Source: Thermoflexus sp.
Lineage (GTDB): Bacteria > Chloroflexota > Anaerolineae > Aggregatilineales > Aggregatilineaceae
Length of the DNA: 64,000 nt
Assembly: GCA_020724465.1 (NCBI GenBank)
Contig: DYGX01000020.1
Coordinates: forward strand, 1-64,000
Direction of reading: 5' to 3'
How positions within the stretch are numbered: the stretch's first letter is position 1; the number at the start of each line of letters is the position of its first letter. Of this stretch, positions 1-64,000 are shown piece by piece. The translations under genes were made by a program, and so were the position numbers. The notes under the pieces were generated by a model. It had not been told where the DNA came from, did no database searches, and saw nothing but the letters and a program-made list of their open reading frames with translations.

Positions 1-40
1 CACAAAAGTATGCCAGATGAACCCTTCTTTTTTCTACTGT

Positions 41-147
41 CGCCCCCTCAGCCCTCGCACGCGGGGAGAAGGGGAGCGCGTCGTGGCACAAAACGCCCCT
101 CTCCCCGCGACGAAGTCGCAAGAGGGAGAGGGGTTTGGGGTGAGGGG
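41..147 (-). repeat. GC-rich two-hairpin 3'-end repeat, copy 1
   Basis: This element consists of two stem-loops (CCCCTTCTCC-type and CCCCTCTCC-type arms) separated by a short A-containing spacer, ending in TTTGGGGTGAGGGG. Similar copies lie at 3786, 11193, 45745 and 47175. It ends 2 nt from the stop codon of the minus-strand gene at 150-1253, in the orientation seen at the other gene ends. It probably acts as a transcript-end element; no function is proven. Confidence 0.75.
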
Positions 148-149
148 CG

Positions 150-1253
150 CTACTCGACGAACTGCACCACGACCGCGCCCGCACTGCCGATGATGAAGCG
201 TGCCAGCCGCTCACCTTCTGCGGCGATGGCGTCGCGCTGGTCGGGCGCCAGCGGCTCGAACAGCTCGATCAGCAGCACAGCGCCGGCCTTCGTCTTCTCC
301 AGGCCCCAGCCGGCGCGCACGAAGCCATCGACCAGCACGCACGAGCGCACGCGCAGCCCCGGCAGGAAAACGCGCCAGCGGTACTCGTCGGCGATCACGC
401 GCGTGCGGTCCTTGTAGGCCAGCAGCAGGTTGTCGTATTCCGGCAAAAAGCGCACCGGGGCAGGCGTATCGGCGGGCGGCAGGGGCTGATCGGGCAGATC
501 GAGTAGCTCGCGCCCGCTCTCGTCGCGGAAGGTGACCAGCTCGTCTCGAAACGGGGCGATGGCCGCCTTCAGCCCGGTCAGGCCGGACCATGTCTGCAGG
601 TCGGCCAGCGACGCCGGCCCGAACGCCGCCAGATAGCGAAAGACCAGCGCGCGCAGATCGGGCGCGGCCTCGAGCGGCTGCCCCAGCCACTGCTCCGCCA
701 GGGTGAACAGCGGGTTGCCGGGGTAGCTCCAGCCGTTGCGCGTCGGCACCTGGACCAGCGGCAGCTTCATGCGAACGGCGTAGCGCATGGCGCCCACGTC
801 GGCATCCGGCATCAGCTCGCCCAGCATGTCGCTCAGAGCGGCGAAGGGGCGCGGCTCCTCGGCCAGGAAGGCGCGCCCTGCCGCCAGCACGCGCTCGAAG
901 TCCAGCCCGGTCGCCCGGCGCTGTTTGGCAATGGCAGCCAGGCTGCGTTCCAGCACCGGCTCCAGCGTGGCGCGCAGCCAGGGATAGTCGCGGGCAGTGA
1001 CGAGGTGCAGCGTGGCGCGCTGCAGCGTGGCCTTGACCACGGCGCGCGCGTGGATCGGCCCGGCCAGGGTCTCGCGCTCGAAGTCACGCAGGCGCGTCCA
1101 CAGGCCGATGTACGGCGACTGGGGCTGCTGCCCCTGCAAGCCTGCCAGGTGCTCGATCGCGTCTAGCACGGGGCGCTCGCTGCGCGCCAGCAGCATCTGG
1201 CGGGCCAGGGTTGCCCGGTTAAGTTCAGCGCGGGTCAGGATGCGGTCGGTCAT
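150..1253 (-). CDS. Winged-helix DNA-binding protein, AlkZ-like (HTH_42) family
   Basis: This 367-residue protein matches the HTH_42 family, whose studied member AlkZ is a DNA glycosylase that unhooks interstrand crosslinks. The N-terminus contains LQGQQPQSPYIGLW, which includes the QxQ-type motif that is catalytic in AlkZ. The rest is the tandem winged-helix fold with a typical C-terminal FLPEYDNLLLAY segment. The start has an AAGGAG ribosome site 7 nt upstream. A GC-rich hairpin repeat follows the stop within 2 nt. Many HTH_42 proteins are uncharacterised, so glycosylase activity is inferred from the motif only. Confidence 0.85.
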   Translation of the reverse strand: MTDRILTRAELNRATLARQMLLARSERPVLDAIEHLAGLQGQQPQSPYIGLWTRLRDFERETLAGPIHARAVVKATLQRATLHLVTARDYPWLRATLEPVLERSLAAIAKQRRATGLDFERVLAAGRAFLAEEPRPFAALSDMLGELMPDADVGAMRYAVRMKLPLVQVPTRNGWSYPGNPLFTLAEQWLGQPLEAAPDLRALVFRYLAAFGPASLADLQTWSGLTGLKAAIAPFRDELVTFRDESGRELLDLPDQPLPPADTPAPVRFLPEYDNLLLAYKDRTRVIADEYRWRVFLPGLRVRSCVLVDGFVRAGWGLEKTKAGAVLLIELFEPLAPDQRDAIAAEGERLARFIIGSAGAVVVQFVE

Positions 1254-1346
1254 GAGGCTGCTCCTTTCCGGGGTTGGCCGCGCGGGTGCGGCCTCGGTCG
1301 AGCGATCCCAGTATATCGCACATTTGTTCTATTGTCGAGCACAAAC

Positions 1347-1378
1347 ACAGCGCCGGATGGACCAGACTCCGGCGCTGT
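1347..1378 (-). terminator. Hairpin terminator of the CBS-ACT gene
   Basis: A perfect 10-bp stem (ACAGCGCCGG / CCGGCGCTGT) with a 12-nt loop lies 14 nt beyond the stop codon of the minus-strand CBS-ACT gene. On the minus strand it is followed by GTTTGT, a weak T-rich tail. Confidence 0.6.
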
Positions 1379-1392
1379 CAACGGGGCAGATG

Positions 1393-2058
1393 CTACCCGG
1401 TCGGACCCTGCTCACAGTGCGGGTGCTGCTGCAGGTCGATGACCTTGGCGTCCAGGTGGCTGAGGGCATCGTTGAGCCGGACGAAGTCCGCGCCGCGCTC
1501 TTTGATGGTGATGTACGCTTTCCCGCCCTGGTGCCAGGTGATGGCGCTGATGATGTTGCCGCCCACATCCGCGATGGCCTGGGCGACCTTCGCCAAATTG
1601 CCGGGCTGGTCGGCGACTTCCAGCGTCATGCGCGCGCCGTCCTCGCCGGCGCCCATCAGCGTCGCCAGCGTTTTGAAGATATCCGTGTCGGTTACGATGC
1701 CGACCAGCGCCTCGCCATCCAGCACGGGCAGGCAGCCAATCCGCTGCGCCTGCATCAGGCGCGCCGCTTCTTCCAGCGGGCAGCCGGGGCTGGTGGTGTA
1801 GACCGGGCGGCGCATGATCTGCTTGAGTTCCAGGCGCGAAAGCAGGCTGTGGATCTCATAGATGCTCAACGTGGTGGCGGGCGAGGGCTGTGCCTGATAG
1901 AGATCGCTCTCCACGACAATGCCAACCAGCTTGCCGCGCTTGTCCACGATCGGCAGGTGGTGAATATGATGCTCGCGCATCAGCTCGGACGCTTGTTTGT
2001 GCGTCGTTTCGGGGGTGGCGGTAATGGGATTGGGCGTCATGATATCTTTAACCAGCAT
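1393..2058 (-). CDS. Tandem CBS domain protein with C-terminal ACT domain
   Basis: The 221-residue cytosolic protein begins MLVKDIMTPNPITA, a typical CBS start. It has two CBS motifs (residues about 1-60 and 75-135; HHLPIVDKRGKLVGIVVESDL and GCLPVLDGEALVGIVTDTDI) followed by an ACT-type domain (MTLEVADQPGNLAKVAQAIADVGGNI). CBS pairs bind adenosyl nucleotides and ACT domains bind small ligands such as amino acids, so this is probably a ligand-sensing regulator; the ligand is unknown. I chose the ATG at 2058 because TGGAGGATC sits 8 nt upstream. An upstream in-frame start would add 20 residues of poor quality. Confidence 0.88.
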   Translation of the reverse strand: MLVKDIMTPNPITATPETTHKQASELMREHHIHHLPIVDKRGKLVGIVVESDLYQAQPSPATTLSIYEIHSLLSRLELKQIMRRPVYTTSPGCPLEEAARLMQAQRIGCLPVLDGEALVGIVTDTDIFKTLATLMGAGEDGARMTLEVADQPGNLAKVAQAIADVGGNIISAITWHQGGKAYITIKERGADFVRLNDALSHLDAKVIDLQQHPHCEQGPTG

Positions 2059-2251
2059 CTCGAGATCCTCCAAGACATGATAGCAGTCAGCAAAGCGTCG
2101 CTCGCCGCGCTGCCGCACGGCACCAAACTATCTTGTTGAGTGCATCCCCATTGTATACCGGCTGGCCCGCGCCGGGAACCTTGCCTTTGGCGCGCGGGGC
2201 GGCCTTGGCCCGGCGTGCGCCGATCCGCCAACCCTGCTACAATGCGCCGCT

Positions 2252-3769
2252 ATGCGACGTCAACTGCTCATGCTGCTGCTTGTGCCGGCGGTGCTGGCCG
2301 CCGCGCTCGCGCCGCCGGTGCCATCCCCGCTGCACGCCCAGGATGGCACCCCGCCGCCCCCCGTGCCGCTCGCGCCGCTGGTCTACGTCTCCGGCGCGCC
2401 GCGCCCGGTCGTTCGCCCGCCCCTGGGCGATACGTTCGACTCGGCGGCCGGGTGGCTGCCGGACGGCGTCTGGCGCTTCGAGTCTGCCGCCGGGTACGAG
2501 GGCGCGGGCTGGCGCGTGGACGGATCGCTGCGCGGCGTGACGAGCACGCTCGAATACGCCGGGCAGATCGACCTGACCGGCAAGACCAACGCCCAGCTTC
2601 TCTTTCGCCAGCGCGGGTCCCTGCCGCAGACCGATATCGCCGCGGTCGAGCTGAGTCTGGACGGCGGCCTGAGCTGGGTGGCAGTGGACCAGCAGATTGG
2701 GGTCGAGAGCGAATGGGAACAGCGGGCGGTCGATCTGCGCTTTTTTCGCGGCCAGGTGGTGCGGCTGCGCTTCCGCGTGACAACCGGCTCCGCCGCCCTG
2801 CCGCCTGCCGAACCCGCCGCGCCCCCGCCCGACTATACGCTGGACAACGTGACGCTCCAGTTGTTCCTGGACAAAGCCGACCGCGTCTATTTCCCGCTGG
2901 ACACGCGCCCGCGCGCGCTGATGGGCCTGCACCTGACCATGGGCGCGCAGAGCGGGCCGGTGGTCGAGCTGGCGCGGCGGTTGCAGGCCATTGGCCGCCC
3001 GATGTCCACCCTCAAGGGCACGACCGGGACCGAGAGCATCCTGGCGGCGGTGCGGCAGGTTTCGCCCGAGACGGTGCTGATCTATCGCACGCTGGAGACG
3101 CCCGACGGAATGATCGACTGCCCGGACGCCACCAACGATCCGGTCGCCGAGGCGCGGCGCTGGATGGACAACCAGATGCCGTACTGGGCGCGCGTCCCGG
3201 CGGACTACTACGAGATCATGAACGAGTGTCACCCGCCGATGGCGTGGCTGGTCCCGTTCGCGATCGAGGCGATGCGCCTGGCGAACGAACGCGGGCTGTG
3301 CCTGCTGCTGTTCTCGTTTGCGGGGGGTAACCCGGAACCGCACGAGTTCGCCGCGCTGGCGCCCGTCTACGACTACGCGCTGGACAACCCCTGCGGCCCG
3401 CAGCGCTATCACGGAGTCGCCCTGCATGCCTATTCGGGCAGCGCCGGGCGCCTGCTCTCCGAATCCGGTCCGTGGCTGGCCTACCGGCACCGCAAGTTCT
3501 ACGAGCAGCTTCTGCCGTTGCTGCCCGAAGCGTACTACATCCCGGTTTACATCACCGAGGCGGGGCCGGGCGACGGGCGCGCCGAGTTCACCTGCGAGGA
3601 CCTGGCGCGCGACGTGGTGCAATACACACGCGAGATCGAGCGCGATCCGTATGTGCGCGGGTTCAACCTATGGAATGTCGGCTCGGTCGAGCCATGGGTG
3701 GACGTGACGCCCTGCCTGCCCCAATTGGGAGACGCGCTGGTGCGCTACTACGCCGGGTCGCCCGGCTAG
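2252..3769 (+). CDS. Secreted glycoside hydrolase-like protein (clan GH-A-like)
   Basis: The 505-residue protein has a clear signal peptide (MRRQLLMLLLVPAVLAAALA). A beta-rich region follows (about residues 50-210, LSLDGGLSWVAVDQQIG, like a jelly-roll or MAM-type module). The C-terminal region of about 290 residues looks like a TIM barrel. It contains YEIMNECHPP, with an Asn-Glu pair like the acid/base of clan GH-A, and YITEAGPGDG, with a Glu in the place of the nucleophile. I infer a surface or secreted hydrolase acting on a polysaccharide. The substrate cannot be read from the sequence, and a non-catalytic relative is possible. Confidence 0.6.
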   Translation: MRRQLLMLLLVPAVLAAALAPPVPSPLHAQDGTPPPPVPLAPLVYVSGAPRPVVRPPLGDTFDSAAGWLPDGVWRFESAAGYEGAGWRVDGSLRGVTSTLEYAGQIDLTGKTNAQLLFRQRGSLPQTDIAAVELSLDGGLSWVAVDQQIGVESEWEQRAVDLRFFRGQVVRLRFRVTTGSAALPPAEPAAPPPDYTLDNVTLQLFLDKADRVYFPLDTRPRALMGLHLTMGAQSGPVVELARRLQAIGRPMSTLKGTTGTESILAAVRQVSPETVLIYRTLETPDGMIDCPDATNDPVAEARRWMDNQMPYWARVPADYYEIMNECHPPMAWLVPFAIEAMRLANERGLCLLLFSFAGGNPEPHEFAALAPVYDYALDNPCGPQRYHGVALHAYSGSAGRLLSESGPWLAYRHRKFYEQLLPLLPEAYYIPVYITEAGPGDGRAEFTCEDLARDVVQYTREIERDPYVRGFNLWNVGSVEPWVDVTPCLPQLGDALVRYYAGSPG

Positions 3770-3785
3770 GTGTTTTTCCCTTCAA

Positions 3786-3895
3786 CCCCCGGCCCCTTCT
3801 CCCTCGCGTGCGGGGAGAAGGGGAGCGCGCAACACAAAAAAAGCCCCTCGCCCCGCGACCCCGTCGCAAGAGGGAGAGGGGTTTGGGGTGAGGGG
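3786..3895 (-). repeat. GC-rich two-hairpin 3'-end repeat, copy 2
   Basis: Same two-hairpin element as at 41-147, with an AACACAAAAAAAG spacer between the hairpins. It lies between convergent genes. Relative to the minus-strand gene at 3908 it has the same orientation as the other copies and starts 12 nt after that stop codon. Confidence 0.75.
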
Positions 3896-3907
3896 AGAGC
3901 GATCCCG

Positions 3908-5317
3908 CTACGGGCCGGGCTGATTCCACGCCGCCGGGCCAACGTGCGCGTCCAGCACCGCCCGGTACGTTTCCTCGCGGGCCGGGTGATCGCGCCAGTA
4001 GCGCAGCATGACGCCCGGCTCGTCGGCGAACTGCCCCTGTGGGTTGGTCCAGGTGAACAGCAGAAACGCGCGAAACAGCACCAGCGAATAGACCAGCAGC
4101 GCCATCACCGCCAGCCGCGCGCCGAGTGGCCGCCAGGCGTGCCGGCTGCGCCACGCAAACGGGGCAGGCAGCCGCCCGGCCAGCGCCGCCAGCAGCAGGA
4201 CGTAGACCGCGTACAGCTCGGACATCCGGCGCGGGCCGAAGGTGTCCCCCGCGTACCAGTCGCGCGCCGCGCCGTTGATCAGCACCTGGGCCGCGATCAT
4301 TCCCCCCAGCAGGCCCGCCCACAGCCGGTCGCGCCGCCAGAGCGCGGGCAGCCCCAGCAGGCTCAGCACGGTCAGCGGCGCGTAGCCGAGCATCTGCCCC
4401 AGCACGCGGTGGGCGTTGACCGGCAGGCCCATGAACTGCTCGCCCGTCGTCTCGTCATACGGCACGATGAACGGGTCGCCAAACAGGTGATTCCACACCA
4501 ACGGCAAGAGGATAAGGGCCAGCGCCGCCGCCGCCGTCGCAACCGCCAGCCCCGACCACTGGCGCCGCGCTGCGAGCGCGATCCAGCCCAGGCCCGCGAC
4601 GGCGATCAACTGCCAGCGGACCAGCACCATCAGCCCGGCCGCGCCGCCGAGCACGATCCACGCCCCCAGCGCGCGCGCCCGCCCCGCCGGAGCCGCTTCG
4701 GGGGGCGGACCCCCGGCCAGCGTGCTGGTGCGCGTCACCAGCAGATAGAGCATCAGGGCCAGCAGGAAGGCGGCCGGGTTGTGCGAGTTGAGCGGCGTGA
4801 CGGTGCTGTAATACAACAGCGGCGACCCCGCCAGCACCGCCCACGCCAGAAACGCCGCCGACCACGCCCCGGCCAGCGGGCGCGCCAGCCGCAGCGCCAG
4901 CAGCATCGCGCCCAGCGCCAGCGCGTTCGCACCGAACATCAGCGCCAGGCTGTAGACCTGCTCGACCCCCTGCATCTGGCGGAAATAGTCCGGGTTGGCG
5001 CCCGTCCAGCCCTGCCCGGCGAGCGCGTGCGCCAGAGCATAGGACGGCGCGTGGACGATGGCCGCGCCGAAGGGGAAGATATCGACGAACCGCTGGCGCT
5101 CGATGTGCCAGGTGATCTGGTAAGTGTTGACGTGCTGGAAGCGCTCGAACTGGTTGGTGAGATCCAGATCCCGGTCGCGCACGAAGGTGTCCAGCCACGC
5201 CAGATATGCCACGCCGTCCCCGCGAATCAGCGGGCGGTCGTAGCGCAGCAGGGTGATCGCCCCCACAACAATCAATGCCAGAACAGGCCAGGTGGATCGG
5301 TGCAGCCAGTGGCGCAT
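3908..5317 (-). CDS. Polytopic membrane protein, GT-C glycosyltransferase-like
   Basis: The 469-residue protein has about ten to twelve hydrophobic segments. A first extracytoplasmic loop follows TM1 and carries acidic residues (RGDGVAYLAWLDTFVRDRDLDL), as in GT-C enzymes of the PMT/family 39 type, which use lipid-linked sugars. The family assignment rests on topology and this loop; there is no unique signature. It stands alone on the minus strand, downstream of the cold shock gene, and is followed by a GC-rich hairpin repeat. It could also be an uncharacterised membrane protein without transferase activity. Confidence 0.55.
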   Translation of the reverse strand: MRHWLHRSTWPVLALIVVGAITLLRYDRPLIRGDGVAYLAWLDTFVRDRDLDLTNQFERFQHVNTYQITWHIERQRFVDIFPFGAAIVHAPSYALAHALAGQGWTGANPDYFRQMQGVEQVYSLALMFGANALALGAMLLALRLARPLAGAWSAAFLAWAVLAGSPLLYYSTVTPLNSHNPAAFLLALMLYLLVTRTSTLAGGPPPEAAPAGRARALGAWIVLGGAAGLMVLVRWQLIAVAGLGWIALAARRQWSGLAVATAAAALALILLPLVWNHLFGDPFIVPYDETTGEQFMGLPVNAHRVLGQMLGYAPLTVLSLLGLPALWRRDRLWAGLLGGMIAAQVLINGAARDWYAGDTFGPRRMSELYAVYVLLLAALAGRLPAPFAWRSRHAWRPLGARLAVMALLVYSLVLFRAFLLFTWTNPQGQFADEPGVMLRYWRDHPAREETYRAVLDAHVGPAAWNQPGP

Positions 5318-5516
5318 AAGAGCCGGTCATCTCGCCAAGCGCAAAAGCCCGCGCATCAGAGGCCCCGATGATATATGCCCGGCGCCGTCCCTGCCACCCG
5401 GCGAGTAAGCGCGCAGCAAAAACGCCCGGCCTGGAATGGCGCGGGCGCTTCGAGTGCTCGTCTTGAGCCGGATTGGGGCCGGGGATAAGGGGAGCACAGC
5501 CTGCTGACAACAGCCT

Positions 5517-5735
5517 CTAGAAACCGAGGCGAACGACGCGGCTGGCCTGCAGGCCCTTCTGGCCCTGGGTGATGGTGAACTCCACCTTCTCACCCTCAAG
5601 CAGCTCGCGATAGCCTTCACCCTGAATTTCGCTCTGGTGCACGAAGACATCGGGGCCGCCCTCGCGCTCGATGAACCCGAAGCCCTTCTGGGCGTTGAAC
5701 CATTTGACGGTCCCGGTAATGCGTTCTTCCGACAT
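5517..5735 (-). CDS. cspA: Cold shock protein, CspA family
   Basis: The 72-residue OB-fold protein begins [22 protein letters not shown] and has both nucleic acid-binding motifs (KGFGFI and DVFVHQ). CspA proteins bind single-stranded RNA/DNA and act as RNA chaperones. The ATG at 5735 is preceded by AAGGAG with an 8-nt gap; the open frame upstream (to 5852) encodes nothing family-like. Its leader region contains the terminator of the upstream lycopene cyclase gene at 5797-5833, so the gene probably has its own promoter between about 5736 and 5796. Confidence 0.95.
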
Positions 5736-5796
5736 TTGGAAGACTCCTTCCACGTAAAAAACGGACAGTGTGGTGGGGAAGGGAGCCGCTACCAAC

Positions 5797-5833
5797 AAAA
5801 AAACCTGGCGCGTGTTGAGGCGCGTCCAGGTTT
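5797..5833 (-). terminator. Rho-independent terminator after the lycopene cyclase gene
   Basis: On the minus strand an AAACCTGG(A)CGCG / CGCGCCAGGTTT stem with an 8-nt loop and a one-base bulge is followed by a run of Ts. It lies 43 nt past the lycopene cyclase stop codon and upstream of cspA, so it should separate the two transcripts. Confidence 0.75.
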
Positions 5834-5875
5834 GTGATGTCCTCGTGAACAACCGTCTCCACTACATGCTAGATA

Positions 5876-6718
5876 CTATACATCTTGGCGGGATTTGTCA
5901 AACTTAGGTTGCTTGCTCAGCGCTGCCGCGCCGCCCAGCCGCCCCCCGGAGAGCGCCCGCAGCCGGGCCGGACCCTCTTCGGCCAGCATGAGCGCCACGC
6001 CGAACGTGATCAGGACGTTGGTCAGCAGGAAGAAGACCAGCTCCTCGATCGGCAGCACCCCGCCGATCAGCACCGGCAGGCTCTGCGCCGGGTCGATGGT
6101 CCATGTGCCGGAGCCGATGGTCAGCGCGTCCATCAGCGCCAGGTAGGCGGTCGTGCTGAGGATAGCCGTCCCGATCAGCGCGCGGCGGCGCCAGAGCATA
6201 TCCGCTCCGAAAACGAACTGGAGCATGATCGGCGGCAGCGCCCAGACCAGGATCAGCCCCAGGTAGCGCCCGGAGTCCCATCCGCTCAGTAGCACGCCCG
6301 CCGCCGCCAGCCACACCGCGCCGAGCGCCAGCGGCGCAGCGCGGCGCAGCGCGGGGCGGGGTGGCTCGACCGGCGGTGCCGGGAAGACGTGCCGCGAGAG
6401 CGCCAGCAGCCACAGCCCGCTCAGCAGCGTCTGGACGACGAAAAAGGTGTATTCCTCGATGGGAACCCAGCCGATGGTCACGCCGGTCACCAGCGCGGGG
6501 TTGTACCACCACACACCGGTCGCCACCAGGTAGTTGTCCCAGGGGGTGGTGTAGATCAGCGCGATCGCCACGTGGACCAGCACCACCGCGATCGCCGGGC
6601 CGCTGCGCAGGCCGGTACGCGCCAGCGGGCGCCCCCGTCGGCAGTCGGCCAGGGTCAGCAGGGCCAGCGCCACCAGCGGCGGGCCAATGAACAGCGCCAG
6701 CGCGCCAAAGTAGGTCAT
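5876..6718 (-). CDS. Lycopene cyclase domain protein (two-repeat CrtYcd type)
   Basis: The 280-residue integral membrane protein has about seven transmembrane segments and two internal repeats. Both repeats carry the family pattern: YTTPWDNYLVATGVWWYNP then PIEEYTFF, and GSGTWTIDP then PIEELVFFLLTN. The two-repeat form corresponds to a fused version of the heterodimeric CrtYc/CrtYd cyclases that make beta (or epsilon) ends of carotenoids. The ATG at 6718 (MTYFGALALFI) fits the family N-terminus; an ATG 69 nt upstream would add an odd Ala/Cys-rich leader. No other carotenoid gene is in the window, so the substrate pathway is not visible. Confidence 0.85.
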   Translation of the reverse strand: MTYFGALALFIGPPLVALALLTLADCRRGRPLARTGLRSGPAIAVVLVHVAIALIYTTPWDNYLVATGVWWYNPALVTGVTIGWVPIEEYTFFVVQTLLSGLWLLALSRHVFPAPPVEPPRPALRRAAPLALGAVWLAAAGVLLSGWDSGRYLGLILVWALPPIMLQFVFGADMLWRRRALIGTAILSTTAYLALMDALTIGSGTWTIDPAQSLPVLIGGVLPIEELVFFLLTNVLITFGVALMLAEEGPARLRALSGGRLGGAAALSKQPKFDKSRQDV

Positions 6719-7092
6719 CGGGAACGAGTCATCGGGCGCGGGCCAGCCCCACGCAGCGGCGCAGGCGGCACACGCGCCGCCTGTCATCCCAGATCATAAC
6801 CGCCCGGCGGCGCGCCGCCCAGGGCGCAGGCCATGATTCACTTAACTCTCTTCTTCCCTTAAGTGTCCTTTAAGCGGGCAGGCAGAACCTGAACAGTTTC
6901 CTAACCCACACCAGGCGGGAACTGGGCTACAATAGGGGCATCGCACACCCAGCTACCCGGCGCGCCCGCCGTGATGCGCGCCACCGGCTCTCCTGTTCTC
7001 ACGGCAGACGGTGGGCACCACCCCAAGTGCCCGGTCGCAGCACGATCGAGTTCCTGGTACGACCAGTCGTTAGGGACTTTGCTCAAAAACAC
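6719..7092. other. Intergenic region between divergent genes
   Basis: This stretch separates the lycopene cyclase gene from the Pro-rich gene. It has a more AT-rich patch at about 6835-6905 with TTAACTC and CTTAAG motifs, and a TACAAT hexamer at 6928 that could be a -10 for the plus strand. I could not match a good -35. No gene is supported here. Confidence 0.4.
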
Positions 7093-7917
7093 ATGCCAAA
7101 ACAACCCGCGCAAACGACCCACTCGCTCCAGGTGCAGGGTGACTGGTATCACGTGCGCCGCCGGGGGAGCCGCTACAATATTTTCGGTCCGGGCGGCCGC
7201 GTCTTCACCAGCTACCAGAGCGCCGGGGTTGCCGGCCCGCGCTGGGAAGAGCTGACCCGCACGCCCTGGCCGCATCCGAGCAGCGCCTACCGGCCCGGCC
7301 TGCGGCTGGCACAGCTTGATCCGGCGCCCGCCGCTCAGACCCCCGCCCCGCCGCCCGCCCCGGCTCCGAAGGCGGCCCCGCCGCCCCAGCCTGGCCCCTA
7401 CGAGATCGTCAAGGTGCGCCGCCGCGCGCCGCTGGCCGAGCCGGTCCAGGAGCGGCTGCAGGACCCGACGATCCGCGCCCTGCTGGAGCGCGAGAGCAGC
7501 GGCACCGGTCCCGAAGCCCGCCGGGCGCGCCAGGCGCTTGAAGCGGTGGCCCTGCCGCTGGAAGACACTGCCTTCGAGATCCGGCGGGGTGAGCAGACCG
7601 TCGCCGGACCCTACGCCACGCTGTTGATCGCGCGCGCCGTCAAGGTCGCGCTCATCGAGCGCGATCGCACCCTGCTGCGCGATCCGGCCGCGCTGCCGCT
7701 GGGCCTGCCCGCGCCGGGGGTGGCCGCGCCTCCCAGGCGCGAGCCGCCGCCCCCCGTCCGCGAGCCGGTGCAAGCCCCGCGCCCGGATCGCGACGAGCGT
7801 CTGCGCCGCAACCGCCGGCGCAACGAACTGCGCGCCGCCCGCATCGACGCGCAGGCGATCCTCACGCAGCATGTCGCGTGGCAGGTGGAGCGGCAGAAGG
7901 CGGCAGTTGGCGGTTAG
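7093..7917 (+). CDS. Hypothetical Pro/Arg-rich protein
   Basis: I do not recognise this 274-residue protein. Residues about 1-55 (HSLQVQGDWYHVRRRGSRYNIFGPGGRVFTSYQSAGVAGPRWEELT) look like a small folded unit. A Pro/Ala-rich linker follows (about 75-105), then a helical section with ERESSGTGPEARRARQALEAVALPLEDTAFEIR, a second Pro-rich linker and a strongly basic C-terminal tail (DERLRRNRRRNELRAARIDA). There is no signal peptide or membrane segment. The basic tail suggests nucleic acid binding, which is speculation. The ATG at 7093 was chosen over one at 7027, where the first 22 residues look non-coding. Confidence 0.6.
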   Translation: MPKQPAQTTHSLQVQGDWYHVRRRGSRYNIFGPGGRVFTSYQSAGVAGPRWEELTRTPWPHPSSAYRPGLRLAQLDPAPAAQTPAPPPAPAPKAAPPPQPGPYEIVKVRRRAPLAEPVQERLQDPTIRALLERESSGTGPEARRARQALEAVALPLEDTAFEIRRGEQTVAGPYATLLIARAVKVALIERDRTLLRDPAALPLGLPAPGVAAPPRREPPPPVREPVQAPRPDRDERLRRNRRRNELRAARIDAQAILTQHVAWQVERQKAAVGG

Positions 7918-7929
7918 CGAAAAGCAATT

Positions 7930-8284
7930 TCAAGCGGGCGGCGCGTCGTCCAGTTCAGCTAGAAATCGCTCAATCTGGCGGCGCAGAGGGGCAATTTCGA
8001 CTTCAACGATATTCCAGATGATCGGCAGATTGACCGAAAAATAGCCGTGCACGATGATATTGCGAACATCTGCCATCTCGCGCCAGGGGATTTCTGGCAT
8101 TTTCTGGCGGATGTCGTCTGGCATGGCGCGCAGCTTCGCCCAGCACCGTTAGGCTGTTGAGAACGGCACGCACGAGCAACTCATTTTCGACAAAAGACTC
8201 GTAGGTTAGGCCCTGGGTGTGCGATTCGATGAAACGCGCCTCATCGATCATATCGCGCAGGTAGGGCCTAGAATCCCTTGGCAT
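7930..8284 (-). pseudogene. HepT-family RNase toxin gene, frameshifted
   Basis: The gene reads as HepT (DUF86) in two frames. The first frame (from ATG 8284) gives MPRDSRPYLRDMIDEARFIE and ends near NSLTVLGEAARHA. The second resumes at about 8124 with MPDDIRQKMPEIPWRE and contains RNIIVHGY, the RX4HXY RNase/AMPylation motif. A 2-nt loss (CATATG to CATG, at about 8122-8125) would explain the break and gives the family length if restored. HepT is the toxin partner of MNT nucleotidyltransferases, and the start overlaps the upstream MNT gene by 17 nt, as usual for the pair. A sequence error is possible but less likely than for a homopolymer. Confidence 0.75.
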
Positions 8285-8659
8285 AGATGACCTCGTTCAA
8301 GACGGTCGAGCGCACCTCGTCGCGGAGAGACTCCTCGAGAACCAGATCGACGGGGCGACCAAGCAGGTCTTCGAGCGCGTGCTTGAGGCGCATGAAATTA
8401 CGGAAGGACACATCCGCCAGCTTGACCAAGATGTCAATATCGCTGGCTGCATCGGCCTCTCCCCGCGCCGCCGAGCCAAACACGCCAATACGCTCGACGC
8501 CCATCTCTCGCAGCGCGCTCGCGTGGGCTTCAATCGTCGCCACGATCTGCCGGGGATCGGCCGGCGCGGGGGAGTGCGCAGAAGATCGGCCAACTGGCGG
8601 CGCTCGTCCGGCGAGAGCTGCAACGACAGCCGGTAGACGTCCTTCAGCGATACAGTCAT
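8268..8659 (-). pseudogene. MNT-domain nucleotidyltransferase antitoxin, frameshifted
   Basis: From ATG 8659 the frame reads MTVSLKDVYRLSLQLSPDER up to a run of five Cs (plus-strand Gs at 8568-8572). The remainder is in another frame and carries ADPRQIVATIEAHASALREM and then GSAARGEADAASDID, the GSx10DxD nucleotidyltransferase motif. Adding one C to the run joins the two frames perfectly. MNT proteins neutralise HepT by AMPylating it. The loss may be real decay, slipped-strand phase variation or a homopolymer sequencing error. The longer open frame to 8696 encodes an implausible N-terminus. Confidence 0.75.
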
Positions 8660-8860
8660 GGGGGGGCCTTCCGTGTAGCTCTCCCGACGCTTCCATTATA
8701 ACGCCTGTCGCGCCGGGGGAGATTTGTCGCGAGGTCTCGCCAACCGCGCCGCGCGCCCGTACAATTGAGCTATGAGCGGGGAGCCACGCGCAGCGCCCAG
8801 GGACTGCCTTTGGCTAATCGCCACCCACTAACCGCTGTTTACCACCCTGCGAGAGACGCC

Positions 8861-9643
8861 ATGCTTCGCCTCTATTCCTGGAACGTCAACGGCATCCGCG
8901 CCGCTCAGCGCAAAGGCTTTCTGGACTGGCTGGCGGCAGAGCAGCCCGACATCCTGGTCGTGCAGGAGACCAAAGCCTCGCCCGACCAGCTTGAGGAAAG
9001 CCTGCTCTTTCCCGACGGCTACCTGACCTATTGGGCGTCCGCGCAGCGCAAAGGCTACAGCGGCGTGGCGCTCTTCACCCGCACCGAGCCTGAGCGCGTC
9101 ATCATCGGGCTGGGCATCGACGAATACGACGCCGAGGGGCGCACCATCACCGCCGACTACGGCGATTTCGTGCTGGTCGGCGCATACTTCCCGAACGGCG
9201 GCATGAAAAACGAGCGCGTCCCGTTCAAGATGGCGTATAAGGCCGCCTTTCTGGACTATATCGAGCGCCTGCGCGCCGAAGGGCGCCCGATCATCTTCTG
9301 CGGCGACGTCAACACCGCGCACACCCCCATCGACCTGGCCCGCCCTGAGGAGAACGTGAACGTCACCGGCTTCCTGCCCGAAGAGCGCGCCTGGATCGAC
9401 CGCGTGCTGGAGCGCGGCTATCTCGATATCTTCCGCACGCTCTACCCCGACCGCACCGAGGCGTACACCTACTGGCCGTACTGGCGCAGCGCCCGCGAGC
9501 GCAACCTCGGCTGGCGCATCGACTACTTCTTCGTCACGCCGGACCTGCGCGCGCGCGTGCTCGATGCAGCGATTCACCCAGACGTGCAGGGGTCGGATCA
9601 CTGCCCGGTGAGTCTGAAGCTTAAGGCAGCAGAAAGCAGCTAG
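8861..9643 (+). CDS. xth: Exodeoxyribonuclease III (AP endonuclease)
   Basis: The 260-residue enzyme cleaves DNA at abasic sites and removes 3' blocks in base excision repair. All family motifs are visible: SWNVNGIRA (Asn), VVQETKA (metal-binding Glu), GDVNTAHTPID, and GSDHCPV with the catalytic His. The length is normal for ExoIII. ATG 8861 starts directly at the conserved MLRLYSWNVNG. The C-terminus runs into period-10 repeat sequence (KAAESS), and the stop TAG lies within an AGCTAGAAGC unit. Confidence 0.96.
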   Translation: MLRLYSWNVNGIRAAQRKGFLDWLAAEQPDILVVQETKASPDQLEESLLFPDGYLTYWASAQRKGYSGVALFTRTEPERVIIGLGIDEYDAEGRTITADYGDFVLVGAYFPNGGMKNERVPFKMAYKAAFLDYIERLRAEGRPIIFCGDVNTAHTPIDLARPEENVNVTGFLPEERAWIDRVLERGYLDIFRTLYPDRTEAYTYWPYWRSARERNLGWRIDYFFVTPDLRARVLDAAIHPDVQGSDHCPVSLKLKAAESS

Positions 9644-9668
9644 AAGCAGCCGGAAGCAACGGAAAGGC
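9625..9668 (+). repeat. Period-10 tandem repeat at the 3' end of xth
   Basis: Units of AGCAGNAARGC type (GGCAGCAGAA AGCAGCTAGA AGCAGCCGGA AGCAACGGAA) start inside the last codons of xth and continue past its stop codon. This is the same degenerate 10-bp unit found at about a dozen other gene ends in the window. Confidence 0.65.
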
Positions 9669-9784
9669 AGCGGGCAGGGCACGCCTGCGGCCGTTCGCTG
9701 CGCCTGTTGGCATCCCCTCGCCAACCAGCGTATGACCTACATACACCTGAGTATTCATTGGACGCTGGCTGGAGAGGACGCGCG

Positions 9785-10816
9785 GTGAAGACGGTATTCA
9801 AGCTGCTAAAGGAAACTTTCTCGGAATGGAAAGAGGACAAAGCCTCGCGGCTGGCGGCGGCGCTGTCCTACTACACGATCTTTTCGCTCGCGCCGCTGCT
9901 GCTGGTCACGATCACGGTAGTGGGCTTCGTGATGGAACCCGGCGACGTCAAGGGGGAACTATACGCCCAGATCCGCGATCTGGTGGGCGAGGACGGCGCC
10001 AGCATGATCGAAACGATGGTCGATAACGCCGCCGCGTCCGATGCGAAGGGCATCGCGGCGGTGGTCAGCGTGGTCACGCTGCTGCTTGGCGCGACGGGGG
10101 TTTTCAACGCGCTCAAGGACGCGCTTAACACCATCTGGAACGTGCAGCCCGCGCCGGGTCGCGGCCTGGCGGAGACGCTCAAGGACCGCCTGCTGTCGTT
10201 CTCGCTCATCCCGGCTATCGGTTTTTTGCTGCTGGTTTCGCTGATCGTGGACGCGGTGCTGGCGGCCCTGTCCAACTCCATGAGCGGGGTATTCCTCAAC
10301 GACGTGTGGGTGCAGACGATCCGGGTGGTCAGCCTGGTGGTGTCGTTCGGCGTCATCACGGTGCTGTTCGCAATCATCTACAAAGTGCTGCCGGACGCGC
10401 AGGTTGCCTGGCGCGACGTGTGGATCGGCGCGGCGGTGACCGCGCTGCTGTTCACGCTGGGCCGCTTCGCCATCGGGCTGTACATCGGCAACAGCAGCAC
10501 CGCCTCGGCCTTTGGCGCGGCGGGGTCGCTGATCGTGATCCTGCTGTGGATCTACTACGCGGCGCAGCTTTTGTTCTTCGGGGCGGAGTTCACGCAGGTC
10601 TACGCGCGGCGCCACGGCTCGAAGATCGTGCCCGAAGCCGGGGCGGAGCTGCTCACCGACGCGGCGCGCGCCGGGCAGGGCCTGTCCCCGCGCCAGCGGC
10701 GCGCCCCGCCCATCGCCGCGGCGACGTATGCGCAGAAGGGCAAGCCGCTCGGCTACGCGCTGACCGGGCTGGTGGCGTTCTTTCTGGGCGTGCTGGTCAA
10801 CCGCGGCGAGGAATAG
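9785..10816 (+). CDS. YihY/BrkB family inner-membrane protein
   Basis: The 343-residue protein has the YihY pattern: an N-terminal amphipathic segment with DKASRLAAALSYYTIFSLAPLLLV, about six membrane helices, and the conserved WIGAAVTALLFTLGRFAIGLYIG and ILLWIYYAAQLLFFGAEFTQVYARRHG near the end. The biochemical role of this family is not established; the old name 'RNase BN' is wrong. The GTG at 9785 has GGAGAGGA about 7 nt upstream, which I prefer to the in-frame start at 9707. The C-terminal tail of about 75 residues is basic and cytoplasmic, and ends in a further hydrophobic stretch (GYALTGLVAFFLGVLV). Confidence 0.9.
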   Translation: MKTVFKLLKETFSEWKEDKASRLAAALSYYTIFSLAPLLLVTITVVGFVMEPGDVKGELYAQIRDLVGEDGASMIETMVDNAAASDAKGIAAVVSVVTLLLGATGVFNALKDALNTIWNVQPAPGRGLAETLKDRLLSFSLIPAIGFLLLVSLIVDAVLAALSNSMSGVFLNDVWVQTIRVVSLVVSFGVITVLFAIIYKVLPDAQVAWRDVWIGAAVTALLFTLGRFAIGLYIGNSSTASAFGAAGSLIVILLWIYYAAQLLFFGAEFTQVYARRHGSKIVPEAGAELLTDAARAGQGLSPRQRRAPPIAAATYAQKGKPLGYALTGLVAFFLGVLVNRGEE

Positions 10817-10863
10817 CGTATAACGCCCTGGGCTGCGATTGCCGGACAGGAGAGCGAAGATCA

Positions 10864-11181
10864 ATGTACGGACTGCATGGCAAGTTTCGGGCGCATCCCG
10901 GCCAGCGCGACGCGCTGCTCGACGTCCTGCTCGACGCCGCCGGGCGTCTGCGCGAGCTGGACGGGTGCTACCTCTACGTGGTCAGCACCGCGCCGGACGA
11001 CCCGGACGGCATCTGGGTGACCGAGATCTGGCGCGACCAGGCCGCGCACCAGGCGTCGCTGGCGCATCCCGCCATCCAGGCGCTGATCACGGCGGGGCGC
11101 CCGCTCATCGCGGCGATGTCCGATCGCAGCGAGTTCACTCCCCTGGGCGGCAAGGGGCTGCCCGCCGGGGCCACGCGCTGA
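10864..11181 (+). CDS. Antibiotic biosynthesis monooxygenase (ABM)-fold protein
   Basis: This 105-residue protein has the dimeric alpha-beta ferredoxin-like ABM fold: MYGLHGKFRAHPGQRDALLDVLLDAA, CYLYVVSTAPDDPDGIWVTEIWRDQAAHQASLAHPAIQALI. Such proteins include quinol monooxygenases (YgiN type) and many of unknown role. An AGGAG site lies 9 nt upstream. It follows the YihY gene by 47 nt and may be co-transcribed. A GC-rich hairpin repeat starts 11 nt after its stop. Confidence 0.85.
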   Translation: MYGLHGKFRAHPGQRDALLDVLLDAAGRLRELDGCYLYVVSTAPDDPDGIWVTEIWRDQAAHQASLAHPAIQALITAGRPLIAAMSDRSEFTPLGGKGLPAGATR

Positions 11182-11192
11182 TTGTCTGTTTT

Positions 11193-11298
11193 CCCCTCGC
11201 CCCAAACCCCTCTCCCTCTTGCGACTGCGTCGCGGGGCGAGGGGCTTTTTGTGCCGCGCGCCCCGCGTGCGAGGGAGAAGGGGCCGGGGGATGAGGGG
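11193..11298 (+). repeat. GC-rich two-hairpin 3'-end repeat, copy 3
   Basis: The element begins CCCCTCGCCCCAAACCCCTC, 11 nt after the ABM gene stop codon, and shows both hairpins in the sense orientation shared by all copies. Confidence 0.75.
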
Positions 11299-11351
11299 CA
11301 GCATCCCCCTCTTGCCCAATAAAACAGATTGTGATATATTTTATTTGACGA

Positions 11352-11394
11352 TTGTGCGATTTTTCACGCGCCAGATTTGTTCGCTTTTTCACAA
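11352..11394 (+). promoter_or_regulatory. Two candidate Rex- or CRP-like operators upstream of ndh
   Basis: Within an AT-rich island (11320-11400) two 18-bp sites lie 25 bp apart: TTGTGCGATTTTTCACGC (11352-11369) and TTGTTCGCTTTTTCACAA (11377-11394). Both resemble the Rex operator TTGTGAANNNNTTCACAA. They also fit the CRP-type TGTGA-N6-TCACA pattern, so the regulator cannot be named. The sites precede a type II NADH dehydrogenase, a known kind of Rex target in Bacillus. Confidence 0.45.
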
Positions 11395-11432
11395 AGCGGC
11401 AGACGGAAGCGCGAGAAAGGAGACCGGCGGCC

Positions 11433-12773
11433 ATGCTGCACACTCACCGTCCCCGCGTTCTGATCATCGGCGCCGGATTTGGCGGCCTCAACGCCGCGCG
11501 CGTCCTGGCCGGGCGCGAGGTCGACGTGTTGATCGTTGACCGGCAGAACTATCACCTCTTCTCGCCCCTGCTCTACCAGGTGGCGACGGCCGGCCTGGAG
11601 CCGGGCGAGATTGCCTCGCCGGTGCGCGGCATCTTCCACGATGCGGGCAACATCCGCTTTCTGCTGGGCGAGGTCCAGGCCATTGACACGGCGGCGCGCC
11701 GCGTCACCATCCGCAGCAAGCACGGCGCGCGCCAGGAAGCCTACGACTATCTGATCGTCGCGGCAGGCAGCCAGACGCACACCTTCGGGCTGGATCAGGT
11801 GCGTGTGCACGGCTACGGCCTGAAGACGCTGGCCGACGGCGTGGTGCTGCGCAACCACGTGCTGAAGAACTTCGAGCGGGCCGCCTGGACCGACGACCCG
11901 CTCCAGCGCGAAGCCCTGACGACCATCGTCGTGGTGGGCGGCGGTCCGACCGGGCTGGAAACCGCCGGGGCGTTCCAGGAACTGCTCGACCACGTGCTGC
12001 GCAAAGAATACGCCGGGTCGCTGGGCGACACGCCGGGCCGCGTGATCCTGGTCGAGCGGCGCGATCACCTGCTGCCCACCTACCCGCCCCGGCTGCAACG
12101 CGCGGCCCGGCGCCAGCTTGAGAGCCTGGGCGTCGAGGTGGTGCTGGGCGAGTCGGTGGTCGAGGTGACCGAGGACTGCGTCCGGCTGAGCGGCGGGCGC
12201 GCCATCCCCACCCGCACGCTGATCTGGGCGGCGGGCGTCAAGGCGTCGCCGCTGGCGGAGATGCTCGGCGTGCCGCTGGACGTGTCCGGGCGCGTGCCGG
12301 TCACGGCGGCGCTGCAGGTCATCGGCCTGCGCGATGTCTACGTGGTGGGCGATATGGCCTACCTGGAAGACGACCGCGGCCAGCCCTATCCGATGGTGAT
12401 CCCTGTCGCCAAGCAGCAGGGGGAGCTTGCGGCGCGCAACATCCTGCGGCGCGTCGCGGGCGAGCCGCAGCGCGCCTTCCGCTACCACGACCGCGGCCTG
12501 ATGGCGACCATTGGCCGCAGCCGCGCCGTGGCGTGGATCTACTACCGGCTGCAGCTCACCGGCTTCGTGGCGTGGATCGCCTGGCTGGGGCTGCACCTGA
12601 TCACGCTGATGGGCTTCCGCAACCGGCTGAACGTCTTCGTCAACTGGGTGTGGAACTATCTGACCTATGACCGGTCGGTGCGCATCATCCTGGAGCACAG
12701 CGCGCGCGACGCCGAGCCACTCGACCCCTGGGCCGAGCCGCGCGAGCACATCCCGGCGCGCAAAACGGCATGA
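11433..12773 (+). CDS. ndh: Type II NADH:quinone oxidoreductase (NDH-2)
   Basis: The 446-residue flavoprotein passes electrons from NADH to quinone at the membrane surface without pumping protons. It has an N-terminal FAD-binding GxGxxG (VLIIGAGFGGLNAA), the family segment NYHLFSPLLYQVATAGLEPGEIA, a second nucleotide-binding site (VVVGGGPTGLETAG, residue about 168) and the C-terminal FAD contact DVYVVGDMAYL. The last 90 residues contain hydrophobic or aromatic stretches (GFVAWIAWLGLHLITLMGF) likely used for membrane contact. ATG 11433 has AAAGGAG upstream. Expression may respond to redox or other signals through the two palindromic sites 40-80 nt upstream. Confidence 0.93.
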   Translation: MLHTHRPRVLIIGAGFGGLNAARVLAGREVDVLIVDRQNYHLFSPLLYQVATAGLEPGEIASPVRGIFHDAGNIRFLLGEVQAIDTAARRVTIRSKHGARQEAYDYLIVAAGSQTHTFGLDQVRVHGYGLKTLADGVVLRNHVLKNFERAAWTDDPLQREALTTIVVVGGGPTGLETAGAFQELLDHVLRKEYAGSLGDTPGRVILVERRDHLLPTYPPRLQRAARRQLESLGVEVVLGESVVEVTEDCVRLSGGRAIPTRTLIWAAGVKASPLAEMLGVPLDVSGRVPVTAALQVIGLRDVYVVGDMAYLEDDRGQPYPMVIPVAKQQGELAARNILRRVAGEPQRAFRYHDRGLMATIGRSRAVAWIYYRLQLTGFVAWIAWLGLHLITLMGFRNRLNVFVNWVWNYLTYDRSVRIILEHSARDAEPLDPWAEPREHIPARKTA

Positions 12774-12827
12774 GGTCGCAGCGGGCGGCGCCGGAGTCGC
12801 CCGGCAGACAGGCGCAAAGGCCAAACG

Positions 12828-12855
12828 GCGGGGCGATCCAGGCGGATCGCCCCGC
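12828..12855. terminator. Bidirectional hairpin between convergent genes
   Basis: A perfect 12-bp stem (GCGGGGCGATCC / GGATCGCCCCGC) with a 4-nt loop lies between the ends of ndh and the convergent gene at 12861. A near-identical stem recurs at 52097-52126. Confidence 0.7.
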
Positions 12856-12860
12856 GCGCG

Positions 12861-13748
12861 TCACTGGCAGAGCAGCGCGGCAGCCGCCGGGCCAGTCGTC
12901 GGGATGGGATACTGGTGGATCAGCAGCCAGGTTTCGTTCACACTGGCGATCAGGTTGGCCCGGCCGAGCGAGAGCGTGGCGCTTTTGGCGACCTCGCAGG
13001 CGTCTTTGAGGACCGCGTCGGCCTCGTTCAGGTTCCCGATGTTGGCTTCGGAGCGCGCCCAAAACAGGTACTGGTTGACGCCGTAATACCGCTTCAATTC
13101 CTCATCGACCGCCATCTGCTCAACAAGCTGCTGGATCGCCTCATACTCGCGGCGGCCGTCTTCCACGCGGCTCGGCTGGGTGAAGAGGAACGCGGCGTAC
13201 ATATTGCGCGCGCGTCCGGTGGCGTAGTCGCTCGCGCCCGCGGCAGAGTCGATGGCCAGCCGGTAGTAGCGCTCGGCGGTGGCGAGGTCCCCTGTCGAGG
13301 CGAAGCCCGCCGCCATTGTCGCGTAGTCCGCCCAGCCGACTTCATCCGGGATCTCGCGGGCCAGATCGGCGGCCTGCGCGAGCAGCGCGGTGTTTTGCAG
13401 GTCGAACGTGTTGTAGGCCTGGCGCGAAAATTCGCGCATTTGCAGGTTGTTGGGGTTGCTCTGGATCTGCTGGAAGATGTCGATCTGCTGCGCCTGGATT
13501 TGCAGGTAACGATCCAGCGTGTCGGTCAGCTGCTGGCGCTGGTCGCGGGCGGCCTGTTTCTGGCTGGTGTTGAGCGAGATGACCAGCGAGATCACGGCGA
13601 TGGCGATGGTCAACAGCTCGTTCCAGGAATGCGGCAGAAAGCGCGCCAGCGCTTTGGGGACCGACACCCACCGGGAAGCCGGGGGCGCGCCGTCTGGCGC
13701 TTCTTCGCCGGGCAGCGGGGCCTGATCGCGTGCCAGTTCTTGCGTCAT
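12861..13748 (-). CDS. Membrane-anchored TPR-like hypothetical protein
   Basis: The 295-residue protein has a Pro/Glu-rich N-terminus, one membrane helix (about residues 40-57, LLTIAIAVISLVISLNTS), a coiled region (QKQAARDQRQQLTDTLDRYLQIQAQQIDIFQQIQ) and then helical repeats of TPR type (TGDLATAERYYRLAIDSA; IGNLNEADAVLKDACEVA). TPR proteins scaffold other proteins. I cannot assign a partner. ATG 13748 has GAGGAA 5 nt upstream; the longer open frame reaching 14153 overlaps the divergent MoxR gene and is not coding. It is divergent from the MoxR/VWA pair, which may share its promoter region. Confidence 0.7.
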   Translation of the reverse strand: MTQELARDQAPLPGEEAPDGAPPASRWVSVPKALARFLPHSWNELLTIAIAVISLVISLNTSQKQAARDQRQQLTDTLDRYLQIQAQQIDIFQQIQSNPNNLQMREFSRQAYNTFDLQNTALLAQAADLAREIPDEVGWADYATMAAGFASTGDLATAERYYRLAIDSAAGASDYATGRARNMYAAFLFTQPSRVEDGRREYEAIQQLVEQMAVDEELKRYYGVNQYLFWARSEANIGNLNEADAVLKDACEVAKSATLSLGRANLIASVNETWLLIHQYPIPTTGPAAAALLCQ

Positions 13749-13980
13749 GGGAAGTTCCTCATATGCGCACGGCGTTTTCCGGTATGATATTTTTAATCCA
13801 GAGATTTGTAAACCACTTACCGCACGACGCCGGGCGAAAATAGGGGTCGCCGGGCGCGGCCCTTTCGTTGATATAATTGACCTTAATCGGACAAACCCAG
13901 CCGGGCCTGCCCGGCGGATCGCGACCGTAGGGGCCGTGGTCACCCGCCCAGTATCGAAAGTTAGCTGAGGAGACGATGGG

Positions 13981-14890
<910 letters not shown>

Positions 14891-14910
<20 letters not shown>

Positions 14911-16279
14911 GTTCATCGCGGCGCTGCGAGCGGCGGGCGTGCGCGTCTCGATGGCCGAGAGCCAGGACGCCTGGCGCGCCATCGAGCGGCTTGGCGTGCG
15001 CGATCGCGATACGTTCCGCCTCAGTCTGCGCGCCACGCTGGTCAAAGACGCCGACGCGCTGCCCACCTTCGAGGCGCTCTTCCCGCTCTATTTTGGCTCT
15101 GGCACGCCCCCGCTGGGCAATCCGCAGGCCGGGCTGACGCCGGAACAGCAGCAGATGCTGCGCGAATTGCTCGAGCAGATGATGCGCGATCTGGCGCGCC
15201 AGCTTCAGCAGCTTCTGGAGTGGCTGTTCAGCGGGCGCGGCCCCAGCGAAGAAGACCTGCAACAGCTTGCCCAGCAAACCGGGATGGACCCCAGCCGCTA
15301 TCCCTCGCCCGCCAGCGCGCGGCGCCTGGCCCGGCGGATGCTGGATTTGCTTGGCTGGGACCAGCTTCAAGATCTGCTCGATCAGATCTGGGAAGCCCTG
15401 GCCGAGGCGGGCATGGACCCGCGCGCCATCGAGCAGCTTCAGCAGCAGGTGGGCGAGAACGCCGACCGCTTGGCCGACCAGCTCGGCGAGTTCGCCGGGC
15501 AGCAGGTTCGCGAGCAACGCGTCGAGCAAGCGCGCCGTCGCTCGCCCCGCGATCTGCTCGACCGCCCGCTGAACCAGCTCAGCAGCGAGGATATGGACGC
15601 CCTGCGCGAGCAGGTCCGGCGGCTGGCGGCCCGTCTGCGCAGCCGGGCCGCCCTGCGTCACAAGCGCGGCAAGCAGGGCAAGCTGGACCCCAAAGCCACG
15701 CTGCGCGCGAACCTGCGCTATCACGGCGTCCCGTTCGACATGCGCTTCCGGCAGCGGAAGCTCAAGCCCAAGCTGGTCGTGATCCTGGACGTCAGCACAT
15801 CCATGCGCCCGGTGGTCGAGTTCTTCCTGCGGCTGCTCTACGAGCTGCAAGACCAGGTGCAGAAGACGCGCAGCTTCGCCTTTGTCGATCACCTCGAAGA
15901 CGTGACCGGCGACCTGCAAAGCCACCGCCTGGACGACGCGATCGCGCTGGTGCTGACCAAGCTGCCCGCCGGGCACTACAACACCGACCTGGGCCGCAGC
16001 CTGCGCCAGCTTGAGGCGGCGCACCTGGACGCGCTCGACCGCCGCACGACGCTGATCGTGCTGGGCGACGCCCGCAACAACTTCAACGACCCGGCGCTGG
16101 ACACCTTCGGCCGGCTGTGCCGCCGCGCCCGCCGCGTGATCTGGCTCAACCCGGAGCATCCGGCTCAGTGGGGCAGCGGCGACAGCGACATGCTGGACTA
16201 CGCCCCGCTGTGCAGCGCCGTCTTCCAGACGCGCAGCCTGAGCCAGCTCGCCGACGCGGTGGACCGGATCCTGGGCTGA
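14891..16279 (+). CDS. VWA domain protein, CoxE-like partner of MoxR
   Basis: The 462-residue protein starts inside the MoxR gene. Its N-terminal half is helical and Gln/Arg-rich (residues about 70-240); the C-terminal half is a VWA domain with the metal site VVILDVSTSMRP (about residue 295, DxSxS). The pairing with MoxR is the hallmark of chaperone systems such as CoxD/CoxE or RavA/ViaA. No client enzyme is adjacent, so the target is unknown. Confidence 0.9.
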
Positions 16280-16295
16280 GGGGGAAAACGCCCCC

Positions 16296-17483
16296 TCATC
16301 CCCCAGGCGCATCTCCGGTGACGCCGCGCCATACCGCGTCGAGCGCCTGAAGCGTCAGCAGGTTGCGCAGCGGGAAGCCGGTCCGCAGGTTGGCGGGGGT
16401 GGCGAAGTCGCCCGCGCCTGTCAGCGGACCGCTGAGATGAAAACCATCCGCCGCGATGCCGTGATCGGGCAGCGGCTCCAGCGCCCGCCACAGGTTGATC
16501 AGCGGCAGGTTGTAGTCCTGCGCGACGCGCACCACGATCTGGTTGTAGAGGATCGACCGCTCCGGCAGGGCCAGATGGCGCGGGAAGGTGCTGAGGATGG
16601 GGACGATCCCCGCCTGCATCGTCTCGACCGCCACGCGGCGCAGGCTCCGGTCGAACTGCTCGGCGTCGAGCGCCAGCAGGTCGTTGGTGCCGAACATGAT
16701 CACCGCGAAGGCGGGGTTGCGCAGGCGGTATTCGCAGGCCAGAGGCGACTCGCCCGGCTGGCAGGCGTTCGGGTTGGCCCACAGCGGGTCGAGGACCGCC
16801 GCCGCGTTCATGCCGTTGTGCGCGGCGCGCGTCAGCACGTTGAACGACGCGCCGAAAAGGTCGATCACCGGCTGGAGCGCGCTGTAGTCCCCCAGTTTGT
16901 AGCGCCCTTCCCCGAAGGGGTGCAGGAAGACATAGCCGACCGAGTTGCAGTCACCCACCTTGGCGACGGCGCGCGGGTCGCGCCCCCGCGCCTGCCCCTG
17001 GCGGTAGATGCGGCGGGCGGTGTCGGTCGCTTCCGGGATCAGCGGGTAGGCGTCCAGGTCGATCCGCGCCGCCAGGGCGCGCACCACGTCCCCTGCGCCG
17101 TACATCTCCACGATCTCGTACTGCGGCAGCGTTTCCGGCGGCAGCGCGGCGGCGGCCTCATCCAGCGGCGCGTCGCTGACCGGCAGGCGATCGACCGCGA
17201 ACCCGGCGCGGAAGGTCACATAACCGGACGCCACCCACCCGCGCACGCCCCGATCCACCGCGACGGCCAGCAGCCAGCCGTAGTCAGAACTGCGCGCCAG
17301 CAAAGCGAGCGCGGTCCCCGGCTGGAACTGATTGAGGACGGCGTAACCCGTTCCCGGCCCGGCGCGCACGTTGATCAGGGCGGTCGTCCAGGCGTCGGGG
17401 TCGGATTGAGCGCGGGCGCCGGCCAGCGGCGCGAGCAGCAACGCGGTGAGGATCAGCAGGCAAAGCGGGCGGCGCGTGTTCAT
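16296..17483 (-). CDS. Secreted SH3-SGNH-like protein with Cys at the catalytic Ser position (paralogue A)
   Basis: The 395-residue protein has a signal peptide (MNTRRPLCLLILTALLLAPLAGARA), a bacterial SH3-like module (INVRAGPGTGYAVLNQFQPGTALALLARS) and an SGNH-hydrolase-like domain. Block I reads KVGDCNSVG, so Cys179 replaces the usual Ser. Block III IMFGTND and block V DGFHL are intact. A conserved CQPGESPLACE segment may form a disulfide. SGNH enzymes are esterases or deacetylases; with Cys the protein may be a thiol-based enzyme, a weak one or a binding protein. Three close paralogues lie at 23627, 24804 and 26850. The stop is 17 nt from the VWA gene end (convergent). Confidence 0.75.
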   Translation of the reverse strand: MNTRRPLCLLILTALLLAPLAGARAQSDPDAWTTALINVRAGPGTGYAVLNQFQPGTALALLARSSDYGWLLAVAVDRGVRGWVASGYVTFRAGFAVDRLPVSDAPLDEAAAALPPETLPQYEIVEMYGAGDVVRALAARIDLDAYPLIPEATDTARRIYRQGQARGRDPRAVAKVGDCNSVGYVFLHPFGEGRYKLGDYSALQPVIDLFGASFNVLTRAAHNGMNAAAVLDPLWANPNACQPGESPLACEYRLRNPAFAVIMFGTNDLLALDAEQFDRSLRRVAVETMQAGIVPILSTFPRHLALPERSILYNQIVVRVAQDYNLPLINLWRALEPLPDHGIAADGFHLSGPLTGAGDFATPANLRTGFPLRNLLTLQALDAVWRGVTGDAPGG

Positions 17484-17503
17484 GGCGCGAGAGTGTACCA
17501 CAA

Positions 17504-17688
17504 GAGCGAAAAGCAGCGAAAAGCAGCTAAAAACAGCTAAAAGCAGCTAAAAACAGCGAAGAACAGCGAAAAGCAGTAAGAAACAGCTAGAAACAGTAAA
17601 GCGCCTTCCGCGGCTCTCCGCTGTCTTTAACTGCCCTTTGCTGCCCTTGCTGTCTTTTGCTGCTCTTTGCTGTCTTCGCTACGGTATC
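17504..17688. repeat. Period-10 repeats between two SGNH genes
   Basis: From 17504 to about 17600 the plus strand reads AGCGAAA AGCAGCTAAAAACAGC-type units upstream of paralogue A. From about 17625 to 17688 it reads the opposite orientation (GCTGCCCTTGCTGTCTTTTG type) and runs into the stop codon of the gene at 17679. The two blocks are roughly complementary and could form a long imperfect hairpin. Confidence 0.65.
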
Positions 17689-18821
17689 GGCAACTGCTCC
17701 GCCAGCGCCGCCGAGCAGTCTGGCGTCAGGTGAACCGGGCTGTCGGTGTAGCACGCGGCGTCGGGCAGCGTGTCCCACAGATCGATCAGAGTCCACCCGG
17801 CGGACTGCGCCTCGTCCGCCAGCCACGCGCGATAAGCGTCGTAGGCCCAGCGCGGATAGAAGGCGTTGTAGCGCACGTCGCTGTTGGCGCCCTGGCTGAT
17901 GAAGATCGGCTCGTTGACCAGGATGACCGGCACATCCCCAGCCCGCGCGATCCCGGCGTGCAGAATGTCGAAGGCCAGATCGTCGCGCTCCAGCTCGCCG
18001 GGCGCGAAGCCGCGCCACGTCTCGTCGGCGCGAAGATCGACCGCGCGCGGCGTGTAATCGCCATACGCCTGATCGACCCCCGTCAGCGCCCAGGCCACGC
18101 CGTATAGTTGCAGGCGCAGCAGGTCGGCCAGGTCGCGCCGCCGCCCGACGATGGTCTCGCCCCAGAAGTCCGGCTCCACAAAGCGCGGATCGTCGGGGTT
18201 CTGCGCCAGGCCGTAGCGGCGGATCAGGTCACGCACCGGGGCGGGGTTGTTTTGCAGGATGGCGGAGTCAAGCTGGTCGCGCCGGGCGAACGATTCGAGC
18301 GTGACCAGCCACACGATCAGGTCCGGCGGCGGCTCGCGGTCCAGCGCCGCGTCGAGCAGCGTCAGGTCTTTGAGCAGCGACATGGTCGGATAGCCCAGGT
18401 TGTAGGCGCGCACCGGGCGGCCGTCCGCCGCGCGCAGGCCGCGCCGGTCGATCTGCCCGGCGAGCGTGTCATCCGGCTCGAGCAGGATGCCCCACACGGA
18501 CGAATCGCCGACCAGCAGCACGCGGAACGCGCCATCGCCCGCCCCGGCCAGCTGGTGCGAGGCGAGCATGGCCGGGATGTTGTAGAGGCTGAGGTTGTAC
18601 GACTCGGCGGGGTTCTCGCCGTAGGGCAGGCGGGCGCGCCCCGGCAGCACGAAGTTGTAGGCCGAGAGCCGCCCCAGCGCGGGCAGCGGCGCCAGCAGGG
18701 CGAAGGCGACGTTGAGCGCGGCGAACAGGATCGCCGCCTTGATCACCACGCGGGCCACAAACCCCCAGGTGAACGGGCGCGGCGGGTTATAGAGCCAGGT
18801 GAAGGGGGGCGACGGTTGCAT
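17679..18821 (-). CDS. Membrane-anchored SGNH/GDSL-like hydrolase
   Basis: The 380-residue protein has an N-terminal membrane anchor (about residues 25-48, VVIKAAILFAALNVAFALL) and an extracytoplasmic SGNH-like domain with a canonical block I, LLVGDSSVWG (Ser), and a late DSPVHLT that could be block V. It resembles the AlgX/DltD-type hydrolases that acetylate or hydrolyse envelope polymers. It is not close to the four SH3-SGNH paralogues. Its start is 18 nt after the stop of the histidine kinase gene, suggesting one transcript. Confidence 0.7.
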   Translation of the reverse strand: MQPSPPFTWLYNPPRPFTWGFVARVVIKAAILFAALNVAFALLAPLPALGRLSAYNFVLPGRARLPYGENPAESYNLSLYNIPAMLASHQLAGAGDGAFRVLLVGDSSVWGILLEPDDTLAGQIDRRGLRAADGRPVRAYNLGYPTMSLLKDLTLLDAALDREPPPDLIVWLVTLESFARRDQLDSAILQNNPAPVRDLIRRYGLAQNPDDPRFVEPDFWGETIVGRRRDLADLLRLQLYGVAWALTGVDQAYGDYTPRAVDLRADETWRGFAPGELERDDLAFDILHAGIARAGDVPVILVNEPIFISQGANSDVRYNAFYPRWAYDAYRAWLADEAQSAGWTLIDLWDTLPDAACYTDSPVHLTPDCSAALAEQLPIP

Positions 18822-18838
18822 GAACGACCTCGGCGCGC

Positions 18839-21256
18839 TCAGGAATGGGTCGCGACGCTCGGCACGCTGCGCCGCGCCAGCGGCAGCCGCAGCTCGAAGC
18901 GGCTCCCCTCGCCCGGCACGCTGCTGACCTCGACCGTCCCGTGGTGCTTTTCCACAATGCTCTTGACGATGCTCAGCCCCAGCCCGCTCCCCTCAACGTC
19001 CGTTCCGCCGACGCGGTAAAAACGGGTGAAGAGGTGCGGCAGCGCCTCGGCGGGGATGCCCTGGCCGGTGTCGATCACGGCCACGACCAGCCGGTCGCGC
19101 TCGCGCCGGGCGCGCAGGGTGATGGTGCCCTGCTCGGCGGTGTACTTGATGGCGTTGGCGAGCAGGTTGCTGACCGCGCGGCGCAGCAGGCCCGCGTCGC
19201 CGTTCAGGTCCGGCAGGCGGGCGGGCAGGTCGAGGATCAGGCGCTGGTTTTTCTTGCGCGCGAGCTGCTCGATCTCGTCCCGTGCGCCCTGGAGCAGTGC
19301 GCGGGCGTCCACGGGCACGAAGCGGATAGGCGGCCCGGCTTCCAGCCGGGCCAGATCCAGCACGCCGGCCACCAGATCGCTGAGCTGCTCCGTGCTGCGC
19401 TGGATGACGGCCAGGCGCTCGCGCTGCCGGGCGTTGAGCGGACCGTCCATTTCCAGCAGCACCGCGCCAAGCTGCACCACCTGGATCGGGTTCTTCAGGT
19501 CGTGCGAGACCGCCGCGATCCACTCGGTGCGCAGGCGATCCAGCTCTTTAAGCGGGGTGACGTCCTGCATGACGATCACCCAGCCGAAGTGACGCACCGG
19601 CGCGATGCTGGCGTGAAAGGCGGTGCCGTCCACGCCGGTGATCTCGGCGCTGAGCGCCTGGCCCCCGGCGCGCGCCCGATCGAGCGCGTGCGCCAGCTCC
19701 GGCAGGGCGAGCGCCTCGACGGGCCGGCCCAGCACGGCCTCGCGCTGCACGCCAAGATAGCGCTCGGCGGCCGGGTTGAGCAGCCAGACACGAAGGCTGC
19801 GATCCAGCACGATGACGCTGTCCGAGGCGTCGTTGAGGATGAACGACAGGCGGTCGCGCTGCTCCAGCGCGTCGCGGAAAAGGCGCGCGTTGTGGATGGC
19901 CGTGGCGATCTGCATGGCAAAGGCGCTAGCGACCTCGGCGTCGCGCGGGGTGAAAAAGCCCGGCACGAACTTGTCGATCGCCAGGATGCCGATGCTCTCG
20001 CCGCGCACGACGAGCGGCACGCCGATCCAGGCGCGGATCGTGTGCGCCCCTTCGATGTCGTCGCGGGTGTGGCCCCAGTCCGGTTCCTGCTGCACGTCTG
20101 CGATGACACGGGCGCGCTGGCTGAGCAAGACCTGGTGCGAGACGTTGCCCTCGGCCATGCGGAAGACCTTGCCGACCAGCTCGTCCGGGTGCTCGAAGCC
20201 GTGGCAGGCGGTGATGCGCAGGTCGCGCCCTTCCAGCAGCAGGATCGAGGCGCTGTCGTAGGCGACGACCTGCCCCAGACGCTCCAAGGCCAGCTCCAGC
20301 ACCTCGTCCAGCTCCAGCGTCGAGTTGACCGACTGCGCCAGGGTCGCCAGGGCGTCGGCGGTGTGACGGCGGTGCTGCTCGCGCTCGTAGAGCAGCGCGT
20401 TCCACACCGCCGAGGCAACATGATCGGCGATGGAGCGCAGAAAACCGGCGTCGGCGGGGTGGAAGGTCCCCGGCCGGTCGCTGGCCAGGCTGAGCGCGCC
20501 GACCGTCTCGCCCCACACCACCAGCGGCAGGCTGGCATAAGAGCGAACGCCCGCGTCCGCCAGGCGCGCTTCGCCGGGCGCGGCGCCTTCGGCCAGCGTG
20601 TCGGCCACCACGCGGTACGCTTCGCGCCCGGCCAGGATGTGCTCGCGCGCCAGGTCTTCGAGCGGGGTAAGCACCGGCGCGCCGCCCCCCGCGCCTCGCG
20701 TCTCGTCGAGCACGATCAGGTCGCCGCCGGGGCGCTCGTCGGGGCGCAGGACGATGCTGGCGCGCCGCACGTTGAAGACCTGCCGGACCTGCCCGGTGAT
20801 CGCGGCGAAGAGATCGGCCATGTCGAGGTGCTGGCCGATGGTGTGCGCGATCTCGCTGAGGACTTGCTGGCGCGCCGCCGCCCGCGCGACCTCGCGGCGC
20901 AGCGACGCCTGGTGCAGGGCCAGCGCGGCCTGGTCCGCGACGATCTTTAGCACCTGCACGTCGGCAGGCGAGGAATGCCCCCCACCCCCGGAGCGATCCA
21001 CCGACAGCCAGCCGATCTCCGCGCCGTCGATCTCCAGCGGGACGATCAGGTAGCCGGCGGCGTGCCAGGCTTCCGGCCGGGCCAGCAGGCGCGCTTCCAG
21101 GTCCGGATCGGCGCTGGACACGGCGACCGGATGCATCGCCTGGGTGGTGTCGTCGCGCAGGGCCAGCGCGGCGGTGGACCATCCCAGGCCCCGCACGGCG
21201 CGCACTATCCGGTCGAGCAGGCCCCGCACATCGGGGTCAAGTTCCCACGCGATCAT
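18839..21256 (-). CDS. Multi-GAF, PAS sensor histidine kinase
   Basis: The 805-residue soluble kinase has three GAF-like regions (about 1-115, 140-290, 310-460), a PAS region (about 465-570, VIVLDRSLRVWLLNPAAERYLG), a HisKA dimer domain with the phospho-acceptor H in SHDLKNP (about residue 582), and an HATPase domain with N-box NLLANAIKYTAEQG and G boxes DTGQGIP and GSGLGLSIV. No membrane segment is visible, so it senses a cytoplasmic or diffusible signal. No response regulator is adjacent; the downstream gene is a membrane SGNH protein, so the kinase may control envelope functions. Confidence 0.93.
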   Translation of the reverse strand: MIAWELDPDVRGLLDRIVRAVRGLGWSTAALALRDDTTQAMHPVAVSSADPDLEARLLARPEAWHAAGYLIVPLEIDGAEIGWLSVDRSGGGGHSSPADVQVLKIVADQAALALHQASLRREVARAAARQQVLSEIAHTIGQHLDMADLFAAITGQVRQVFNVRRASIVLRPDERPGGDLIVLDETRGAGGGAPVLTPLEDLAREHILAGREAYRVVADTLAEGAAPGEARLADAGVRSYASLPLVVWGETVGALSLASDRPGTFHPADAGFLRSIADHVASAVWNALLYEREQHRRHTADALATLAQSVNSTLELDEVLELALERLGQVVAYDSASILLLEGRDLRITACHGFEHPDELVGKVFRMAEGNVSHQVLLSQRARVIADVQQEPDWGHTRDDIEGAHTIRAWIGVPLVVRGESIGILAIDKFVPGFFTPRDAEVASAFAMQIATAIHNARLFRDALEQRDRLSFILNDASDSVIVLDRSLRVWLLNPAAERYLGVQREAVLGRPVEALALPELAHALDRARAGGQALSAEITGVDGTAFHASIAPVRHFGWVIVMQDVTPLKELDRLRTEWIAAVSHDLKNPIQVVQLGAVLLEMDGPLNARQRERLAVIQRSTEQLSDLVAGVLDLARLEAGPPIRFVPVDARALLQGARDEIEQLARKKNQRLILDLPARLPDLNGDAGLLRRAVSNLLANAIKYTAEQGTITLRARRERDRLVVAVIDTGQGIPAEALPHLFTRFYRVGGTDVEGSGLGLSIVKSIVEKHHGTVEVSSVPGEGSRFELRLPLARRSVPSVATHS

Positions 21257-21263
21257 GCCAACC

Positions 21264-21305
21264 GCACCTTACGAGCAGCTAAAAGCAGCTAAAGGCAGCA
21301 AAGAG
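21264..21305 (-). repeat. Period-10 repeat upstream of the histidine kinase
   Basis: The plus strand reads ACGAGCAGCTAAAAGCAGCT then AAAGGCAGCAAAG. On the coding (minus) strand this is the pyrimidine-rich form directly upstream of the start codon at 21256. Confidence 0.55.
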
Positions 21306-21349
21306 CGGGCTGCGAGCTGCTCAGGTTTGCGAACAAGACCGGCCCGGCG

Positions 21350-23086
21350 CTACCAGTTCTTCGTGCCGGTGTAGTGGTAGGTGTGCGTGCAGTTCGGCTC
21401 GCTGGACAGCCGCAGAGTCTGGGTCATGGTCAGCGTGCCCTCGGACGTGAAGCGCAGCGTGATGCTGATCGTCCCGGTACCCAGCACGTTCGGCCCGCTG
21501 TAGGCGTAGACGTTGGGCTGAATGCGCTGCAAGTAATACGGGCTGATCTCCATCCCTTTCCACATGATGCCGCCCGAAGCGGGTGAGATCGCCGCCAGAT
21601 GATCGCAGAAATTGATCGCCGGGGCGCCGCTGCACTCGCCGCTCATCTGGTCGGTGCCGGGGTACATCTGCCAGACGGTGTTGCTCGCCGGGGCGAGATC
21701 GTCGACCGTGTTCTCGACCGCGCCCGGCGCACCCGGCGGCGGCGCGGCAGGCGGGGCGAAGACCATCGGCGGCGCTTCGACCTGGGCGACCGCGTCGCAC
21801 GCGCCGAACGCTTCGACCGCGTCCTGGCGCACCCACGAGGTCTGAGCGCCGGTGTCCAGCTCCCACCACGGCGCGCCCTCAGCGTCCGGCGCCCAGCCGA
21901 GCACGGCGTAGGTCGCGTTGGGGCGCATGCTGGCCAGCGCGCCCCGATTCTCGCCCGGGCCAACGCGCAGCGTGACGTTGGACGCGCGCGCGCTCACCCG
22001 GCAGTCGAGGGCGCCCGGCAGCAGCGCCAGCGGCGCGCCGGTCACCTCGGCCAGCGCGAAGGTCTGCGCCTGGCCCGGCTGGCCGGACGCCACCAGCCCG
22101 TCCGCGCCGCCCAGCGGGACGCGCGTCCGCTCGCCGCCGCGCAGCGTCACCGGCACGCCGCGCGCGGTCACAGTCGCCGCGCCGTCCACCGCGATCACGT
22201 CCAGCGCCTCGCCGGGCGCGGCGTGCAGCAGCAGGGTCGCGTCGCTGAAGCGCAGCGTCGCTCCGTTGACCGCCAGCTCGGCCTCAGCCTCGCCGCCGTA
22301 CTGCAACAGGAATCCGGACGGCGCGCGGCACGCCGGCTCGTCCGCCGTCGAACCGGTGGTCAGCGTCAGCGCCGCGAAAGGCTCGCCCGCCTCGACCGGC
22401 AAGGTCATGTCGGTGGGCAGCAGCACGTCGAGCGCGTTCAGATCGCCGTCCCAGTTCACCAGCCGGGCGAAGACCCAGGCCACGCCGTCCGCGGTCCGGA
22501 TGCGGATCCAGTCGCCCTGCTCGTTGCGCCCATCGGCGACCGCGCTCTCACCGCCCGCCAGCACGCCGACCACAGGGAAATGCGTGCCCGCCCCACCCCG
22601 CAGGTTGGCGTCCGCGCTGGACGCATTGGTGACGGTCAGCGTCGGGCGGTCGGTCGCGGCTGCGGCAGGCCGCGCCAGGGTCGCCTCGCCGAACAGCACG
22701 CCGGTCACCGCCTGGCCGTCCGGCAGGCCCGCAGGCAGTTTGACCAGCGCCAGGCCCCACGTCCCCGTGGTGGGATCGGCGGCGCCGGTGGTCAGCGACT
22801 CGATCGCCGCCAGCGCGAGCGTATCGCCCGGCTCGGCAAAATCAGGGCTGGGGCTGCCGCCCATCCAGGCCACCGCGCTCAGGCTGCCCAGGCACGCCTG
22901 GCCCGGTCCGGCCCCGCCGCAGGCTTCCGCCGCAGCGGCAGGCGCCCCCGCGATCAGCGCGGCGCAGTCGTCCGTCAGGCCGCCGCCATCCTGCGCGTGG
23001 ATCATTGCCACGCGCGGCCCGCTCGCCCCGGCAAGCGCCATCAGCAGCACGATCACAAGTCCGAGGGTGGGTGTCATCCGTCGCAT
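21350..23086 (-). CDS. Secreted protein with SH3-like modules
   Basis: The 578-residue protein has a signal peptide (MRRMTPTLGLVIVLLMALAGASG). It contains at least two bacterial SH3-like regions: NASSADANLRGGAGTHFPVVGVLAGGESAVADGR (about residue 155) and SNVTLRVGPGENRGALASMRPNATYAVLGWA (about 365). A Pro-rich linker follows, then a C-terminal beta-domain of about 110 residues (NTVWQMYPGTDQMSGECSGAPAINFC...). I do not recognise the C-terminal domain. SH3-like modules often bind cell-wall peptides. An AGGGAG site lies 8 nt upstream. It sits in the SGNH cluster and probably acts at the cell surface. Confidence 0.7.
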   Translation of the reverse strand: MRRMTPTLGLVIVLLMALAGASGPRVAMIHAQDGGGLTDDCAALIAGAPAAAAEACGGAGPGQACLGSLSAVAWMGGSPSPDFAEPGDTLALAAIESLTTGAADPTTGTWGLALVKLPAGLPDGQAVTGVLFGEATLARPAAAATDRPTLTVTNASSADANLRGGAGTHFPVVGVLAGGESAVADGRNEQGDWIRIRTADGVAWVFARLVNWDGDLNALDVLLPTDMTLPVEAGEPFAALTLTTGSTADEPACRAPSGFLLQYGGEAEAELAVNGATLRFSDATLLLHAAPGEALDVIAVDGAATVTARGVPVTLRGGERTRVPLGGADGLVASGQPGQAQTFALAEVTGAPLALLPGALDCRVSARASNVTLRVGPGENRGALASMRPNATYAVLGWAPDAEGAPWWELDTGAQTSWVRQDAVEAFGACDAVAQVEAPPMVFAPPAAPPPGAPGAVENTVDDLAPASNTVWQMYPGTDQMSGECSGAPAINFCDHLAAISPASGGIMWKGMEISPYYLQRIQPNVYAYSGPNVLGTGTISITLRFTSEGTLTMTQTLRLSSEPNCTHTYHYTGTKNW

Positions 23087-23216
23087 CTGCCTATCTCCCT
23101 CACACTAAAGCCCGTCGATCCGCTTCTCCGGAACCCGCCGCCGGCCTGCCGCTAACGGCGGGCCGCCGCATTCTGTATAATCTTCGAGGTATCTCTCACG
23201 CACCAGGAGCGTTACG

Positions 23217-23606
23217 ATGCCCCGCTTTGCCCTGCTGATCGTGCTCGCGCTCGGCGCGCTGGTTCTGGCCGCCTGCGCCGACCGCGGAAGCGCCGCCGAT
23301 GCCATCGAAGCCTACCTCAAAGCCAAGATCGAGGCCGACGCCGACCGGCTGGTCGCGCTCTCGTGCCCCGCCTGGGAAGCGCAGGCGCTGGCCGACGCCG
23401 CGTCGTTCAAGTCGGTCCGCGCCGAGCTTGAGGACATGGCCTGCCGGGCGGGCGGCGAAGACGGCGAGTACACGCTCGTCACCTGCTCCGGCGAGCTGAT
23501 CATCCACTACGGCGGCGAAGAGCCGCGCCGCCAGCCGCTCGGCGAGACGACCTACCGCGCCCTGAACGACGGCGGCGAGTGGAAGATGTGCGGCGAAGTC
23601 GAGTAG
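23217..23606 (+). CDS. Small lipoprotein of unknown function
   Basis: The 129-residue protein has a lipoprotein signal (LVLAAC, Cys20) and a small alpha-beta domain with four later Cys residues, resembling DUF4878/NTF2-like lipoproteins (DAIEAYLKAKIEADADRLVALSCPAWEAQA; TYRALNDGGEWKMCGE). The AGGAG site is 7 nt upstream. It is a single plus-strand gene between minus-strand genes. The function is unknown; it is anchored to the outer face of the membrane. Confidence 0.75.
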   Translation: MPRFALLIVLALGALVLAACADRGSAADAIEAYLKAKIEADADRLVALSCPAWEAQALADAASFKSVRAELEDMACRAGGEDGEYTLVTCSGELIIHYGGEEPRRQPLGETTYRALNDGGEWKMCGEVE

Positions 23607-23626
23607 CTCGCCGCATCCGGCCGGAG

Positions 23627-24568
23627 CTACTCGCCGCCTGCGTCCAACGCCTCGATCACCCGCTCCAGCGTTTGCAGCGTGACCAGGTTGCGCACCGCGA
23701 ACCCGGTCTGGAGCGCCTCGTCCGTGAACTGGGCCGCCGTGCCCTCATCCGGCGAGGTCAGGTGCGTCGTGTCGTCCGGGTCGACGCCCTGGTGCGGCAG
23801 CGGCTCCAGCGCGCGCCACAGATTGATGAGCGGGATGTCATAATCCTCGGCGGCACGCGCCACGATCCGGTTGAAAACCCCCGTCTTTTCGGGGAACTCC
23901 GGCCTCAGCGGGAAAGTGCTGAGGACCGGCAGCGTCCCGTTGGCGATGGTCTCGACCAGCACCGAGCGCAGGAAATAGTCGAACTGCGCCTCGTCGAGAT
24001 AGTAGACGTCGTTGGTGCCGAACATGATCAGCGCGACCGCCGGGTTCATCAGGCGCAGCTCGCAGCTTAGCGGCGTCTCGCCCGCCTGGCAGAACTCCGG
24101 ATTGGCCCACAGGCTGTCGATCACGCTGGCCGCGTTGAAGCCGCCTGCCGCGGCCTGGCTCTTGCGCTCAAAGGGGTTTTCCGCCGCCTGCGCGTAGTGC
24201 TCGAGCACGGCCTGCAACGCCACGTACTCGCCCCACATGATGCCCTCTTCGGCCAGCGGATAGAGGAAGGCGGGGTCCTCGGTCATGCAGTCGCCCACCT
24301 TGACGAAGGCGTGCGGGTCGCGCCCCCGCGCCAGGCCGTCGAGCAGAATGGCGCGCGCCGTGTCGCTCAGCTCCGGCACGATAGGAAGCTCGCTCAGGTC
24401 CACCCCCTCAAGCGAGGCCGGGTCGAAGCTGCCCATCTCCGGCGTGGCGAGCGGGGCGAGGGTCGGGGTCGGGTCCTGAGCGCGGGCGGGCGCGTGCGGG
24501 CCGGGGACCATCAGCGCCAGCCCCAGCATCGCGGCCAGCGCCGCCAGAACGAGCGCGTGTTTCTTCAT
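23627..24568 (-). CDS. Secreted SGNH-like protein with Cys at the catalytic Ser position (paralogue B)
   Basis: The 313-residue protein has a signal peptide and a short Pro/Thr segment (PTPTLAPLATPEMGS), but no SH3 module. Its SGNH-like domain has block I KVGDCMTED (Cys94 instead of Ser), an intact IMFGTNDVYYLD and a block V DDTTHL. Segments TARAILLDGLARGRDPHAF and CQAGETPLSCELRL are shared with paralogues A, C and D. It is the shortest member and shows the minimal unit of the family. Confidence 0.75.
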   Translation of the reverse strand: MKKHALVLAALAAMLGLALMVPGPHAPARAQDPTPTLAPLATPEMGSFDPASLEGVDLSELPIVPELSDTARAILLDGLARGRDPHAFVKVGDCMTEDPAFLYPLAEEGIMWGEYVALQAVLEHYAQAAENPFERKSQAAAGGFNAASVIDSLWANPEFCQAGETPLSCELRLMNPAVALIMFGTNDVYYLDEAQFDYFLRSVLVETIANGTLPVLSTFPLRPEFPEKTGVFNRIVARAAEDYDIPLINLWRALEPLPHQGVDPDDTTHLTSPDEGTAAQFTDEALQTGFAVRNLVTLQTLERVIEALDAGGE

Positions 24569-24663
24569 CGTCTTCTCCCATGCGCGGGGGACGGCCCCGC
24601 CACCCTCGTTTGGGGGCGAGTGTACACTGTGCGGCCAAGGCTGTAAAGAGACCCAAAGTCATG

Positions 24664-24806
24664 GCGATAGCTAAAGACAGCTAAAAGCAGCTAGAGGCAG
24701 CTAGAGGCAGCTAAGAGCAGCTAAAAGCACTTGCTGCTCTTGGCTGCTCTTCGCTGCTCTTGGCTGTTCTTTGCTGCTTTTTGCTGCTCTTTGCTGCTCT
24801 CCGCTA
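24664..24806. repeat. Period-10 repeats in inverted arrangement
   Basis: About 24664-24730 has AAAGACAGCTAAAAGCAGCT-type units; 24730-24806 has TGCTGCTCTTGGCTGCTC-type units that end in the stop codon region of the minus-strand gene at 24804. The two halves are approximately complementary. Confidence 0.65.
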
Positions 24807-26627
24807 GCCCGCCGGCGCGATCCAGTACTCCGTCGCGCTGCCTTCCGCCGTCCAGCCGACCAGCCCGTTGTAGTTGACCTGCCACCAGTTGTAGCCGTCG
24901 GCGCAGCGCGGCCCGTCCAGCACGACGAAGACCCCTTCGCCGGGGATGCTGCCGATCTGCGTGGCGCTGGCCGAAGGCGCGGCGCGGAGCTTGTTCGGCA
25001 GGCCGGGCGTCACCTGGCCGGAGCGCCCGACTTGCAGGCGCGGCGGCAGGACACCCTCGCAGCCGGTTGGCGCGGGCGGCGCGACAGGGTCGAGCGCGGC
25101 GGGGGGAGCGGTCGCGGCAGGGGCGCGATCGCCGTCGTAGAGCACCTGCTGCCAGAGCGTGTAGAGCACCTGCAACGCGCCGAGGTTGCGCGCCGTGTAG
25201 CCGTAGCGCAGATGCTCGGCGTCGAAGATCGCGGTGCCGCTGTCGGGCGGCGTCGAGGGATGCACGCCGTCCGGATCCAGGCCGTTGTTCGGCAGGCCGA
25301 CCATCGTCTGCCAGTAGTTCCACAGCGGCACGTCGTAGGTCTGCGCGACGGCGATGATCGCCTGGTTGAACTCCGCCACGCGGCCATCGGTGGCCGGGTT
25401 GTACTGCTTGGGCGGGATGGTGCTGAGGACGGGGATGACGCCCATCCGGATCGAGATGCGCACGATGGCGTCCAGGTTGGCGCGGAACTGGCTGACGGGA
25501 ATCCCGCCGGAGTCATTGGTCCCGAACATGATCAGCGCGACGGCAGGCCGCACGACGCGGTACTCGCATTCCAGCGGCGTCTCGCCGGGGCGGCACAGGT
25601 TCGGATCGGCGTTGGCGGGGTTGAGCACGCTGTCCGCGCCCCAGCCGTTGCGCGCCGCCATCGAGGCAGAGACGAACGGGTTGGCGCCGCGCCCGTTGGG
25701 GCCGGAGAAGAAGCCGATCGCGCCGCGCAGCGCCTCGTACTCGCCCAGGCGGTAATTGCCCGTGCCGAAGGGCGTCAGGAACTGCGGGGCGGCGGTGATG
25801 CTATCGCCCACGCGGGTGAAGGCGAAGGGGATGTTCCCCTTGGCGCGCCCGTCGAGGAAGATCTGGCGCGCGGTAGACGTCACGCCGGTGATCACGCCCA
25901 GCCCGTCGACCGAGGGCGTCGCGTTGACCACGCTGCCCGTCACCGCCAGCCCGCCCAGATCGATCTGCACGTCGAGGTAGCTGGCGGCCACCCATCCCTG
26001 CCCGCCGTCGGCGGTGATGACCTGCACCCAGGCGCTGTCGGCGGTGCGCCCCACGAGCTGGAGCGGGGTTTCGGCGGCCAGCATGGTCAGGACCTCGCCG
26101 GCGGTGCCGGGCGACGCGCGCAGGCGCAGCCCGCCGCACGTCGCGCAGACGCGGGCCGCGGGCGGCGCGTCCGTCGGGGTGAGCGTGAGCGAAGGCGTCG
26201 GGCTGGGAATGGTGAACGGCGTGCGGGTCAGGGTCGGCGTCAGGCTCGGCGCCAGAGTCGGCGCCAGCGTGGGCGCGGTGGCGGTCGTGGGCAGGGCGGG
26301 CGGCGAGGGGGTCAGGCTCGGCGGGGGCGTCAGCGACGGCAGCGCAGCGGGCGTGTCGAGCGGCGTCGCGCTCGGCAGCGGCGTCAGTGAGGGCGCGGGC
26401 GTGAGAGTGGGCGCGGGCGTCAGCGACGGGAGCGGCACGGCGGGCGTGTCGACGGGCGTCTCCGACTCGCCGGGCGCGCCCTCAGCGGGGCGCGTCGCCC
26501 AGGCGACCGGCGTGCTGCTGACGACGACCGGCGCCGGTTTGTCGCCGCCAAAGTTGCATCCGGCCAGGGCCAGCGCGAGCGCCAGCCCGATCACCAGCCC
26601 CAGGGTGGGGCGCCAGAGTGATTGCAT
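24804..26627 (-). CDS. Lipoprotein SGNH hydrolase with Ser and two SH3-like modules (paralogue C)
   Basis: The 607-residue lipoprotein (lipobox LALAGC at about residue 22) has a long Thr/Pro/Ser stalk (about 50-165), an SH3-like module (CGGLRLRASPGTAGEVLTMLA), the SGNH domain and a second SH3-like module near the C-terminus. Here block I is RVGDSITAA with the normal Ser276, and block III IMFGTND and block V PDGVHPS are canonical. It is therefore the best candidate in the family for an active esterase or deacetylase. A GAGGAG site precedes ATG 26627 by 7 nt. The stop codon lies in a period-10 repeat. Confidence 0.8.
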   Translation of the reverse strand: MQSLWRPTLGLVIGLALALALAGCNFGGDKPAPVVVSSTPVAWATRPAEGAPGESETPVDTPAVPLPSLTPAPTLTPAPSLTPLPSATPLDTPAALPSLTPPPSLTPSPPALPTTATAPTLAPTLAPSLTPTLTRTPFTIPSPTPSLTLTPTDAPPAARVCATCGGLRLRASPGTAGEVLTMLAAETPLQLVGRTADSAWVQVITADGGQGWVAASYLDVQIDLGGLAVTGSVVNATPSVDGLGVITGVTSTARQIFLDGRAKGNIPFAFTRVGDSITAAPQFLTPFGTGNYRLGEYEALRGAIGFFSGPNGRGANPFVSASMAARNGWGADSVLNPANADPNLCRPGETPLECEYRVVRPAVALIMFGTNDSGGIPVSQFRANLDAIVRISIRMGVIPVLSTIPPKQYNPATDGRVAEFNQAIIAVAQTYDVPLWNYWQTMVGLPNNGLDPDGVHPSTPPDSGTAIFDAEHLRYGYTARNLGALQVLYTLWQQVLYDGDRAPAATAPPAALDPVAPPAPTGCEGVLPPRLQVGRSGQVTPGLPNKLRAAPSASATQIGSIPGEGVFVVLDGPRCADGYNWWQVNYNGLVGWTAEGSATEYWIAPAG

Positions 26628-26849
26628 ACGGATTCTCCTCGCGGCGCGCGAGGCGTCGCGGCTGGTAGCGCGTAACCTGGCGGGGTATTGTAGCACAAAG
26701 CCGGTCAGGCGCTGAGCGGTGGACCGGGCGGCTATTTACACGCCCGCGCACATTGGGTAGAGTGATATTACACACGGACGCAGAAGCGGGTGAATTCGCG
26801 GCAAGACACCAGCGCGCCGGGATGCGCCGGGCAAGGAGAGAGTGTTACC

Positions 26850-28325
26850 ATGAAACGCACCGTTGGGATTGTCGCCCTGATCGTTGCGCTGCTGGCGGGC
26901 GCGCTGCCCGGCGGCGCTGCGCGGCCCGCCGCCGCTCAGGAGCCGAACGCCTGGACCAGCTATGATCTCAATCTGCGGACCGGCCCCGGCCCCGAGCACG
27001 CCATCATCACGCAGCTCGCCGCCAACACGCCGCTGATCCTCGAAGCGCGCAGCGATGATATTGCGTGGTTCCTGGGCCGCACCGCGGACGGCGTCTATCG
27101 CGGCTGGATGTCGGCGCTCTACCTGAGCTACGCGGCGGGGTTTTCCGGCGCGCGGCTGCCTGTTTCCAGCGAGATCGTCAGCGGGGCGCAGGCGCCGCCC
27201 CCGGCACCGGCCCCGGCCGAACCTGCCGCGCCCGCCGCGCCCGCCGGAAGCCTGCCCGCTCGCACGCAGAGCAACCTCAACGTGCGCGGTGGTCCCAGCA
27301 CGACGCACCGGGTCGTGGGGTCGCTGGCGCCCGGCGCGGCGCTGACGCTTGAGGCGCGCAACGCCGACGGGACATGGGTGCTGGGGCGGGCGAGCAGCGG
27401 GCAGCGGGGCTGGCTGTTCGCGCCCTATCTGGTCATCGAGGGCGACGTTATGGGCCTGCCGGTCAGCGCCGAGACGGTGGTCGCCTCCACCCAGATTGTG
27501 CCACCCGACAGCCGATACGTGACAACCTTCGAGGGCATCCCGCTTGGTGGGTTCAACCCCGCGCGCGTGGCCGGGATCAACCTCAACCAGGTGCCGGTCG
27601 TGGCGCGCTCGACGGCGACCGCGCGGCGCATCTTCCTCATGGGCCGCTCGATGGGCCGCAACCCGCACGTGCTGGCGAAGGTGGGCGACTGCTCGTCGGA
27701 GCACTGGTACTTCCTCAAGCCGTTCGCCTGGGGCCGCTATAACCTGGGGAGCTACACCAACCTGCAGCCGGTGATCGACCACTTCGGCGAGTCACTGGCC
27801 TACGACAGCGAGGCGACGCACAACGGCTACAACGTCAACGCCGTGATCGCGCCGGAGTGGGCTAACCCGGCGGTGTGCCAGCCCGGCGAGTCGCCGCTGG
27901 AATGCGAGATCCGGCTGCACAACGCCAGCGTGGCCGTGATCATGTTCGGCACCAGCGACCTGCTGGTCATGACGCCCTACGAGTTCGACTACAACCTGCG
28001 CAAGCTGATCGAGAAGACCATGGACGCGGGCGTGGTGCCGGTCCTGAGCACCTTCCCCGGCAACAAGGGCTTCTGGGACCGCACCATCTTCTACAACAAG
28101 ATCGTGGTGCGCGCGGCGTGGGATTACGACCTGCCGCTGATCAACCTGTGGCGCGCGCTTGAGGCCCTGCCCAACAGCGGGCTGGAAGAGGACGGCTTCC
28201 ACCTGGGCGAGCCGGACGTCGAGGCGAACGCCACCAACCTGGCGAACCCGGTCTACGGCTACACGGTGCGCAACCTGGTCACGCTCCAGTCGCTGGACGC
28301 GGTCTGGCGCGGGGCGATGCGGTAG
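26850..28325 (+). CDS. Secreted SH3-SH3-SGNH-like protein with altered catalytic residues (paralogue D)
   Basis: The 491-residue protein has a signal peptide (MKRTVGIVALIVALLAGALPGGA), two SH3-like modules (YDLNLRTGPGPEHAIITQLA and SNLNVRGGPSTTHRVVGSLA) joined by a Pro/Ala linker, and an SGNH-like domain. Block I is KVGDCSSEH (Cys281 for Ser) and block III is IMFGTSD (Ser369 for the oxyanion-hole Asn); DGFHL remains. Two of four key positions differ, so it may be non-catalytic. ATG 26850 follows AAGGAGAG. It is the only plus-strand member, divergent from paralogue C. Confidence 0.75.
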   Translation: MKRTVGIVALIVALLAGALPGGAARPAAAQEPNAWTSYDLNLRTGPGPEHAIITQLAANTPLILEARSDDIAWFLGRTADGVYRGWMSALYLSYAAGFSGARLPVSSEIVSGAQAPPPAPAPAEPAAPAAPAGSLPARTQSNLNVRGGPSTTHRVVGSLAPGAALTLEARNADGTWVLGRASSGQRGWLFAPYLVIEGDVMGLPVSAETVVASTQIVPPDSRYVTTFEGIPLGGFNPARVAGINLNQVPVVARSTATARRIFLMGRSMGRNPHVLAKVGDCSSEHWYFLKPFAWGRYNLGSYTNLQPVIDHFGESLAYDSEATHNGYNVNAVIAPEWANPAVCQPGESPLECEIRLHNASVAVIMFGTSDLLVMTPYEFDYNLRKLIEKTMDAGVVPVLSTFPGNKGFWDRTIFYNKIVVRAAWDYDLPLINLWRALEALPNSGLEEDGFHLGEPDVEANATNLANPVYGYTVRNLVTLQSLDAVWRGAMR

Positions 28326-28522
28326 GAAGCGAAAGACAGCGAAAGACAGCTAAAAGCAGCTAAAGACAGCTAAAAGCAGCTAAAGACAGCTAAAAGCAGC
28401 TAAAGACAGCTAAAAGCAGCGGAAAGGCGGCAAAAAGCACTCGCTGCTCTTAGCTGCTCTTTGCTGCTCTTGGCTGCTCTTTGCTGCTCTTTGCTGCTCT
28501 TGGCTGTTCGTCGCTGCTCTTA
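28323..28522. repeat. Large inverted block of period-10 repeats between convergent genes
   Basis: From 28326 to about 28425 the sequence is a tandem array of AGCAGCTAAA/GACAGCTAAA units at strict 10-bp spacing. From 28438 to 28522 it is an array of GCTGCTCTTT/GCTGCTCTTA units. The first array begins at the stop codon of paralogue D; the second ends at the stop codon of the ABC ATPase. The arrays are near-complementary and form a long imperfect hairpin between two convergent genes. Confidence 0.75.
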
Positions 28523-29320
28523 GCCACTCGCCACCGCGATGCGCAGGTGGCCCGTCACCGGATCGGTGAAGGGGCAGGCGTCCACCCCGTAGGCGGCGCG
28601 CAGCCGGTCGGACGTCAGCACCTCGGCGGGCGATCCGGCTGCCAGGACGGCGCCCTCGTGCAGCAGGACCAGCCGGTCGCAGGCGCGCGCGGCCAGCTCC
28701 AGATCGTGCACCGCCGCCACCGCCCCCAGATCGCCTTCATCCACCAGGGCGCGCACCAGCGCCAGGATCGACAACTGGTGGCGCAGGTCGAGGTTGGCGG
28801 TCGGCTCGTCGAGCAACAACAGGCGCGGCTCCTGCGTCAGGGCGCGGGCGATCAACACGCGCTGGCGCTCGCCGCCGCTCAGCGTGCCGATCAGGCGCTC
28901 GGCCAGGTCCAGCGTCCCGGTGCGGCGCATGGCGCGCTCGGCGATCTGGCGGTCGCGGGCGCTCTCCAGCGTAAAGCGGCCCAGGTGCGGGCTGCGCCCC
29001 ATCAGCACCACCTGGCGCACGGTGAAGGGAAAATCGAGCGCGGTGATCTGCGGGACCTGCGCGACGATCTGGGCCACCTGGCGCGGCGCGTACTCGCTCA
29101 GCGGGCGGCCCAGCAGCGTGACCGTCCCCCCGCTGAGCGGCCACAGCCCGCTGACTACCCGCAGCAGGGTAGACTTGCCCGCGCCGTTGGGGCCGATCAG
29201 CCCGACCAGCTCCCCGGCGCGGACCGTCAGGCTGGCCCCGCGCAGCAGGTCCGCCCCGTCGATGCGGCAGCGCACGCCTTCGGCGTGCAGCAGAGCGCCC
29301 GCGTCAGCTTCCGGCGGCAT
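28520..29320 (-). CDS. btuD: Cobalamin-type ABC transporter ATPase
   Basis: The 266-residue ATPase has Walker A LIGPNGAGKST, Q-loop, signature LSGGERQRVLIARAL, Walker B LLLLDEPTANLD and the H-loop VHDLEL. It is the FecE/BtuD type that powers B12 or siderophore import. ATG 29320 (after AGAGGGGG) overlaps the end of the binding-protein gene by 17 nt. It is the last gene of a permease, binding protein, ATPase operon behind a cobalamin riboswitch, so the substrate is most likely a cobamide. Confidence 0.88.
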   Translation of the reverse strand: MPPEADAGALLHAEGVRCRIDGADLLRGASLTVRAGELVGLIGPNGAGKSTLLRVVSGLWPLSGGTVTLLGRPLSEYAPRQVAQIVAQVPQITALDFPFTVRQVVLMGRSPHLGRFTLESARDRQIAERAMRRTGTLDLAERLIGTLSGGERQRVLIARALTQEPRLLLLDEPTANLDLRHQLSILALVRALVDEGDLGAVAAVHDLELAARACDRLVLLHEGAVLAAGSPAEVLTSDRLRAAYGVDACPFTDPVTGHLRIAVASG

Positions 29321-30698
29321 CAGGCACCCCCTCTGGGAACGCTTCCGGGTACAGCGCGCGCGCCACATCCTCGACGCCCGCCGCGATGTAGTGGCTGACG
29401 TTGGTCAGGTGCGCGTCGTGGATCGGGACAACGCGGCCCGCCCGCACCGCGCGCAGATCGGCGAAGGCCGGGTTCGCCAGGAACACCTCGAGCGGGTCGC
29501 CGCCCGCGGTGTAGGCGCCGCCGAGCAGGATCACGTCCGGATCGGCGGCGATCACGAACTCGGCGTTGACCAGCGGGTACGGCCCCAGCCCGGCCTCGGC
29601 CACCACATTCACCCCGCCCGCCAGCGTGATAATTTCATCGACCGTACTGCCGGGGCCGTAGGTGATGCCGCCCGGCTCGTAATACAGCACGCGAACCGGT
29701 GGCAGCCCCTCGATGGCCCGCTGCACCGCGGCGATGCGGGCCTCCATGCGGGCGATCAGGGCGTCGGCGCGGATCTCGGTGCCGGTAGCCCGGCCCAGCA
29801 GGCGGATGTTGGCGCGGATGTCGTCGAGCGTGTTGAAGCTGCCCAGCACGAAGACGGGCACGCCCGCGTCGAGCAACTGGTCCAGCGCGGCGGGGTTGTT
29901 GTAGGACGCCAGCACGACCAGGTCGGCGTTCAGGCTGATGAGCAGCTCCGGATCGCCGCTCAGGTCGGTGCGGGCCACGCCGTCGAGATCGTCCGCGATG
30001 TTGCTGATAGCCGGGTTGGCCGCCCAGTACGAGACGCCGTACAACCGCCCCGGCCCGACCAGCGCCAGCAGGATTTCGTCCGAGCCGAGGGCGACGGACG
30101 CGATGCGCTGCGGCGGCGCGTCGAGCGCCACCTCGCGGCCCAGGCCGTCGGTCACCACGCGCGGGAAGGGCGGCCGGGTGGGGCAGATCGTCTCGAAGGG
30201 CAGCGCGGGCGGCGGAAGATCGACGCTCTGGGCGCCGTCGCGCCACCACCAGCCCTCGACCGCCCCGTCTTCGAGCGTCACCAGCGCGGCGCCGGTGACG
30301 CGGTACTGCCAGGTCTCGTCCTGCAACCCGAAATAGGCCCAGTAGGCGCAGCCTGGCCCGCCCACGCACCGGCAGAAGCACGGTTCGCCGGGGGGAGAGC
30401 AGCCCGTCTCGCCCACGCGGCAGACGGCTGCCCCGAGGGGACCGCGCTCGGTTTCCAGCGGCAGGCCGGTCGCTTCGAGCGCGTCGAGGCCGGTCGCGCC
30501 CGGCGCCAGCGCGACGCAGAAGGTCTGCGGCAGGCCGTCCGCCCCCTGCACCACGACGCCGACGCGGATCGCGTCCGGATCCCCCTGCGCGAGCGCGCGC
30601 GGCGCGGCGGCGAGGGCGATCAGCAGGACGGCGACAAGGACAAGCGCGAGACGGGCGGCGGGTCTGGAGCCGGCCCCACCCCCTGCCCCCCTCTCCAT
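29304..30698 (-). CDS. btuF: Cobalamin-binding ABC transporter substrate-binding protein with extra N-terminal domain
   Basis: The 464-residue exported protein has a signal peptide (LALVLVAVLLIALAAAPRALAQ). An extra domain of about 120 residues contains AIRVGVVVQGADGLPQTFCVALAPGATGLDALEATG and CFCRCVGGPGCAYWAYFGLQDETWQYRV, resembling DUF4430, the domain also found in transcobalamin-type B12 binders. A class III binding-protein fold follows (PQRIASVALGSDEILLALVG...). The downstream ATPase and the riboswitch point to cobamide uptake. ATG 30698 is used; the longer frame to 30818 is translated repeat DNA and has no plausible leader. Confidence 0.82.
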   Translation of the reverse strand: MERGAGGGAGSRPAARLALVLVAVLLIALAAAPRALAQGDPDAIRVGVVVQGADGLPQTFCVALAPGATGLDALEATGLPLETERGPLGAAVCRVGETGCSPPGEPCFCRCVGGPGCAYWAYFGLQDETWQYRVTGAALVTLEDGAVEGWWWRDGAQSVDLPPPALPFETICPTRPPFPRVVTDGLGREVALDAPPQRIASVALGSDEILLALVGPGRLYGVSYWAANPAISNIADDLDGVARTDLSGDPELLISLNADLVVLASYNNPAALDQLLDAGVPVFVLGSFNTLDDIRANIRLLGRATGTEIRADALIARMEARIAAVQRAIEGLPPVRVLYYEPGGITYGPGSTVDEIITLAGGVNVVAEAGLGPYPLVNAEFVIAADPDVILLGGAYTAGGDPLEVFLANPAFADLRAVRAGRVVPIHDAHLTNVSHYIAAGVEDVARALYPEAFPEGVPDAAGS

Positions 30699-30852
30699 CC
30701 GGCGCGCAGAGGGACAATCAAATCCGGCGCCACCTTCCCCTCGCCCCGGCGACACCGTCGCGCGAGGGAGAGAGGCCAGGGGTGAGGGGCGGCCTGTTGC
30801 TGCTGCTTGCTGCTTCATCGCTGCCTTTTGCTGCTCCTGGCTGCTTTTCGCT
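30690..30852 (-). repeat. Degenerate GC-rich hairpin repeat and period-10 repeat between btuC and btuF
   Basis: At 30690-30791 a diverged version of the GC-rich repeat is visible (CCCCTCGCCCC, then GCGAGGGAGAGAGG). At 30795-30852 a period-10 array (TGCTGCTTGCTGCTTCATCGC type) runs to the btuC stop codon. Their position inside an operon may lower expression of the downstream genes. Confidence 0.55.
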
Positions 30853-31991
30853 CAAAACAACGCGATCCGCCGGCGGTGGCGCCACAACAGCGCCAGAAAG
30901 AACGGCCCGCCCGCCAGCGCGGTGACGATGCCGACCTGAAGCTGCTCCGGCGCCAGCAGCGAGCGGGCCAGCGCGTCCGCGAAGACGAGGAACGCCGCGC
31001 CGCCGAGCAGGCTGGCCGGGAGCAGCACACGGTGATCCGGGCCGATGATCAGGCGCAGGATGTGCGGCACGATCAGGCCCACGAAGCTGATCGGCCCGGC
31101 GATGCTGACCGCGGCGGCGGTCATCAGGCTCGCCAGCGCGAGCAGCACCAGCCGCAGGCGTCCCACGTCCACGCCGAGCGCCTGGGCGCTTTCCTCGCCG
31201 AGCGCCAGCAGGTTGAGGTCGCGGGCATAGAGCAGCATCAGCGCGGCGCTGAGCGCGATGGGCCCCACGGCAACCGCGAAGTAGTCCCAGCCGCGCCCTT
31301 CCAGGCTGCCGATCAGCCAGGACAGCACGGCGCGCAACGCGTCGAAGTCGGCGGCGCGCAGCAGCAGGACCGAGGTCAGCGCGCCGAGCACGGCGTTGAG
31401 CGCTACCCCCGCCAGCAGCAGCGCGGCCAGGTTGGTCCGCCCGCGCTGGAGCGAGAGCACATACACCACACCCGCGGCCAGCAGCGCCCCAACGAACGCC
31501 GCCAGCGGCACGCGCCACAGCACCGCGCTGAGCGGCCCCCGGTTGAAGAGCCACAGATCGGCCAGCGCGGCGGTCTGCGTGATGACGATCACCACGCCGA
31601 GCGACGCGCCCGCGCTCACGCCGATGATGCCGGGGTCGGCCAGTGGATTGCGGAACAATCCCTGCATGGCGGCCCCGGCGCAGGCCAGCGCCCCGCCCAC
31701 CAGCGCGGCGACCATCAGCCCCGGCAGGCGGACAACGGTCACGATGCGGTAGGTGGCCGAGGCGGGGTCCACCCCGCGCTCGACGCCCGCATACTGCAAC
31801 AGCGCGTCGGCCACATCCCGAGCGGGGATGGCGGTCGGGCCGACGGACGCGCCGTAGACCATCGCCGCGAACAGCAGCGCCAGCAGCGCCGCGCTGACGA
31901 TCATCAGGCGCGCGGTAACCCCCTGCCCCGCCAGCAGAAAGGCCGGGCGCGGGCGCGGCGCGGAGTCGAGAGGTGAGATCACGGCGTCCAT
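30852..31991 (-). CDS. btuC: Cobalamin-type ABC transporter permease (FecCD family)
   Basis: The 379-residue protein has about nine to ten membrane helices and the FecCD signatures RLPGLMVAALVGGALACAGAAMQGLFRNPLADPGIIGVSAGASLG, with ISFVGLIVPHILRLIIGPDHR near the C-terminus. It forms the channel of the importer. It is the first gene after the riboswitch at 32263-32394. The stop codon lies in a period-10 repeat; the binding-protein gene starts about 150 nt downstream. Confidence 0.9.
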   Translation of the reverse strand: MDAVISPLDSAPRPRPAFLLAGQGVTARLMIVSAALLALLFAAMVYGASVGPTAIPARDVADALLQYAGVERGVDPASATYRIVTVVRLPGLMVAALVGGALACAGAAMQGLFRNPLADPGIIGVSAGASLGVVIVITQTAALADLWLFNRGPLSAVLWRVPLAAFVGALLAAGVVYVLSLQRGRTNLAALLLAGVALNAVLGALTSVLLLRAADFDALRAVLSWLIGSLEGRGWDYFAVAVGPIALSAALMLLYARDLNLLALGEESAQALGVDVGRLRLVLLALASLMTAAAVSIAGPISFVGLIVPHILRLIIGPDHRVLLPASLLGGAAFLVFADALARSLLAPEQLQVGIVTALAGGPFFLALLWRHRRRIALF

Positions 31992-32168
31992 GGCGTTCAG
32001 CGACGCTCAGCGCGCCAGGCGCGGTCAACGATCGGCGATGGGCAAAGGCAAAGCTCCGGCATGGCCTGTCCTTTCCGTGTGACGCTCAGTCTTCGCGGGG
32101 GTGGTCTGGGGAATGCCTGCCGCGAGCGGTGGCCGGCTGGTCGCGCCTGTCGCTCGCTGCCAGGAATC

Positions 32169-32192
32169 AAAAGCCCGGCCACAGGACCGGGG
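32169..32192 (-). terminator. Riboswitch expression-platform terminator
   Basis: On the minus strand CCCGGTCC-TGT-GGCCGGG forms a hairpin with one bulged T and is followed by TTTTG. It lies between the cobalamin aptamer and btuC, so ligand binding can plausibly switch transcription termination. Confidence 0.65.
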
Positions 32193-32262
32193 ATGGACGC
32201 CGGGCGCGCCTTCCGCGCGCCGGGGATAGCTCCAACCCCTCTCCGCGAAGGTCGAAACTCTA

Positions 32263-32394
32263 TCGGTCCAGGCGGTCGACCGGGCTTGTGAGCGGCGCTC
32301 ACTTACCGTTGCGGGTCAGCGCAGGACTCGCACCTGCTTCGCCATCCCCTGCCGGGGACGCCAGGCCATCCGGGGCACTGGCACGCTGGACCGA
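32263..32394 (-). promoter_or_regulatory. Cobalamin riboswitch aptamer
   Basis: The minus strand contains the B12 riboswitch core: GCAGGTGCGAGTCCTGCGCT followed by GACCCGCAACGGTAAG, then AAGCCCGGTCGACCGCCTG. A perfect 9-bp closing stem is formed by TCGGTCCAG (plus 32386-32394 reversed) and CTGGACCGA (plus 32263-32271 reversed). It precedes the btuC-btuF-btuD operon. When cobamide is abundant such switches turn import genes off. Confidence 0.9.
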
Positions 32395-32775
32395 GCACAC
32401 CCTAAGTATAGCGCAAAATCGGCGGCGCGGTATAGGGCACCAACGGTACGGTGTAACATAAGAATGGCGGGGTGGGTTCGTGTTCGTAAAAATTAGAAAT
32501 ATTTGGGATCAAAATTTGGCAATAGGGGGTTAGTAGTCTAGAATTGAACTACTATAGAAACACGGCGCGCCAGCGAGCAGCTCCCGCAGCCAGAAACAGG
32601 CCGGTCGTGGCTGGCTGTCAAGCCGGCACTGCACTATGCTCTAGATAACCTTGCTGCGCCTGTGCGCGCGACGCAGGCGCAGAGAGCGCGGGGTTTGGTG
32701 AGGGGCAGACCCCCTGCAAAGCCCGGAACACGCTTTGGTTGGGTTGCGCTGTGTGTAGCGGCACGAAGGTGACCT
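32395..32775. other. AT-rich intergenic region between btu operon and TrmB gene
   Basis: The region holds a possible -10 (TATACT) for the riboswitch transcript at 32405-32410 on the minus strand, the promoter/operator at 32516-32554 on the plus strand, and a leader of about 220 nt before the TrmB gene. A short stretch at about 32680-32710 resembles the GC-rich repeat tail (GGGGTTTGGTGAGGGG). No gene is supported. Confidence 0.5.
32516..32554 (+). promoter_or_regulatory. Sigma-70 promoter with overlapping palindromic operator
   Basis: TTGGCA (32516-32521) and TAGAAT (32539-32544) are spaced by 17 bp. A perfect inverted repeat TAGTAGT-N10-ACTACTA (32531-32554) covers the -10. It reads toward the TrmB regulator and metal ATPase, so it is a candidate autoregulatory site. 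Confidence 0.6.
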
Positions 32776-33570
32776 ATGGATCTGATCTCCGATCTTGGTG
32801 CGCTCGGCTTCACCGAATACGAGGCCAAAGTCTATCTGGCGCTGCTGGCGAACTATCCCGCCACCGGCTACCAGCTCAGCAAGCAGGCCGGCATCCCGCG
32901 CTCGATGGTCTACGAGGCGCTGGGCCGGCTGGACGCGCGCGGCGCGGTGCTAAAGACCGAGGAGCCGAAAGCCACGCTCTACCGCCCGATGCCGCCCCGC
33001 GCCCTGCTGGATCACGTTGCCGACCAGCACCGCCGCCGGATCGAGGCGCTGCGGCCGGGGCTGGAGCAGCTTTACACGGCCCGCACCGAGGGATATCTGT
33101 GGACCTTTGAGAGCGGTGAGCGCGCGCTGAGCTACGCCCGCGACATGATCGCCGGCGCCCGCAGCGAGCTGATGCTGGTGCTGACCGATCCGAACCTGGA
33201 CGCGCTGCGCGGCGCCATCCAGGACGCGGCGGCGCGCGGGGTGCGGATCGGCGCGCTGCTGACGGGCACCAACTCGCTGGACGTAGGCGAGGTCGCCTAT
33301 CACCCGACGCGCGAGAGCCAGCTTCACAAGCTCGAAGATACGCTGGTGGTGGTCGTCGACGAGCGCGAGGTGCTGATCGCCAGCGCGCAGGGCGTGGCGG
33401 GCGCCGCGACCGTCACCACCAACAGCAATCTGGTCCAGATCAGCCGGCAGTTCGTGTGGATGGAGCTGTTCACGCACCGGATCTTCTCGAAGCTGGGGCG
33501 GGACGCCCTGGCCGCGCTCGACCCGGCCGATCTCGCCATCTTCGAGGCGGTGGCAGGCCGGAGCCGGTAG
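32776..33570 (+). CDS. TrmB-family transcriptional regulator
   Basis: The 264-residue protein has the N-terminal TrmB winged helix (LGALGFTEYEAKVYLALLANYPATGYQLSKQAGIPRSMVYEALGRLDARG). A coiled linker follows, then a C-terminal phospholipase D-like sensor domain (ERALSYARDMIAGARSELMLVLTDPNLDALR). TrmB proteins sense sugars or other ligands. A GAAGGTGA site is close to the ATG. The gene precedes a metal ATPase by 50 nt, so it may control that transporter in response to an unknown ligand, and itself through the palindrome at 32531. Confidence 0.9.
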   Translation: MDLISDLGALGFTEYEAKVYLALLANYPATGYQLSKQAGIPRSMVYEALGRLDARGAVLKTEEPKATLYRPMPPRALLDHVADQHRRRIEALRPGLEQLYTARTEGYLWTFESGERALSYARDMIAGARSELMLVLTDPNLDALRGAIQDAAARGVRIGALLTGTNSLDVGEVAYHPTRESQLHKLEDTLVVVVDEREVLIASAQGVAGAATVTTNSNLVQISRQFVWMELFTHRIFSKLGRDALAALDPADLAIFEAVAGRSR

Positions 33571-33620
33571 CTGCCGGGCAGTGAGCGGATCGAACATCGC
33601 AGTTGTGCATGAGGATGAGA

Positions 33621-35561
33621 ATGACCGACACAACCTACCCCAAACTCGCTTCTCGGGAAAGCACGCTGCGCCGCCCGGCGTGGCTGGCGCGCAAGACGCT
33701 CGAGCCGGTCTTCGTGGTGGTCACGCTGGCCGCCGTCGCGCTCAGCTTCGTGGCGGTGCCGGCGGGCTGGCCGGACGAGCTGATCTCGGCGCTGGGCGTG
33801 ATCGCCTACCTGGCGGGCGGGTTCTTCGGCGTGCAGGACGGGGTCAGGAGCCTGCGCGCGCGAGAGATCAACATCGACCTGCTGATGATCCTGGCCGCGG
33901 TGGGCGCGGCGCTGGTCGGCGAGTGGCGCGATGGGGCGATCCTGCTGTTTCTGTTCTCGCTGAGCAACGTCCTGCAGGATTACGCCATTGGCCGCAGCCG
34001 GGCCGCGATCCGCTCGCTGTTCGCGCTCTATCCCGAAGAAGCGCACGTCCAGCGCGGCGATCAGGTCGTCAACGTGCCGATCAACGCGATTGAGGTGGGC
34101 GAAACGGTCCTGATCCGCCCCGGCGAGCGTATCCCGGTCGATGGGGTGGTGGTGCGCGGCCAGAGCAGCGTCGACCAGGCGACCATCACCGGCGAGTCGA
34201 TGCCGGTCGAGAAGGTGCCGGGCGACAAGGTCTTCGCCGGGACGCTCAACCAGAACGGCGCGCTCGATGTGCGCGTGACGCAGCACGCCTCGCAGTCCAC
34301 CCTGTCGCGCATCATCCAGATGGTCGAAGAGGCGCAGCACCGCAAGGCCCCCGCCCAGCGTTTTCTGGACGACTTCGAGCAGTATTACGCGCTGCTGGTG
34401 ATCGGCGCGTCGGCGCTGGTGCTGCTGATCCCCTGGCTGCTGCTGGGGCACGATTTCCACGCCAGCTTCTACCGGTCGATGGTGCTGCTGGTGGTGGCTT
34501 CGCCGTGCGCGCTGGTGATCTCGGTCCCGGCCTCGTTCCTGTCCGCCATCGCGGCGGGCGCGCGCCGGGGGGTGATCTTCAAGGGCGGGGCGCATCTGGA
34601 GCAGATGTCCACCATCAAGGTGGTCGCTTTCGACAAAACCGGCACGCTGACGGCCGGGCGTCCGGCGGTGACCGATCTGGTGCCGGTTGCGGGCGTCCGC
34701 GAAGACGAGCTGTTGCGCGTTGCCGCGGCGGTCGAAGGGCGCTCGGAGCACCCCCTGTCGCGGGCGGTGCGCGAGGCGGCTGAGGCGCGGGGGATCGCGC
34801 TGGAAGCGGTTGCGGGGTTCGAGGCGGCGACCGGGCAGGGGGTAAGCGGCGTGCTGGCGGGCGAAGTGGCGCGCGTCGGTCGGTTGGAGTTCGTCGTGGC
34901 GTGCGGCGAGCACCCCCCGGCCGATCTCATGGCCGAGCACGACCGGCTCCAGGCCGAGGGCAAGACGGTCCTGTTTGCCTGCCACGGCGGGCGCTGGCTG
35001 GGCGTGATCGCGGTCGCAGACCGGATTCGCCCGGAAGCCGCGGAGCTGGTCCGGTCCCTGCACGCGATGGGGATCGAGCGCGTGGTGATGCTGACCGGCG
35101 ACAACGCGCGGGTGGGGCAGGCCATCGGGCAGCAGGCGGGCATCGACCACGTCTACGCCGATCTGATGCCCGAGGACAAGGCGCGCATCATAGAAGAACT
35201 GGCGCGCGAGGTGGGGCCGGTGGCGATGGTGGGCGACGGCGTCAACGACGCGCCGGCGCTGGCCGCGGCGACGGTCGGGATCGCGATGGGCGCGGCGGGG
35301 ACGGATGTCGCGCTGGAGACCGCCGACGTGGTGCTGATGGGCGATGACCTGCCGACCATCCCCTACGCCATCCGGCTCAGCCAGCGGGCGCGGCGGGTGG
35401 TCTGGCAGAACATCGCTTTCGCGCTGGGCGTGATCGTGGTGCTGGTGATGGGGACCTTCCTGATTGACCTGCCGCTGCCGATGGGCGTCATCGGTCACGA
35501 GGGCAGCACGGTGATCGTCGTGCTCAACGGGCTGCGGCTGCTGACCGGGCGCGCCGGGTAG
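33621..35561 (+). CDS. P1B-type heavy-metal ATPase, P1B-4-like
   Basis: The 646-residue exporter has the phosphorylation motif DKTGTLT (about residue 338), the hinge GDGVNDAPAL, the SEHPLSRAV motif and the transmembrane metal site SPCAL (about 294). Late in the protein it has GHEGSTV. The SPC and HEG(G/S)T pair is characteristic of P1B-4 ATPases, which move Co2+, Fe2+ or Zn2+ out of the cell. There is no N-terminal metal-binding domain, also typical of that group. ATG 33621 is chosen because GAGGA lies 5 nt upstream; earlier starts exist at 33603-33615. It is likely co-transcribed with the TrmB gene. Confidence 0.9.
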   Translation: MTDTTYPKLASRESTLRRPAWLARKTLEPVFVVVTLAAVALSFVAVPAGWPDELISALGVIAYLAGGFFGVQDGVRSLRAREINIDLLMILAAVGAALVGEWRDGAILLFLFSLSNVLQDYAIGRSRAAIRSLFALYPEEAHVQRGDQVVNVPINAIEVGETVLIRPGERIPVDGVVVRGQSSVDQATITGESMPVEKVPGDKVFAGTLNQNGALDVRVTQHASQSTLSRIIQMVEEAQHRKAPAQRFLDDFEQYYALLVIGASALVLLIPWLLLGHDFHASFYRSMVLLVVASPCALVISVPASFLSAIAAGARRGVIFKGGAHLEQMSTIKVVAFDKTGTLTAGRPAVTDLVPVAGVREDELLRVAAAVEGRSEHPLSRAVREAAEARGIALEAVAGFEAATGQGVSGVLAGEVARVGRLEFVVACGEHPPADLMAEHDRLQAEGKTVLFACHGGRWLGVIAVADRIRPEAAELVRSLHAMGIERVVMLTGDNARVGQAIGQQAGIDHVYADLMPEDKARIIEELAREVGPVAMVGDGVNDAPALAAATVGIAMGAAGTDVALETADVVLMGDDLPTIPYAIRLSQRARRVVWQNIAFALGVIVVLVMGTFLIDLPLPMGVIGHEGSTVIVVLNGLRLLTGRAG

Positions 35562-35636
35562 CGAGGAGTTTCGCGGGCGGGCGTTTGGGCATACAATAAA
35601 CCCGCACCGGACAGGCGCACGGCAGGAGACCGGCTT

Positions 35637-36302
35637 ATGCCTACGTGGATGGTCGTCGAGGACGAACCCGATCTCTACGACACGCTGCTGATGCTCTTCG
35701 AGATCTGGGGCGTGGACGGCGTCGCGTTCACCAGCGGCACGGACGCGATTCAGTGGATCGAAGAGGTCGATCGCGGTCAGAGCGATTCTGGGATCCCCGA
35801 GCTGGCCCTGCTGGACATCCGCCTGCCGGGCGCGACCGGCCCGGAGATCGGCGAGCGGCTGCGCCAAAGCCCGACGCTGCGCGAGATGGCGATCGTGCTG
35901 ACGACCGCCTATCACCTGACCCCGCAGGAAGAGCGCGCCGCGATCGCCCAGGCCGCAGCCGACGCGCTGATCCGCAAGCCACTGCCCCGGCCCGCCGATC
36001 TGCGCCTGATGTTGCAGGATGTGATCGACCAGCGGCGCGCGCATCCGGCCGGGCCGCCGGCCCCCCTGCGGAGCGGGCGCGCGCCGGCCCCAACCGCGCC
36101 GCTGTCCGCTGACCGGCACAGCGCGCCGGCCCGTCTGGCGTCGAGCACGCCCGCCGCCCGCCGACCGCCGACCGTCCGGCGGCTCACCGGTCCCCCGGCC
36201 GCCGTGCCGCAGCGCGACGCGCTCCCCCGGCGGCGTCAGGGCAGGGTGCGCGGCTGGCTGGCGCGGCTGTGGCGCTGGCTGCGCGGCGGCGATCGGGAGT
36301 GA
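35637..36302 (+). CDS. Response regulator with disordered basic tail
   Basis: The 221-residue protein has a receiver domain with the acidic pocket VVEDEP, phospho-acceptor Asp60 (LALLDIRLPG), the Thr in LTTAYH and the Lys in LIRKPLP. The last 90 residues are Pro/Arg/Ala-rich and low complexity, with no DNA-binding domain; they end in a basic WLARLWRWLRGG helix that could touch membranes. The CAGGAG site is 9 nt upstream. No kinase is adjacent; the nearest in the window is at 18839-21256. Confidence 0.85.
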   Translation: MPTWMVVEDEPDLYDTLLMLFEIWGVDGVAFTSGTDAIQWIEEVDRGQSDSGIPELALLDIRLPGATGPEIGERLRQSPTLREMAIVLTTAYHLTPQEERAAIAQAAADALIRKPLPRPADLRLMLQDVIDQRRAHPAGPPAPLRSGRAPAPTAPLSADRHSAPARLASSTPAARRPPTVRRLTGPPAAVPQRDALPRRRQGRVRGWLARLWRWLRGGDRE

Positions 36303-36330
36303 TCCGGCCCGCCGTCTGACATCAAAAAAC

Positions 36331-36418
36331 CCCCCTACCCCGGCATTTTTGGGCGTTTTTCCCCGCCCCCCTCGCGTGCGATCACACATGGCGCGCGGGG
36401 GTGTGATGGAGTAGGGGG
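36331..36418. terminator. Nested inverted repeats after the response regulator gene
   Basis: An outer arm CCCCCTAC (36331-36338) pairs with GTAGGGGG (36411-36418), and an inner ATCACAC (36381-36387) pairs with GTGTGAT (36401-36407). The region between the arms is C/T-rich. It probably ends transcription, but the nesting is unusual for a simple terminator. Confidence 0.5.
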
Positions 36419-36446
36419 ATCGATCGTCACACGATCGCGGGCAGGC

Positions 36447-36468
36447 TATGTTTCCCTGGGGCAACACA
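36447..36468. promoter_or_regulatory. Imperfect 22-bp palindrome, copy 1
   Basis: TATGTTTCCCT-GGGGCAACACA matches the perfect palindrome at 36986-37007 at 19 of 22 positions. It lies just upstream of the DUF5680 gene, next to the ParAB cassette. Confidence 0.5.
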
Positions 36469-36497
36469 GCCCCTTGCACAGGCGAGGAGACAGAGGC

Positions 36498-36968
36498 ATG
36501 ACGGACGAGCAGATCCGGGAGATGGAGCAGTTCATCGTGCGGGCAAAGGCGGCGACCTATGCGGGCGACGGACCGCGCCTGCTGCCGTACCGCCTCGGCT
36601 CGCACGATCTGCAGTTCGCCCAGGGCAATTGGGTCTACCACGACAGTTACTTCGGCGAGGCGGATTTCCTGGGCCAGGAAGTGGTCTACTATCGGGGCGT
36701 GCCGGTGTGGGGGATGAACTACTACGGGCGGCTGCTCATGCCGGAGCGGATCAGCGCGCCTGAGATCGGGCAGATGATCATGCGCAGCCTGACGCAGCTC
36801 TACCAGGAAGGGCGCTTCCTGGGCGCGTTCGAGCATGTGGACGGGGACCTGCGCTATACCGACGAAAACGAGGGCGACGTGCGCGCCTTCCTGGGCGTGG
36901 AGCGCATCTTCCTGGCGGGCGACCTGGTCTACCGGCTGCATTATCACGGCGGGCTGATCACCGGCTGA
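36498..36968 (+). CDS. DUF5680 domain protein
   Basis: The 156-residue protein matches DUF5680: FIVRAKAATYAGDG, then DLQFAQGNWVYHDSYFGEADFLGQEVVYYRGVPVWGMNYYGRLL. The function is unknown; these proteins are small, soluble and conserved across many bacteria. The GAGGAGACAG site is near the ATG at 36498. Two related palindromes flank the gene, 539 bp apart. Confidence 0.88.
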   Translation: MTDEQIREMEQFIVRAKAATYAGDGPRLLPYRLGSHDLQFAQGNWVYHDSYFGEADFLGQEVVYYRGVPVWGMNYYGRLLMPERISAPEIGQMIMRSLTQLYQEGRFLGAFEHVDGDLRYTDENEGDVRAFLGVERIFLAGDLVYRLHYHGGLITG

Positions 36969-36985
36969 GGGCGGCGCGGCGGGGT

Positions 36986-37007
36986 TATGTTGCCCCGGGG
37001 CAACATA
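36986..37007. promoter_or_regulatory. Perfect 22-bp palindrome, copy 2
   Basis: TATGTTGCCCC followed by its exact complement GGGGCAACATA forms a perfect palindrome between the DUF5680 and ParB genes. It could be a bidirectional terminator stem, or a protein-binding site such as a ParB centromere site, although it is not the canonical parS sequence. Confidence 0.55.
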
Positions 37008-37054
37008 GCGCCCGACAAAACGGCCAGGCGATGGGGACGTCCCGCGCCTGGCCG

Positions 37055-37150
37055 CTGCCTTTAGCTGTTCCTTGCTGTTCTTAGCTGTTCTTAGCTGTTC
37101 TTAGCTGTTCTTAGCTGTTCTTAGCTGCTCTTTGCTACTTCTCGCCGCTG
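37055..37150 (-). repeat. Period-10 tandem repeat at the 3' end of parB
   Basis: The plus strand has five perfect TTAGCTGTTC units in a row (about 37078-37128) flanked by variants. The array reaches the parB stop codon. It is the most regular of the period-10 arrays. Confidence 0.75.
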
Positions 37151-38383
37151 CTAGCTGTCCCGCGCCGCCTTCTGCTCGATCTCGCGCTCGACCAGATCGA
37201 GCAGGCGGCGCAGCACGGCGACCTGCTGGCGGATGGCTTCCGGCTTCTGGCGCTTGAGCCACTGATCCGCCACCAGCTCCAGATTGGCCTGCGAGAACTG
37301 GCTGGCCAGCGACGGCCAGCGGTTCGCCACGCGCTCCGACGGCGTCTCGCCGAAGTCCTCGCTGCGCGCGGGCAGATCGCCGCGCAGCACCCGCTCGACA
37401 TTGCCCGACTCGACCAGCTTCTCGACCTTCTCGGCGGTCAGGTCCTTCTCGACCATCAGGCGCACCAGTTGGAGCTGGAGCGTCTCGTCGTGCAGCTTGA
37501 GGACCGGGCGCAGACGTTTTTCTTCCAGGCGGTAGCGGTCGGCCAGGTCCCAGACGGCGTCCGGCAGGCGCAGCAGCGCCTGGATGCGGCTGAACTGGGC
37601 GCGTTCGATCCCGCCCAGGGCGGCGCGCAGGTTGGCGCCCTCGCCGCGCGGCACGCGGTAGTCGAGCGCCTGGCGGTACCAGTCGTTGGGCACGGGGCCG
37701 TCGTGCGGGGGATGGATCCCGTACAGGTCGAGCAGCAGGGTGGCAAGCTGGCGGGCGAGCGCCATGGCAGACAGCCCCTCGCGGCTGGTGTTCTCCGCCG
37801 CCTGGCGCCAGGGGCTGGCCTGCTCAACCACGATGCACTGAATCTGGTCGTAGCCATCGCCCAGCCAGGTGTTGAGCCAGTGATGCGCCCAGTAGCGCCG
37901 CTCGCCGGTCTCGATGCGGTAATAGCTGCCGCCGTCCACCTCGCAGACCGTGATCGGGCTGACCTGCCCGCCGTGCCGGATGGTGGCGGCGGTGGCGACG
38001 ATGGCGCGCAGGGCGTCTTCTTCGGGGCCGGGCTGGCCGGGCGGATCGACGGCGATGTCCTCGCCCCGGTCGTCGGGCTTGCGGTCGAGCAGCGCGCGCC
38101 AGTCCGGACGCGGGCGGCCCAGGCGCGAGGCTTCCTCGGCGACCAGCGCTTCCCATCGTTCGAGCGCCTGCCGGGCGTTGATCAGCCCGGCCAGAAAGTC
38201 CTGCCGGATGACCTCAGGCAGCACCCGGCGCGGCTGGGCCGGGTCTGGACGGATGCGATCCAGCACAATGCTGATGACCTTCGCGCCGCTGCCTTGAAGG
38301 GACGGAGTGAGGTCATCCAGCCCGCCCAGGGCGCCCATCTCTTCCAGCAGGGCGCGCGTGCCCCGCGACTGTCGTTTGGCCAT
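37151..38383 (-). CDS. parB: ParB-like partition protein
   Basis: The 410-residue protein has ParB N-terminal features: DRIRPDPAQPRRVLPEVI (box I-like) and later YYRIETGERRYWAHHW (GERR box). A helical DNA-binding region follows (AALGGIERAQFSRIQALLRLPDAVWDLADRY) and a C-terminal dimerisation-like helix. A long Asp/Pro insert separates the boxes, unlike chromosomal ParB. It is directly downstream of parA, separated by 1 nt. It is most like plasmid or chromid ParB/RepB proteins. Confidence 0.85.
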   Translation of the reverse strand: MAKRQSRGTRALLEEMGALGGLDDLTPSLQGSGAKVISIVLDRIRPDPAQPRRVLPEVIRQDFLAGLINARQALERWEALVAEEASRLGRPRPDWRALLDRKPDDRGEDIAVDPPGQPGPEEDALRAIVATAATIRHGGQVSPITVCEVDGGSYYRIETGERRYWAHHWLNTWLGDGYDQIQCIVVEQASPWRQAAENTSREGLSAMALARQLATLLLDLYGIHPPHDGPVPNDWYRQALDYRVPRGEGANLRAALGGIERAQFSRIQALLRLPDAVWDLADRYRLEEKRLRPVLKLHDETLQLQLVRLMVEKDLTAEKVEKLVESGNVERVLRGDLPARSEDFGETPSERVANRWPSLASQFSQANLELVADQWLKRQKPEAIRQQVAVLRRLLDLVEREIEQKAARDS

Positions 38384-38384
38384 A

Positions 38385-39209
38385 CTAGCTCGCTCCCGTC
38401 GGCTTGTAGATACGTTCGAGCAGTTCCTTGACGAAGGCCATATAGGCGCGCGCGGCGCTCGACCGGTCGTCGTAGAGGAAGATCGACTCGCACGCGTCGT
38501 GCGCGTAGGACACCGCCACGTTGGCGGGGATCGGCGTGCGGAACAGGCGCGGCCCGTAAAAGGCGTGGCGTCCGTAGAGGTCCAGATTCTCGCGCTCCAG
38601 GGTGATGCGCTGATCGTACTTGACCGGCAGGATCCCCGTCAGGCGCAGCGCCGTCTCCCAGGTCTGCTGCACCTCGCTGATCTTCTCGACGATGGCCTGC
38701 AGGCCGACCGTCTCCAAAAAGCGCATCTCGACGGGGATCACAATGTCGGTCGCGGCCACCATCGCCATCGTCGTCAGGCGCGAGAACGAGGGCATGGTGT
38801 CGATCACCACCCAGTCGTACTGGTCGGCGACGGCGCGCAGGGCGTGGCGCAGGCGCACCGCAAAGCCGTGATCTTCCGCCAGCCGCATGTTGACCCCGTC
38901 CAGCGTCGGCGAGCCGGGCAGCACGTGCAGATCTTCGTCCCACAGCGAGGGCACGATCAGGCGCTGCAAGACGGCCCCGGCCTGCGCCGGTTTGGAAAGC
39001 AGCACCTCGCCCAGGCTCTCGGAGCGATCCCAATCGCGGCGCCCGGTGGTCAGCATGGTGGCGTGCGCCTGCGAGTCGGTGTCGATCAGCAGTACGCGGT
39101 GCGGCATCTGATTGTGCCGCAGCAGGATCACCAGCCCGTGCGCCAGGCTGACGGCGGTGGTGGTCTTGCCCACGCCGCCCTTGTTATTCGTCAGGCAGAT
39201 GCTGCGCAT
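38385..39209 (-). CDS. parA: ParA-family partition ATPase
   Basis: The 274-residue ATPase has the deviant Walker A KGGVGKTTTAVSLAHGL at its N-terminus, Walker A' VLLIDTDSQAHAT and Walker B WVVIDTMPS. There is no N-terminal HTH, so it is a type Ib-like or chromosomal-like ParA. A CTGAGGAGCCG site precedes the ATG. With parB it should segregate the DNA molecule on which it resides. Confidence 0.93.
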   Translation of the reverse strand: MRSICLTNNKGGVGKTTTAVSLAHGLVILLRHNQMPHRVLLIDTDSQAHATMLTTGRRDWDRSESLGEVLLSKPAQAGAVLQRLIVPSLWDEDLHVLPGSPTLDGVNMRLAEDHGFAVRLRHALRAVADQYDWVVIDTMPSFSRLTTMAMVAATDIVIPVEMRFLETVGLQAIVEKISEVQQTWETALRLTGILPVKYDQRITLERENLDLYGRHAFYGPRLFRTPIPANVAVSYAHDACESIFLYDDRSSAARAYMAFVKELLERIYKPTGAS

Positions 39210-39355
39210 CGCTCCGGCTCCTCAGGGTGTTGGTCGGCCAGCACGCCCCGCGCCCACCCCCACAGACAGGGGATCCGCCGCGCCACAGCGCCGCATATGG
39301 GGGCAGGGTAGGGGGATGCGACGAATTTATGATGCGTAAACATCAGAATCCGCTA

Positions 39356-39904
39356 TTAGCAGTTCACTGTCTGCAAACCGGCTACAAACCAGGCCGCCGA
39401 CAGCTCGATCAGCCGGTGGACGTGAATCGAGCGTCGCATCTGCAAGCCGAAGCGCATGCTGACCTCGACCAGGGCTTCCCACACCGGACGGTCGAAATAC
39501 AGCGTGGTGCGCTGCTGGTCGCCGGTCTGCAGCGGCAGGTCGCGCAGCGGGGTGCGCACCGGCCGGTCGACCAGCTCGCGCAGGCCCAGCACGCCGGTCA
39601 GCGACACGGCCCCGGCGGGCAGGCGCACGTCGTCGCCCAGCAGCGCGTGCAGATCCGTGATCATCAGCGTCGCCGCCTCGTTGTAGAGGTCCGAGACGCT
39701 GACCAGATGGCCGCTTTCTTCGCTGCGCGCCTGGGCCAGGGCTTTCATCTGCGCGTGCAGGTAGCTGGCGAAATGACCGGTCGTCGCCACGCGATTCTTG
39801 GGCGGACGCCCCGGCCGTCCGGTCGAGACCGGGCGGCGCTCGCGCACCGTCTGGACCAGGCGGCGGAAACTCCCGTCGTGCTCCGTCAAGCCCTCTACTC
39901 CCAT
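39356..39904 (-). CDS. Small possible DNA-binding protein of the replication cassette
   Basis: I do not recognise this 182-residue protein by family. It has an AT-hook-like GRPGRPPKNR (about residues 29-38) and two short helical sections that could be ribbon-helix-helix-like (VSVSDLYNEAATLMITDLHALL and RRSIHVHRLIELSAAWFVAGL). Its place between parA and the AAA ATPase, all on one strand, suggests a role in partition or copy control. The start is uncertain: ATG 39904 is used, but a TTG at 39973 overlaps the upstream stop codon. Confidence 0.55.
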   Translation of the reverse strand: MGVEGLTEHDGSFRRLVQTVRERRPVSTGRPGRPPKNRVATTGHFASYLHAQMKALAQARSEESGHLVSVSDLYNEAATLMITDLHALLGDDVRLPAGAVSLTGVLGLRELVDRPVRTPLRDLPLQTGDQQRTTLYFDRPVWEALVEVSMRFGLQMRRSIHVHRLIELSAAWFVAGLQTVNC

Positions 39905-39965
39905 CAGCCTGTCGGCCCGCGCCCGGCGCCGGTGCGGCAGCACACCCCGGCGGGGGCGCGGCGCG

Positions 39966-40859
39966 CTATTCAATCTCGTCGCGCAGGCGGGCGGCGTCCA
40001 GCGCGCTGGCGGTCACCCGCTCCAGCCCAAACTCGACGATGTACCACAGCGCCGCCCCGGCCAGCTTGATCGCCTTGCGCGGGTAGCCCTTCGACAGATC
40101 ATACAACAGGTCGATCGCGTCCGGGTTGAACAGCGGCAGCTTGCAGCCGGCGCGGTTCAGGCGGAAGTTGATCAGCTCGGCGGTCTCGGCGGGGGTGAAC
40201 GGCTCCAGCGTCGAGCGCGCCGCCACGCGGTCGTTGAGATCCGGCGCGTTGTGCAGCGACAGCCGCAAGTCTTCCTTGCCGATCAGCACCACCTGAATGG
40301 GCACCAGCCCGCCCGCGTTGAAGTTGAACAGCTCGCGAATGAGGTCAAGCTGGCGGCGGACCAGCGTTTGCGCCTCGTCGATCATCACGATGCAGTTCTG
40401 CCCGGCGGCGAAGATGTCCAGCACCATCGCGCGCAGGTCTTCCATCAGGCCGTCGTTGGTGCGCTTGCTGGTCTTGCCGCCCAGCTCTTGAATGATGCGC
40501 CGCAGCAGCTCGCGCGTGCCGGGATGCGGCGGATCCGGGATGTAGGCCACGACCGACGGCTCGCGCACGTCCCCGGCGGTGTAGGAATTGTAGAGATAGC
40601 GGGCGAGCATCGTCTTGCCGGTGCCGTAATCGCCGATGATGACGCTGAGGCCCTGGCGCTGGTCGATGGCAAAGGTGGTCTTCGCCAGCGTGCGGGCGGT
40701 TACGCCGGCCACGTAGAGGTAGTCGGGATTGGGCGACATGGAAAAGGGATAGGTGTACATCCCAAACATGCGCTGCAGGTCTTCCAGCCGGCGCTGAGTC
40801 ACCGACGGGTCCGGCGCATACGACGGGGTGACGATTCTGGGCTTCAGTTTCACGGTCAT
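39966..40859 (-). CDS. AAA ATPase of the ExeA/TniB type
   Basis: The 297-residue ATPase has the N-terminal MYTYPFSMSPNPDYLYV segment typical of ExeA/TniB proteins, Walker A GDYGTGKTM, Walker B CIVMIDEAQTL, the sensor VVLIGKEDL and an arginine-finger region. TniB and ExeA relatives serve transposition, secretion or DNA loading. Here it stands divergent from a replication initiator and next to ParAB, so a loader or partition role is plausible. The site TGGAGG is 8 nt before ATG 40859. Confidence 0.85.
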   Translation of the reverse strand: MTVKLKPRIVTPSYAPDPSVTQRRLEDLQRMFGMYTYPFSMSPNPDYLYVAGVTARTLAKTTFAIDQRQGLSVIIGDYGTGKTMLARYLYNSYTAGDVREPSVVAYIPDPPHPGTRELLRRIIQELGGKTSKRTNDGLMEDLRAMVLDIFAAGQNCIVMIDEAQTLVRRQLDLIRELFNFNAGGLVPIQVVLIGKEDLRLSLHNAPDLNDRVAARSTLEPFTPAETAELINFRLNRAGCKLPLFNPDAIDLLYDLSKGYPRKAIKLAGAALWYIVEFGLERVTASALDAARLRDEIE

Positions 40860-40964
40860 GCGGGCGCCTCCAGGGTTGCCCCGACTATAGCACAAGTCGC
40901 CGGCGGGGCACTACCGCGCGCGATCCTGGCACATGCGGGGGCCGATCCGGCCACCAGACGGGCG

Positions 40965-41310
40965 AAAATGTTCATTTTTATCATCGCATTGTGCAAATTA
41001 GCCGCTAGCGGTGAACGCTAACCACTAATTTTGTGCAAAAGCGGCCTATTTTTGCACCGCGCCGATTGACTTCGTTGAAAAACAGTGATACCATCGCAAT
41101 TGTATTGCGCGTGACAGGCCCGGATGAGAACACCTGGTGCCGAGACGGTTCACCAAGTTACTCATCAGTATACACCCTGCTGCGGATTTTGCACCAATTT
41201 TTCGCAGCCGGTGCCAGATATGCCAACTTTAACACACTGATCTGCGCTTTGTTTGAGGACGCGCCCAGCGGTTGCAGCCGTGAGGACGAAAGCGTGCAAC
41301 CGCCAGAAAA
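40965..41310. other. AT-rich candidate origin or control region with repeated TTGTGCAAA elements
   Basis: This AT-rich island lies between the divergent AAA ATPase and initiator genes. It contains TTGTGCAAA at 40989 and 41031 (42 bp apart), the inverse TTTGCACC at 41051 and 41188, and a perfect 9-bp inverted repeat GCGGTTGCA / TGCAACCGC (41268-41276 and 41295-41303). No consensus DnaA box was seen. It may hold an origin, promoters for both divergent genes, or both. No gene is supported between 40860 and 41509. Confidence 0.5.
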
Positions 41311-41509
41311 GAAGAGAGGCCATCGAAGGGGAACCCTACGACAGCCGCTCGATCCGTAGCATTTTGTCGGCTTCTCGCTGTTTTTCGCCTGATCAGCACA
41401 GTGCCAGCAAAATGCAAACCCACAGCTTCATTCTAGCTTGGATCGATCCCCCTGTCAACGCGCCCCCTCCGGCCCGAGCTTCGCGGCGCTCCACCCTTGA
41501 GGAGCGACC

Positions 41510-43678
41510 ATGTCCGCTACAAGCCCGGCTACAACGCCTCCGGTCTTGGCGCTGACATCGGAATACTCAACCCCCTACGCGGCCCTGGTTCGTGACGATG
41601 TGGTGATGGGCGTCCCGCGCTATTTCCTGGAGCGCTGGCTGCCTGTGCTCGGCCCCGCGCCCGCGGCGCTGGTCAACACGCTGCGCCAGCTCGACTACCG
41701 CTGCCAGGGCGAGGCCATCACCATCAGCGGCGCGGCGCTGGCCCGCGAAGCCAGCATGTCCCGCCGCCACCTCTACACCTGCCTGGAGCACCCCTGGATC
41801 GGCGCGTTCGTGCGCGCCATCTCCGGCCAGAAAGCGCGCGACGCCGAGGGCAAGATCTGGCAGCAGGCTAACCGCTACGCCGTGCGCATGGACGACCCGC
41901 TCGCCCCCGGCGACGCCGCGCGCCTGCTGGCGCTGCTGCCCACCCTGGCCGATAACCCGCTCCAGGCCGCCGCCCGCGCGATTGGCCTGGAACCGCGCGC
42001 CCTGTGGGCCGAGCAGCCCGGCGCCGATCACCCGGCCTTCGCCCCGCCCGCGGCGATTACGGCCCGCGACGTGCTGCTGCGCGCCTTCCCTGGCTGGAAC
42101 CCGCAAGACGCCGACTCTCAGACCGCCTTCAACCAGCTCGCCGAGGCGCTGCACCGCCATATCACGCTGGGCCGCGACGACGGCCGCACCAGCAAGGTGA
42201 TCGTCCCGCAGTATTTCCGGCGGCGCTGGTGGTCCCGCCTGGGGCACGACCTGGCCTGGGCCTACCTGTGGCTGCGTGGCAACGTCTACGACCGGCCGGA
42301 CGAAGGCATCCAGCGCGATACCTGCTGGGTGCCCGCGCTCGACACGCTGCTGACCTTGCTGGGCCGCCCGCGCGAGTGGTGGCGGCGCAACGTCGAGCAG
42401 GCCAGGCCGCACTCCGACGGCTGGGCGTTGAGCGACTTCTTCACCCAGATCGAGGCGCGCAAGGGGCGCGACCCGGCTCACCCGCAGTGGGTGGCGCGCT
42501 GCTTCCGCGTGGCGCTGGAGATCCCGATCGCGCCGGAAGACCGCGCCCGCTACGCCGAGCTGCTGCGCGACTGGCCGGCGGATGGCATCCCGCCGGGGTC
42601 CGCCACATTGAAACACACCGGTTCCGAGGGGGTCCGCCACATTGAGACACACCGGCTCGATCCCGGTCCGCCACAAACGCACACACCGGATCTCGCCACG
42701 TCCGCCACATCCGAACACACCGGATCCGGGGGGGTCCGCCACATTGAAACACAGGGGTCCGCCACGCCCGCGCACAGAGAATCGGAGTCCAACTCTCCAG
42801 CCCCCAATTCACCCCAAGCCACTGAAGCCAGCAGCAAGCCTCAGCCCGCGCCGCCGCCGGACATGCCTGCTGCTGCGGTCCAGGCAGAGCACAAAGAAAT
42901 TCTGCGCGATTGGTTGCGGCGGACCTATCGCGTCGCCCCCGCGACCCCACTCTATGCCGCGGCGCCAGCACGCGTCTGGCTGGAACAGAGCTGGTCCGAG
43001 CCGGTCCGACCGCACACCCCCGCCTGGACGCTGGTCCAGCGCGGGACGCTGCACCCGCGTGACCTGGTGGCGCTGATCCTGGCGGTGAGCGTCGACCGCA
43101 CGGTTCAGGAACCGCCGCGCTACCTGAGCTGGCTGGCGCAGCGGTGGAGCGCGGATCCCGCGCAGCCGCCCGTCGAGCGGTGGGACGAGTGGCGCCGGCT
43201 GGCGGCGATGCCGCTCTCCGGCTGGCTGGACGAAGGTCGCGGGGCGTGGCTGACGCTGGCGCCCAGGGATAACCGGGCGCTGCCCTTTGGGCTGGATGAC
43301 CTGGCGCCGGACGATCCCGCGCCCCCTGCCGTCCCGCCCGCCAAGCCGCGCGCGGAAGCGGCTCCCGCGCCGGACCCGCCTTCGTCCGGGCTGGACCAGC
43401 GTCCGGGCGGCGGCTTGCTGACCGTGGCCGATATGTGGCGGGCGACGCTGGGGCAGCTCAGCCTGCAGCTCAACCAGGTGACGTACCAGAGCTGGGTCGA
43501 GGGGACGCGGGCCGTCGCCTTCGACGGCGGCGTGCTGACCGTGCAGGCGCGCAGCAGCGCCGCGCGCGACTGGCTGGAGACGCGTCTTGGCCCGGTGATC
43601 GAGCGCGTGCTGTCCGGCATGGCCGGGCAGCCGGTCCGCGTGCGCTACACGCGCCAGGGCGATCCGCCCGGCGGCTGA
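41510..43678 (+). CDS. Replication initiator-like protein with C-terminal DnaA domain I
   Basis: The 722-residue protein has an N-terminal region with a winged-helix pattern (ALVNTLRQLDYRCQGEAITI, then SGAALAREASMSRRHLYTCL), as in plasmid initiators. A middle section is Trp/Arg-rich (YFRRRWWSRLGHDLAWAYLW). A disordered linker (about residues 360-460) is encoded by the iterons. A second helical region follows. The last 85 residues (LWRATLGQLSLQLNQVTYQSWVEGTRAVAF...) match DnaA domain I, which contacts the replicative helicase. I infer an initiator that binds its own gene and recruits helicase. GGAG lies 7 nt before the ATG. Confidence 0.75.
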   Translation: MSATSPATTPPVLALTSEYSTPYAALVRDDVVMGVPRYFLERWLPVLGPAPAALVNTLRQLDYRCQGEAITISGAALAREASMSRRHLYTCLEHPWIGAFVRAISGQKARDAEGKIWQQANRYAVRMDDPLAPGDAARLLALLPTLADNPLQAAARAIGLEPRALWAEQPGADHPAFAPPAAITARDVLLRAFPGWNPQDADSQTAFNQLAEALHRHITLGRDDGRTSKVIVPQYFRRRWWSRLGHDLAWAYLWLRGNVYDRPDEGIQRDTCWVPALDTLLTLLGRPREWWRRNVEQARPHSDGWALSDFFTQIEARKGRDPAHPQWVARCFRVALEIPIAPEDRARYAELLRDWPADGIPPGSATLKHTGSEGVRHIETHRLDPGPPQTHTPDLATSATSEHTGSGGVRHIETQGSATPAHRESESNSPAPNSPQATEASSKPQPAPPPDMPAAAVQAEHKEILRDWLRRTYRVAPATPLYAAAPARVWLEQSWSEPVRPHTPAWTLVQRGTLHPRDLVALILAVSVDRTVQEPPRYLSWLAQRWSADPAQPPVERWDEWRRLAAMPLSGWLDEGRGAWLTLAPRDNRALPFGLDDLAPDDPAPPAVPPAKPRAEAAPAPDPPSSGLDQRPGGGLLTVADMWRATLGQLSLQLNQVTYQSWVEGTRAVAFDGGVLTVQARSSAARDWLETRLGPVIERVLSGMAGQPVRVRYTRQGDPPGG
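42596..42766 (+). repeat. Iteron-like array within the initiator gene
   Basis: The 9-mer GTCCGCCAC starts at 42598, 42632, 42666, 42700 (all nine bases) and 42734, five times at exactly 34-bp spacing, with a sixth copy at 42757. Copies extend to GTCCGCCACATTGAAACAC-type 19-mers and end in CACCGG. The 34-bp step rotates the reading frame, so the same DNA is translated as GSATLKHTG, GVRHIETH and PPQTHTPD. The DNA, not the peptide, is conserved. Confidence 0.85.
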
Positions 43679-43741
43679 CGGGATGCGCCGGACGGCGTAT
43701 AATCGCCCTCAAGCAGGCCGTGCGAGACAGGAGCAGACCAC

Positions 43742-44116
43742 ATGGCGGATGATGAGGCAATCCAGGGCAAGGTTGTCCACTACAGCGAGGTTCCGGCGCA
43801 GGTCTTCGGCCCCCAGGCGCCGGGGACGACCATCCGCTGGCTGATCGACGACGAGCACGACGGCGCGCCGGTCTACGCGCTGCGGATGATCGAGATCGCG
43901 CCCGGCGGGCACACGCCGCGCCACAGCCACCCCTACGAGCACGAGAACTTCGTGGTCGAAGGCCAGGGTCGGGTGTGGATCAACGGCGGGTGGCGGGCGG
44001 TCCGCGCCGGGGATGTGATCTTTGTGCCGGGCGGGATGGAACACACCTACGAAAACACGGGCGACATGCCGTTCCGGTTTTTGTGCGGGATTCCGGTGCG
44101 CCGCCTGCGGGAGTGA
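43742..44116 (+). CDS. Cupin domain protein
   Basis: The 124-residue single-domain cupin has motif 1 GGHTPRHSHPYEHENFVVEGQG and motif 2 PGGMEHTYENTG, giving the usual His/His/Glu/His metal site. Small cupins are metal-dependent enzymes or sensors; this one cannot be assigned a substrate. The CAGGAGCAG site is near the ATG. It sits between the initiator gene and the fumarase-family gene. Confidence 0.9.
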   Translation: MADDEAIQGKVVHYSEVPAQVFGPQAPGTTIRWLIDDEHDGAPVYALRMIEIAPGGHTPRHSHPYEHENFVVEGQGRVWINGGWRAVRAGDVIFVPGGMEHTYENTGDMPFRFLCGIPVRRLRE

Positions 44117-44286
44117 CTTCGTGTAGTCATAAACACCCTGACAGGCACCCTGAGACGGCGTTACCTTCGGCCCCTCACCGCACGCGGTGAGGGGAAACGG
44201 GGCAGGGGGGCGGCGAGACGCCAGGCCCTTCCCGCCGGCAAACTGCTATTCGCGTGTGACTTTCAGAAAGGATTAACCAACTCCCC

Positions 44287-45738
44287 ATGACCACCTATCG
44301 CATTGAAAAAGACTCTTTAGGCGAGATGCAGGTCCCCAGCGACGCGCTGTGGGGCGCGCAGGCGCAGCGCGCCGTGCAGAACTTCCCGGTCAGCGGTATG
44401 AAGCCGTACCCCGCCTTCATCTGGGCGCAGACGATGATCAAGCGTGCCGCCGCCGAGGTCAACCGCGACCTGGGGCTGTTTGCGGACAAAACGGTGGAGG
44501 GCCGCACCATCACCGGCGCGCAGATCGCCCAGGCGATCATGGACGCGGCGGACGAGATCCTGGCCGGGCAGTGGCACGAGCATTTCGTGGTCGATCCGTT
44601 CCAGGCCGGGGCGGGCACCAGCCACAACATGAACACCAACGAGGTGATCGCCAACCGCGCCAACCAACTGCTCGGCTTCGCCATCACCGACCCTGACAAG
44701 CCGGTGCACCCCAACGACCACGTCAACATGGCGCAGTCCACCAACGACACGATCCCCACGGCGATCCGGCTGGGGGTGCTGTGGCGGCTGGACGAGCTGC
44801 TGGGCGCGCTGCGCCATCTGGCAGAGGCGCTGGCCGACAAGGCGCGCGAGTTCGACGACGTGGTGAAAAGCGGCCGCACCCATCTACAAGACGCGGTTCC
44901 GGTGCGGCTGGGGCAGGAGTTCGGCGCCTATGCCAAGGCGGTCGAGCGCAACATCGAGAAGATCACGCTGGCAGCGGATGGGCTGCGCCGGCTGGGCATC
45001 GGCGGGACGGCGACCGGGACCGGCCTCAACGCGCACCCCGAATACCACCGCCGCATGGTCCAGACGCTTGCGCGGCTGACCGGATTCGTGCTGTACGAGA
45101 GCGACGACCTGTTCGAGTCGATGCAGTCCATGCAGGACGCGGTCTTCTTCTCCGGCGCGATGCGCACGCTGGCGCAAGACCTGACGCGCATCGCCAACGA
45201 CTTTCGCCTGCTGAGCAGCGGCCCCGCGACCGGCCTGGACGAGATCCGCCTGCCGGCGGTGCAGCCCGGTTCCAGCATCATGCCCGGCAAGGTCAACCCC
45301 GTGCTGGCTGAGATGCTCAACATGGCCATGTTCCATGTCATGGGCAACGACCTGACCGTGATGCTGGCGGGGCAGGCGGGCCAGCTTGAGCTGAACGTGA
45401 TGATGCCGATCATCGCGCACAACCTGTTCGAGATGATGCACGTCACCATCGGCGCGGTCAACGCCTTCACCGACAAGTGCGTCGTGGGTGTGACCGCCAA
45501 CCGCGAGAAGGCCGAGGGCTGGCTGGCCAAGAACGCGATCCTGGTCACCGCGCTGAACCCGATCATCGGCTATCAGAAGGGCGCGGAAGTCGCCAAGAAG
45601 GCGATGGCCGAGAACCGCTCAATCCTGGATGTGGTCGTCGAGCTGGGGTACATGAGCGAGGCGGACGCACGCCGCGCGCTCGACGCCCGCGCCATGACCG
45701 AGGGCGGGATCATCGAGGGTGTGGGCGGGGGTGGCTAG
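44287..45738 (+). CDS. Fumarase/aspartase superfamily enzyme
   Basis: The 483-residue enzyme has the superfamily signature GSSIMPGKVNPV (about residue 329) and HPNDHVNMAQSTND, with the start YRIEKDSLGEMQVPSDALWGAQ. Class II fumarase converts fumarate and malate; aspartase releases ammonia from aspartate. The segment AGTSHNMNTNEVIANRA is closer to aspartase, the C-terminus (ILVTALNPIIGYQKGAEVAKKA) to fumarase. I do not choose between them from sequence alone. Confidence 0.9.
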   Translation: MTTYRIEKDSLGEMQVPSDALWGAQAQRAVQNFPVSGMKPYPAFIWAQTMIKRAAAEVNRDLGLFADKTVEGRTITGAQIAQAIMDAADEILAGQWHEHFVVDPFQAGAGTSHNMNTNEVIANRANQLLGFAITDPDKPVHPNDHVNMAQSTNDTIPTAIRLGVLWRLDELLGALRHLAEALADKAREFDDVVKSGRTHLQDAVPVRLGQEFGAYAKAVERNIEKITLAADGLRRLGIGGTATGTGLNAHPEYHRRMVQTLARLTGFVLYESDDLFESMQSMQDAVFFSGAMRTLAQDLTRIANDFRLLSSGPATGLDEIRLPAVQPGSSIMPGKVNPVLAEMLNMAMFHVMGNDLTVMLAGQAGQLELNVMMPIIAHNLFEMMHVTIGAVNAFTDKCVVGVTANREKAEGWLAKNAILVTALNPIIGYQKGAEVAKKAMAENRSILDVVVELGYMSEADARRALDARAMTEGGIIEGVGGGG

Positions 45739-45744
45739 GTTTTG

Positions 45745-45862
45745 CCCCTCACCCCAAACCCCTCTCCCTCTGCGACTGCGTCGCGGGGAGAGGGGCTTTT
45801 ATTTTCTGGAACACGCGCCCTTTTTTCTCCACGCGAGGGAGAAGGGGCCGGGGATGAGGGGG
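45745..45862 (+). repeat. GC-rich two-hairpin 3'-end repeat, copy 4
   Basis: The element begins CCCCTCACCCCAAACCCCTC only 6 nt after the stop codon of the fumarase-family gene, in the sense orientation shared by all copies. Confidence 0.75.
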
Positions 45863-45870
45863 GGATACAC

Positions 45871-45890
45871 GGGCCGGGCTTGCCCGGCCC
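45871..45890. terminator. GGGCCGGGC-TT-GCCCGGCCC hairpin
   Basis: A perfect 9-bp palindromic stem with a TT centre lies downstream of copy 4 of the GC-rich repeat. The same architecture with a different arm (GGGCGGAGC) occurs at 52007 and 59332. Confidence 0.55.
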
Positions 45891-45974
45891 TACGATTGGC
45901 GCGGGCGTTCCTCTGCGCCGCCCGGCCCCGTCACCGGTCTCCGCGTTCGCTTCTCCGCAGAGAGGCGTCTTACC

Positions 45975-46196
45975 CTAGGATGAGGGCCGCTCGCTCTCAA
46001 TGGCGAAGACGACCTTGACAGTCGCGCGCCAGTTGGTGATGCGATCGCCTTGGACTTCCGCCGTCATGTTGGTGACTTCCACGCCGGAGATGTGCCGGAT
46101 CGTTTTGGACGCTTCGCGCACTGCCACCTCGACCGCGTCCTGCCAGGAATTAGGGGACGAGCCGACAAGCTCGATCACTTTAGCGACCTGGGACAT
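45975..46196 (-). CDS. Dodecin (flavin-binding storage protein)
   Basis: The 73-residue protein matches dodecin throughout: VAKVIELVGSSPNSWQDAVEVAVREASKTIRHISGVEVTNM, then NWRATVKVVFAIE. Dodecins form hollow 12-mers that bind flavins and buffer free flavin. The conserved Trp that stacks on flavin is present (NSWQDAV, and another in ITNWRA). AGAGGAGA lies upstream of ATG 46196. Confidence 0.95.
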   Translation of the reverse strand: MSQVAKVIELVGSSPNSWQDAVEVAVREASKTIRHISGVEVTNMTAEVQGDRITNWRATVKVVFAIESERPSS

Positions 46197-46383
46197 GGCT
46201 GGCTTCTCCTCTACTCAATGCGTGCGGTTATTTCAGATTGTAGTCAAAGGCAGCCGGGAACCGCGACATGCGTCAGCGCGCAAAAGCAGCGCGCGGGTCG
46301 CCAGCCTGCCACCCGCGCGCCTGTAAGCCGTCGCCGGTTTTGTTGGACCTGGCCGGTTGATGGGGTTTCGCCGTTCCCGGCGG

Positions 46384-47082
46384 CTACCGCTGCTGCGCTT
46401 CATCCTTCTCGGCCAGCAGCACATAGCGGGCCACGTTCGGGTTGATGACCTGCTTGCCGCCGGCGGTGCGCAGCGTCAGCGGCCCCTCGAACGGATCGCG
46501 CGCGACGATCTCAACCTCGGCCCCGATCGTCAACCCCTTCTCGCTCAGATACCGCAGCATATCGGGCGCCTGATTCAGCAGGCGCGTCACCACGCCGGGG
46601 GTGTGCAGGGGCCACTCGGAGAGCGGCGTCAGTTCCAGCTCGCGCACGTCCCCCTCGGCGGTGGGGATCGGGTCGCCGTGCGGGTCGAAGTGCGGATCGC
46701 CCAGGTACTCGGCGATGCGCTCCGCCAACCGGTCCGAAATGGCGTGCTCCAGCCGCTCGGCTTCTTCGTGGACCTCGTCCCAACTGTAGCCCAGCGCCTC
46801 GACCAGGAACAGTTCGATCAGGCGGTGATTGCGCACGATCTCCAGGGCGATGCGCTCGCCGGCGGCGGTCAGGCGCATGCCGCGATATGGCTCGTGCGAC
46901 ACCAGCTTGGCGCGCGCCAGCTTCTTCGCCATTTCGGTGGTCGAGGGAGCGGTGATCGCCAGCGCCTCGGCCAGCGTCGAGGTCTGGACGCGCTCGTGCT
47001 CCTGTTGCAGCAGGTAGATCGCCTTGAGGAAGTCTTCGATCGCCTCGCTATAGGTTTCGCGCGGTGCCGGCCGATCGCTCAC
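46384..47082 (-). CDS. DtxR/MntR-family metal-dependent repressor
   Basis: The 232-residue regulator has the N-terminal winged helix (TYSEAIEDFLKAIYLLQQEHERVQTSTLAEALAITAPSTTEMAKKLA), the metal-binding dimerisation domain (LIELFLVEALGYSWDEVHEEAERLEHAISDRLAERI, FDPHGDPIP), and a C-terminal FeoA/SH3-like domain (LTIGAEVEIVARDPFEGPLTLRTAGGKQVIN). It represses metal-uptake genes when Fe2+ or Mn2+ is bound. GTG 47082 follows AGGAG by 6 nt. A DtxR-type palindrome at 47125-47140 suggests autoregulation. Confidence 0.93.
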   Translation of the reverse strand: MSDRPAPRETYSEAIEDFLKAIYLLQQEHERVQTSTLAEALAITAPSTTEMAKKLARAKLVSHEPYRGMRLTAAGERIALEIVRNHRLIELFLVEALGYSWDEVHEEAERLEHAISDRLAERIAEYLGDPHFDPHGDPIPTAEGDVRELELTPLSEWPLHTPGVVTRLLNQAPDMLRYLSEKGLTIGAEVEIVARDPFEGPLTLRTAGGKQVINPNVARYVLLAEKDEAQQR

Positions 47083-47124
47083 GAATACTCCTGAAGGGTG
47101 ATGTGGAACTCCGCATCCGGTATC

Positions 47125-47140
47125 TTTAGTTTAACCTAAA
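47125..47140 (-). promoter_or_regulatory. Candidate DtxR/IdeR-type operator
   Basis: On the gene's strand the sequence is TTTAGGTTAAACTAAA, a near-perfect palindrome (one mismatched pair) resembling TTAGGTTAGNCTAACCTAA. It lies 43 nt before the start of the DtxR-family gene. Confidence 0.6.
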
Positions 47141-47174
47141 TCGCGAATTGGTTCTAGGGATGATGTGGATTTTG

Positions 47175-47291
47175 CCCCTCGTCCCCCGGCCCCTTCTCCC
47201 TCGCGTGCGGGGAGAAGGGGAGCGCGCAACACAAAAAAAGCCCCTCTCCCCGCGACGCAATCGCAGAGGGAGAGGGGTTTGGGGTGAGGGG
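47175..47291 (-). repeat. GC-rich two-hairpin 3'-end repeat, copy 5
   Basis: The element ends 1 nt from the stop codon of the minus-strand DoxX gene at 47293. It has the GGAGAAGGGG arm, an AACACAAAAAAAG spacer and the GAGGGAGAGGGG arm, very like copy 2. Confidence 0.75.
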
Positions 47292-47292
47292 A

Positions 47293-47787
47293 TTAATCCC
47301 CCTTCGCGTCCGGCTCTGGCTCGATGCGCCCGCCGCGCACCGTCCCGCCCAGCACCAGCCCGGCGCCGATCAGCACCAGGTTCTTGACGATGTACTGCCC
47401 CTCGAGCGTCAGCCCAAAGGGGAAGGTCGTCCACACGGCGTCCGGCTTGAGGACCAGCGGCAGCGCCGTGCCGGGCATTTGCAGGAACAACAGCAGCAGC
47501 GTCAGGCGCATAAACTTGCCCGCGATCAGCCCCAGCCCGATCGCCATCTCCCACACCGCCAGCACGGGCAGGAAGATATCCGGATCGATGAAATAGACGG
47601 TCGCGCGGACGAGATCCTCGGCCGGGCTGAGGCCCGGCACCAGCTTGAGCGCCCCGAACCAGAAAAAGACGATTCCCAGCCCGATGCGCAGGATCACCAG
47701 CCCATAGCGCGCCATCCAGCCGGTGATGGCCCGGTCCAGCCGGTCGAAACGTTCCTCAAGTGTGGCGCGGTCGAACAGGTTGTTCAT
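47293..47787 (-). CDS. DoxX-like membrane protein
   Basis: The 164-residue protein has four membrane helices and the DoxX pattern ([83 protein letters not shown]). The family includes thiosulfate:quinone oxidoreductase subunits and many redox-linked membrane proteins of unknown role. ATG 47787 follows AGGAGG. It is separated from the DtxR gene by the GC-rich repeat. Confidence 0.88.
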
Positions 47788-48017
47788 GGCGACCTCCTGG
47801 CGCGAGTGCCGGCAGCGTGGCGCGTCGCCTGTGCAGATTCTAGCAAACCCGGCGCGGGGCAGTCGCGGCGTGACGCGCATTGCGTCAAGAGGCAGATCGT
47901 GTACACTTCTGAGCAAATCGATTCTGCGGCTACCGAAGTCCGCTGCGCTCGCGCCGCCGGTGCTCCTCGCGGGGCGCCGTTTCCCCCAGAGCCGCGGCCC
48001 CAGAAAGCTTGAGAAGG

Positions 48018-49745
48018 ATGAACCAGACCGTACTTGATGCGCTGTTTGCCGACCACACGCTACCCGCTGCTGCGCGCCCGATCACGGTGAGCGAAGACGA
48101 GCTGGTGCACGTTGTCGGCGCTCAGGAGCCGGTGCGCGACCAGCCCGACGATCGCGCGCGGGCATTGCTCGGCGCCGGGTGGCTGGCGGTCGAGCTGATC
48201 GATCCCGGCTGTCCGGAGCCAGAGCGTGGCGCCGTGGTGACCGCGCTGCAGCAGGCGGCGCGGGCGTGGCTCAAGCAGACCACCGAAGCCACCCCCGCCG
48301 ACAAAGAGCAGGTCCGCTGGCTGGTGGAAAAGACGCGCTCGCACGAGAGCAAGCAGTTGATCGCCCAGCGGGTGTGGCTGGCGCTGGTGATCTACAGCCT
48401 GGGGCTGCGCGGCCTGCGCTTCGACGCGGACGGACGCATCTGGTGGGATGAGGGGCACACGGCGCGCATCGGCGTGTCGCCCGATGACGTGCTGGACACC
48501 GCCTGGGCGCAGCCGTCCCGCGCGACCTACACCGCCAGCTTTCGCCAGCCGGACGGCACCATCACGCGCGGCAAGGGGCGCAACCGCTGGCACACCTATC
48601 GCCTGACCATCGCGCCCGAAGCCGCCTTCCTCTTCGAGCGGCGCGCGCAGGTCGAGCGGCAGTCGATCGCGCTGATCGTGGCCAGCGAAACCTTTGGATC
48701 GCAGCCGCTGCTCCCGCGCGATTTCTACGGCGGCGACGCCTTCCAACAGGCGTGCATCGACGCCCAGGACCAGCAGTTCGCGCATATTCTCGTCCTCTCG
48801 CCGGAGCACGGCGTCATCTCGCTCGATGACACCGTGCCGTCCGAGCGCCTGTGGGACGACGTGCTGGACTGGAATGTCTGGGCCTGGCAGGTCAAGGCCG
48901 TGCAGCGCCTGGGTGCGACGCTGGTCGGGCGGGCGGCGGTCGAGGTGGCACCCCGGCGCGACGTCAACTGGTGGGCCTGGCTCAATCCGGCCTCGGTGTA
49001 CGAGTTCGTCGTATTCGGCAGCGGCTTCCCGGTCGACCTGCTGTTCGACTATTTGCTGCGCCTGCGCGAGCGCGCCCCCGATCGCTGGCCGGCGATCGTG
49101 CTGCGCGACCGGCGGCCCGGCTACGACGCGGGCGAGATCGACGAGCCGTTCGAGATGGCCGGCCCCCAGGACCTCGAAGCCGAGGACCAGGATCGCTATG
49201 AGGTCGATCTGAACGATATCGGCCAGTTGATGGCCTGGGCCGAGGAGTTTGTGACGCTGGTCAATATCACGCTGCCCGCCAGCGGCGAGACGCTCACCCT
49301 GGAGCCGGACGAGGCGCTTGTCCCGGTGCGGCTGCTGGCGCAGTCGGTGATGGACATCGAGGACCTGCTCGATCTGCTGGCCGACATGTCGCTGCTGGTC
49401 GAGCAGCCGCTGCCGATCTCGATGGTGATCAACGCCCCAACGCTGGTCTCGGCGCTGCTCCAGGTGGCGCACAGCCTGATCCACGACGAGCGCAACGCCA
49501 TCCCGGAGATCCTCGACATGATGCCCGAGGGTGTGCTGCACCGCTATGTGGAGTCCGTGCTGCAGGAGCCGACGCTGGAAGATCAGCTTTGCGGCTGCCT
49601 GACGCTGGCGGAGCAGGCGCAGCTTCTGGCGATGAGCGTGCCGCAGGAGATCGTGCATCACCTGACGACCTGGCTGCAGACCTACCTGGCGGGGCGCCTG
49701 CGCCGCGATCTTCTGGACGACCTGGTCGATCCCGCCGGGCGGTGA
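48018..49745 (+). CDS. Large hypothetical protein with a DUF6884-like region
   Basis: The 575-residue protein contains a section like DUF6884 (about residues 210-320: [35 protein letters not shown], then [29 protein letters not shown]), a fold related to archaeosine/queuosine tRNA-guanine transglycosylase-associated domains. The N-terminal 200 residues and the acidic helical C-terminus ([21 protein letters not shown]...) are not recognised. There is no signal peptide. The function is unknown. The start at ATG 48018 directly follows GAGAAGG, so a nearby TTG at 48009 is an alternative. Confidence 0.65.
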
Positions 49746-49817
49746 GGAGCGCGGCTCGCTGCGCCCGCGCGCACCCGGCCGGGTTTTTGCTATCTTTGGT
49801 CTGTAGAACTGACTTTC

Positions 49818-49866
49818 GCCGTTTCTCGCTGTCTTTAGCTGTGCTCTAAGCTATCTTTTGCTGTTC
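49818..49866 (+). repeat. Period-10 repeat upstream of the Fe-S oxidoreductase
   Basis: Units of GCTGTCTTTA and GCTATCTTTT type (TCGCTGTCTTTAGCTGTGCT) lie 25 nt upstream of the start codon, in the pyrimidine-rich orientation seen upstream of other genes. Confidence 0.55.
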
Positions 49867-49891
49867 GCAGAGTTTTGAAGGAATATGCCCT

Positions 49892-51916
49892 ATGCTTTCT
49901 GCCTTCGAAAAAGCCCTCTTCTTTTTGCTGGTGATCGTGACGCTGGGCCTGGCGCAGCAGACCTTCCGCTGGATGATCGGCGCGATCCGGCGCGGCGAAG
50001 GGCGGCTGCCCCTGGACGATCTGCCCCGGCGCGCCTTCCGCGCGGTCGAGGTGGCGATCACGCAGCGCACCGTCTTGCGCGCCCGCCCCGCCACCAGCGT
50101 GATGCACCTGTTTATCGTCTGGGGCTTCCTCTATTACGTCCTGATCAACCTGGGTGACCTGATCGAAGGCTTCTTCGACGTGCACTTCCTCGGCGCCGGA
50201 CCGGTCGGCGGCGTCTACCGCTTCATCGGCGACGTGCTGAGCGTGCTGACGCTGGCGGGGATGATCTACTTCCTGGCGCGGCGCTTCCTGGCCCGCGCGC
50301 CGGCGCTGACCTTCCGCGACAACGTGCGCCTGCACGAGCGCGCCGCGCCGGGCATCCGCCTCGATTCGCTGATCGTCGGGACGTTCATCCTGGTGCACGT
50401 CGGCTCGCGCTTTCTGGGCCGCTCGTTCTGGATCGCGGAGCGCGCCGGGGATCCCTGGCAGCCGGCGGCGGGGCTGGTGGCGCGGCTGTGGGACGGCCTG
50501 AGCTTCAGCACGCTCAACGCCTGGATGCACATCACCTGGTGGCTGGCGCTGGGCACGATCCTGGCTTTCATCCCGTACTTCCCCTACAGCAAGCACATCC
50601 ATCTGCTGATGGGGCCGCTCAACTACTTCTCACGCCCGGAGCGGCGGGCACTCGGCGCGCTGGACCCGATCGACTTCGAGGATGAGGAGCGCGAGCAGTT
50701 CGGCGCGGCGCGGCTGGAGCATTTGCAGCAGACGCACCTGTTCGACGCGTTCGCCTGCATCATGTGCAACCGCTGCCAGGATGTCTGCCCGGCTTATGTT
50801 ACAGGCAAGGAGCTGTCGCCCGCCGCGCTGGAAGTCAACAAGCGCTACGAACTGCGCGGGATGATGCCCGCCTTCGCCTCTGGCGCCGAGTCCCCGCGCC
50901 CGCTGATCGAGTTCGCCATCACGCCCTCGGCGGTGTGGGCGTGCACGGCATGCGGCGCCTGCGTGGAGATCTGCCCGGTCGGCAACGAGCCGATGTTCGA
51001 TATTCTCGACATCCGCCGCGACCAGGTGCTGATGGAAAGCGCGTTCCCCGCCGAGCTACAGGGTGCCTTCCGCGGGATGGAGAACAGCGGCAACCCCTGG
51101 CAGATGTCCGACAGCCGCATGGCGTGGGCCGAGGGGCTGGACGTGCCCACCGTGGACGAGGTGGACGACTTCGAGATTTTGTACTGGGTCGGCTGCGCGG
51201 CCAGCCTGGAGCCGCGTGCCCAGCAGACGGCGCGGGCGCTGGTGCAGGTTTTGCGGGCGGCGGGGGTCCGGTTCGCTGTGCTGGGCGAGCGCGAGCGCTG
51301 CACCGGCGATTCGGCGCGGCGCGCGGGCAACGAGTACCTGTTCTACGAGCTGGCGCGCGCCAACATCGAGACGCTCAACGCGGTCAAACCGCCGCGCATC
51401 CTGGTGACGTGCCCGCACTGCCTGCACACGCTCGGCAAGGAATACCCGCAGTACGGCGGCCAGTACCAGGTGATCCACCACACCGAATACCTGACCGAGC
51501 TGATCGCCGGCGGGCGGCTGGCGCTGTCGCCCGGCAAAACCGGCGAGCGCGTCACCTTCCACGACCCGTGCTACCTGGGCCGCCACAACGGGATCTACGA
51601 GCCGCCGCGCACGCTGATCGAGCAGATGACCGGCGCGCCTGTTCAGGAGATGGCCCGGACGCGGAACAACTCGTTCTGCTGCGGGGCAGGGGGCGCGCAG
51701 TTCTGGAAGGAAGAGGAGCACGGCGCGGCGCGGGTGAACCTCACGCGCTATGCCGAGGCACAGGCCACCGGCGCGCAGACGCTGGCGGTCGGCTGCCCGT
51801 TCTGCATGCGGATGTTCACCGACGCGCAGGGCGAGCGCGCGGGGCAGGGCGGCCCGGCGATCAAGGACGTCGTGGAGCTGATCGCGGAGCGGGTGGCGGG
51901 CAGTAGCAGTAGCTAA
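49892..51916 (+). CDS. Membrane-linked Fe-S oxidoreductase, heterodisulfide reductase-like
   Basis: The 674-residue protein has an N-terminal cytochrome-b-like membrane domain (about residues 1-250, five or so helices) like nitrate reductase gamma or HmeC/DsrM proteins. Two 4Fe-4S sites follow (CIMCNRCQDVCP at about 288 and CTACGACVEICP at about 350), and a C-terminal CCG domain with CCGAGGAQFW (about 599). Such proteins couple quinol and thiol/disulfide or lactate-type electron transfer. The partner is not in the window. The stop codon lies in a repeat (GSSSS tail). Confidence 0.9.
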   Translation: MLSAFEKALFFLLVIVTLGLAQQTFRWMIGAIRRGEGRLPLDDLPRRAFRAVEVAITQRTVLRARPATSVMHLFIVWGFLYYVLINLGDLIEGFFDVHFLGAGPVGGVYRFIGDVLSVLTLAGMIYFLARRFLARAPALTFRDNVRLHERAAPGIRLDSLIVGTFILVHVGSRFLGRSFWIAERAGDPWQPAAGLVARLWDGLSFSTLNAWMHITWWLALGTILAFIPYFPYSKHIHLLMGPLNYFSRPERRALGALDPIDFEDEEREQFGAARLEHLQQTHLFDAFACIMCNRCQDVCPAYVTGKELSPAALEVNKRYELRGMMPAFASGAESPRPLIEFAITPSAVWACTACGACVEICPVGNEPMFDILDIRRDQVLMESAFPAELQGAFRGMENSGNPWQMSDSRMAWAEGLDVPTVDEVDDFEILYWVGCAASLEPRAQQTARALVQVLRAAGVRFAVLGERERCTGDSARRAGNEYLFYELARANIETLNAVKPPRILVTCPHCLHTLGKEYPQYGGQYQVIHHTEYLTELIAGGRLALSPGKTGERVTFHDPCYLGRHNGIYEPPRTLIEQMTGAPVQEMARTRNNSFCCGAGGAQFWKEEEHGAARVNLTRYAEAQATGAQTLAVGCPFCMRMFTDAQGERAGQGGPAIKDVVELIAERVAGSSSS

Positions 51917-51968
51917 CAGCAGCCAAGAGCAGCAAACGGCGGCCAAGAGCAGCGAAAAGCAGCGGTGA
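51904..51968 (+). repeat. Period-10 repeat at the 3' end of the Fe-S oxidoreductase gene
   Basis: The sequence AGTAGCAGTAGCTAACAGCA and following GCCAAGAGCAGCAAAC units start within the last codons and include the stop codon TAA. Confidence 0.65.
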
Positions 51969-52006
51969 GGCGGCGACAGAGCAGCCGGGGTCGGCGCGCG
52001 CGGTGG

Positions 52007-52026
52007 GGGCGGAGCTTGCTCCGCCC
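52007..52026. terminator. GGGCGGAGC-TT-GCTCCGCCC hairpin
   Basis: A perfect 9-bp arm palindrome with a TT centre, identical to the one at 59332-59351. It lies in the intergenic region between convergent genes. Confidence 0.55.
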
Positions 52027-52096
52027 GGCACACGTAGATCGCGGATGAATTATCAGGCAGCGGGTCGAGCAAGCTCGATCCCTCCATAGAACACCG

Positions 52097-52126
52097 CCGG
52101 GGCGATCCCTCATCGGATCGCCCCGG
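52097..52126. terminator. Hairpin CCGGGGCGATCC / GGATCGCCCCGG
   Basis: A perfect 12-bp stem with a 6-nt loop lies between the convergent oxidoreductase and VWA genes. It shares its GGGGCGATCC arm with the terminator at 12828-12855. Confidence 0.65.
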
Positions 52127-52132
52127 TTGCAT

Positions 52133-52190
52133 GTTGCGCTTGCTCTTGGCTGCTTCTCCGCTGCCTTGAGCTGCTTCTCGTTGCCCTTAG
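52133..52190 (-). repeat. Period-10 repeat at the 3' end of the VWA stalk protein gene
   Basis: Units such as TTGGCTGCTTCTCCGCTGCC and TTGAGCTGCTTCTCG on the plus strand end at the stop codon of the minus-strand VWA gene. Confidence 0.65.
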
Positions 52191-54772
52191 CTCCTCGCGC
52201 CGCGCCCGGCCACACGCGACAGCACCAGCACCAGCAGCGCCAGCAGGATCGCCACCCCGCCGCACAGCAGCGCGATCTGCGTCGTGCCCAGGCCGCCCTC
52301 GTCTGCGCCCACCTCAACGATCTCCGGGATGGGGGTCGCGGTGGCGGTGGGACGCGGCGTGCTGGTCGGGCCGGGGGTGTTGGTCGGCGTCAGCGTCGGC
52401 GTGTCGGTCGGTGCCGGGGTATCGGTGGGCGCCGGCGTCGGCGTGTCGCTGGGCGCGGGGGTATCGGTCGGCGCCGGGGTATCCGTCACGGTCGGCGAGG
52501 GCGTGATCGTTGGCGACGGCGTGCGGGTCGGCGTCGCGGTCCAGCTCTCGGCGGTCGAGGTCATGATCTGCGCCACCTGGAGCGCGGTTGCGGTCGCGTC
52601 GGGTGTGTCGCTGGGCACCGGCGTGTCCGTCCAGCTCTCGGCCGTCTGCGTCATGGCAATCGCCGCTGTCGAGGTCAGGTCCGGCGTCGGGCTGGGCGTC
52701 ACGGTGTCGGTGGGTGTGGGCGACGGCGTGTCGGTCGGCGTCACGGTATTCGTCGGCGTGTGGGTGGGCAGCGGCGTATCGGTTGCTGTTGGCGTCAGGC
52801 TCGGCGTCGGCGTGTCGGTGGGTTCCGGCGACGGTGTGTCCGTCGGCTCCGGCGACGGTGTGTCAGTTGGCACCGGCGTATTGGTTGGCGCGGGCGTCGG
52901 CGTGTCGGTTGGCTCCGGCGACGCGGTGTCCGTCGGCTCCGGCGTGTCGGTAGGGCGCGGCGTATTGGTTGGCGCGGGCGTGTCAGTAGGACGCGGCGTA
53001 TTGGTCGGCGCCGGGGTGCGCGTGGGTGCCGGGGTATTGGTCGGCGCGGGCGTGTCGGTCCAGCTCTCGGCGGTCGCCGTTTGCGCCAGCGCCAGCGCGA
53101 TCACGGTGCCGGTCACGTCCGGCGTATCGGTCGGCAGCGGCGTGGGTGTATTGGTCGGCGCGGGCGTGTCGGTCGCCGTGGGCGTGAAGGTCGGCGTGTC
53201 GGTCGGCGTCGGCGTGGGCGTGAAGGTCGGCGTGTTGGTCGGCGTATTGGTCGGTGTCGGCGTATTGGTGGGCGTGGGCGTGTTGGTCGGCGTGGGGGTG
53301 GGCGTCACGAACAACTGCGGATCGAGCACGAACCCGCGCGTGAACGTCGCCGTCTCGCCGCCGGACTCCACCTCGACATCCAGCCTGTGGTCGCCCGGAC
53401 CGAACGGCAGCAGGTCGATGGTCGCTTCGAAGGGCGGCCCGGTCAGCTCGGCGGCCGTCTGCCCGTCGATGGCGATCGTGACGCGGTCGAGGGGCTGCTG
53501 TGTCTGTTCGGGCGTGATCGCGATCGAGAGCGTGCCGTCGCTGAGGAACGCGCCTTCGTCCAGCCCTTCGATGCGGATCACCGGCGGCAGCGCGGCCACC
53601 TCAATCGCGGCGTCGAGCGAGCGCTCGCCGCCCAACGCATCCTGCGCGTGCAGGGTCAGGGTGTGCTCGCCGGGCGTCAGGGTGTAGGGATCGATCGCGA
53701 TCTCGGCGGTGACGGTGTTATCTGCCGGGGGTGCGGCGATCAGGTCCACCGGCGCGCCGTCAATCGCGGCGCTGATCGCGCCCAGGCCGCGCGGCGCGGT
53801 CACCCGCGCGGTGATCGTCACCGGCTCGGCAAGCGGCGCGTCGGGCACGCCTTCAAGCTCAAGCTGCGGGTAGAGATCGGGTGTGTTGAAGCGCTGGCTG
53901 TCGCTGGCGCTGTTGGCGGCCACCTCGACCGTGTGCGCCGAGCCGTCCGGCTCTAGATCGGTGTCGAGCGTGATGACGTACTGCGTGCGCAGGTAGGCCG
54001 CCAGGAAGCCGTATTCCTCGGCCAGCCGGTCCGCCGTGGGCGAGAGCAGCACTTCGCCGCGCGTCTCGCGCGCCAGGGGGGTCAGGTAGGCAGCCTCGAC
54101 GCCGAAGCCCAGCCCGAAGGTGTAGAACGGGATGTTGTTGGCGGCGGCAATCTCGATAGCTTCACGCGGGCCGGCGGTGCTGAGGTTCCCGTACTCGTTG
54201 CCGTCGGTCAGCAGCACGACATAGCGGCGCGGGGTCTGCGTTTGCAGCGCAAGCTGCACCGCCTCGTAGGCGGCCTGGTAGAGGGCAGTTCTGCCGCCGG
54301 CCTGCAGGCCATCGATCGCGGCGCGCACCGCGTCGAGGTCCGTGGTGAAGTCCTGCACGACGCGCACCGTCGAGTCGAAATCGATCAACGCGACCTGGTC
54401 GCCGGGCTTGAGCCGGTCGAGGAAGGCGTGCGCGGCTTCCTGGGCGGCCCGCAGCGGCGGACCCATCATGCTCTCGCTGGAGTCGATCACCAGCACGACG
54501 GAGATCGGCAGGTCGTCCTTGGTGATGTTCTCGATGGCGGTGATGGTCGCGGGCTGCCCGTCGAGGGTGATCGTGAAGTCGTCAGCGGTGAGATCGGGCA
54601 CCGGCACCTGGAAGGGGTCGAAGACGTTGACGAACAGCGTGACTTCGGGCAGGTCGCTGGTGATGACCTCGACCACTTCAACGCGGGCGACGCCGTTATC
54701 CTGGGCCGAGGCGGCGCCGCCGAGAGCGGCAATCAGTACAAGGAACGTGATGACGAGCGACAAGATGCGCAT
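52187..54772 (-). CDS. Surface VWA protein with Thr/Pro stalk and C-terminal anchor
   Basis: The 861-residue protein has a signal peptide ([24 protein letters not shown]) and a VWA domain (about residues 88-270) with the metal site [11 protein letters not shown]. Ig-like or cadherin-like beta domains follow (about 290-480), then a Thr/Pro/Asp-rich stalk (about 480-815, repeats such as [12 protein letters not shown] and [10 protein letters not shown]), and a C-terminal membrane helix ([20 protein letters not shown]) with a short basic tail. It resembles a cell-surface adhesion or sensing protein. GGGGAG lies about 5 nt upstream of ATG 54772. Confidence 0.85.
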
Positions 54773-55123
54773 ACGACTCCCCCCGGAGAAGGGCTGGCTC
54801 AAGCAACCGGTGACACGTGATTGTCGATCATGTGTCCGCCAGTCTGTGATGGTTCTTATTGTACTCTAGTCTGCGAATTTTGCTGGCAGCAGTTGACGAA
54901 TGGCGCCCCCGCTGTATGGTTTCGCGCCGCTGCGGCGTCAAGTTCGACCCGCGGGGTGGAGGGACAGCCGAAACGCAGCGGGTTTTTGCGCAGACGTTGT
55001 TTTTCCCATTACAATTCGCGTACTGGCGATCGCTGCGGTGAAGCGTATGCTCCACGCGCAGGACATCGTGCCAGCCTGCACCCGGTTTTTTTTAACAGAT
55101 AGCTTTATTTCGGAGGACACCCC
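54773..55123. other. Intergenic region between divergent VWA and ugpB genes
   Basis: The region has an AT-rich patch near 54850-54885 and a candidate promoter for ugpB at 54986-55015. A second candidate (TTGACG at 54893, TATGGT at 54915, 16-bp gap) also reads toward ugpB. A T-run (GGTTTTTTTTAACAG) lies at about 55084-55098. No gene is supported. Confidence 0.5.
54986..55015 (+). promoter_or_regulatory. Candidate sigma-70 promoter of the ugp operon
   Basis: TTGCGC (54986-54991) and TACAAT (55010-55015) are spaced by 18 bp, giving a leader of about 100 nt before ugpB. The -35 is imperfect. Confidence 0.4.
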
Positions 55124-56443
55124 ATGATGAAACGCTTCAGAGCTATACCGGCCTTCGTCGCCTTTGCGGCGATCCTGGTCGCGGCTGTGGCACCGGTCGC
55201 CGCGCAGGATGACGTGACGACGATCACCTTCTGGCACGCCATGAGCGGCAGCCGGGCCGACGTCGTTCAGCAGATTGTCGACGCCTTCAACGAGGCGAAC
55301 CCGGATGTTCAGGTCATCGCCGAGTTCACCGGCAGCTACGCCGAGACGCTGACCAAGGCGCTGGCCGCCTACCAGGCCGGCGAGCCGCCGAACATCGTCC
55401 AGGTCTACGAAGTCGGCACGCGCACCATGCTCGACTCCGGCGCGATCATCCCGATCATGGAAGTCAGCGGCGGCACGCTCGATCAGAGCCGCTTCGTCGA
55501 GCCGATCACCAACTACTACGCCATCGACGGCGAGCTGCGCTGCATGCCCTTCAACAGCTCCACCGCCATGATCTACTACAACAAGGACATCTTCCGCGCC
55601 GCCGGTCTGGACCCCGAGCGCCCGCCGCAGACGTTCCAGGAAGTCTACGAGATGGGCAAGCAGATCGTCGAATCCGGCGCGGCGCCCTATGCCATTTCGT
55701 TTGGCTGGCCGGCCTGGATCCTCGAGCAGATGTACGCCAAGCACAACATCTTCCTGGCGAACGAGGGCAACGGCCGCGAAGGGCTGGCGACCGAGGTCTA
55801 CCTCAATAATGACTTTGGCGTGGCCGTGCTGACCGAGTGGAAGAAATGGGCGGACGAGGGCCTGCTGTTCTACGGCGGGCGCGAGTACGCGGCCAACGAC
55901 CCGTTCATCGCGGGCCAGTTCGCCATGCTGGCGCAGAGCACCTCGAGCCTGGGCGGCATCGAGCGCGCGGTCGATTTCGAGTTGGGCACGGCTTTCCTGC
56001 CGCGCCTGGAAGGCTATGACGAGATCGGCAACAACGTCGTCGGCGGCGGCTGCCTGTGGACGATGGCAGGCGCGACCGAGGAAGAGCTGGACGCCATCTG
56101 GCGCTTCTACCAGCACCTGGCCTCGCCCGAGATGGACATGACCTGGCACAAGGGCACCGGCTACTTCCCGGCCAGCAAGGAAACCGTGGAGCTGCTGGAA
56201 GCGGAAGGCTGGTTCGAGGAACACCCCAACTTCCGCACCGCCTTTGATCAGATCCTGGCCGGCGAGAACACCCCCGCCGCCGCGGGCGTGCTGCTGGGCG
56301 ACTTCGTCCTGATCCGCGACATCGTCGGCGCGGCCATCGAAGATGTGGTCGTCAACGGCGTCGATCCGCAGGAAGCCCTGGACTTCGCCACCGAAGAGTC
56401 GAACCAGGTTCTGGCGGACTACGCCAGCCTGTTCGGCGAATAA
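55124..56443 (+). CDS. ugpB: UgpB-type sugar/glycerol-phosphate-binding protein
   Basis: The 439-residue exported protein has a signal peptide (FRAIPAFVAFAAILVAAVAPVAAQ) and a class I sugar-binding fold: TITFWHAMSGSRADVVQQIVDAFNEANPDVQV, MPFNSSTAMIYYNKDIFRAAGLDPERPPQTF, GCLWTMAGATEEELDAIWRFYQHLASPEMDMTWHKGTGYFP. This closely follows UgpB (glycerol-3-phosphate/diester binding). CGGAGG lies 7 nt upstream. It heads an operon with two permeases. The ATPase is not in the window and may be a shared MsiK-type subunit. Confidence 0.85.
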   Translation: MMKRFRAIPAFVAFAAILVAAVAPVAAQDDVTTITFWHAMSGSRADVVQQIVDAFNEANPDVQVIAEFTGSYAETLTKALAAYQAGEPPNIVQVYEVGTRTMLDSGAIIPIMEVSGGTLDQSRFVEPITNYYAIDGELRCMPFNSSTAMIYYNKDIFRAAGLDPERPPQTFQEVYEMGKQIVESGAAPYAISFGWPAWILEQMYAKHNIFLANEGNGREGLATEVYLNNDFGVAVLTEWKKWADEGLLFYGGREYAANDPFIAGQFAMLAQSTSSLGGIERAVDFELGTAFLPRLEGYDEIGNNVVGGGCLWTMAGATEEELDAIWRFYQHLASPEMDMTWHKGTGYFPASKETVELLEAEGWFEEHPNFRTAFDQILAGENTPAAAGVLLGDFVLIRDIVGAAIEDVVVNGVDPQEALDFATEESNQVLADYASLFGE

Positions 56444-56496
56444 GCTGCGCGTCTGATCGCCGGGCGCGCCCCGCGCCCACGCTGGTTCTGGCTGTT

Positions 56497-56525
56497 CCCT
56501 CTCTCCCGTGCTGCGGGAGAGAGGG
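56497..56525 (+). terminator. Intra-operon hairpin between ugpB and ugpA
   Basis: A perfect 12-bp stem (CCCTCTCTCCCG / CGGGAGAGAGGG) with a 5-nt loop lies 53 nt past the ugpB stop. Similar stems between binding-protein and permease genes reduce downstream expression or stabilise the upstream mRNA. Confidence 0.65.
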
Positions 56526-56598
56526 GATTTGCGGGCCTGGCCGCGCTCCGGCGAGCCCGCCCGCGCCATCCGGGGCGCGGGGTCATGTCTGTGAGGGA

Positions 56599-57492
56599 TT
56601 GGGGACCTTGGTTGCACCTGTCTTCAGAAACCGGATCTTGCCGTATCTCCTGCTGCTGCCGAGCGCGGCGCTGGTGTTGGTGTTTTTCATCTACCCGGCG
56701 GTGCAAAGCCTGGAGCTGAGCCTCTACCGCGTGCACCGCGTGCGCGGCGTGAAGCTTTACGTCGGCCTGGAGAACTTCGAGCGCCTGTTCACCTCGACCA
56801 CCTATCTCAACTCGCTCGAGGTAACCGCGAAATTCGTGGTGGCCGTCGTGTTCTTCGCGCTGGCGATCAGTCTGGCGCTGGCGGTGGGCGCCAGCCAGCC
56901 GATCCGCGGCTTCGGCGCCTATCGCACGCTGCTGATCTGGACCTACGCGCTCTCGCCAGCCATCGCCGGGCTGATCTGGGCGCTGCTGACCGACCCGGCC
57001 ATCGGCGTGCTGACCGGGGCGCTCAGCAAGTTCGGGATCGACTTCAACTGGCGGCGCAGCCAGAGCGACGCGCTGATCTTCATCACCGCCGCCGCCGTGT
57101 GGAAGATCCTGGGCTACAACATCCTGTTCTTCCTGGCCGGGCTGAAGAATATCCCGCGCGACGTGATCGAGGCGGCCTCGCTGGATGGCGCGAACGCCTG
57201 GACGCGCTTCTGGAAGATGATCTTCCCGCTGCTGATGCCCGTCACGCTGTTCCTGCTGATCATGAACACGCTCTACGCCAGCTTCGAAACCTTCGGGCTG
57301 ATCGACATCACGACCCAGGGCGGGCCGGGCCGCGCGACCAATGTGCTGGTCTATAACCTCTACAACGACGGGTTCAAAAGCACGACCGGCATCGGCCTGG
57401 CTTCGGCCCAGTCGATTATCCTGCTGGGGATCGTCGCCACGCTGACCGTCTTCCAGTATCGCTTTGTGAGCCGCAGGACGTTCTACCAATGA
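56599..57492 (+). CDS. ugpA: UgpA-type ABC permease
   Basis: The 297-residue permease has six membrane helices and the EAA loop (EAASLDGANAWTRFWKMIFPLLMPV) that docks the ATPase. It begins LPYLLLLPSAALVLVFFIYPAVQSLELSLYR. The start is a TTG at 56599 or 56608; 56608 has GAGGG at a better distance. The stop overlaps the next gene's ATG (ATGA). Confidence 0.9.
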   Translation: MGTLVAPVFRNRILPYLLLLPSAALVLVFFIYPAVQSLELSLYRVHRVRGVKLYVGLENFERLFTSTTYLNSLEVTAKFVVAVVFFALAISLALAVGASQPIRGFGAYRTLLIWTYALSPAIAGLIWALLTDPAIGVLTGALSKFGIDFNWRRSQSDALIFITAAAVWKILGYNILFFLAGLKNIPRDVIEAASLDGANAWTRFWKMIFPLLMPVTLFLLIMNTLYASFETFGLIDITTQGGPGRATNVLVYNLYNDGFKSTTGIGLASAQSIILLGIVATLTVFQYRFVSRRTFYQ

Positions 57493-58352
57493 GCGCGATT
57501 ACCACTTCTTCGACGGTCCGGCAGGAAGTTCGCACGGGCGCCACGCGCCAGCGGCTCTATCCGGTGGTGATGCACCTGGTGATGGCAGGCGCGGTCTTTC
57601 TGGTCACCTTTCCGCTGATCTACGCCTTCATCCTGAGCACGCAATCCACGCACCTGGGCACGCTGGTGCCCGGCTCGGCGCTGATCGAGAACTATCAGGA
57701 CGCGTGGCGGCAGGCCAACATGGGCCTGCTGATGCGCAACACCCTGATCGTGGCGCTCAGCGTGGCGGTCGGCAAAATCATCCTGGCGATCCTGGGCGCC
57801 TATGCCCTGATCTACTTCCGCGTGCGCGGCGGCATGGCGATTCTGGGCCTGATCATGCTGACGCACCTGCTGCCGCTGCCGGTGCGCATCGTGCCGACCT
57901 ACGAGCTGCTGACCGATCTGGGCTGGGTCAACACCTTCCAGGGCCTGACCGTGCCCTTCTTCGCCAGCGCGACCGGCCTGCTGCTGTTCCAGCAGTTCTT
58001 CCGCACCGTGCCGACCGATCTGGCCGACGCGGCGCGGGTGGACGGCGCGGGGCCGTTCCGCTTCCTGCTCAGCATCCTGGTCCCCATCTCGCGCACCAAC
58101 ATCGGCGCGCTGTTCCTGATCGAGTTCGTCTACATGTGGAACCAGTACCTCTGGCCGCTGCTGGTGGCGAACTCGGACCAGACGCGCCAGATCCAGATCG
58201 GCATCAAGCTGCTGGTGGCGACGGACGCGGTGATCGACTGGGGCACCGTGATGGCGGGCGCGCTGATGGCGATTGTGCCGCCGTTGATTGTGTTGCTGGT
58301 GTTGCAGCGCAGCCTGATGGCGGGCCTGACGACCGCCACCGACGACGTATAG
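57489..58352 (+). CDS. ugpE: UgpE-type ABC permease
   Basis: The 287-residue permease has six membrane helices and the EAA-like loop DAARVDGAGPFRFLLSILVPISRTN. It pairs with UgpA to import a sugar or glycerol phosphate. The 4-nt ATGA overlap shows translational coupling to ugpA. Confidence 0.9.
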   Translation: MSAITTSSTVRQEVRTGATRQRLYPVVMHLVMAGAVFLVTFPLIYAFILSTQSTHLGTLVPGSALIENYQDAWRQANMGLLMRNTLIVALSVAVGKIILAILGAYALIYFRVRGGMAILGLIMLTHLLPLPVRIVPTYELLTDLGWVNTFQGLTVPFFASATGLLLFQQFFRTVPTDLADAARVDGAGPFRFLLSILVPISRTNIGALFLIEFVYMWNQYLWPLLVANSDQTRQIQIGIKLLVATDAVIDWGTVMAGALMAIVPPLIVLLVLQRSLMAGLTTATDDV

Positions 58353-58404
58353 CCAGGAGCCGCCGCGCGCCGCGCCAGGCAGCCGGGGGGCGTCGCGCGG
58401 CTTG

Positions 58405-58441
58405 CGGCTTTCTTCGCTGCTTTTCGCTGTGTGTAGCGGCT
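58405..58441 (+). repeat. Period-10 repeat upstream of the HAD gene
   Basis: GCGGCTTTCTTCGCTGCTTT and TCGCTGTGTGTAGCGGCTG lie 17 nt upstream of the start codon in the pyrimidine-rich orientation. Confidence 0.5.
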
Positions 58442-58457
58442 GAAACACGCACCCAAC

Positions 58458-59309
58458 ATGTCCAACACGAACACTCAGCCTCTCTCCGACCAGATTCACG
58501 GCTTTCTGCTCGATATGGACGGCACGTTCTACCTCGGCGGGCGCCTGCTGCCCGGCGCGGCGGCCTTTCTGGCCTACGCGCGCGAGGTGGGTCTGCCGCT
58601 GCTCTTTCTGACCAACAACTCCTCGCGCGACCGCCGCGCCTATGCCGCCAAGCTGGCCGAGATGGGCGTCACCGTCTCGCCGGACGAGATCTTCACATCG
58701 GGCGAGGCGACGGCTCGCTATCTGAGCGCCCGCTGGCCGCAAGGGACCCCCGTCGCCGTGTTCGGCACGCCGTATCTGGAGCAGACCTTCCGCGATTTCG
58801 GCTTCACGCTGACCTTCGACGACCCGGCGCTGGTGGTGCTCGGCTACGACAAAACGATCACCTACCCGAAGCTGGTCCGCCTGTGCGACCTGGTGCGCGC
58901 CGGGCTGCCGTACATCGCCACCCATCCGGACCTCAACTGCCCGGTCGAGGGCGGCTACGAGCCGGATATCGGCGCGATCATGGCCTTTGTCGAAGCGTCC
59001 ACCGGGCGGCGGGCGGATGTGATCGTCGGCAAGCCGCACGCGCCGATGGTCGAGATGGCGGCGCAAAAGCTGGGGCTGCCGGTCGAGGCGCTGTGCATGG
59101 TCGGCGACCGGCTGTACACCGATATCGCCATGGGCCAGACCGCGCCGCTGCATACCGCGCTTGTGCTCAGCGGCGAGACCCGCCCCGACGACCTGGCGCG
59201 CAGCGCCTTCCAGCCCGATTATGTTTTCGATGACCTGATGGGGCTGCTCGAAGCGGTGAAGGCAGCCGGGAACAGCGAAGAACAGCCAGGACCAGCAAAG
59301 AACAGCTAA
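58458..59309 (+). CDS. HAD-IIA phosphatase (NagD-like)
   Basis: The 283-residue protein has the HAD nucleophile motif LLDMDGT (Asp19 and Asp21), motif II LFLTNNSSRDR, a C2B cap and the motif IV MVGDRLYTDIAMG. NagD/AUM-type HADs hydrolyse phosphates such as glycerol-phosphate, nucleotides or p-nitrophenyl phosphate. Its position after a UgpB/UgpA/UgpE set suggests it could process the imported phospho-compound. The last residues (AAGNSEEQPGPAKNS) are translated period-10 repeat DNA. Confidence 0.88.
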   Translation: MSNTNTQPLSDQIHGFLLDMDGTFYLGGRLLPGAAAFLAYAREVGLPLLFLTNNSSRDRRAYAAKLAEMGVTVSPDEIFTSGEATARYLSARWPQGTPVAVFGTPYLEQTFRDFGFTLTFDDPALVVLGYDKTITYPKLVRLCDLVRAGLPYIATHPDLNCPVEGGYEPDIGAIMAFVEASTGRRADVIVGKPHAPMVEMAAQKLGLPVEALCMVGDRLYTDIAMGQTAPLHTALVLSGETRPDDLARSAFQPDYVFDDLMGLLEAVKAAGNSEEQPGPAKNS

Positions 59310-59312
59310 AGG
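59264..59312 (+). repeat. Period-10 repeat in the 3' end of the HAD gene
   Basis: GCAGCCGGGAACAGCGAAGA and ACAGCCAGGACCAGCAAAGA units run in frame through the last 15 codons and include the TAA stop. Confidence 0.65.
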
Positions 59313-59331
59313 CAGGCAGACCACGGTGCAG

Positions 59332-59351
59332 GGGCGGAGCTTGCTCCGCCC
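59332..59351. terminator. GGGCGGAGC-TT-GCTCCGCCC hairpin
   Basis: Identical palindrome to 52007-52026, 22 nt after the HAD stop codon; probably a terminator. Confidence 0.6.
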
Positions 59352-59424
59352 GCCTGACCTTCCGCCGGCAAGATCGCCCCTCGCGCTGCCAGCGTCTATT
59401 GTTCACAGAAGCTGTCTGTACTAA

Positions 59425-59493
59425 ACTGCTTCTAGCTGTTCCTGGCTGCCTTGAGCTGCCTTTCGCTGCTTCTGGCTGCTTTTCGCTGCCCCT
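59425..59493 (+). repeat. Period-10 repeat upstream of the Vps62-like gene
   Basis: CTGCTTCTAGCTGTTCCTGG and TTGAGCTGCCTTTCGCTGCT units are adjacent to the start codon of the next gene, again pyrimidine-rich. Confidence 0.6.
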
Positions 59494-59503
59494 GGAGCGT
59501 CCC

Positions 59504-61351
59504 ATGCCCGACGAACGCGGCTATTTGCTGCCGGAAGAACGCCGCATCCTGCTGCGCCGCTTCGCGCCGGTGCTGGTGTTGTTCCCTGAGACGCGCGCCG
59601 AGGCTCCGTACCCGGACGACGGCGACGCCATCTACACGCGGCGCGGCTCGTACCATCCTCGCGCGCACACGTTGTTTCTGCGCGAGGCGCGCGTGCGCTA
59701 TCGCTGGCTGGTGCTGCTGCGCGAGCCGCGCCTGCTGTGGCGTCCCCGCTCGCCCGAAGAAGAGCGCGAGCGCGCCCGCCAGTCGATCGACCGCGACACG
59801 CTTCAACGGGCGGTCGAGGCGCACCGCCGCGACCCGCGCTACACCGGCCTGGGCGAGGCCGCCCTGCGCGCCGCCGTGCTGGCCGAACTGGTCCAGCGCC
59901 GCCTGGCCGATCGCATTCGCGCGCTGGATCTGCCGCTGCCGCGCGGGCGCAACCTGAAGCACTGGCAGGCCTATTTCGACCTGCTGGACCGCGCCGATCC
60001 GCAGACCCGCCGCGCCACCGTCTACGGGCGTGTGGTGCAGGGGCTGGCGCGGCTGGGCACCGACGCCGCCCCGCCCGGCGCGCCGACGACGCAGGTGTCC
60101 ACCTACGGCCCCTATGATGTCAGCCAGCAGCGAGTCGCCCTGCAATACTGGTTCCACTACTATTACGACGACTGGGCCAACCGCCACGAGGGCGACTGGG
60201 AGTCGATCACGCTGCTGCTGGAGCTGGATCGCGAGGTGATCGGGGCCGGGCGCGAGCTGGACGAGCTGGCGCTGCTGGGCGGGGTGACCGTCCAGGATGT
60301 CGGCTACAGCACGCACGAAGACGGGTTCCGCCGCTTTTGGCCGGACGTGCAGAAGACCGCCGACGGGCGCCCGATTGTCTACGTGGCGCGCGGCTCGTCG
60401 GCGTCCTATTTCGCGTGGCAGCTTGACGGCTATGTAACCTCGGCGCGGGTGGGGTTGGTCGAGCGCCTGCTGGGCTGGATGGGCGCCTTGCTGCGCGGGC
60501 GGCGCATTTTCGGGCGCCGCTGGGATGGCGAGTACCGGGCGCGTTTCACCCGCCGCGACCCGGCCAACACCGACTGGGTCGCCGCCGATCCGCTGCCGGA
60601 CGACCGCGCCGATCACTCGCCCCCCAACCGGCTGGAGCGTCTGGTCCCGCCGGGCTGCCGGGGCGTGCGCCGCGCCCCGGATTTCGGTCCCGACGCCGGG
60701 TTGGACGATGGCAGCTATCACCTGGAGCTAGACGATCTGTTCTGGCTGGGGGCGGTGCAGCAGTACGGCGTGAACTGGGGCGAGCGCTTCTTCCTGCCGG
60801 GGACGAGCGGCCCCGCCGGGATCGACCGGCGCACGCGCGACCGGTATCGCACCCTGATCAACCAGCTCGCGCAGCTTGAGGAACTGGTCAGCGTGGCTCT
60901 GGTCAAGCTCGAGGCGCTGGCCTTCAACCCCTCAGGGCCGATCCCGGAGTTGGAAAACGCGCTGCGCCCGCTGCGTCCGGCGGAGCTGGCCCGGCGCCGC
61001 TGCCTGCCGTGGGTGGTCCAGCCCTACGTCTACACCATGTGGGCGCATCTGCTGCGCAGCCATCCTGAGGCGTGGACCGACGGCCTGAGCCTGTGGACGC
61101 GCTACCGGCTGAGCCTTACGCCGCGCCAGGGTCCGCTGCTGCGCCGCGACGACCCGCTTTTTCACCTCAAGGCGCTGCTGGCGATGATCCGCCGCACCCG
61201 CTACGAGACCCAGCACGAAGGCTCGAAGTGGGATAACCCGTTCGCCTGGGTGCGCTATATCTGCCTGGCGGACACGTTCTACTACGGGATCGCGCCGCCC
61301 GACGACCTCACGCTGGACCACGCGCACCTGGATTGCGGCGCCGAGGGATGA
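59504..61351 (+). CDS. Vps62-related cytosolic protein of unknown function
   Basis: The 615-residue protein contains QYWFHYYYDDWANRHEGDWESITLLLE (about residue 205-230), matching the Vps62 (eukaryotic vacuolar sorting-related) family pattern, with downstream Trp/Tyr-rich beta segments. There is no signal peptide. The bacterial role of this family is not known. The rest is Arg-rich and helical. Start ATG 59504 has GGAG about 7 nt upstream; the longer frame from 59399 is translated repeat sequence. Confidence 0.7.
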   Translation: MPDERGYLLPEERRILLRRFAPVLVLFPETRAEAPYPDDGDAIYTRRGSYHPRAHTLFLREARVRYRWLVLLREPRLLWRPRSPEEERERARQSIDRDTLQRAVEAHRRDPRYTGLGEAALRAAVLAELVQRRLADRIRALDLPLPRGRNLKHWQAYFDLLDRADPQTRRATVYGRVVQGLARLGTDAAPPGAPTTQVSTYGPYDVSQQRVALQYWFHYYYDDWANRHEGDWESITLLLELDREVIGAGRELDELALLGGVTVQDVGYSTHEDGFRRFWPDVQKTADGRPIVYVARGSSASYFAWQLDGYVTSARVGLVERLLGWMGALLRGRRIFGRRWDGEYRARFTRRDPANTDWVAADPLPDDRADHSPPNRLERLVPPGCRGVRRAPDFGPDAGLDDGSYHLELDDLFWLGAVQQYGVNWGERFFLPGTSGPAGIDRRTRDRYRTLINQLAQLEELVSVALVKLEALAFNPSGPIPELENALRPLRPAELARRRCLPWVVQPYVYTMWAHLLRSHPEAWTDGLSLWTRYRLSLTPRQGPLLRRDDPLFHLKALLAMIRRTRYETQHEGSKWDNPFAWVRYICLADTFYYGIAPPDDLTLDHAHLDCGAEG

Positions 61352-61380
61352 GGCGCGCGCCACACGGTCAACGCCGGCAC

Positions 61381-61446
61381 CGCTGTTCTTCGCTGCCCTT
61401 TGCTGTTCTTCGCTGTTTTTTGCTGCTCTTTGCTGCTCTTCGCTAG
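61381..61446 (-). repeat. Period-10 repeat between Vps62-like and ZIP genes
   Basis: CTGTTCTTCGCTGCCCTTTG and TTGCTGCTCTTCGCTAG units end at the stop codon of the minus-strand ZIP gene. Confidence 0.65.
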
Positions 61447-62258
61447 CCAAGCGCCACATCGAGCGTCATCATCACCGCGAAGCCGAGCATCGCGCCCATC
61501 GTCGCCAGGTGCTCGTTGCCGTTGCACTGCGAGTCCGGGATGACTTCTTCGACCACCACGAAGATCATCGCGCCGGCGGCGAAGGCCAGCGCGTAGGGCA
61601 GAATCGGCTGCGCGATCAAGACCGCCGCCGCGCCGACCACGCCTGCCACCGGCTCGACCACCGCCGAAAGCTGCCCGTACCACCAGCTCCGCAGGCGCGA
61701 CATCCCCTCACCGCGCAGCGGCATCGAGACGGCCAGCCCTTCGGGGAAGTTCTGGATGCCGACGCCGATCGCCAGCGCCACCGCCCCCGCGACTGTGGCG
61801 GTCGATAGATTCTCGGCGGCGGCGCCGAACGCTACCCCGATCGCCAGCCCTTCGGGGATGTTGTGCAGCGTGATCGCCAGCACCAGCAGCACCGAGCGCC
61901 GCCAGGTCGTGTGCAGGCCCTCGGGCGCGCCGCGCGGCGTCCCGACGTGCACGTGCGGCAGCACGTAGTCCAGCCCGCGCAGGAAGACCCCGCCCACCAA
62001 AAAGCCGGTCACCGCCGGGACCCAGGCCGGCAGGCTGGAATAATCCGCCGCCAGGTCGATGGCCGGCGCCAGCAAGGACCAGAAGCTGGCCGCCGTCATC
62101 ACCCCCGCCGCGAAGCCGAGCATCGAGTCGAGCAGGCGCCGGTCGAAGCGGCGCGTGACGAACACCGCCGCCGCGCCCAGCGCGGTCATGCCCCAGGTGA
62201 AGGCAGTCGCCAGCAGCGCCTGCCCGATCGGATGCAGGCCTTCGATGAAGGACAGCAT
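61443..62258 (-). CDS. ZIP-family divalent metal transporter
   Basis: The 271-residue membrane protein has eight or so helices and the ZIP metal site in TM4 and TM5: ITLHNIPEGLAIGVAFG and GIQNFPEGLAVSMPL, where His, Asn, Glu and Pro are conserved. A His-containing loop (HVHVG) may bind metal. ZIP proteins import Zn2+, Fe2+ or Mn2+. ATG 62258 follows GAGGG; the frame to 62363 adds a non-family leader. Confidence 0.9.
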   Translation of the reverse strand: MLSFIEGLHPIGQALLATAFTWGMTALGAAAVFVTRRFDRRLLDSMLGFAAGVMTAASFWSLLAPAIDLAADYSSLPAWVPAVTGFLVGGVFLRGLDYVLPHVHVGTPRGAPEGLHTTWRRSVLLVLAITLHNIPEGLAIGVAFGAAAENLSTATVAGAVALAIGVGIQNFPEGLAVSMPLRGEGMSRLRSWWYGQLSAVVEPVAGVVGAAAVLIAQPILPYALAFAAGAMIFVVVEEVIPDSQCNGNEHLATMGAMLGFAVMMTLDVALG

Positions 62259-62362
62259 AACGAGGACCCTCCTCGATAGTGAGATGCACCGCTTTACAAG
62301 GGCGTTACGTGGTGAATAAGCATATAACAAAAAATACCGTTCGCGATATTCAGGGAAGACCA

Positions 62363-62399
62363 CAGCAGGGATGCCTGGGCCTGCAAGGCATCCCTGCTG
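62363..62399. terminator. Strong hairpin between the DmsC remnant and ZIP gene
   Basis: A perfect 14-bp stem (CAGCAGGGATGCCT / AGGCATCCCTGCTG) with a 9-nt loop. There is no clear T-tail on either strand, so it may act as an mRNA end or stabiliser. Confidence 0.6.
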
Positions 62400-62420
62400 C
62401 GATCAGCGCTTCACAATGCG

Positions 62421-62774
62421 CTACAGCCCGACGTTGGTCTGCATGGCGTAGAACAGGAAACGGCCGATCACCTCGCCCACCAGCACGACCGCGAACGCAG
62501 CGAGCGCCAGATTGCCCAGCAGCGCCTCGCGGCCCGGCACGCTGGCCGTGCGGTAGATGAAGACGGCCAGGATCCCGGCGCCCAGGAAGACCAGCACCAG
62601 GCGCAGGACGAAAGCCGCGCTGTAGTCGTCCACCAGGATGTTGACGGCTTCGGCAGCAGCGGGCGTATCGCTGCTGGCCAGGTAGGCCACGTACAGGGGC
62701 AGCACCACCAGATGCACGCCCGCCGGTTCGTCTATGTGCCCCGGTCCAACCGGGTGATTTTTGGGCAGGCGCTA
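62421..62774 (-). pseudogene. C-terminal fragment of a DmsC-like membrane anchor
   Basis: The open frame, bounded upstream by a TAG at 62772, reads RLPKNHPVGPGHIDEPAGVH and then LVVLPLYVAYLAS. It contains three membrane helices and ends GEVIGRFLFYAMQTNVGL, like the C-terminus of the DMSO reductase anchor DmsC. No plausible full start exists; a GTG at 62717 would give 98 residues. The catalytic and Fe-S subunits are absent. It looks like a remnant of a longer gene. Confidence 0.6.
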
Positions 62775-62989
62775 TGCCGAGATCGGGGTAGGGGGAAAGG
62801 CCGGGCGCATATCAGATTGTAGCTTTCGAGAAGCGCAGCAAGTCGATTAATCGGAATCGGGGAGCGGTTCTCTACACAGGGGATGCGTGGGAAAACTGGT
62901 CGGGCGGAGTGGAGAACGCCGGGAGAGGGATCGACGTGGGTCCTTAGCTTATGGCTTGTTGAGCAGTTGCAGAGGGCCGAGCAACTGGG
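62775..62989. other. Intergenic region without recognised gene
   Basis: The stretch contains a GC-rich patch with CGGGGTAGGGGGAAAG and no coding sequence I can support. Confidence 0.4.
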
Positions 62990-63505
62990 TCAGCAATCGA
63001 AGACAAACCAGCAATACTCATTGCGCAACCGCTGGTCGTCCAGCACAAGCTCCCGGATGGCGTCGGGGAGTTGCACACGCTGCCACTGGCACTCCTGGCG
63101 ACCAGCTTCCAGCCGTTCATCCTCGGGTGCTGCCGCACGTGCAGCCCGTATCGCGTAAGCCGCTGCACCCAGTGCGTGATCGGCCACATGTGCCACTGCC
63201 GCTGCCTGACCGGCGGCGTAAGCCGCTTCTCTGGCCGCGTCCTTCAACGCTCTCGCAGCGCCCATGGCATGCCCGGCGGCAGTGCGGGCTTGCGCCATGG
63301 TGATTTCCCCTCGCGCCCAAGCACGCGCCTGCTCAATCGCCCGGCGCGGACGGTCGTCGTGGGGTTGTACTTGCTCGAAGAGATGCAGGACGTGTTGCGC
63401 GCAGTCCGCTGCCCACAGAGCCAGCAGGCGATGATCGGCATCCTGGAGAGTGCCGCCGCGCCGCACGGTGATCAGCCTGGGATCTCGAACCTTGCTGAAA
63501 ATCAT
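62990..63505 (-). CDS. Putative immunity protein (helical Ala-rich)
   Basis: The 171-residue protein matches a family annotated as putative immunity protein: VRDPRLITVRRGGTLQDADHRLLALWAADCAQHVLHLFEQVQPHDDRPRRAIEQARAWARGE, then repeated Ala-rich helices and EDERLEAGRQECQWQRVQLPDAIRELVLDD. It is all-alpha. The true biological role is unproven. ATG 63505 is preferred because CAGGACAA is near; an ATG at 63544 would overlap the upstream MNT stop codon (ATGA). Confidence 0.7.
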   Translation of the reverse strand: MIFSKVRDPRLITVRRGGTLQDADHRLLALWAADCAQHVLHLFEQVQPHDDRPRRAIEQARAWARGEITMAQARTAAGHAMGAARALKDAAREAAYAAGQAAAVAHVADHALGAAAYAIRAARAAAPEDERLEAGRQECQWQRVQLPDAIRELVLDDQRLRNEYCWFVFDC

Positions 63506-63540
63506 TTGTCCTGTTCCGCTCCTTTTATACTCCGTCTGCG

Positions 63541-63848
63541 TCATGCATCTTTCCGAGCGTGCTGGAGGAAGCGTTCCTGGCGCGGATGCGGGTCGTCAGT
63601 CACCAGACTGATGTCGCGGCCAAGCAAATCCTGCAGGCCCAGCTACAGGCCAACGAGATCGAACATGCTGACTCCCTCGCGCGCCGAGATGAGCAGGTCG
63701 ATGTCGCTGTCTGTGTTCGCTTCACCACGCGCCACCGATCCGAAGACACGCACGTTGAAGGCGCCGTAGCGGTTGGCGAGCCGCACGATCTCCTCTCGAC
63801 GGGCTCGCAGTTCAGCCAGCGTAGGGGGACTTTGGTGTTCTTGCTCAT
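63541..63848 (-). pseudogene. Second MNT-domain nucleotidyltransferase, frameshifted and with internal stop
   Basis: The gene starts MSKNTKVP at ATG 63848, then a run of five Cs (plus-strand Gs at 63824-63828) throws it out of frame. One extra C would give MSKNTKVPPTLAELRARREE. The main frame has GSVARGEANTDSDID (GSx10DxD) and FDLVGL, then an in-frame TAG at 63643-63645, after which LGLQDLLGRDISLVTDD continues the family pattern to the TGA at 63541. Two lesions make it clearly broken. A HepT partner is not visible downstream; the immunity-like gene takes that place. Confidence 0.8.
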
Positions 63849-64000
63849 CGCTTGAGTTCCATAGTCTTTGCCTGCTAATAGCATAGCCGCATGTGCGCAG
63901 AGAACCAAGCGGCAAACGCACCACCGGTCGTCGTGCCGGGACGGGGGCCATACTTTGCCTAACCGGACGGAGGTGGAGCGCACGATTCGCGCTCGATTAA

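Follow-up and report, generated by a model that had tools for sequence, protein, structure and literature searches.

A candidate plasmid-type origin of replication in the linker-coding DNA of its own DnaA-domain-I initiator gene in Anaerolineae

In phage lambda, an AT-rich stretch adjoins the iterons. One account places ori-lambda in the middle of gene O (PMC3985674), and another places the Rep boxes of plasmid pSK41 in the center of rep, where the encoded linker is dispensable (PMC5703833). In that RepA_N protein, the N-terminal winged helix binds the Rep boxes and the C-terminal domain contacts DnaG, and the Rep_3 plasmid pSK639 has its repeats upstream of rep (both PMC5703833). DnaA domain I participates in helicase loading (PMC4980987). 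Origins inside initiator genes are therefore already known from pSK41 rep and lambda O. The version described here, in which the initiator carries DnaA domain I, is unlike either by sequence: the origin would work like that of pSK41 RepA_N or lambda O, yet the sequence tests for both families do not recognize its initiator. In the literature on Chloroflexota plasmid initiators, chromids, intragenic origins and DnaA fusions, none of the matches listed describes such an initiator, most subscription journals lying outside that coverage.

The gene lies at 41510-43678 on the plus strand of the window, by which we mean the whole 64-kb stretch of DNA that was analyzed. It encodes a 722-aa initiator, Rep, composed of tandem winged helices (predicted), a linker and DnaA domain I. 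The DNA of the linker holds an array of direct repeats followed by an AT-rich stretch. With a probability of roughly 0.84, we read the two together as an origin of plasmid type that lies within the linker-coding part of the very gene for its initiator.

With the RepA_N system of pSK41 this locus shares repeats in the central part of rep, here a presumed origin, and a linker peptide that is unconstrained; domains that we take to be RepA_N N-domains are also among the structural matches of Rep (Z 6.3-6.5). Unlike RepA_N proteins, Rep lacks PF06970, has two predicted winged helices and ends in DnaA domain I instead of a DnaD-like DnaG-binding domain, and its locus has ParA, ParB-like and AAA neighbors and lies in Anaerolineae. 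As in lambda O, iterons lie within the initiator gene with an AT-rich stretch directly beside them, although the contrast in base composition is modest here. In contrast to lambda, which brings in DnaB via P, Rep has a fused DnaA domain I that we propose for that role, and the window has partition genes and six repeat units, each some 25 bp long, that follow one another in 34-bp steps. The tandem winged-helix fold of the Rep_3 initiators (RepE of F, pi of R6K) and of RctB is predicted for Rep as well, but Rep lacks PF01051 and its repeats are inside the gene, whereas those of pSK639 are upstream. In Pfam at E<=1, Rep matched neither RepA_N nor Rep_3 nor any phage O family; it had no PHROG match whatever at E<=0.1, and a profile search at E<=1 found no initiator among PDB sequences. 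Neither PF06970 nor PF01051 matched any of 13 aligned relatives at E<=0.1.

The word GTCCGCCAC starts at 42598, 42632, 42666, 42700, 42734 and 42757, in steps of 34, 34, 34, 34 and 23 bp. These positions and the 34-bp steps are as given in a preliminary description of this DNA, which counted nine bases per repeat; the conserved unit is longer, about 25 bp, and of the type GGTCYGCCACAN6CACACCGG. Six units occupy 42597-42776 on the plus strand. Iterons 1 to 5 (42597-42621, 42631-42655, 42665-42689, 42699-42723 and 42733-42757) were placed by the consensus pattern and by comparison of arrays across genomes, and iteron 6 (42756-42776) by that comparison and a profile rescan. This sixth unit lies 23 bp after the fifth and has four mismatches to the pattern, its right half having diverged. 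With up to three mismatches allowed, the 25-bp pattern matches five times in the 64-kb window, every time in the array; 100 dinucleotide shuffles averaged 0.07 matches and none had five. A DNA search of the 4.42-Mb, 56-contig draft genome found the array once. Because a generic 16-mer scan was weak on this array, finding only four of the six units in the gene while one of 10 codon shuffles also gave four copies, the consensus pattern, the profile rescan and the cross-genome test were preferred.

Units 1 to 6 fall in codon phases 1, 2, 0, 1, 2 and 1 of the open reading frame. All three frames are thus in use, as had been noted before, and the array encodes GSATLKHTG, GVRHIETHR or GPPQTHTPD depending on the frame. 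Separately, a one-mismatch copy of the left end of the iteron lies at 41512-41521, right at the start codon (GTCCGCTACA), and is exact in genome G002.

Beyond the array lies a candidate DNA unwinding element (42774-42837, plus strand), defined by the AT-richest 60-bp segments of the gene. These segments start at 42774 and 42778 and have an A+T content of 0.43 compared with a gene mean of 0.28; the next best segment reaches 0.42, which makes the contrast modest in this GC-rich gene. A manual count over 24 genes gave 19 in which the AT-richest 60-bp segment begins no more than 20 bp from where the array stops (6 of 9 close relatives of the window gene and 13 of the 15 remaining genes), with array ends that were set by hand and that a later profile rescan shifted by one unit in some cases. 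For the other five genes (G016, G012a, G008, L108 and L129), the AT maximum starts 35-103 bp past the array. The comparison with lambda O made in the preliminary description is supported, in that an AT-rich stretch follows the iterons. Among the words that recur in the AT-rich stretches, an exploratory count found AAGCAC in 7 of 25 genes (control mean 0.07) and ACTCTT in 8 (control mean 0.00), a hint that these stretches may have a common partner.

Other elements were noted in and before the gene. A hairpin after the AT-rich stretch (CAGCAG...CTGCTG) was dropped, being more than 2 SD stabler than synonymous-codon shuffles in only one of 26 genes (L113). CTGCTGCTG is present at 42867-42875, about 90 bp past the array, and 16 of 26 homologues have a CTGCTG no more than 170 bp from where the array stops. 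Upstream, a candidate Rep promoter (TTGACT-17-TACCAT, 41065-41094, plus strand) was read by eye from the alignment and a candidate operator, an imperfect inverted repeat TGCAAAA...TTTTGCA at 41031-41059, also by eye; both have similar counterparts in relatives, and the repeat scan at its settings did not list the operator. The interval 41095-41509 appears to be a Rep leader of about 400 nt, with parts similar in G002 and G013, and it seems to offer room for a copy-number control RNA.

The N-terminal 360 aa of Rep are present in 8 of 18 genomes of the window's genome family (the window's counted), and the gene was not found in 10 of these 18 drafts, whose completeness is 75-99%. We read the gene from seven further family genomes, of which G012 has two copies and G002 and G008 have copies cut by contig ends. 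Eight of the nine arrays, from seven genomes including the window's, have the same six-unit layout, steps and codon phases, although the proteins of the six-unit genes are only 55-74% identical to the window's and that of the second G012 copy only 51%. The ninth array, in G008, has four degenerate units at steps of 34, 33 and 23 bp in a longer linker, and its protein is 46% identical. Units 1 and 4 and units 2 and 5 are alike in several genomes (for example, G014 and G012b); exchange steps of 102 bp would preserve the frame.

In a codon alignment of eight genes, the average identity between pairs at first, second and third codon positions was.935,.934 and.882 in the array core,.434,.460 and.414 in the array spacers, and.744,.802 and.508 in the N-domains. 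Core sites were picked from the unit consensus, which makes the overall conservation of the core partly circular, but not its near-equality across codon positions. Because the core sites are about equally conserved at all three positions, selection on the array, as judged from this alignment, is on the DNA word and hardly at all on the peptide, as the preliminary description had argued. Since there is hardly any codon-position signal in either the core or the spacers, the linker peptide would be little more than a spacer, and its DNA would thus have been free to become an origin.

An AlphaFold2 model of Rep residues 1-360, built with 10 sequences (pLDDT 86, pTM 0.83), predicts two winged helices in residues 26-340 (41585-42529, plus strand). 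Foldseek returned no match to this model at E <= 0.001. When its candidates were re-ranked with VIA-align (50 rows listed), the best row was RepE54 (7rva_C; Z 8.5, 189 residues aligned, rmsd 4.3), and 47 of the 50 rows, the first 46 included plus row 50, are proteins that we take, partly by title, to be plasmid or secondary-chromosome replication initiators. About 41 of these 47 are a single protein, the much-crystallized RepE54; the others are pi (Z 7.0), presumed RepA_N N-domains (Z 6.3-6.5) and RctB (Z 6.5 and 5.1). RNA polymerase III chains reach Z 5.8 and 5.6. A Z near 8 may, by VIA-align's own note, merely reflect a common arrangement and is weak alone; the argument from fold is that four kinds of iteron-binding initiator head the list. 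At the other end of the protein, codons 641-701 (43430-43612, plus strand) match the DnaA N-terminal domain (PF11638, E 4e-9). The gene's assignment as a replication initiator is supported by this C-terminal domain I together with the predicted initiator fold of residues 26-340.

The putative recognition helices, taken from model helices 85-92 and 288-296, read SRRHLY and REWWRRNVE in nine of nine family members, all of which have one iteron type. Among nine relatives with other iterons, the first helix differs in all nine, and the second differs in all five whose alignment covers it (it is uncovered in four). Iteron type and putative recognition helices thus appear to change together, which is a correlation along a tree and not proof of contact specificity.

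Beyond the genome family, a profile search found matches in 29 of 396 genomes of the class and in 31 of 400 genomes of the phylum, the window's counted each time. DnaA domain I is C-terminal in the window's Rep and N-terminal in other relatives. Scanning 31 homologue ORFs gave 20 with at least three repeat copies per 350-bp span and 11 with only two (L106, L109, L115, L121, L123-L126, L128, L131 and L132), all 11 from outside the window's genome family. Several of the two-copy ORFs are short or distant (L115, L121, L123 and L132 encode 236-314 aa), and L109 has three copies at a looser setting. Recurrence in homologues, for which the preliminary description had proposed a search, is supported. 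Homologues without repeats, which the preliminary description had named as evidence against an origin if they remain functional, do exist: the 11 ORFs just named, at the stringency of that scan, most ORFs from other classes and a shortened plasmid copy in Leptolinea. Many relatives have a different repeat in the linker, for example GTGACAAAWTTGAAC in L102, GCAAAATGAGAC in L105, AGTGGCGCGAATGACA in L117, GAACCGCCAAAAGGCG in L120 and GGACGCAAATGGGAG in L167 and L193-L196.

Controls were taken from the fetched neighborhoods: 207 ORFs other than Rep, each 350 aa or longer. At least four repeat copies were found in 14 of 21 Rep ORFs and in four of 207 controls, one of them a run of N; at least three copies were found in 19 of 21 and 20 of 207, respectively. 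Counted among the 21 Rep ORFs are that of the window and, for one G126 gene, an additional reading that is cut (L162). All seven further f34/f58 ORFs examined have at least five copies, most of their arrays being near-copies of one another. A profile rescan of 27 genes, which left out L104 (on the same contig as L102) and the 236-314-aa ORFs L115, L121, L123 and L132, found 20 with at least three seed copies; some positions in L107, L110, L112, L118 and L130 lie far outside the array and are probably chance matches. In other classes, 5 of 16 ORFs had at least three copies, and we judged three of these to be plausible linker repeats. On these sequence comparisons, the linker-repeat feature looks firm in Anaerolineae and is unproven beyond.

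The spacings between repeats in the wider family follow the helical repeat of DNA in that 50 distinct values cluster at 10.7 bp (vector length R 0.67 compared with a null mean of 0.17; p 5e-5, the lowest value that the test can give). They fall at 21-24, 30-34, 39-48, 54 and 63-75 bp, with none at 25-29 or 35-38 bp. The test used distinct values per group and a null of uniform integers from 20 to 66, and steps above 75 bp had been removed beforehand. Because 32 of the 50 spacings are multiples of three, the reading frame also constrains the wider family; the window's clade, with steps of 34 and 23 bp, ignores multiples of three.

The genes beside Rep are those of a putative partition and accessory cassette, all on the minus strand: an AAA ATPase (AAA_22/TniB-like by Pfam; 39966-40895), which is divergent from Rep and 84-94% identical in six other family genomes; a small protein (39356-39973) with no Pfam match and ribbon-helix-helix-like by eye only; ParA (38385-39209; AAA_31, E 1.5e-35); and a ParB-like protein (37151-38383; HTH_ParB, E 2.6e-7, with ParB_N and TIGR00180 below cut-off). 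Wherever the contigs of family genomes extend far enough, Rep has these four genes alongside it (the G015 contig ends earlier), and ParA matches adjoin Rep in 14 of 20 class loci. Genes for a cupin, a DtxR-type regulator, fumarase and a response regulator, each in some loci, flank family copies in common. From these shared surroundings, the module looks like a long-term resident of the genome family, though a patchy one. A repeat scan at default settings, applied to two intergenic stretches of the window module and to two from relatives, found no repeats there. Elsewhere in the window, 10-bp units such as AGCTAAAGAC / TTGCTGCTCT form dispersed arrays, several in facing pairs, at 17505-17676, 24669-24800, 28328-28521, 37061-37136, 51911-51963, 59263-59306, 59445-59495 and 61381-61444, and the minus-strand gene at 52187-54802 has many short internal repeats.

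A related AAA and Rep pair is carried by AP024711.1, a closed circular 212-kb plasmid of Leptolinea sp. HRD-7. Its AAA ATPase is 31% identical to the window's, its Rep shares DnaA_N and the first winged helix (hhalign E 7e-16), and a gene annotated Soj lies about 6 kb away. Unlike the window's Rep, that of Leptolinea has 295 aa and lacks the second winged helix, the linker and the array, and the small protein between AAA and Rep has no significant similarity to the window's. The plasmid-type character proposed for the locus agrees with this cassette and with the par genes alongside, and the module plausibly originated from a plasmid or an integrative element. The Rep genes of G159 (L193) and G311 (L194), which belong to different genera, are identical across 1494 bases; this suggests that the gene was recently transferred, or else that one of the two genomes was misbinned.

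Some relatives share a contig with dnaA. G126, a single contig of 4.40 Mb, has three Rep genes on its dnaA-bearing molecule, with distances to dnaA of about 1.04 Mb and 71 kb for two of these, and in G320 Rep and dnaA are about 60 kb apart on the same contig. One Rep gene of G126 adjoins two serine-recombinase-like genes, and a DnaB-like ORF (L149, 9760-11067) lies close downstream of Rep in this genome, both named by eye. GC skew shows no clear switch at the window locus, and 20 samples of 20 kb from G126 were noisy, with no clear origin. A chromosomal oriC was rejected for the window, as the gene was not found in 10 of the 18 family drafts, other contigs carry dnaA and the skew has no clear switch. 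A phage origin was also rejected: an alignment of the closest family had no relative in viral contigs, and phage matches fell only in the DnaA_N range. The window's genome itself has two strong DnaA ATPase genes (G000:C23:24507-24983, E 2e-55, and C42:2272-2754, E 1e-64), reflecting either contamination (4.3%) or a real second copy.

There are several other ways to explain the array. Direct-repeat centromeres exist, and the small protein or ParB could bind the repeats for ParA to move the replicon. In line with a centromere, family copies of the gene have parA, parB and the small protein next to them wherever contigs extend that far, and no other repeats were found in the four stretches scanned. 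The array, however, sits inside the initiator in the family and in many class relatives, mostly followed by the AT maximum of the gene, and its motif goes with the putative recognition helices of Rep, which makes a centromere alone unlikely, though the array may have a dual role as origin and centromere. We consider it similarly improbable that the array only regulates the gene, as an intragenic operator or by copy-number handcuffing, or is an island relic, with no replication start there. The locus does have neighbors in common with other genomes, and the gene was not found in more than half of the family drafts; against this, the array, the AT-rich stretch and, where contigs reach, the protein domains are intact at 51-74% identity, and a relic would decay. 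That the repeats serve the peptide, as a repetitive linker selected as protein, can be given almost no credence: the frame is open in every copy read and multiples of three prevail among the wider-family spacings, but in the window family all three frames of one DNA are translated, with third codon positions almost as well conserved as the other two.

A different question is what kind of replicon the origin would serve. The preliminary description suggested a chromid, and the parAB genes and plasmid-type initiator near fumarase C and a DtxR-type regulator, with neighbors common to several genera, are what a secondary chromosome of the genome family might carry. The evidence at hand did not favor this: the window comes from a 64.8-kb contig of a 56-contig draft, its family is known from draft contigs only, and, as indirect evidence from two genomes of other families, relatives of the gene share a contig with dnaA in G126 and G320. 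A chromid is therefore doubtful. A broader reading, which we put forward only tentatively, is that Rep belongs to an undescribed Anaerolineae family of DnaA-domain-I initiators with exchangeable linker origins, and that one copy in the window's genome family is a resident, vertically kept second origin and partition locus that may serve chromosome replication or segregation. Pertinent to it, the genome family seems short of ordinary ParB: Pfam ParB_N had no match in 10 of 11 family genomes searched and two weak ones in G003, with one match each in G126 and G320, and the module's own ParB-like protein falls below the ParB_N cut-off.

For the preferred reading, an origin within the initiator gene, the following steps may be proposed. 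The N-terminal tandem winged helices of Rep would bind the six helically spaced iterons, and the resulting nucleoprotein complex would melt the adjoining AT-rich stretch. The C-terminal DnaA domain I would then recruit the replicative helicase or its loader, as at oriC, while partition and accessory functions would fall to the other half of the module, made up of ParA/ParB, the AAA ATPase and the small protein. The data show the array, its conservation as DNA, the pattern across the class, the AT-rich stretch and a predicted fold, from which we infer the binding, melting and helicase recruitment as well as the activity in the cell and the type of replicon.

Such a locus is a clean natural experiment in which one stretch of DNA is both coding sequence and origin, with three frames read and only the DNA conserved. 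The old question of origins inside genes becomes testable through relatives with differently worded repeats. Because one protein architecture is combined with many iteron sequences and spacings, the specificity of initiator for iteron becomes readable by comparison, and the fusion to DnaA domain I poses the question of whether this domain alone is enough to call the helicase. For the Chloroflexota themselves, these modules are candidate replicons for vectors.
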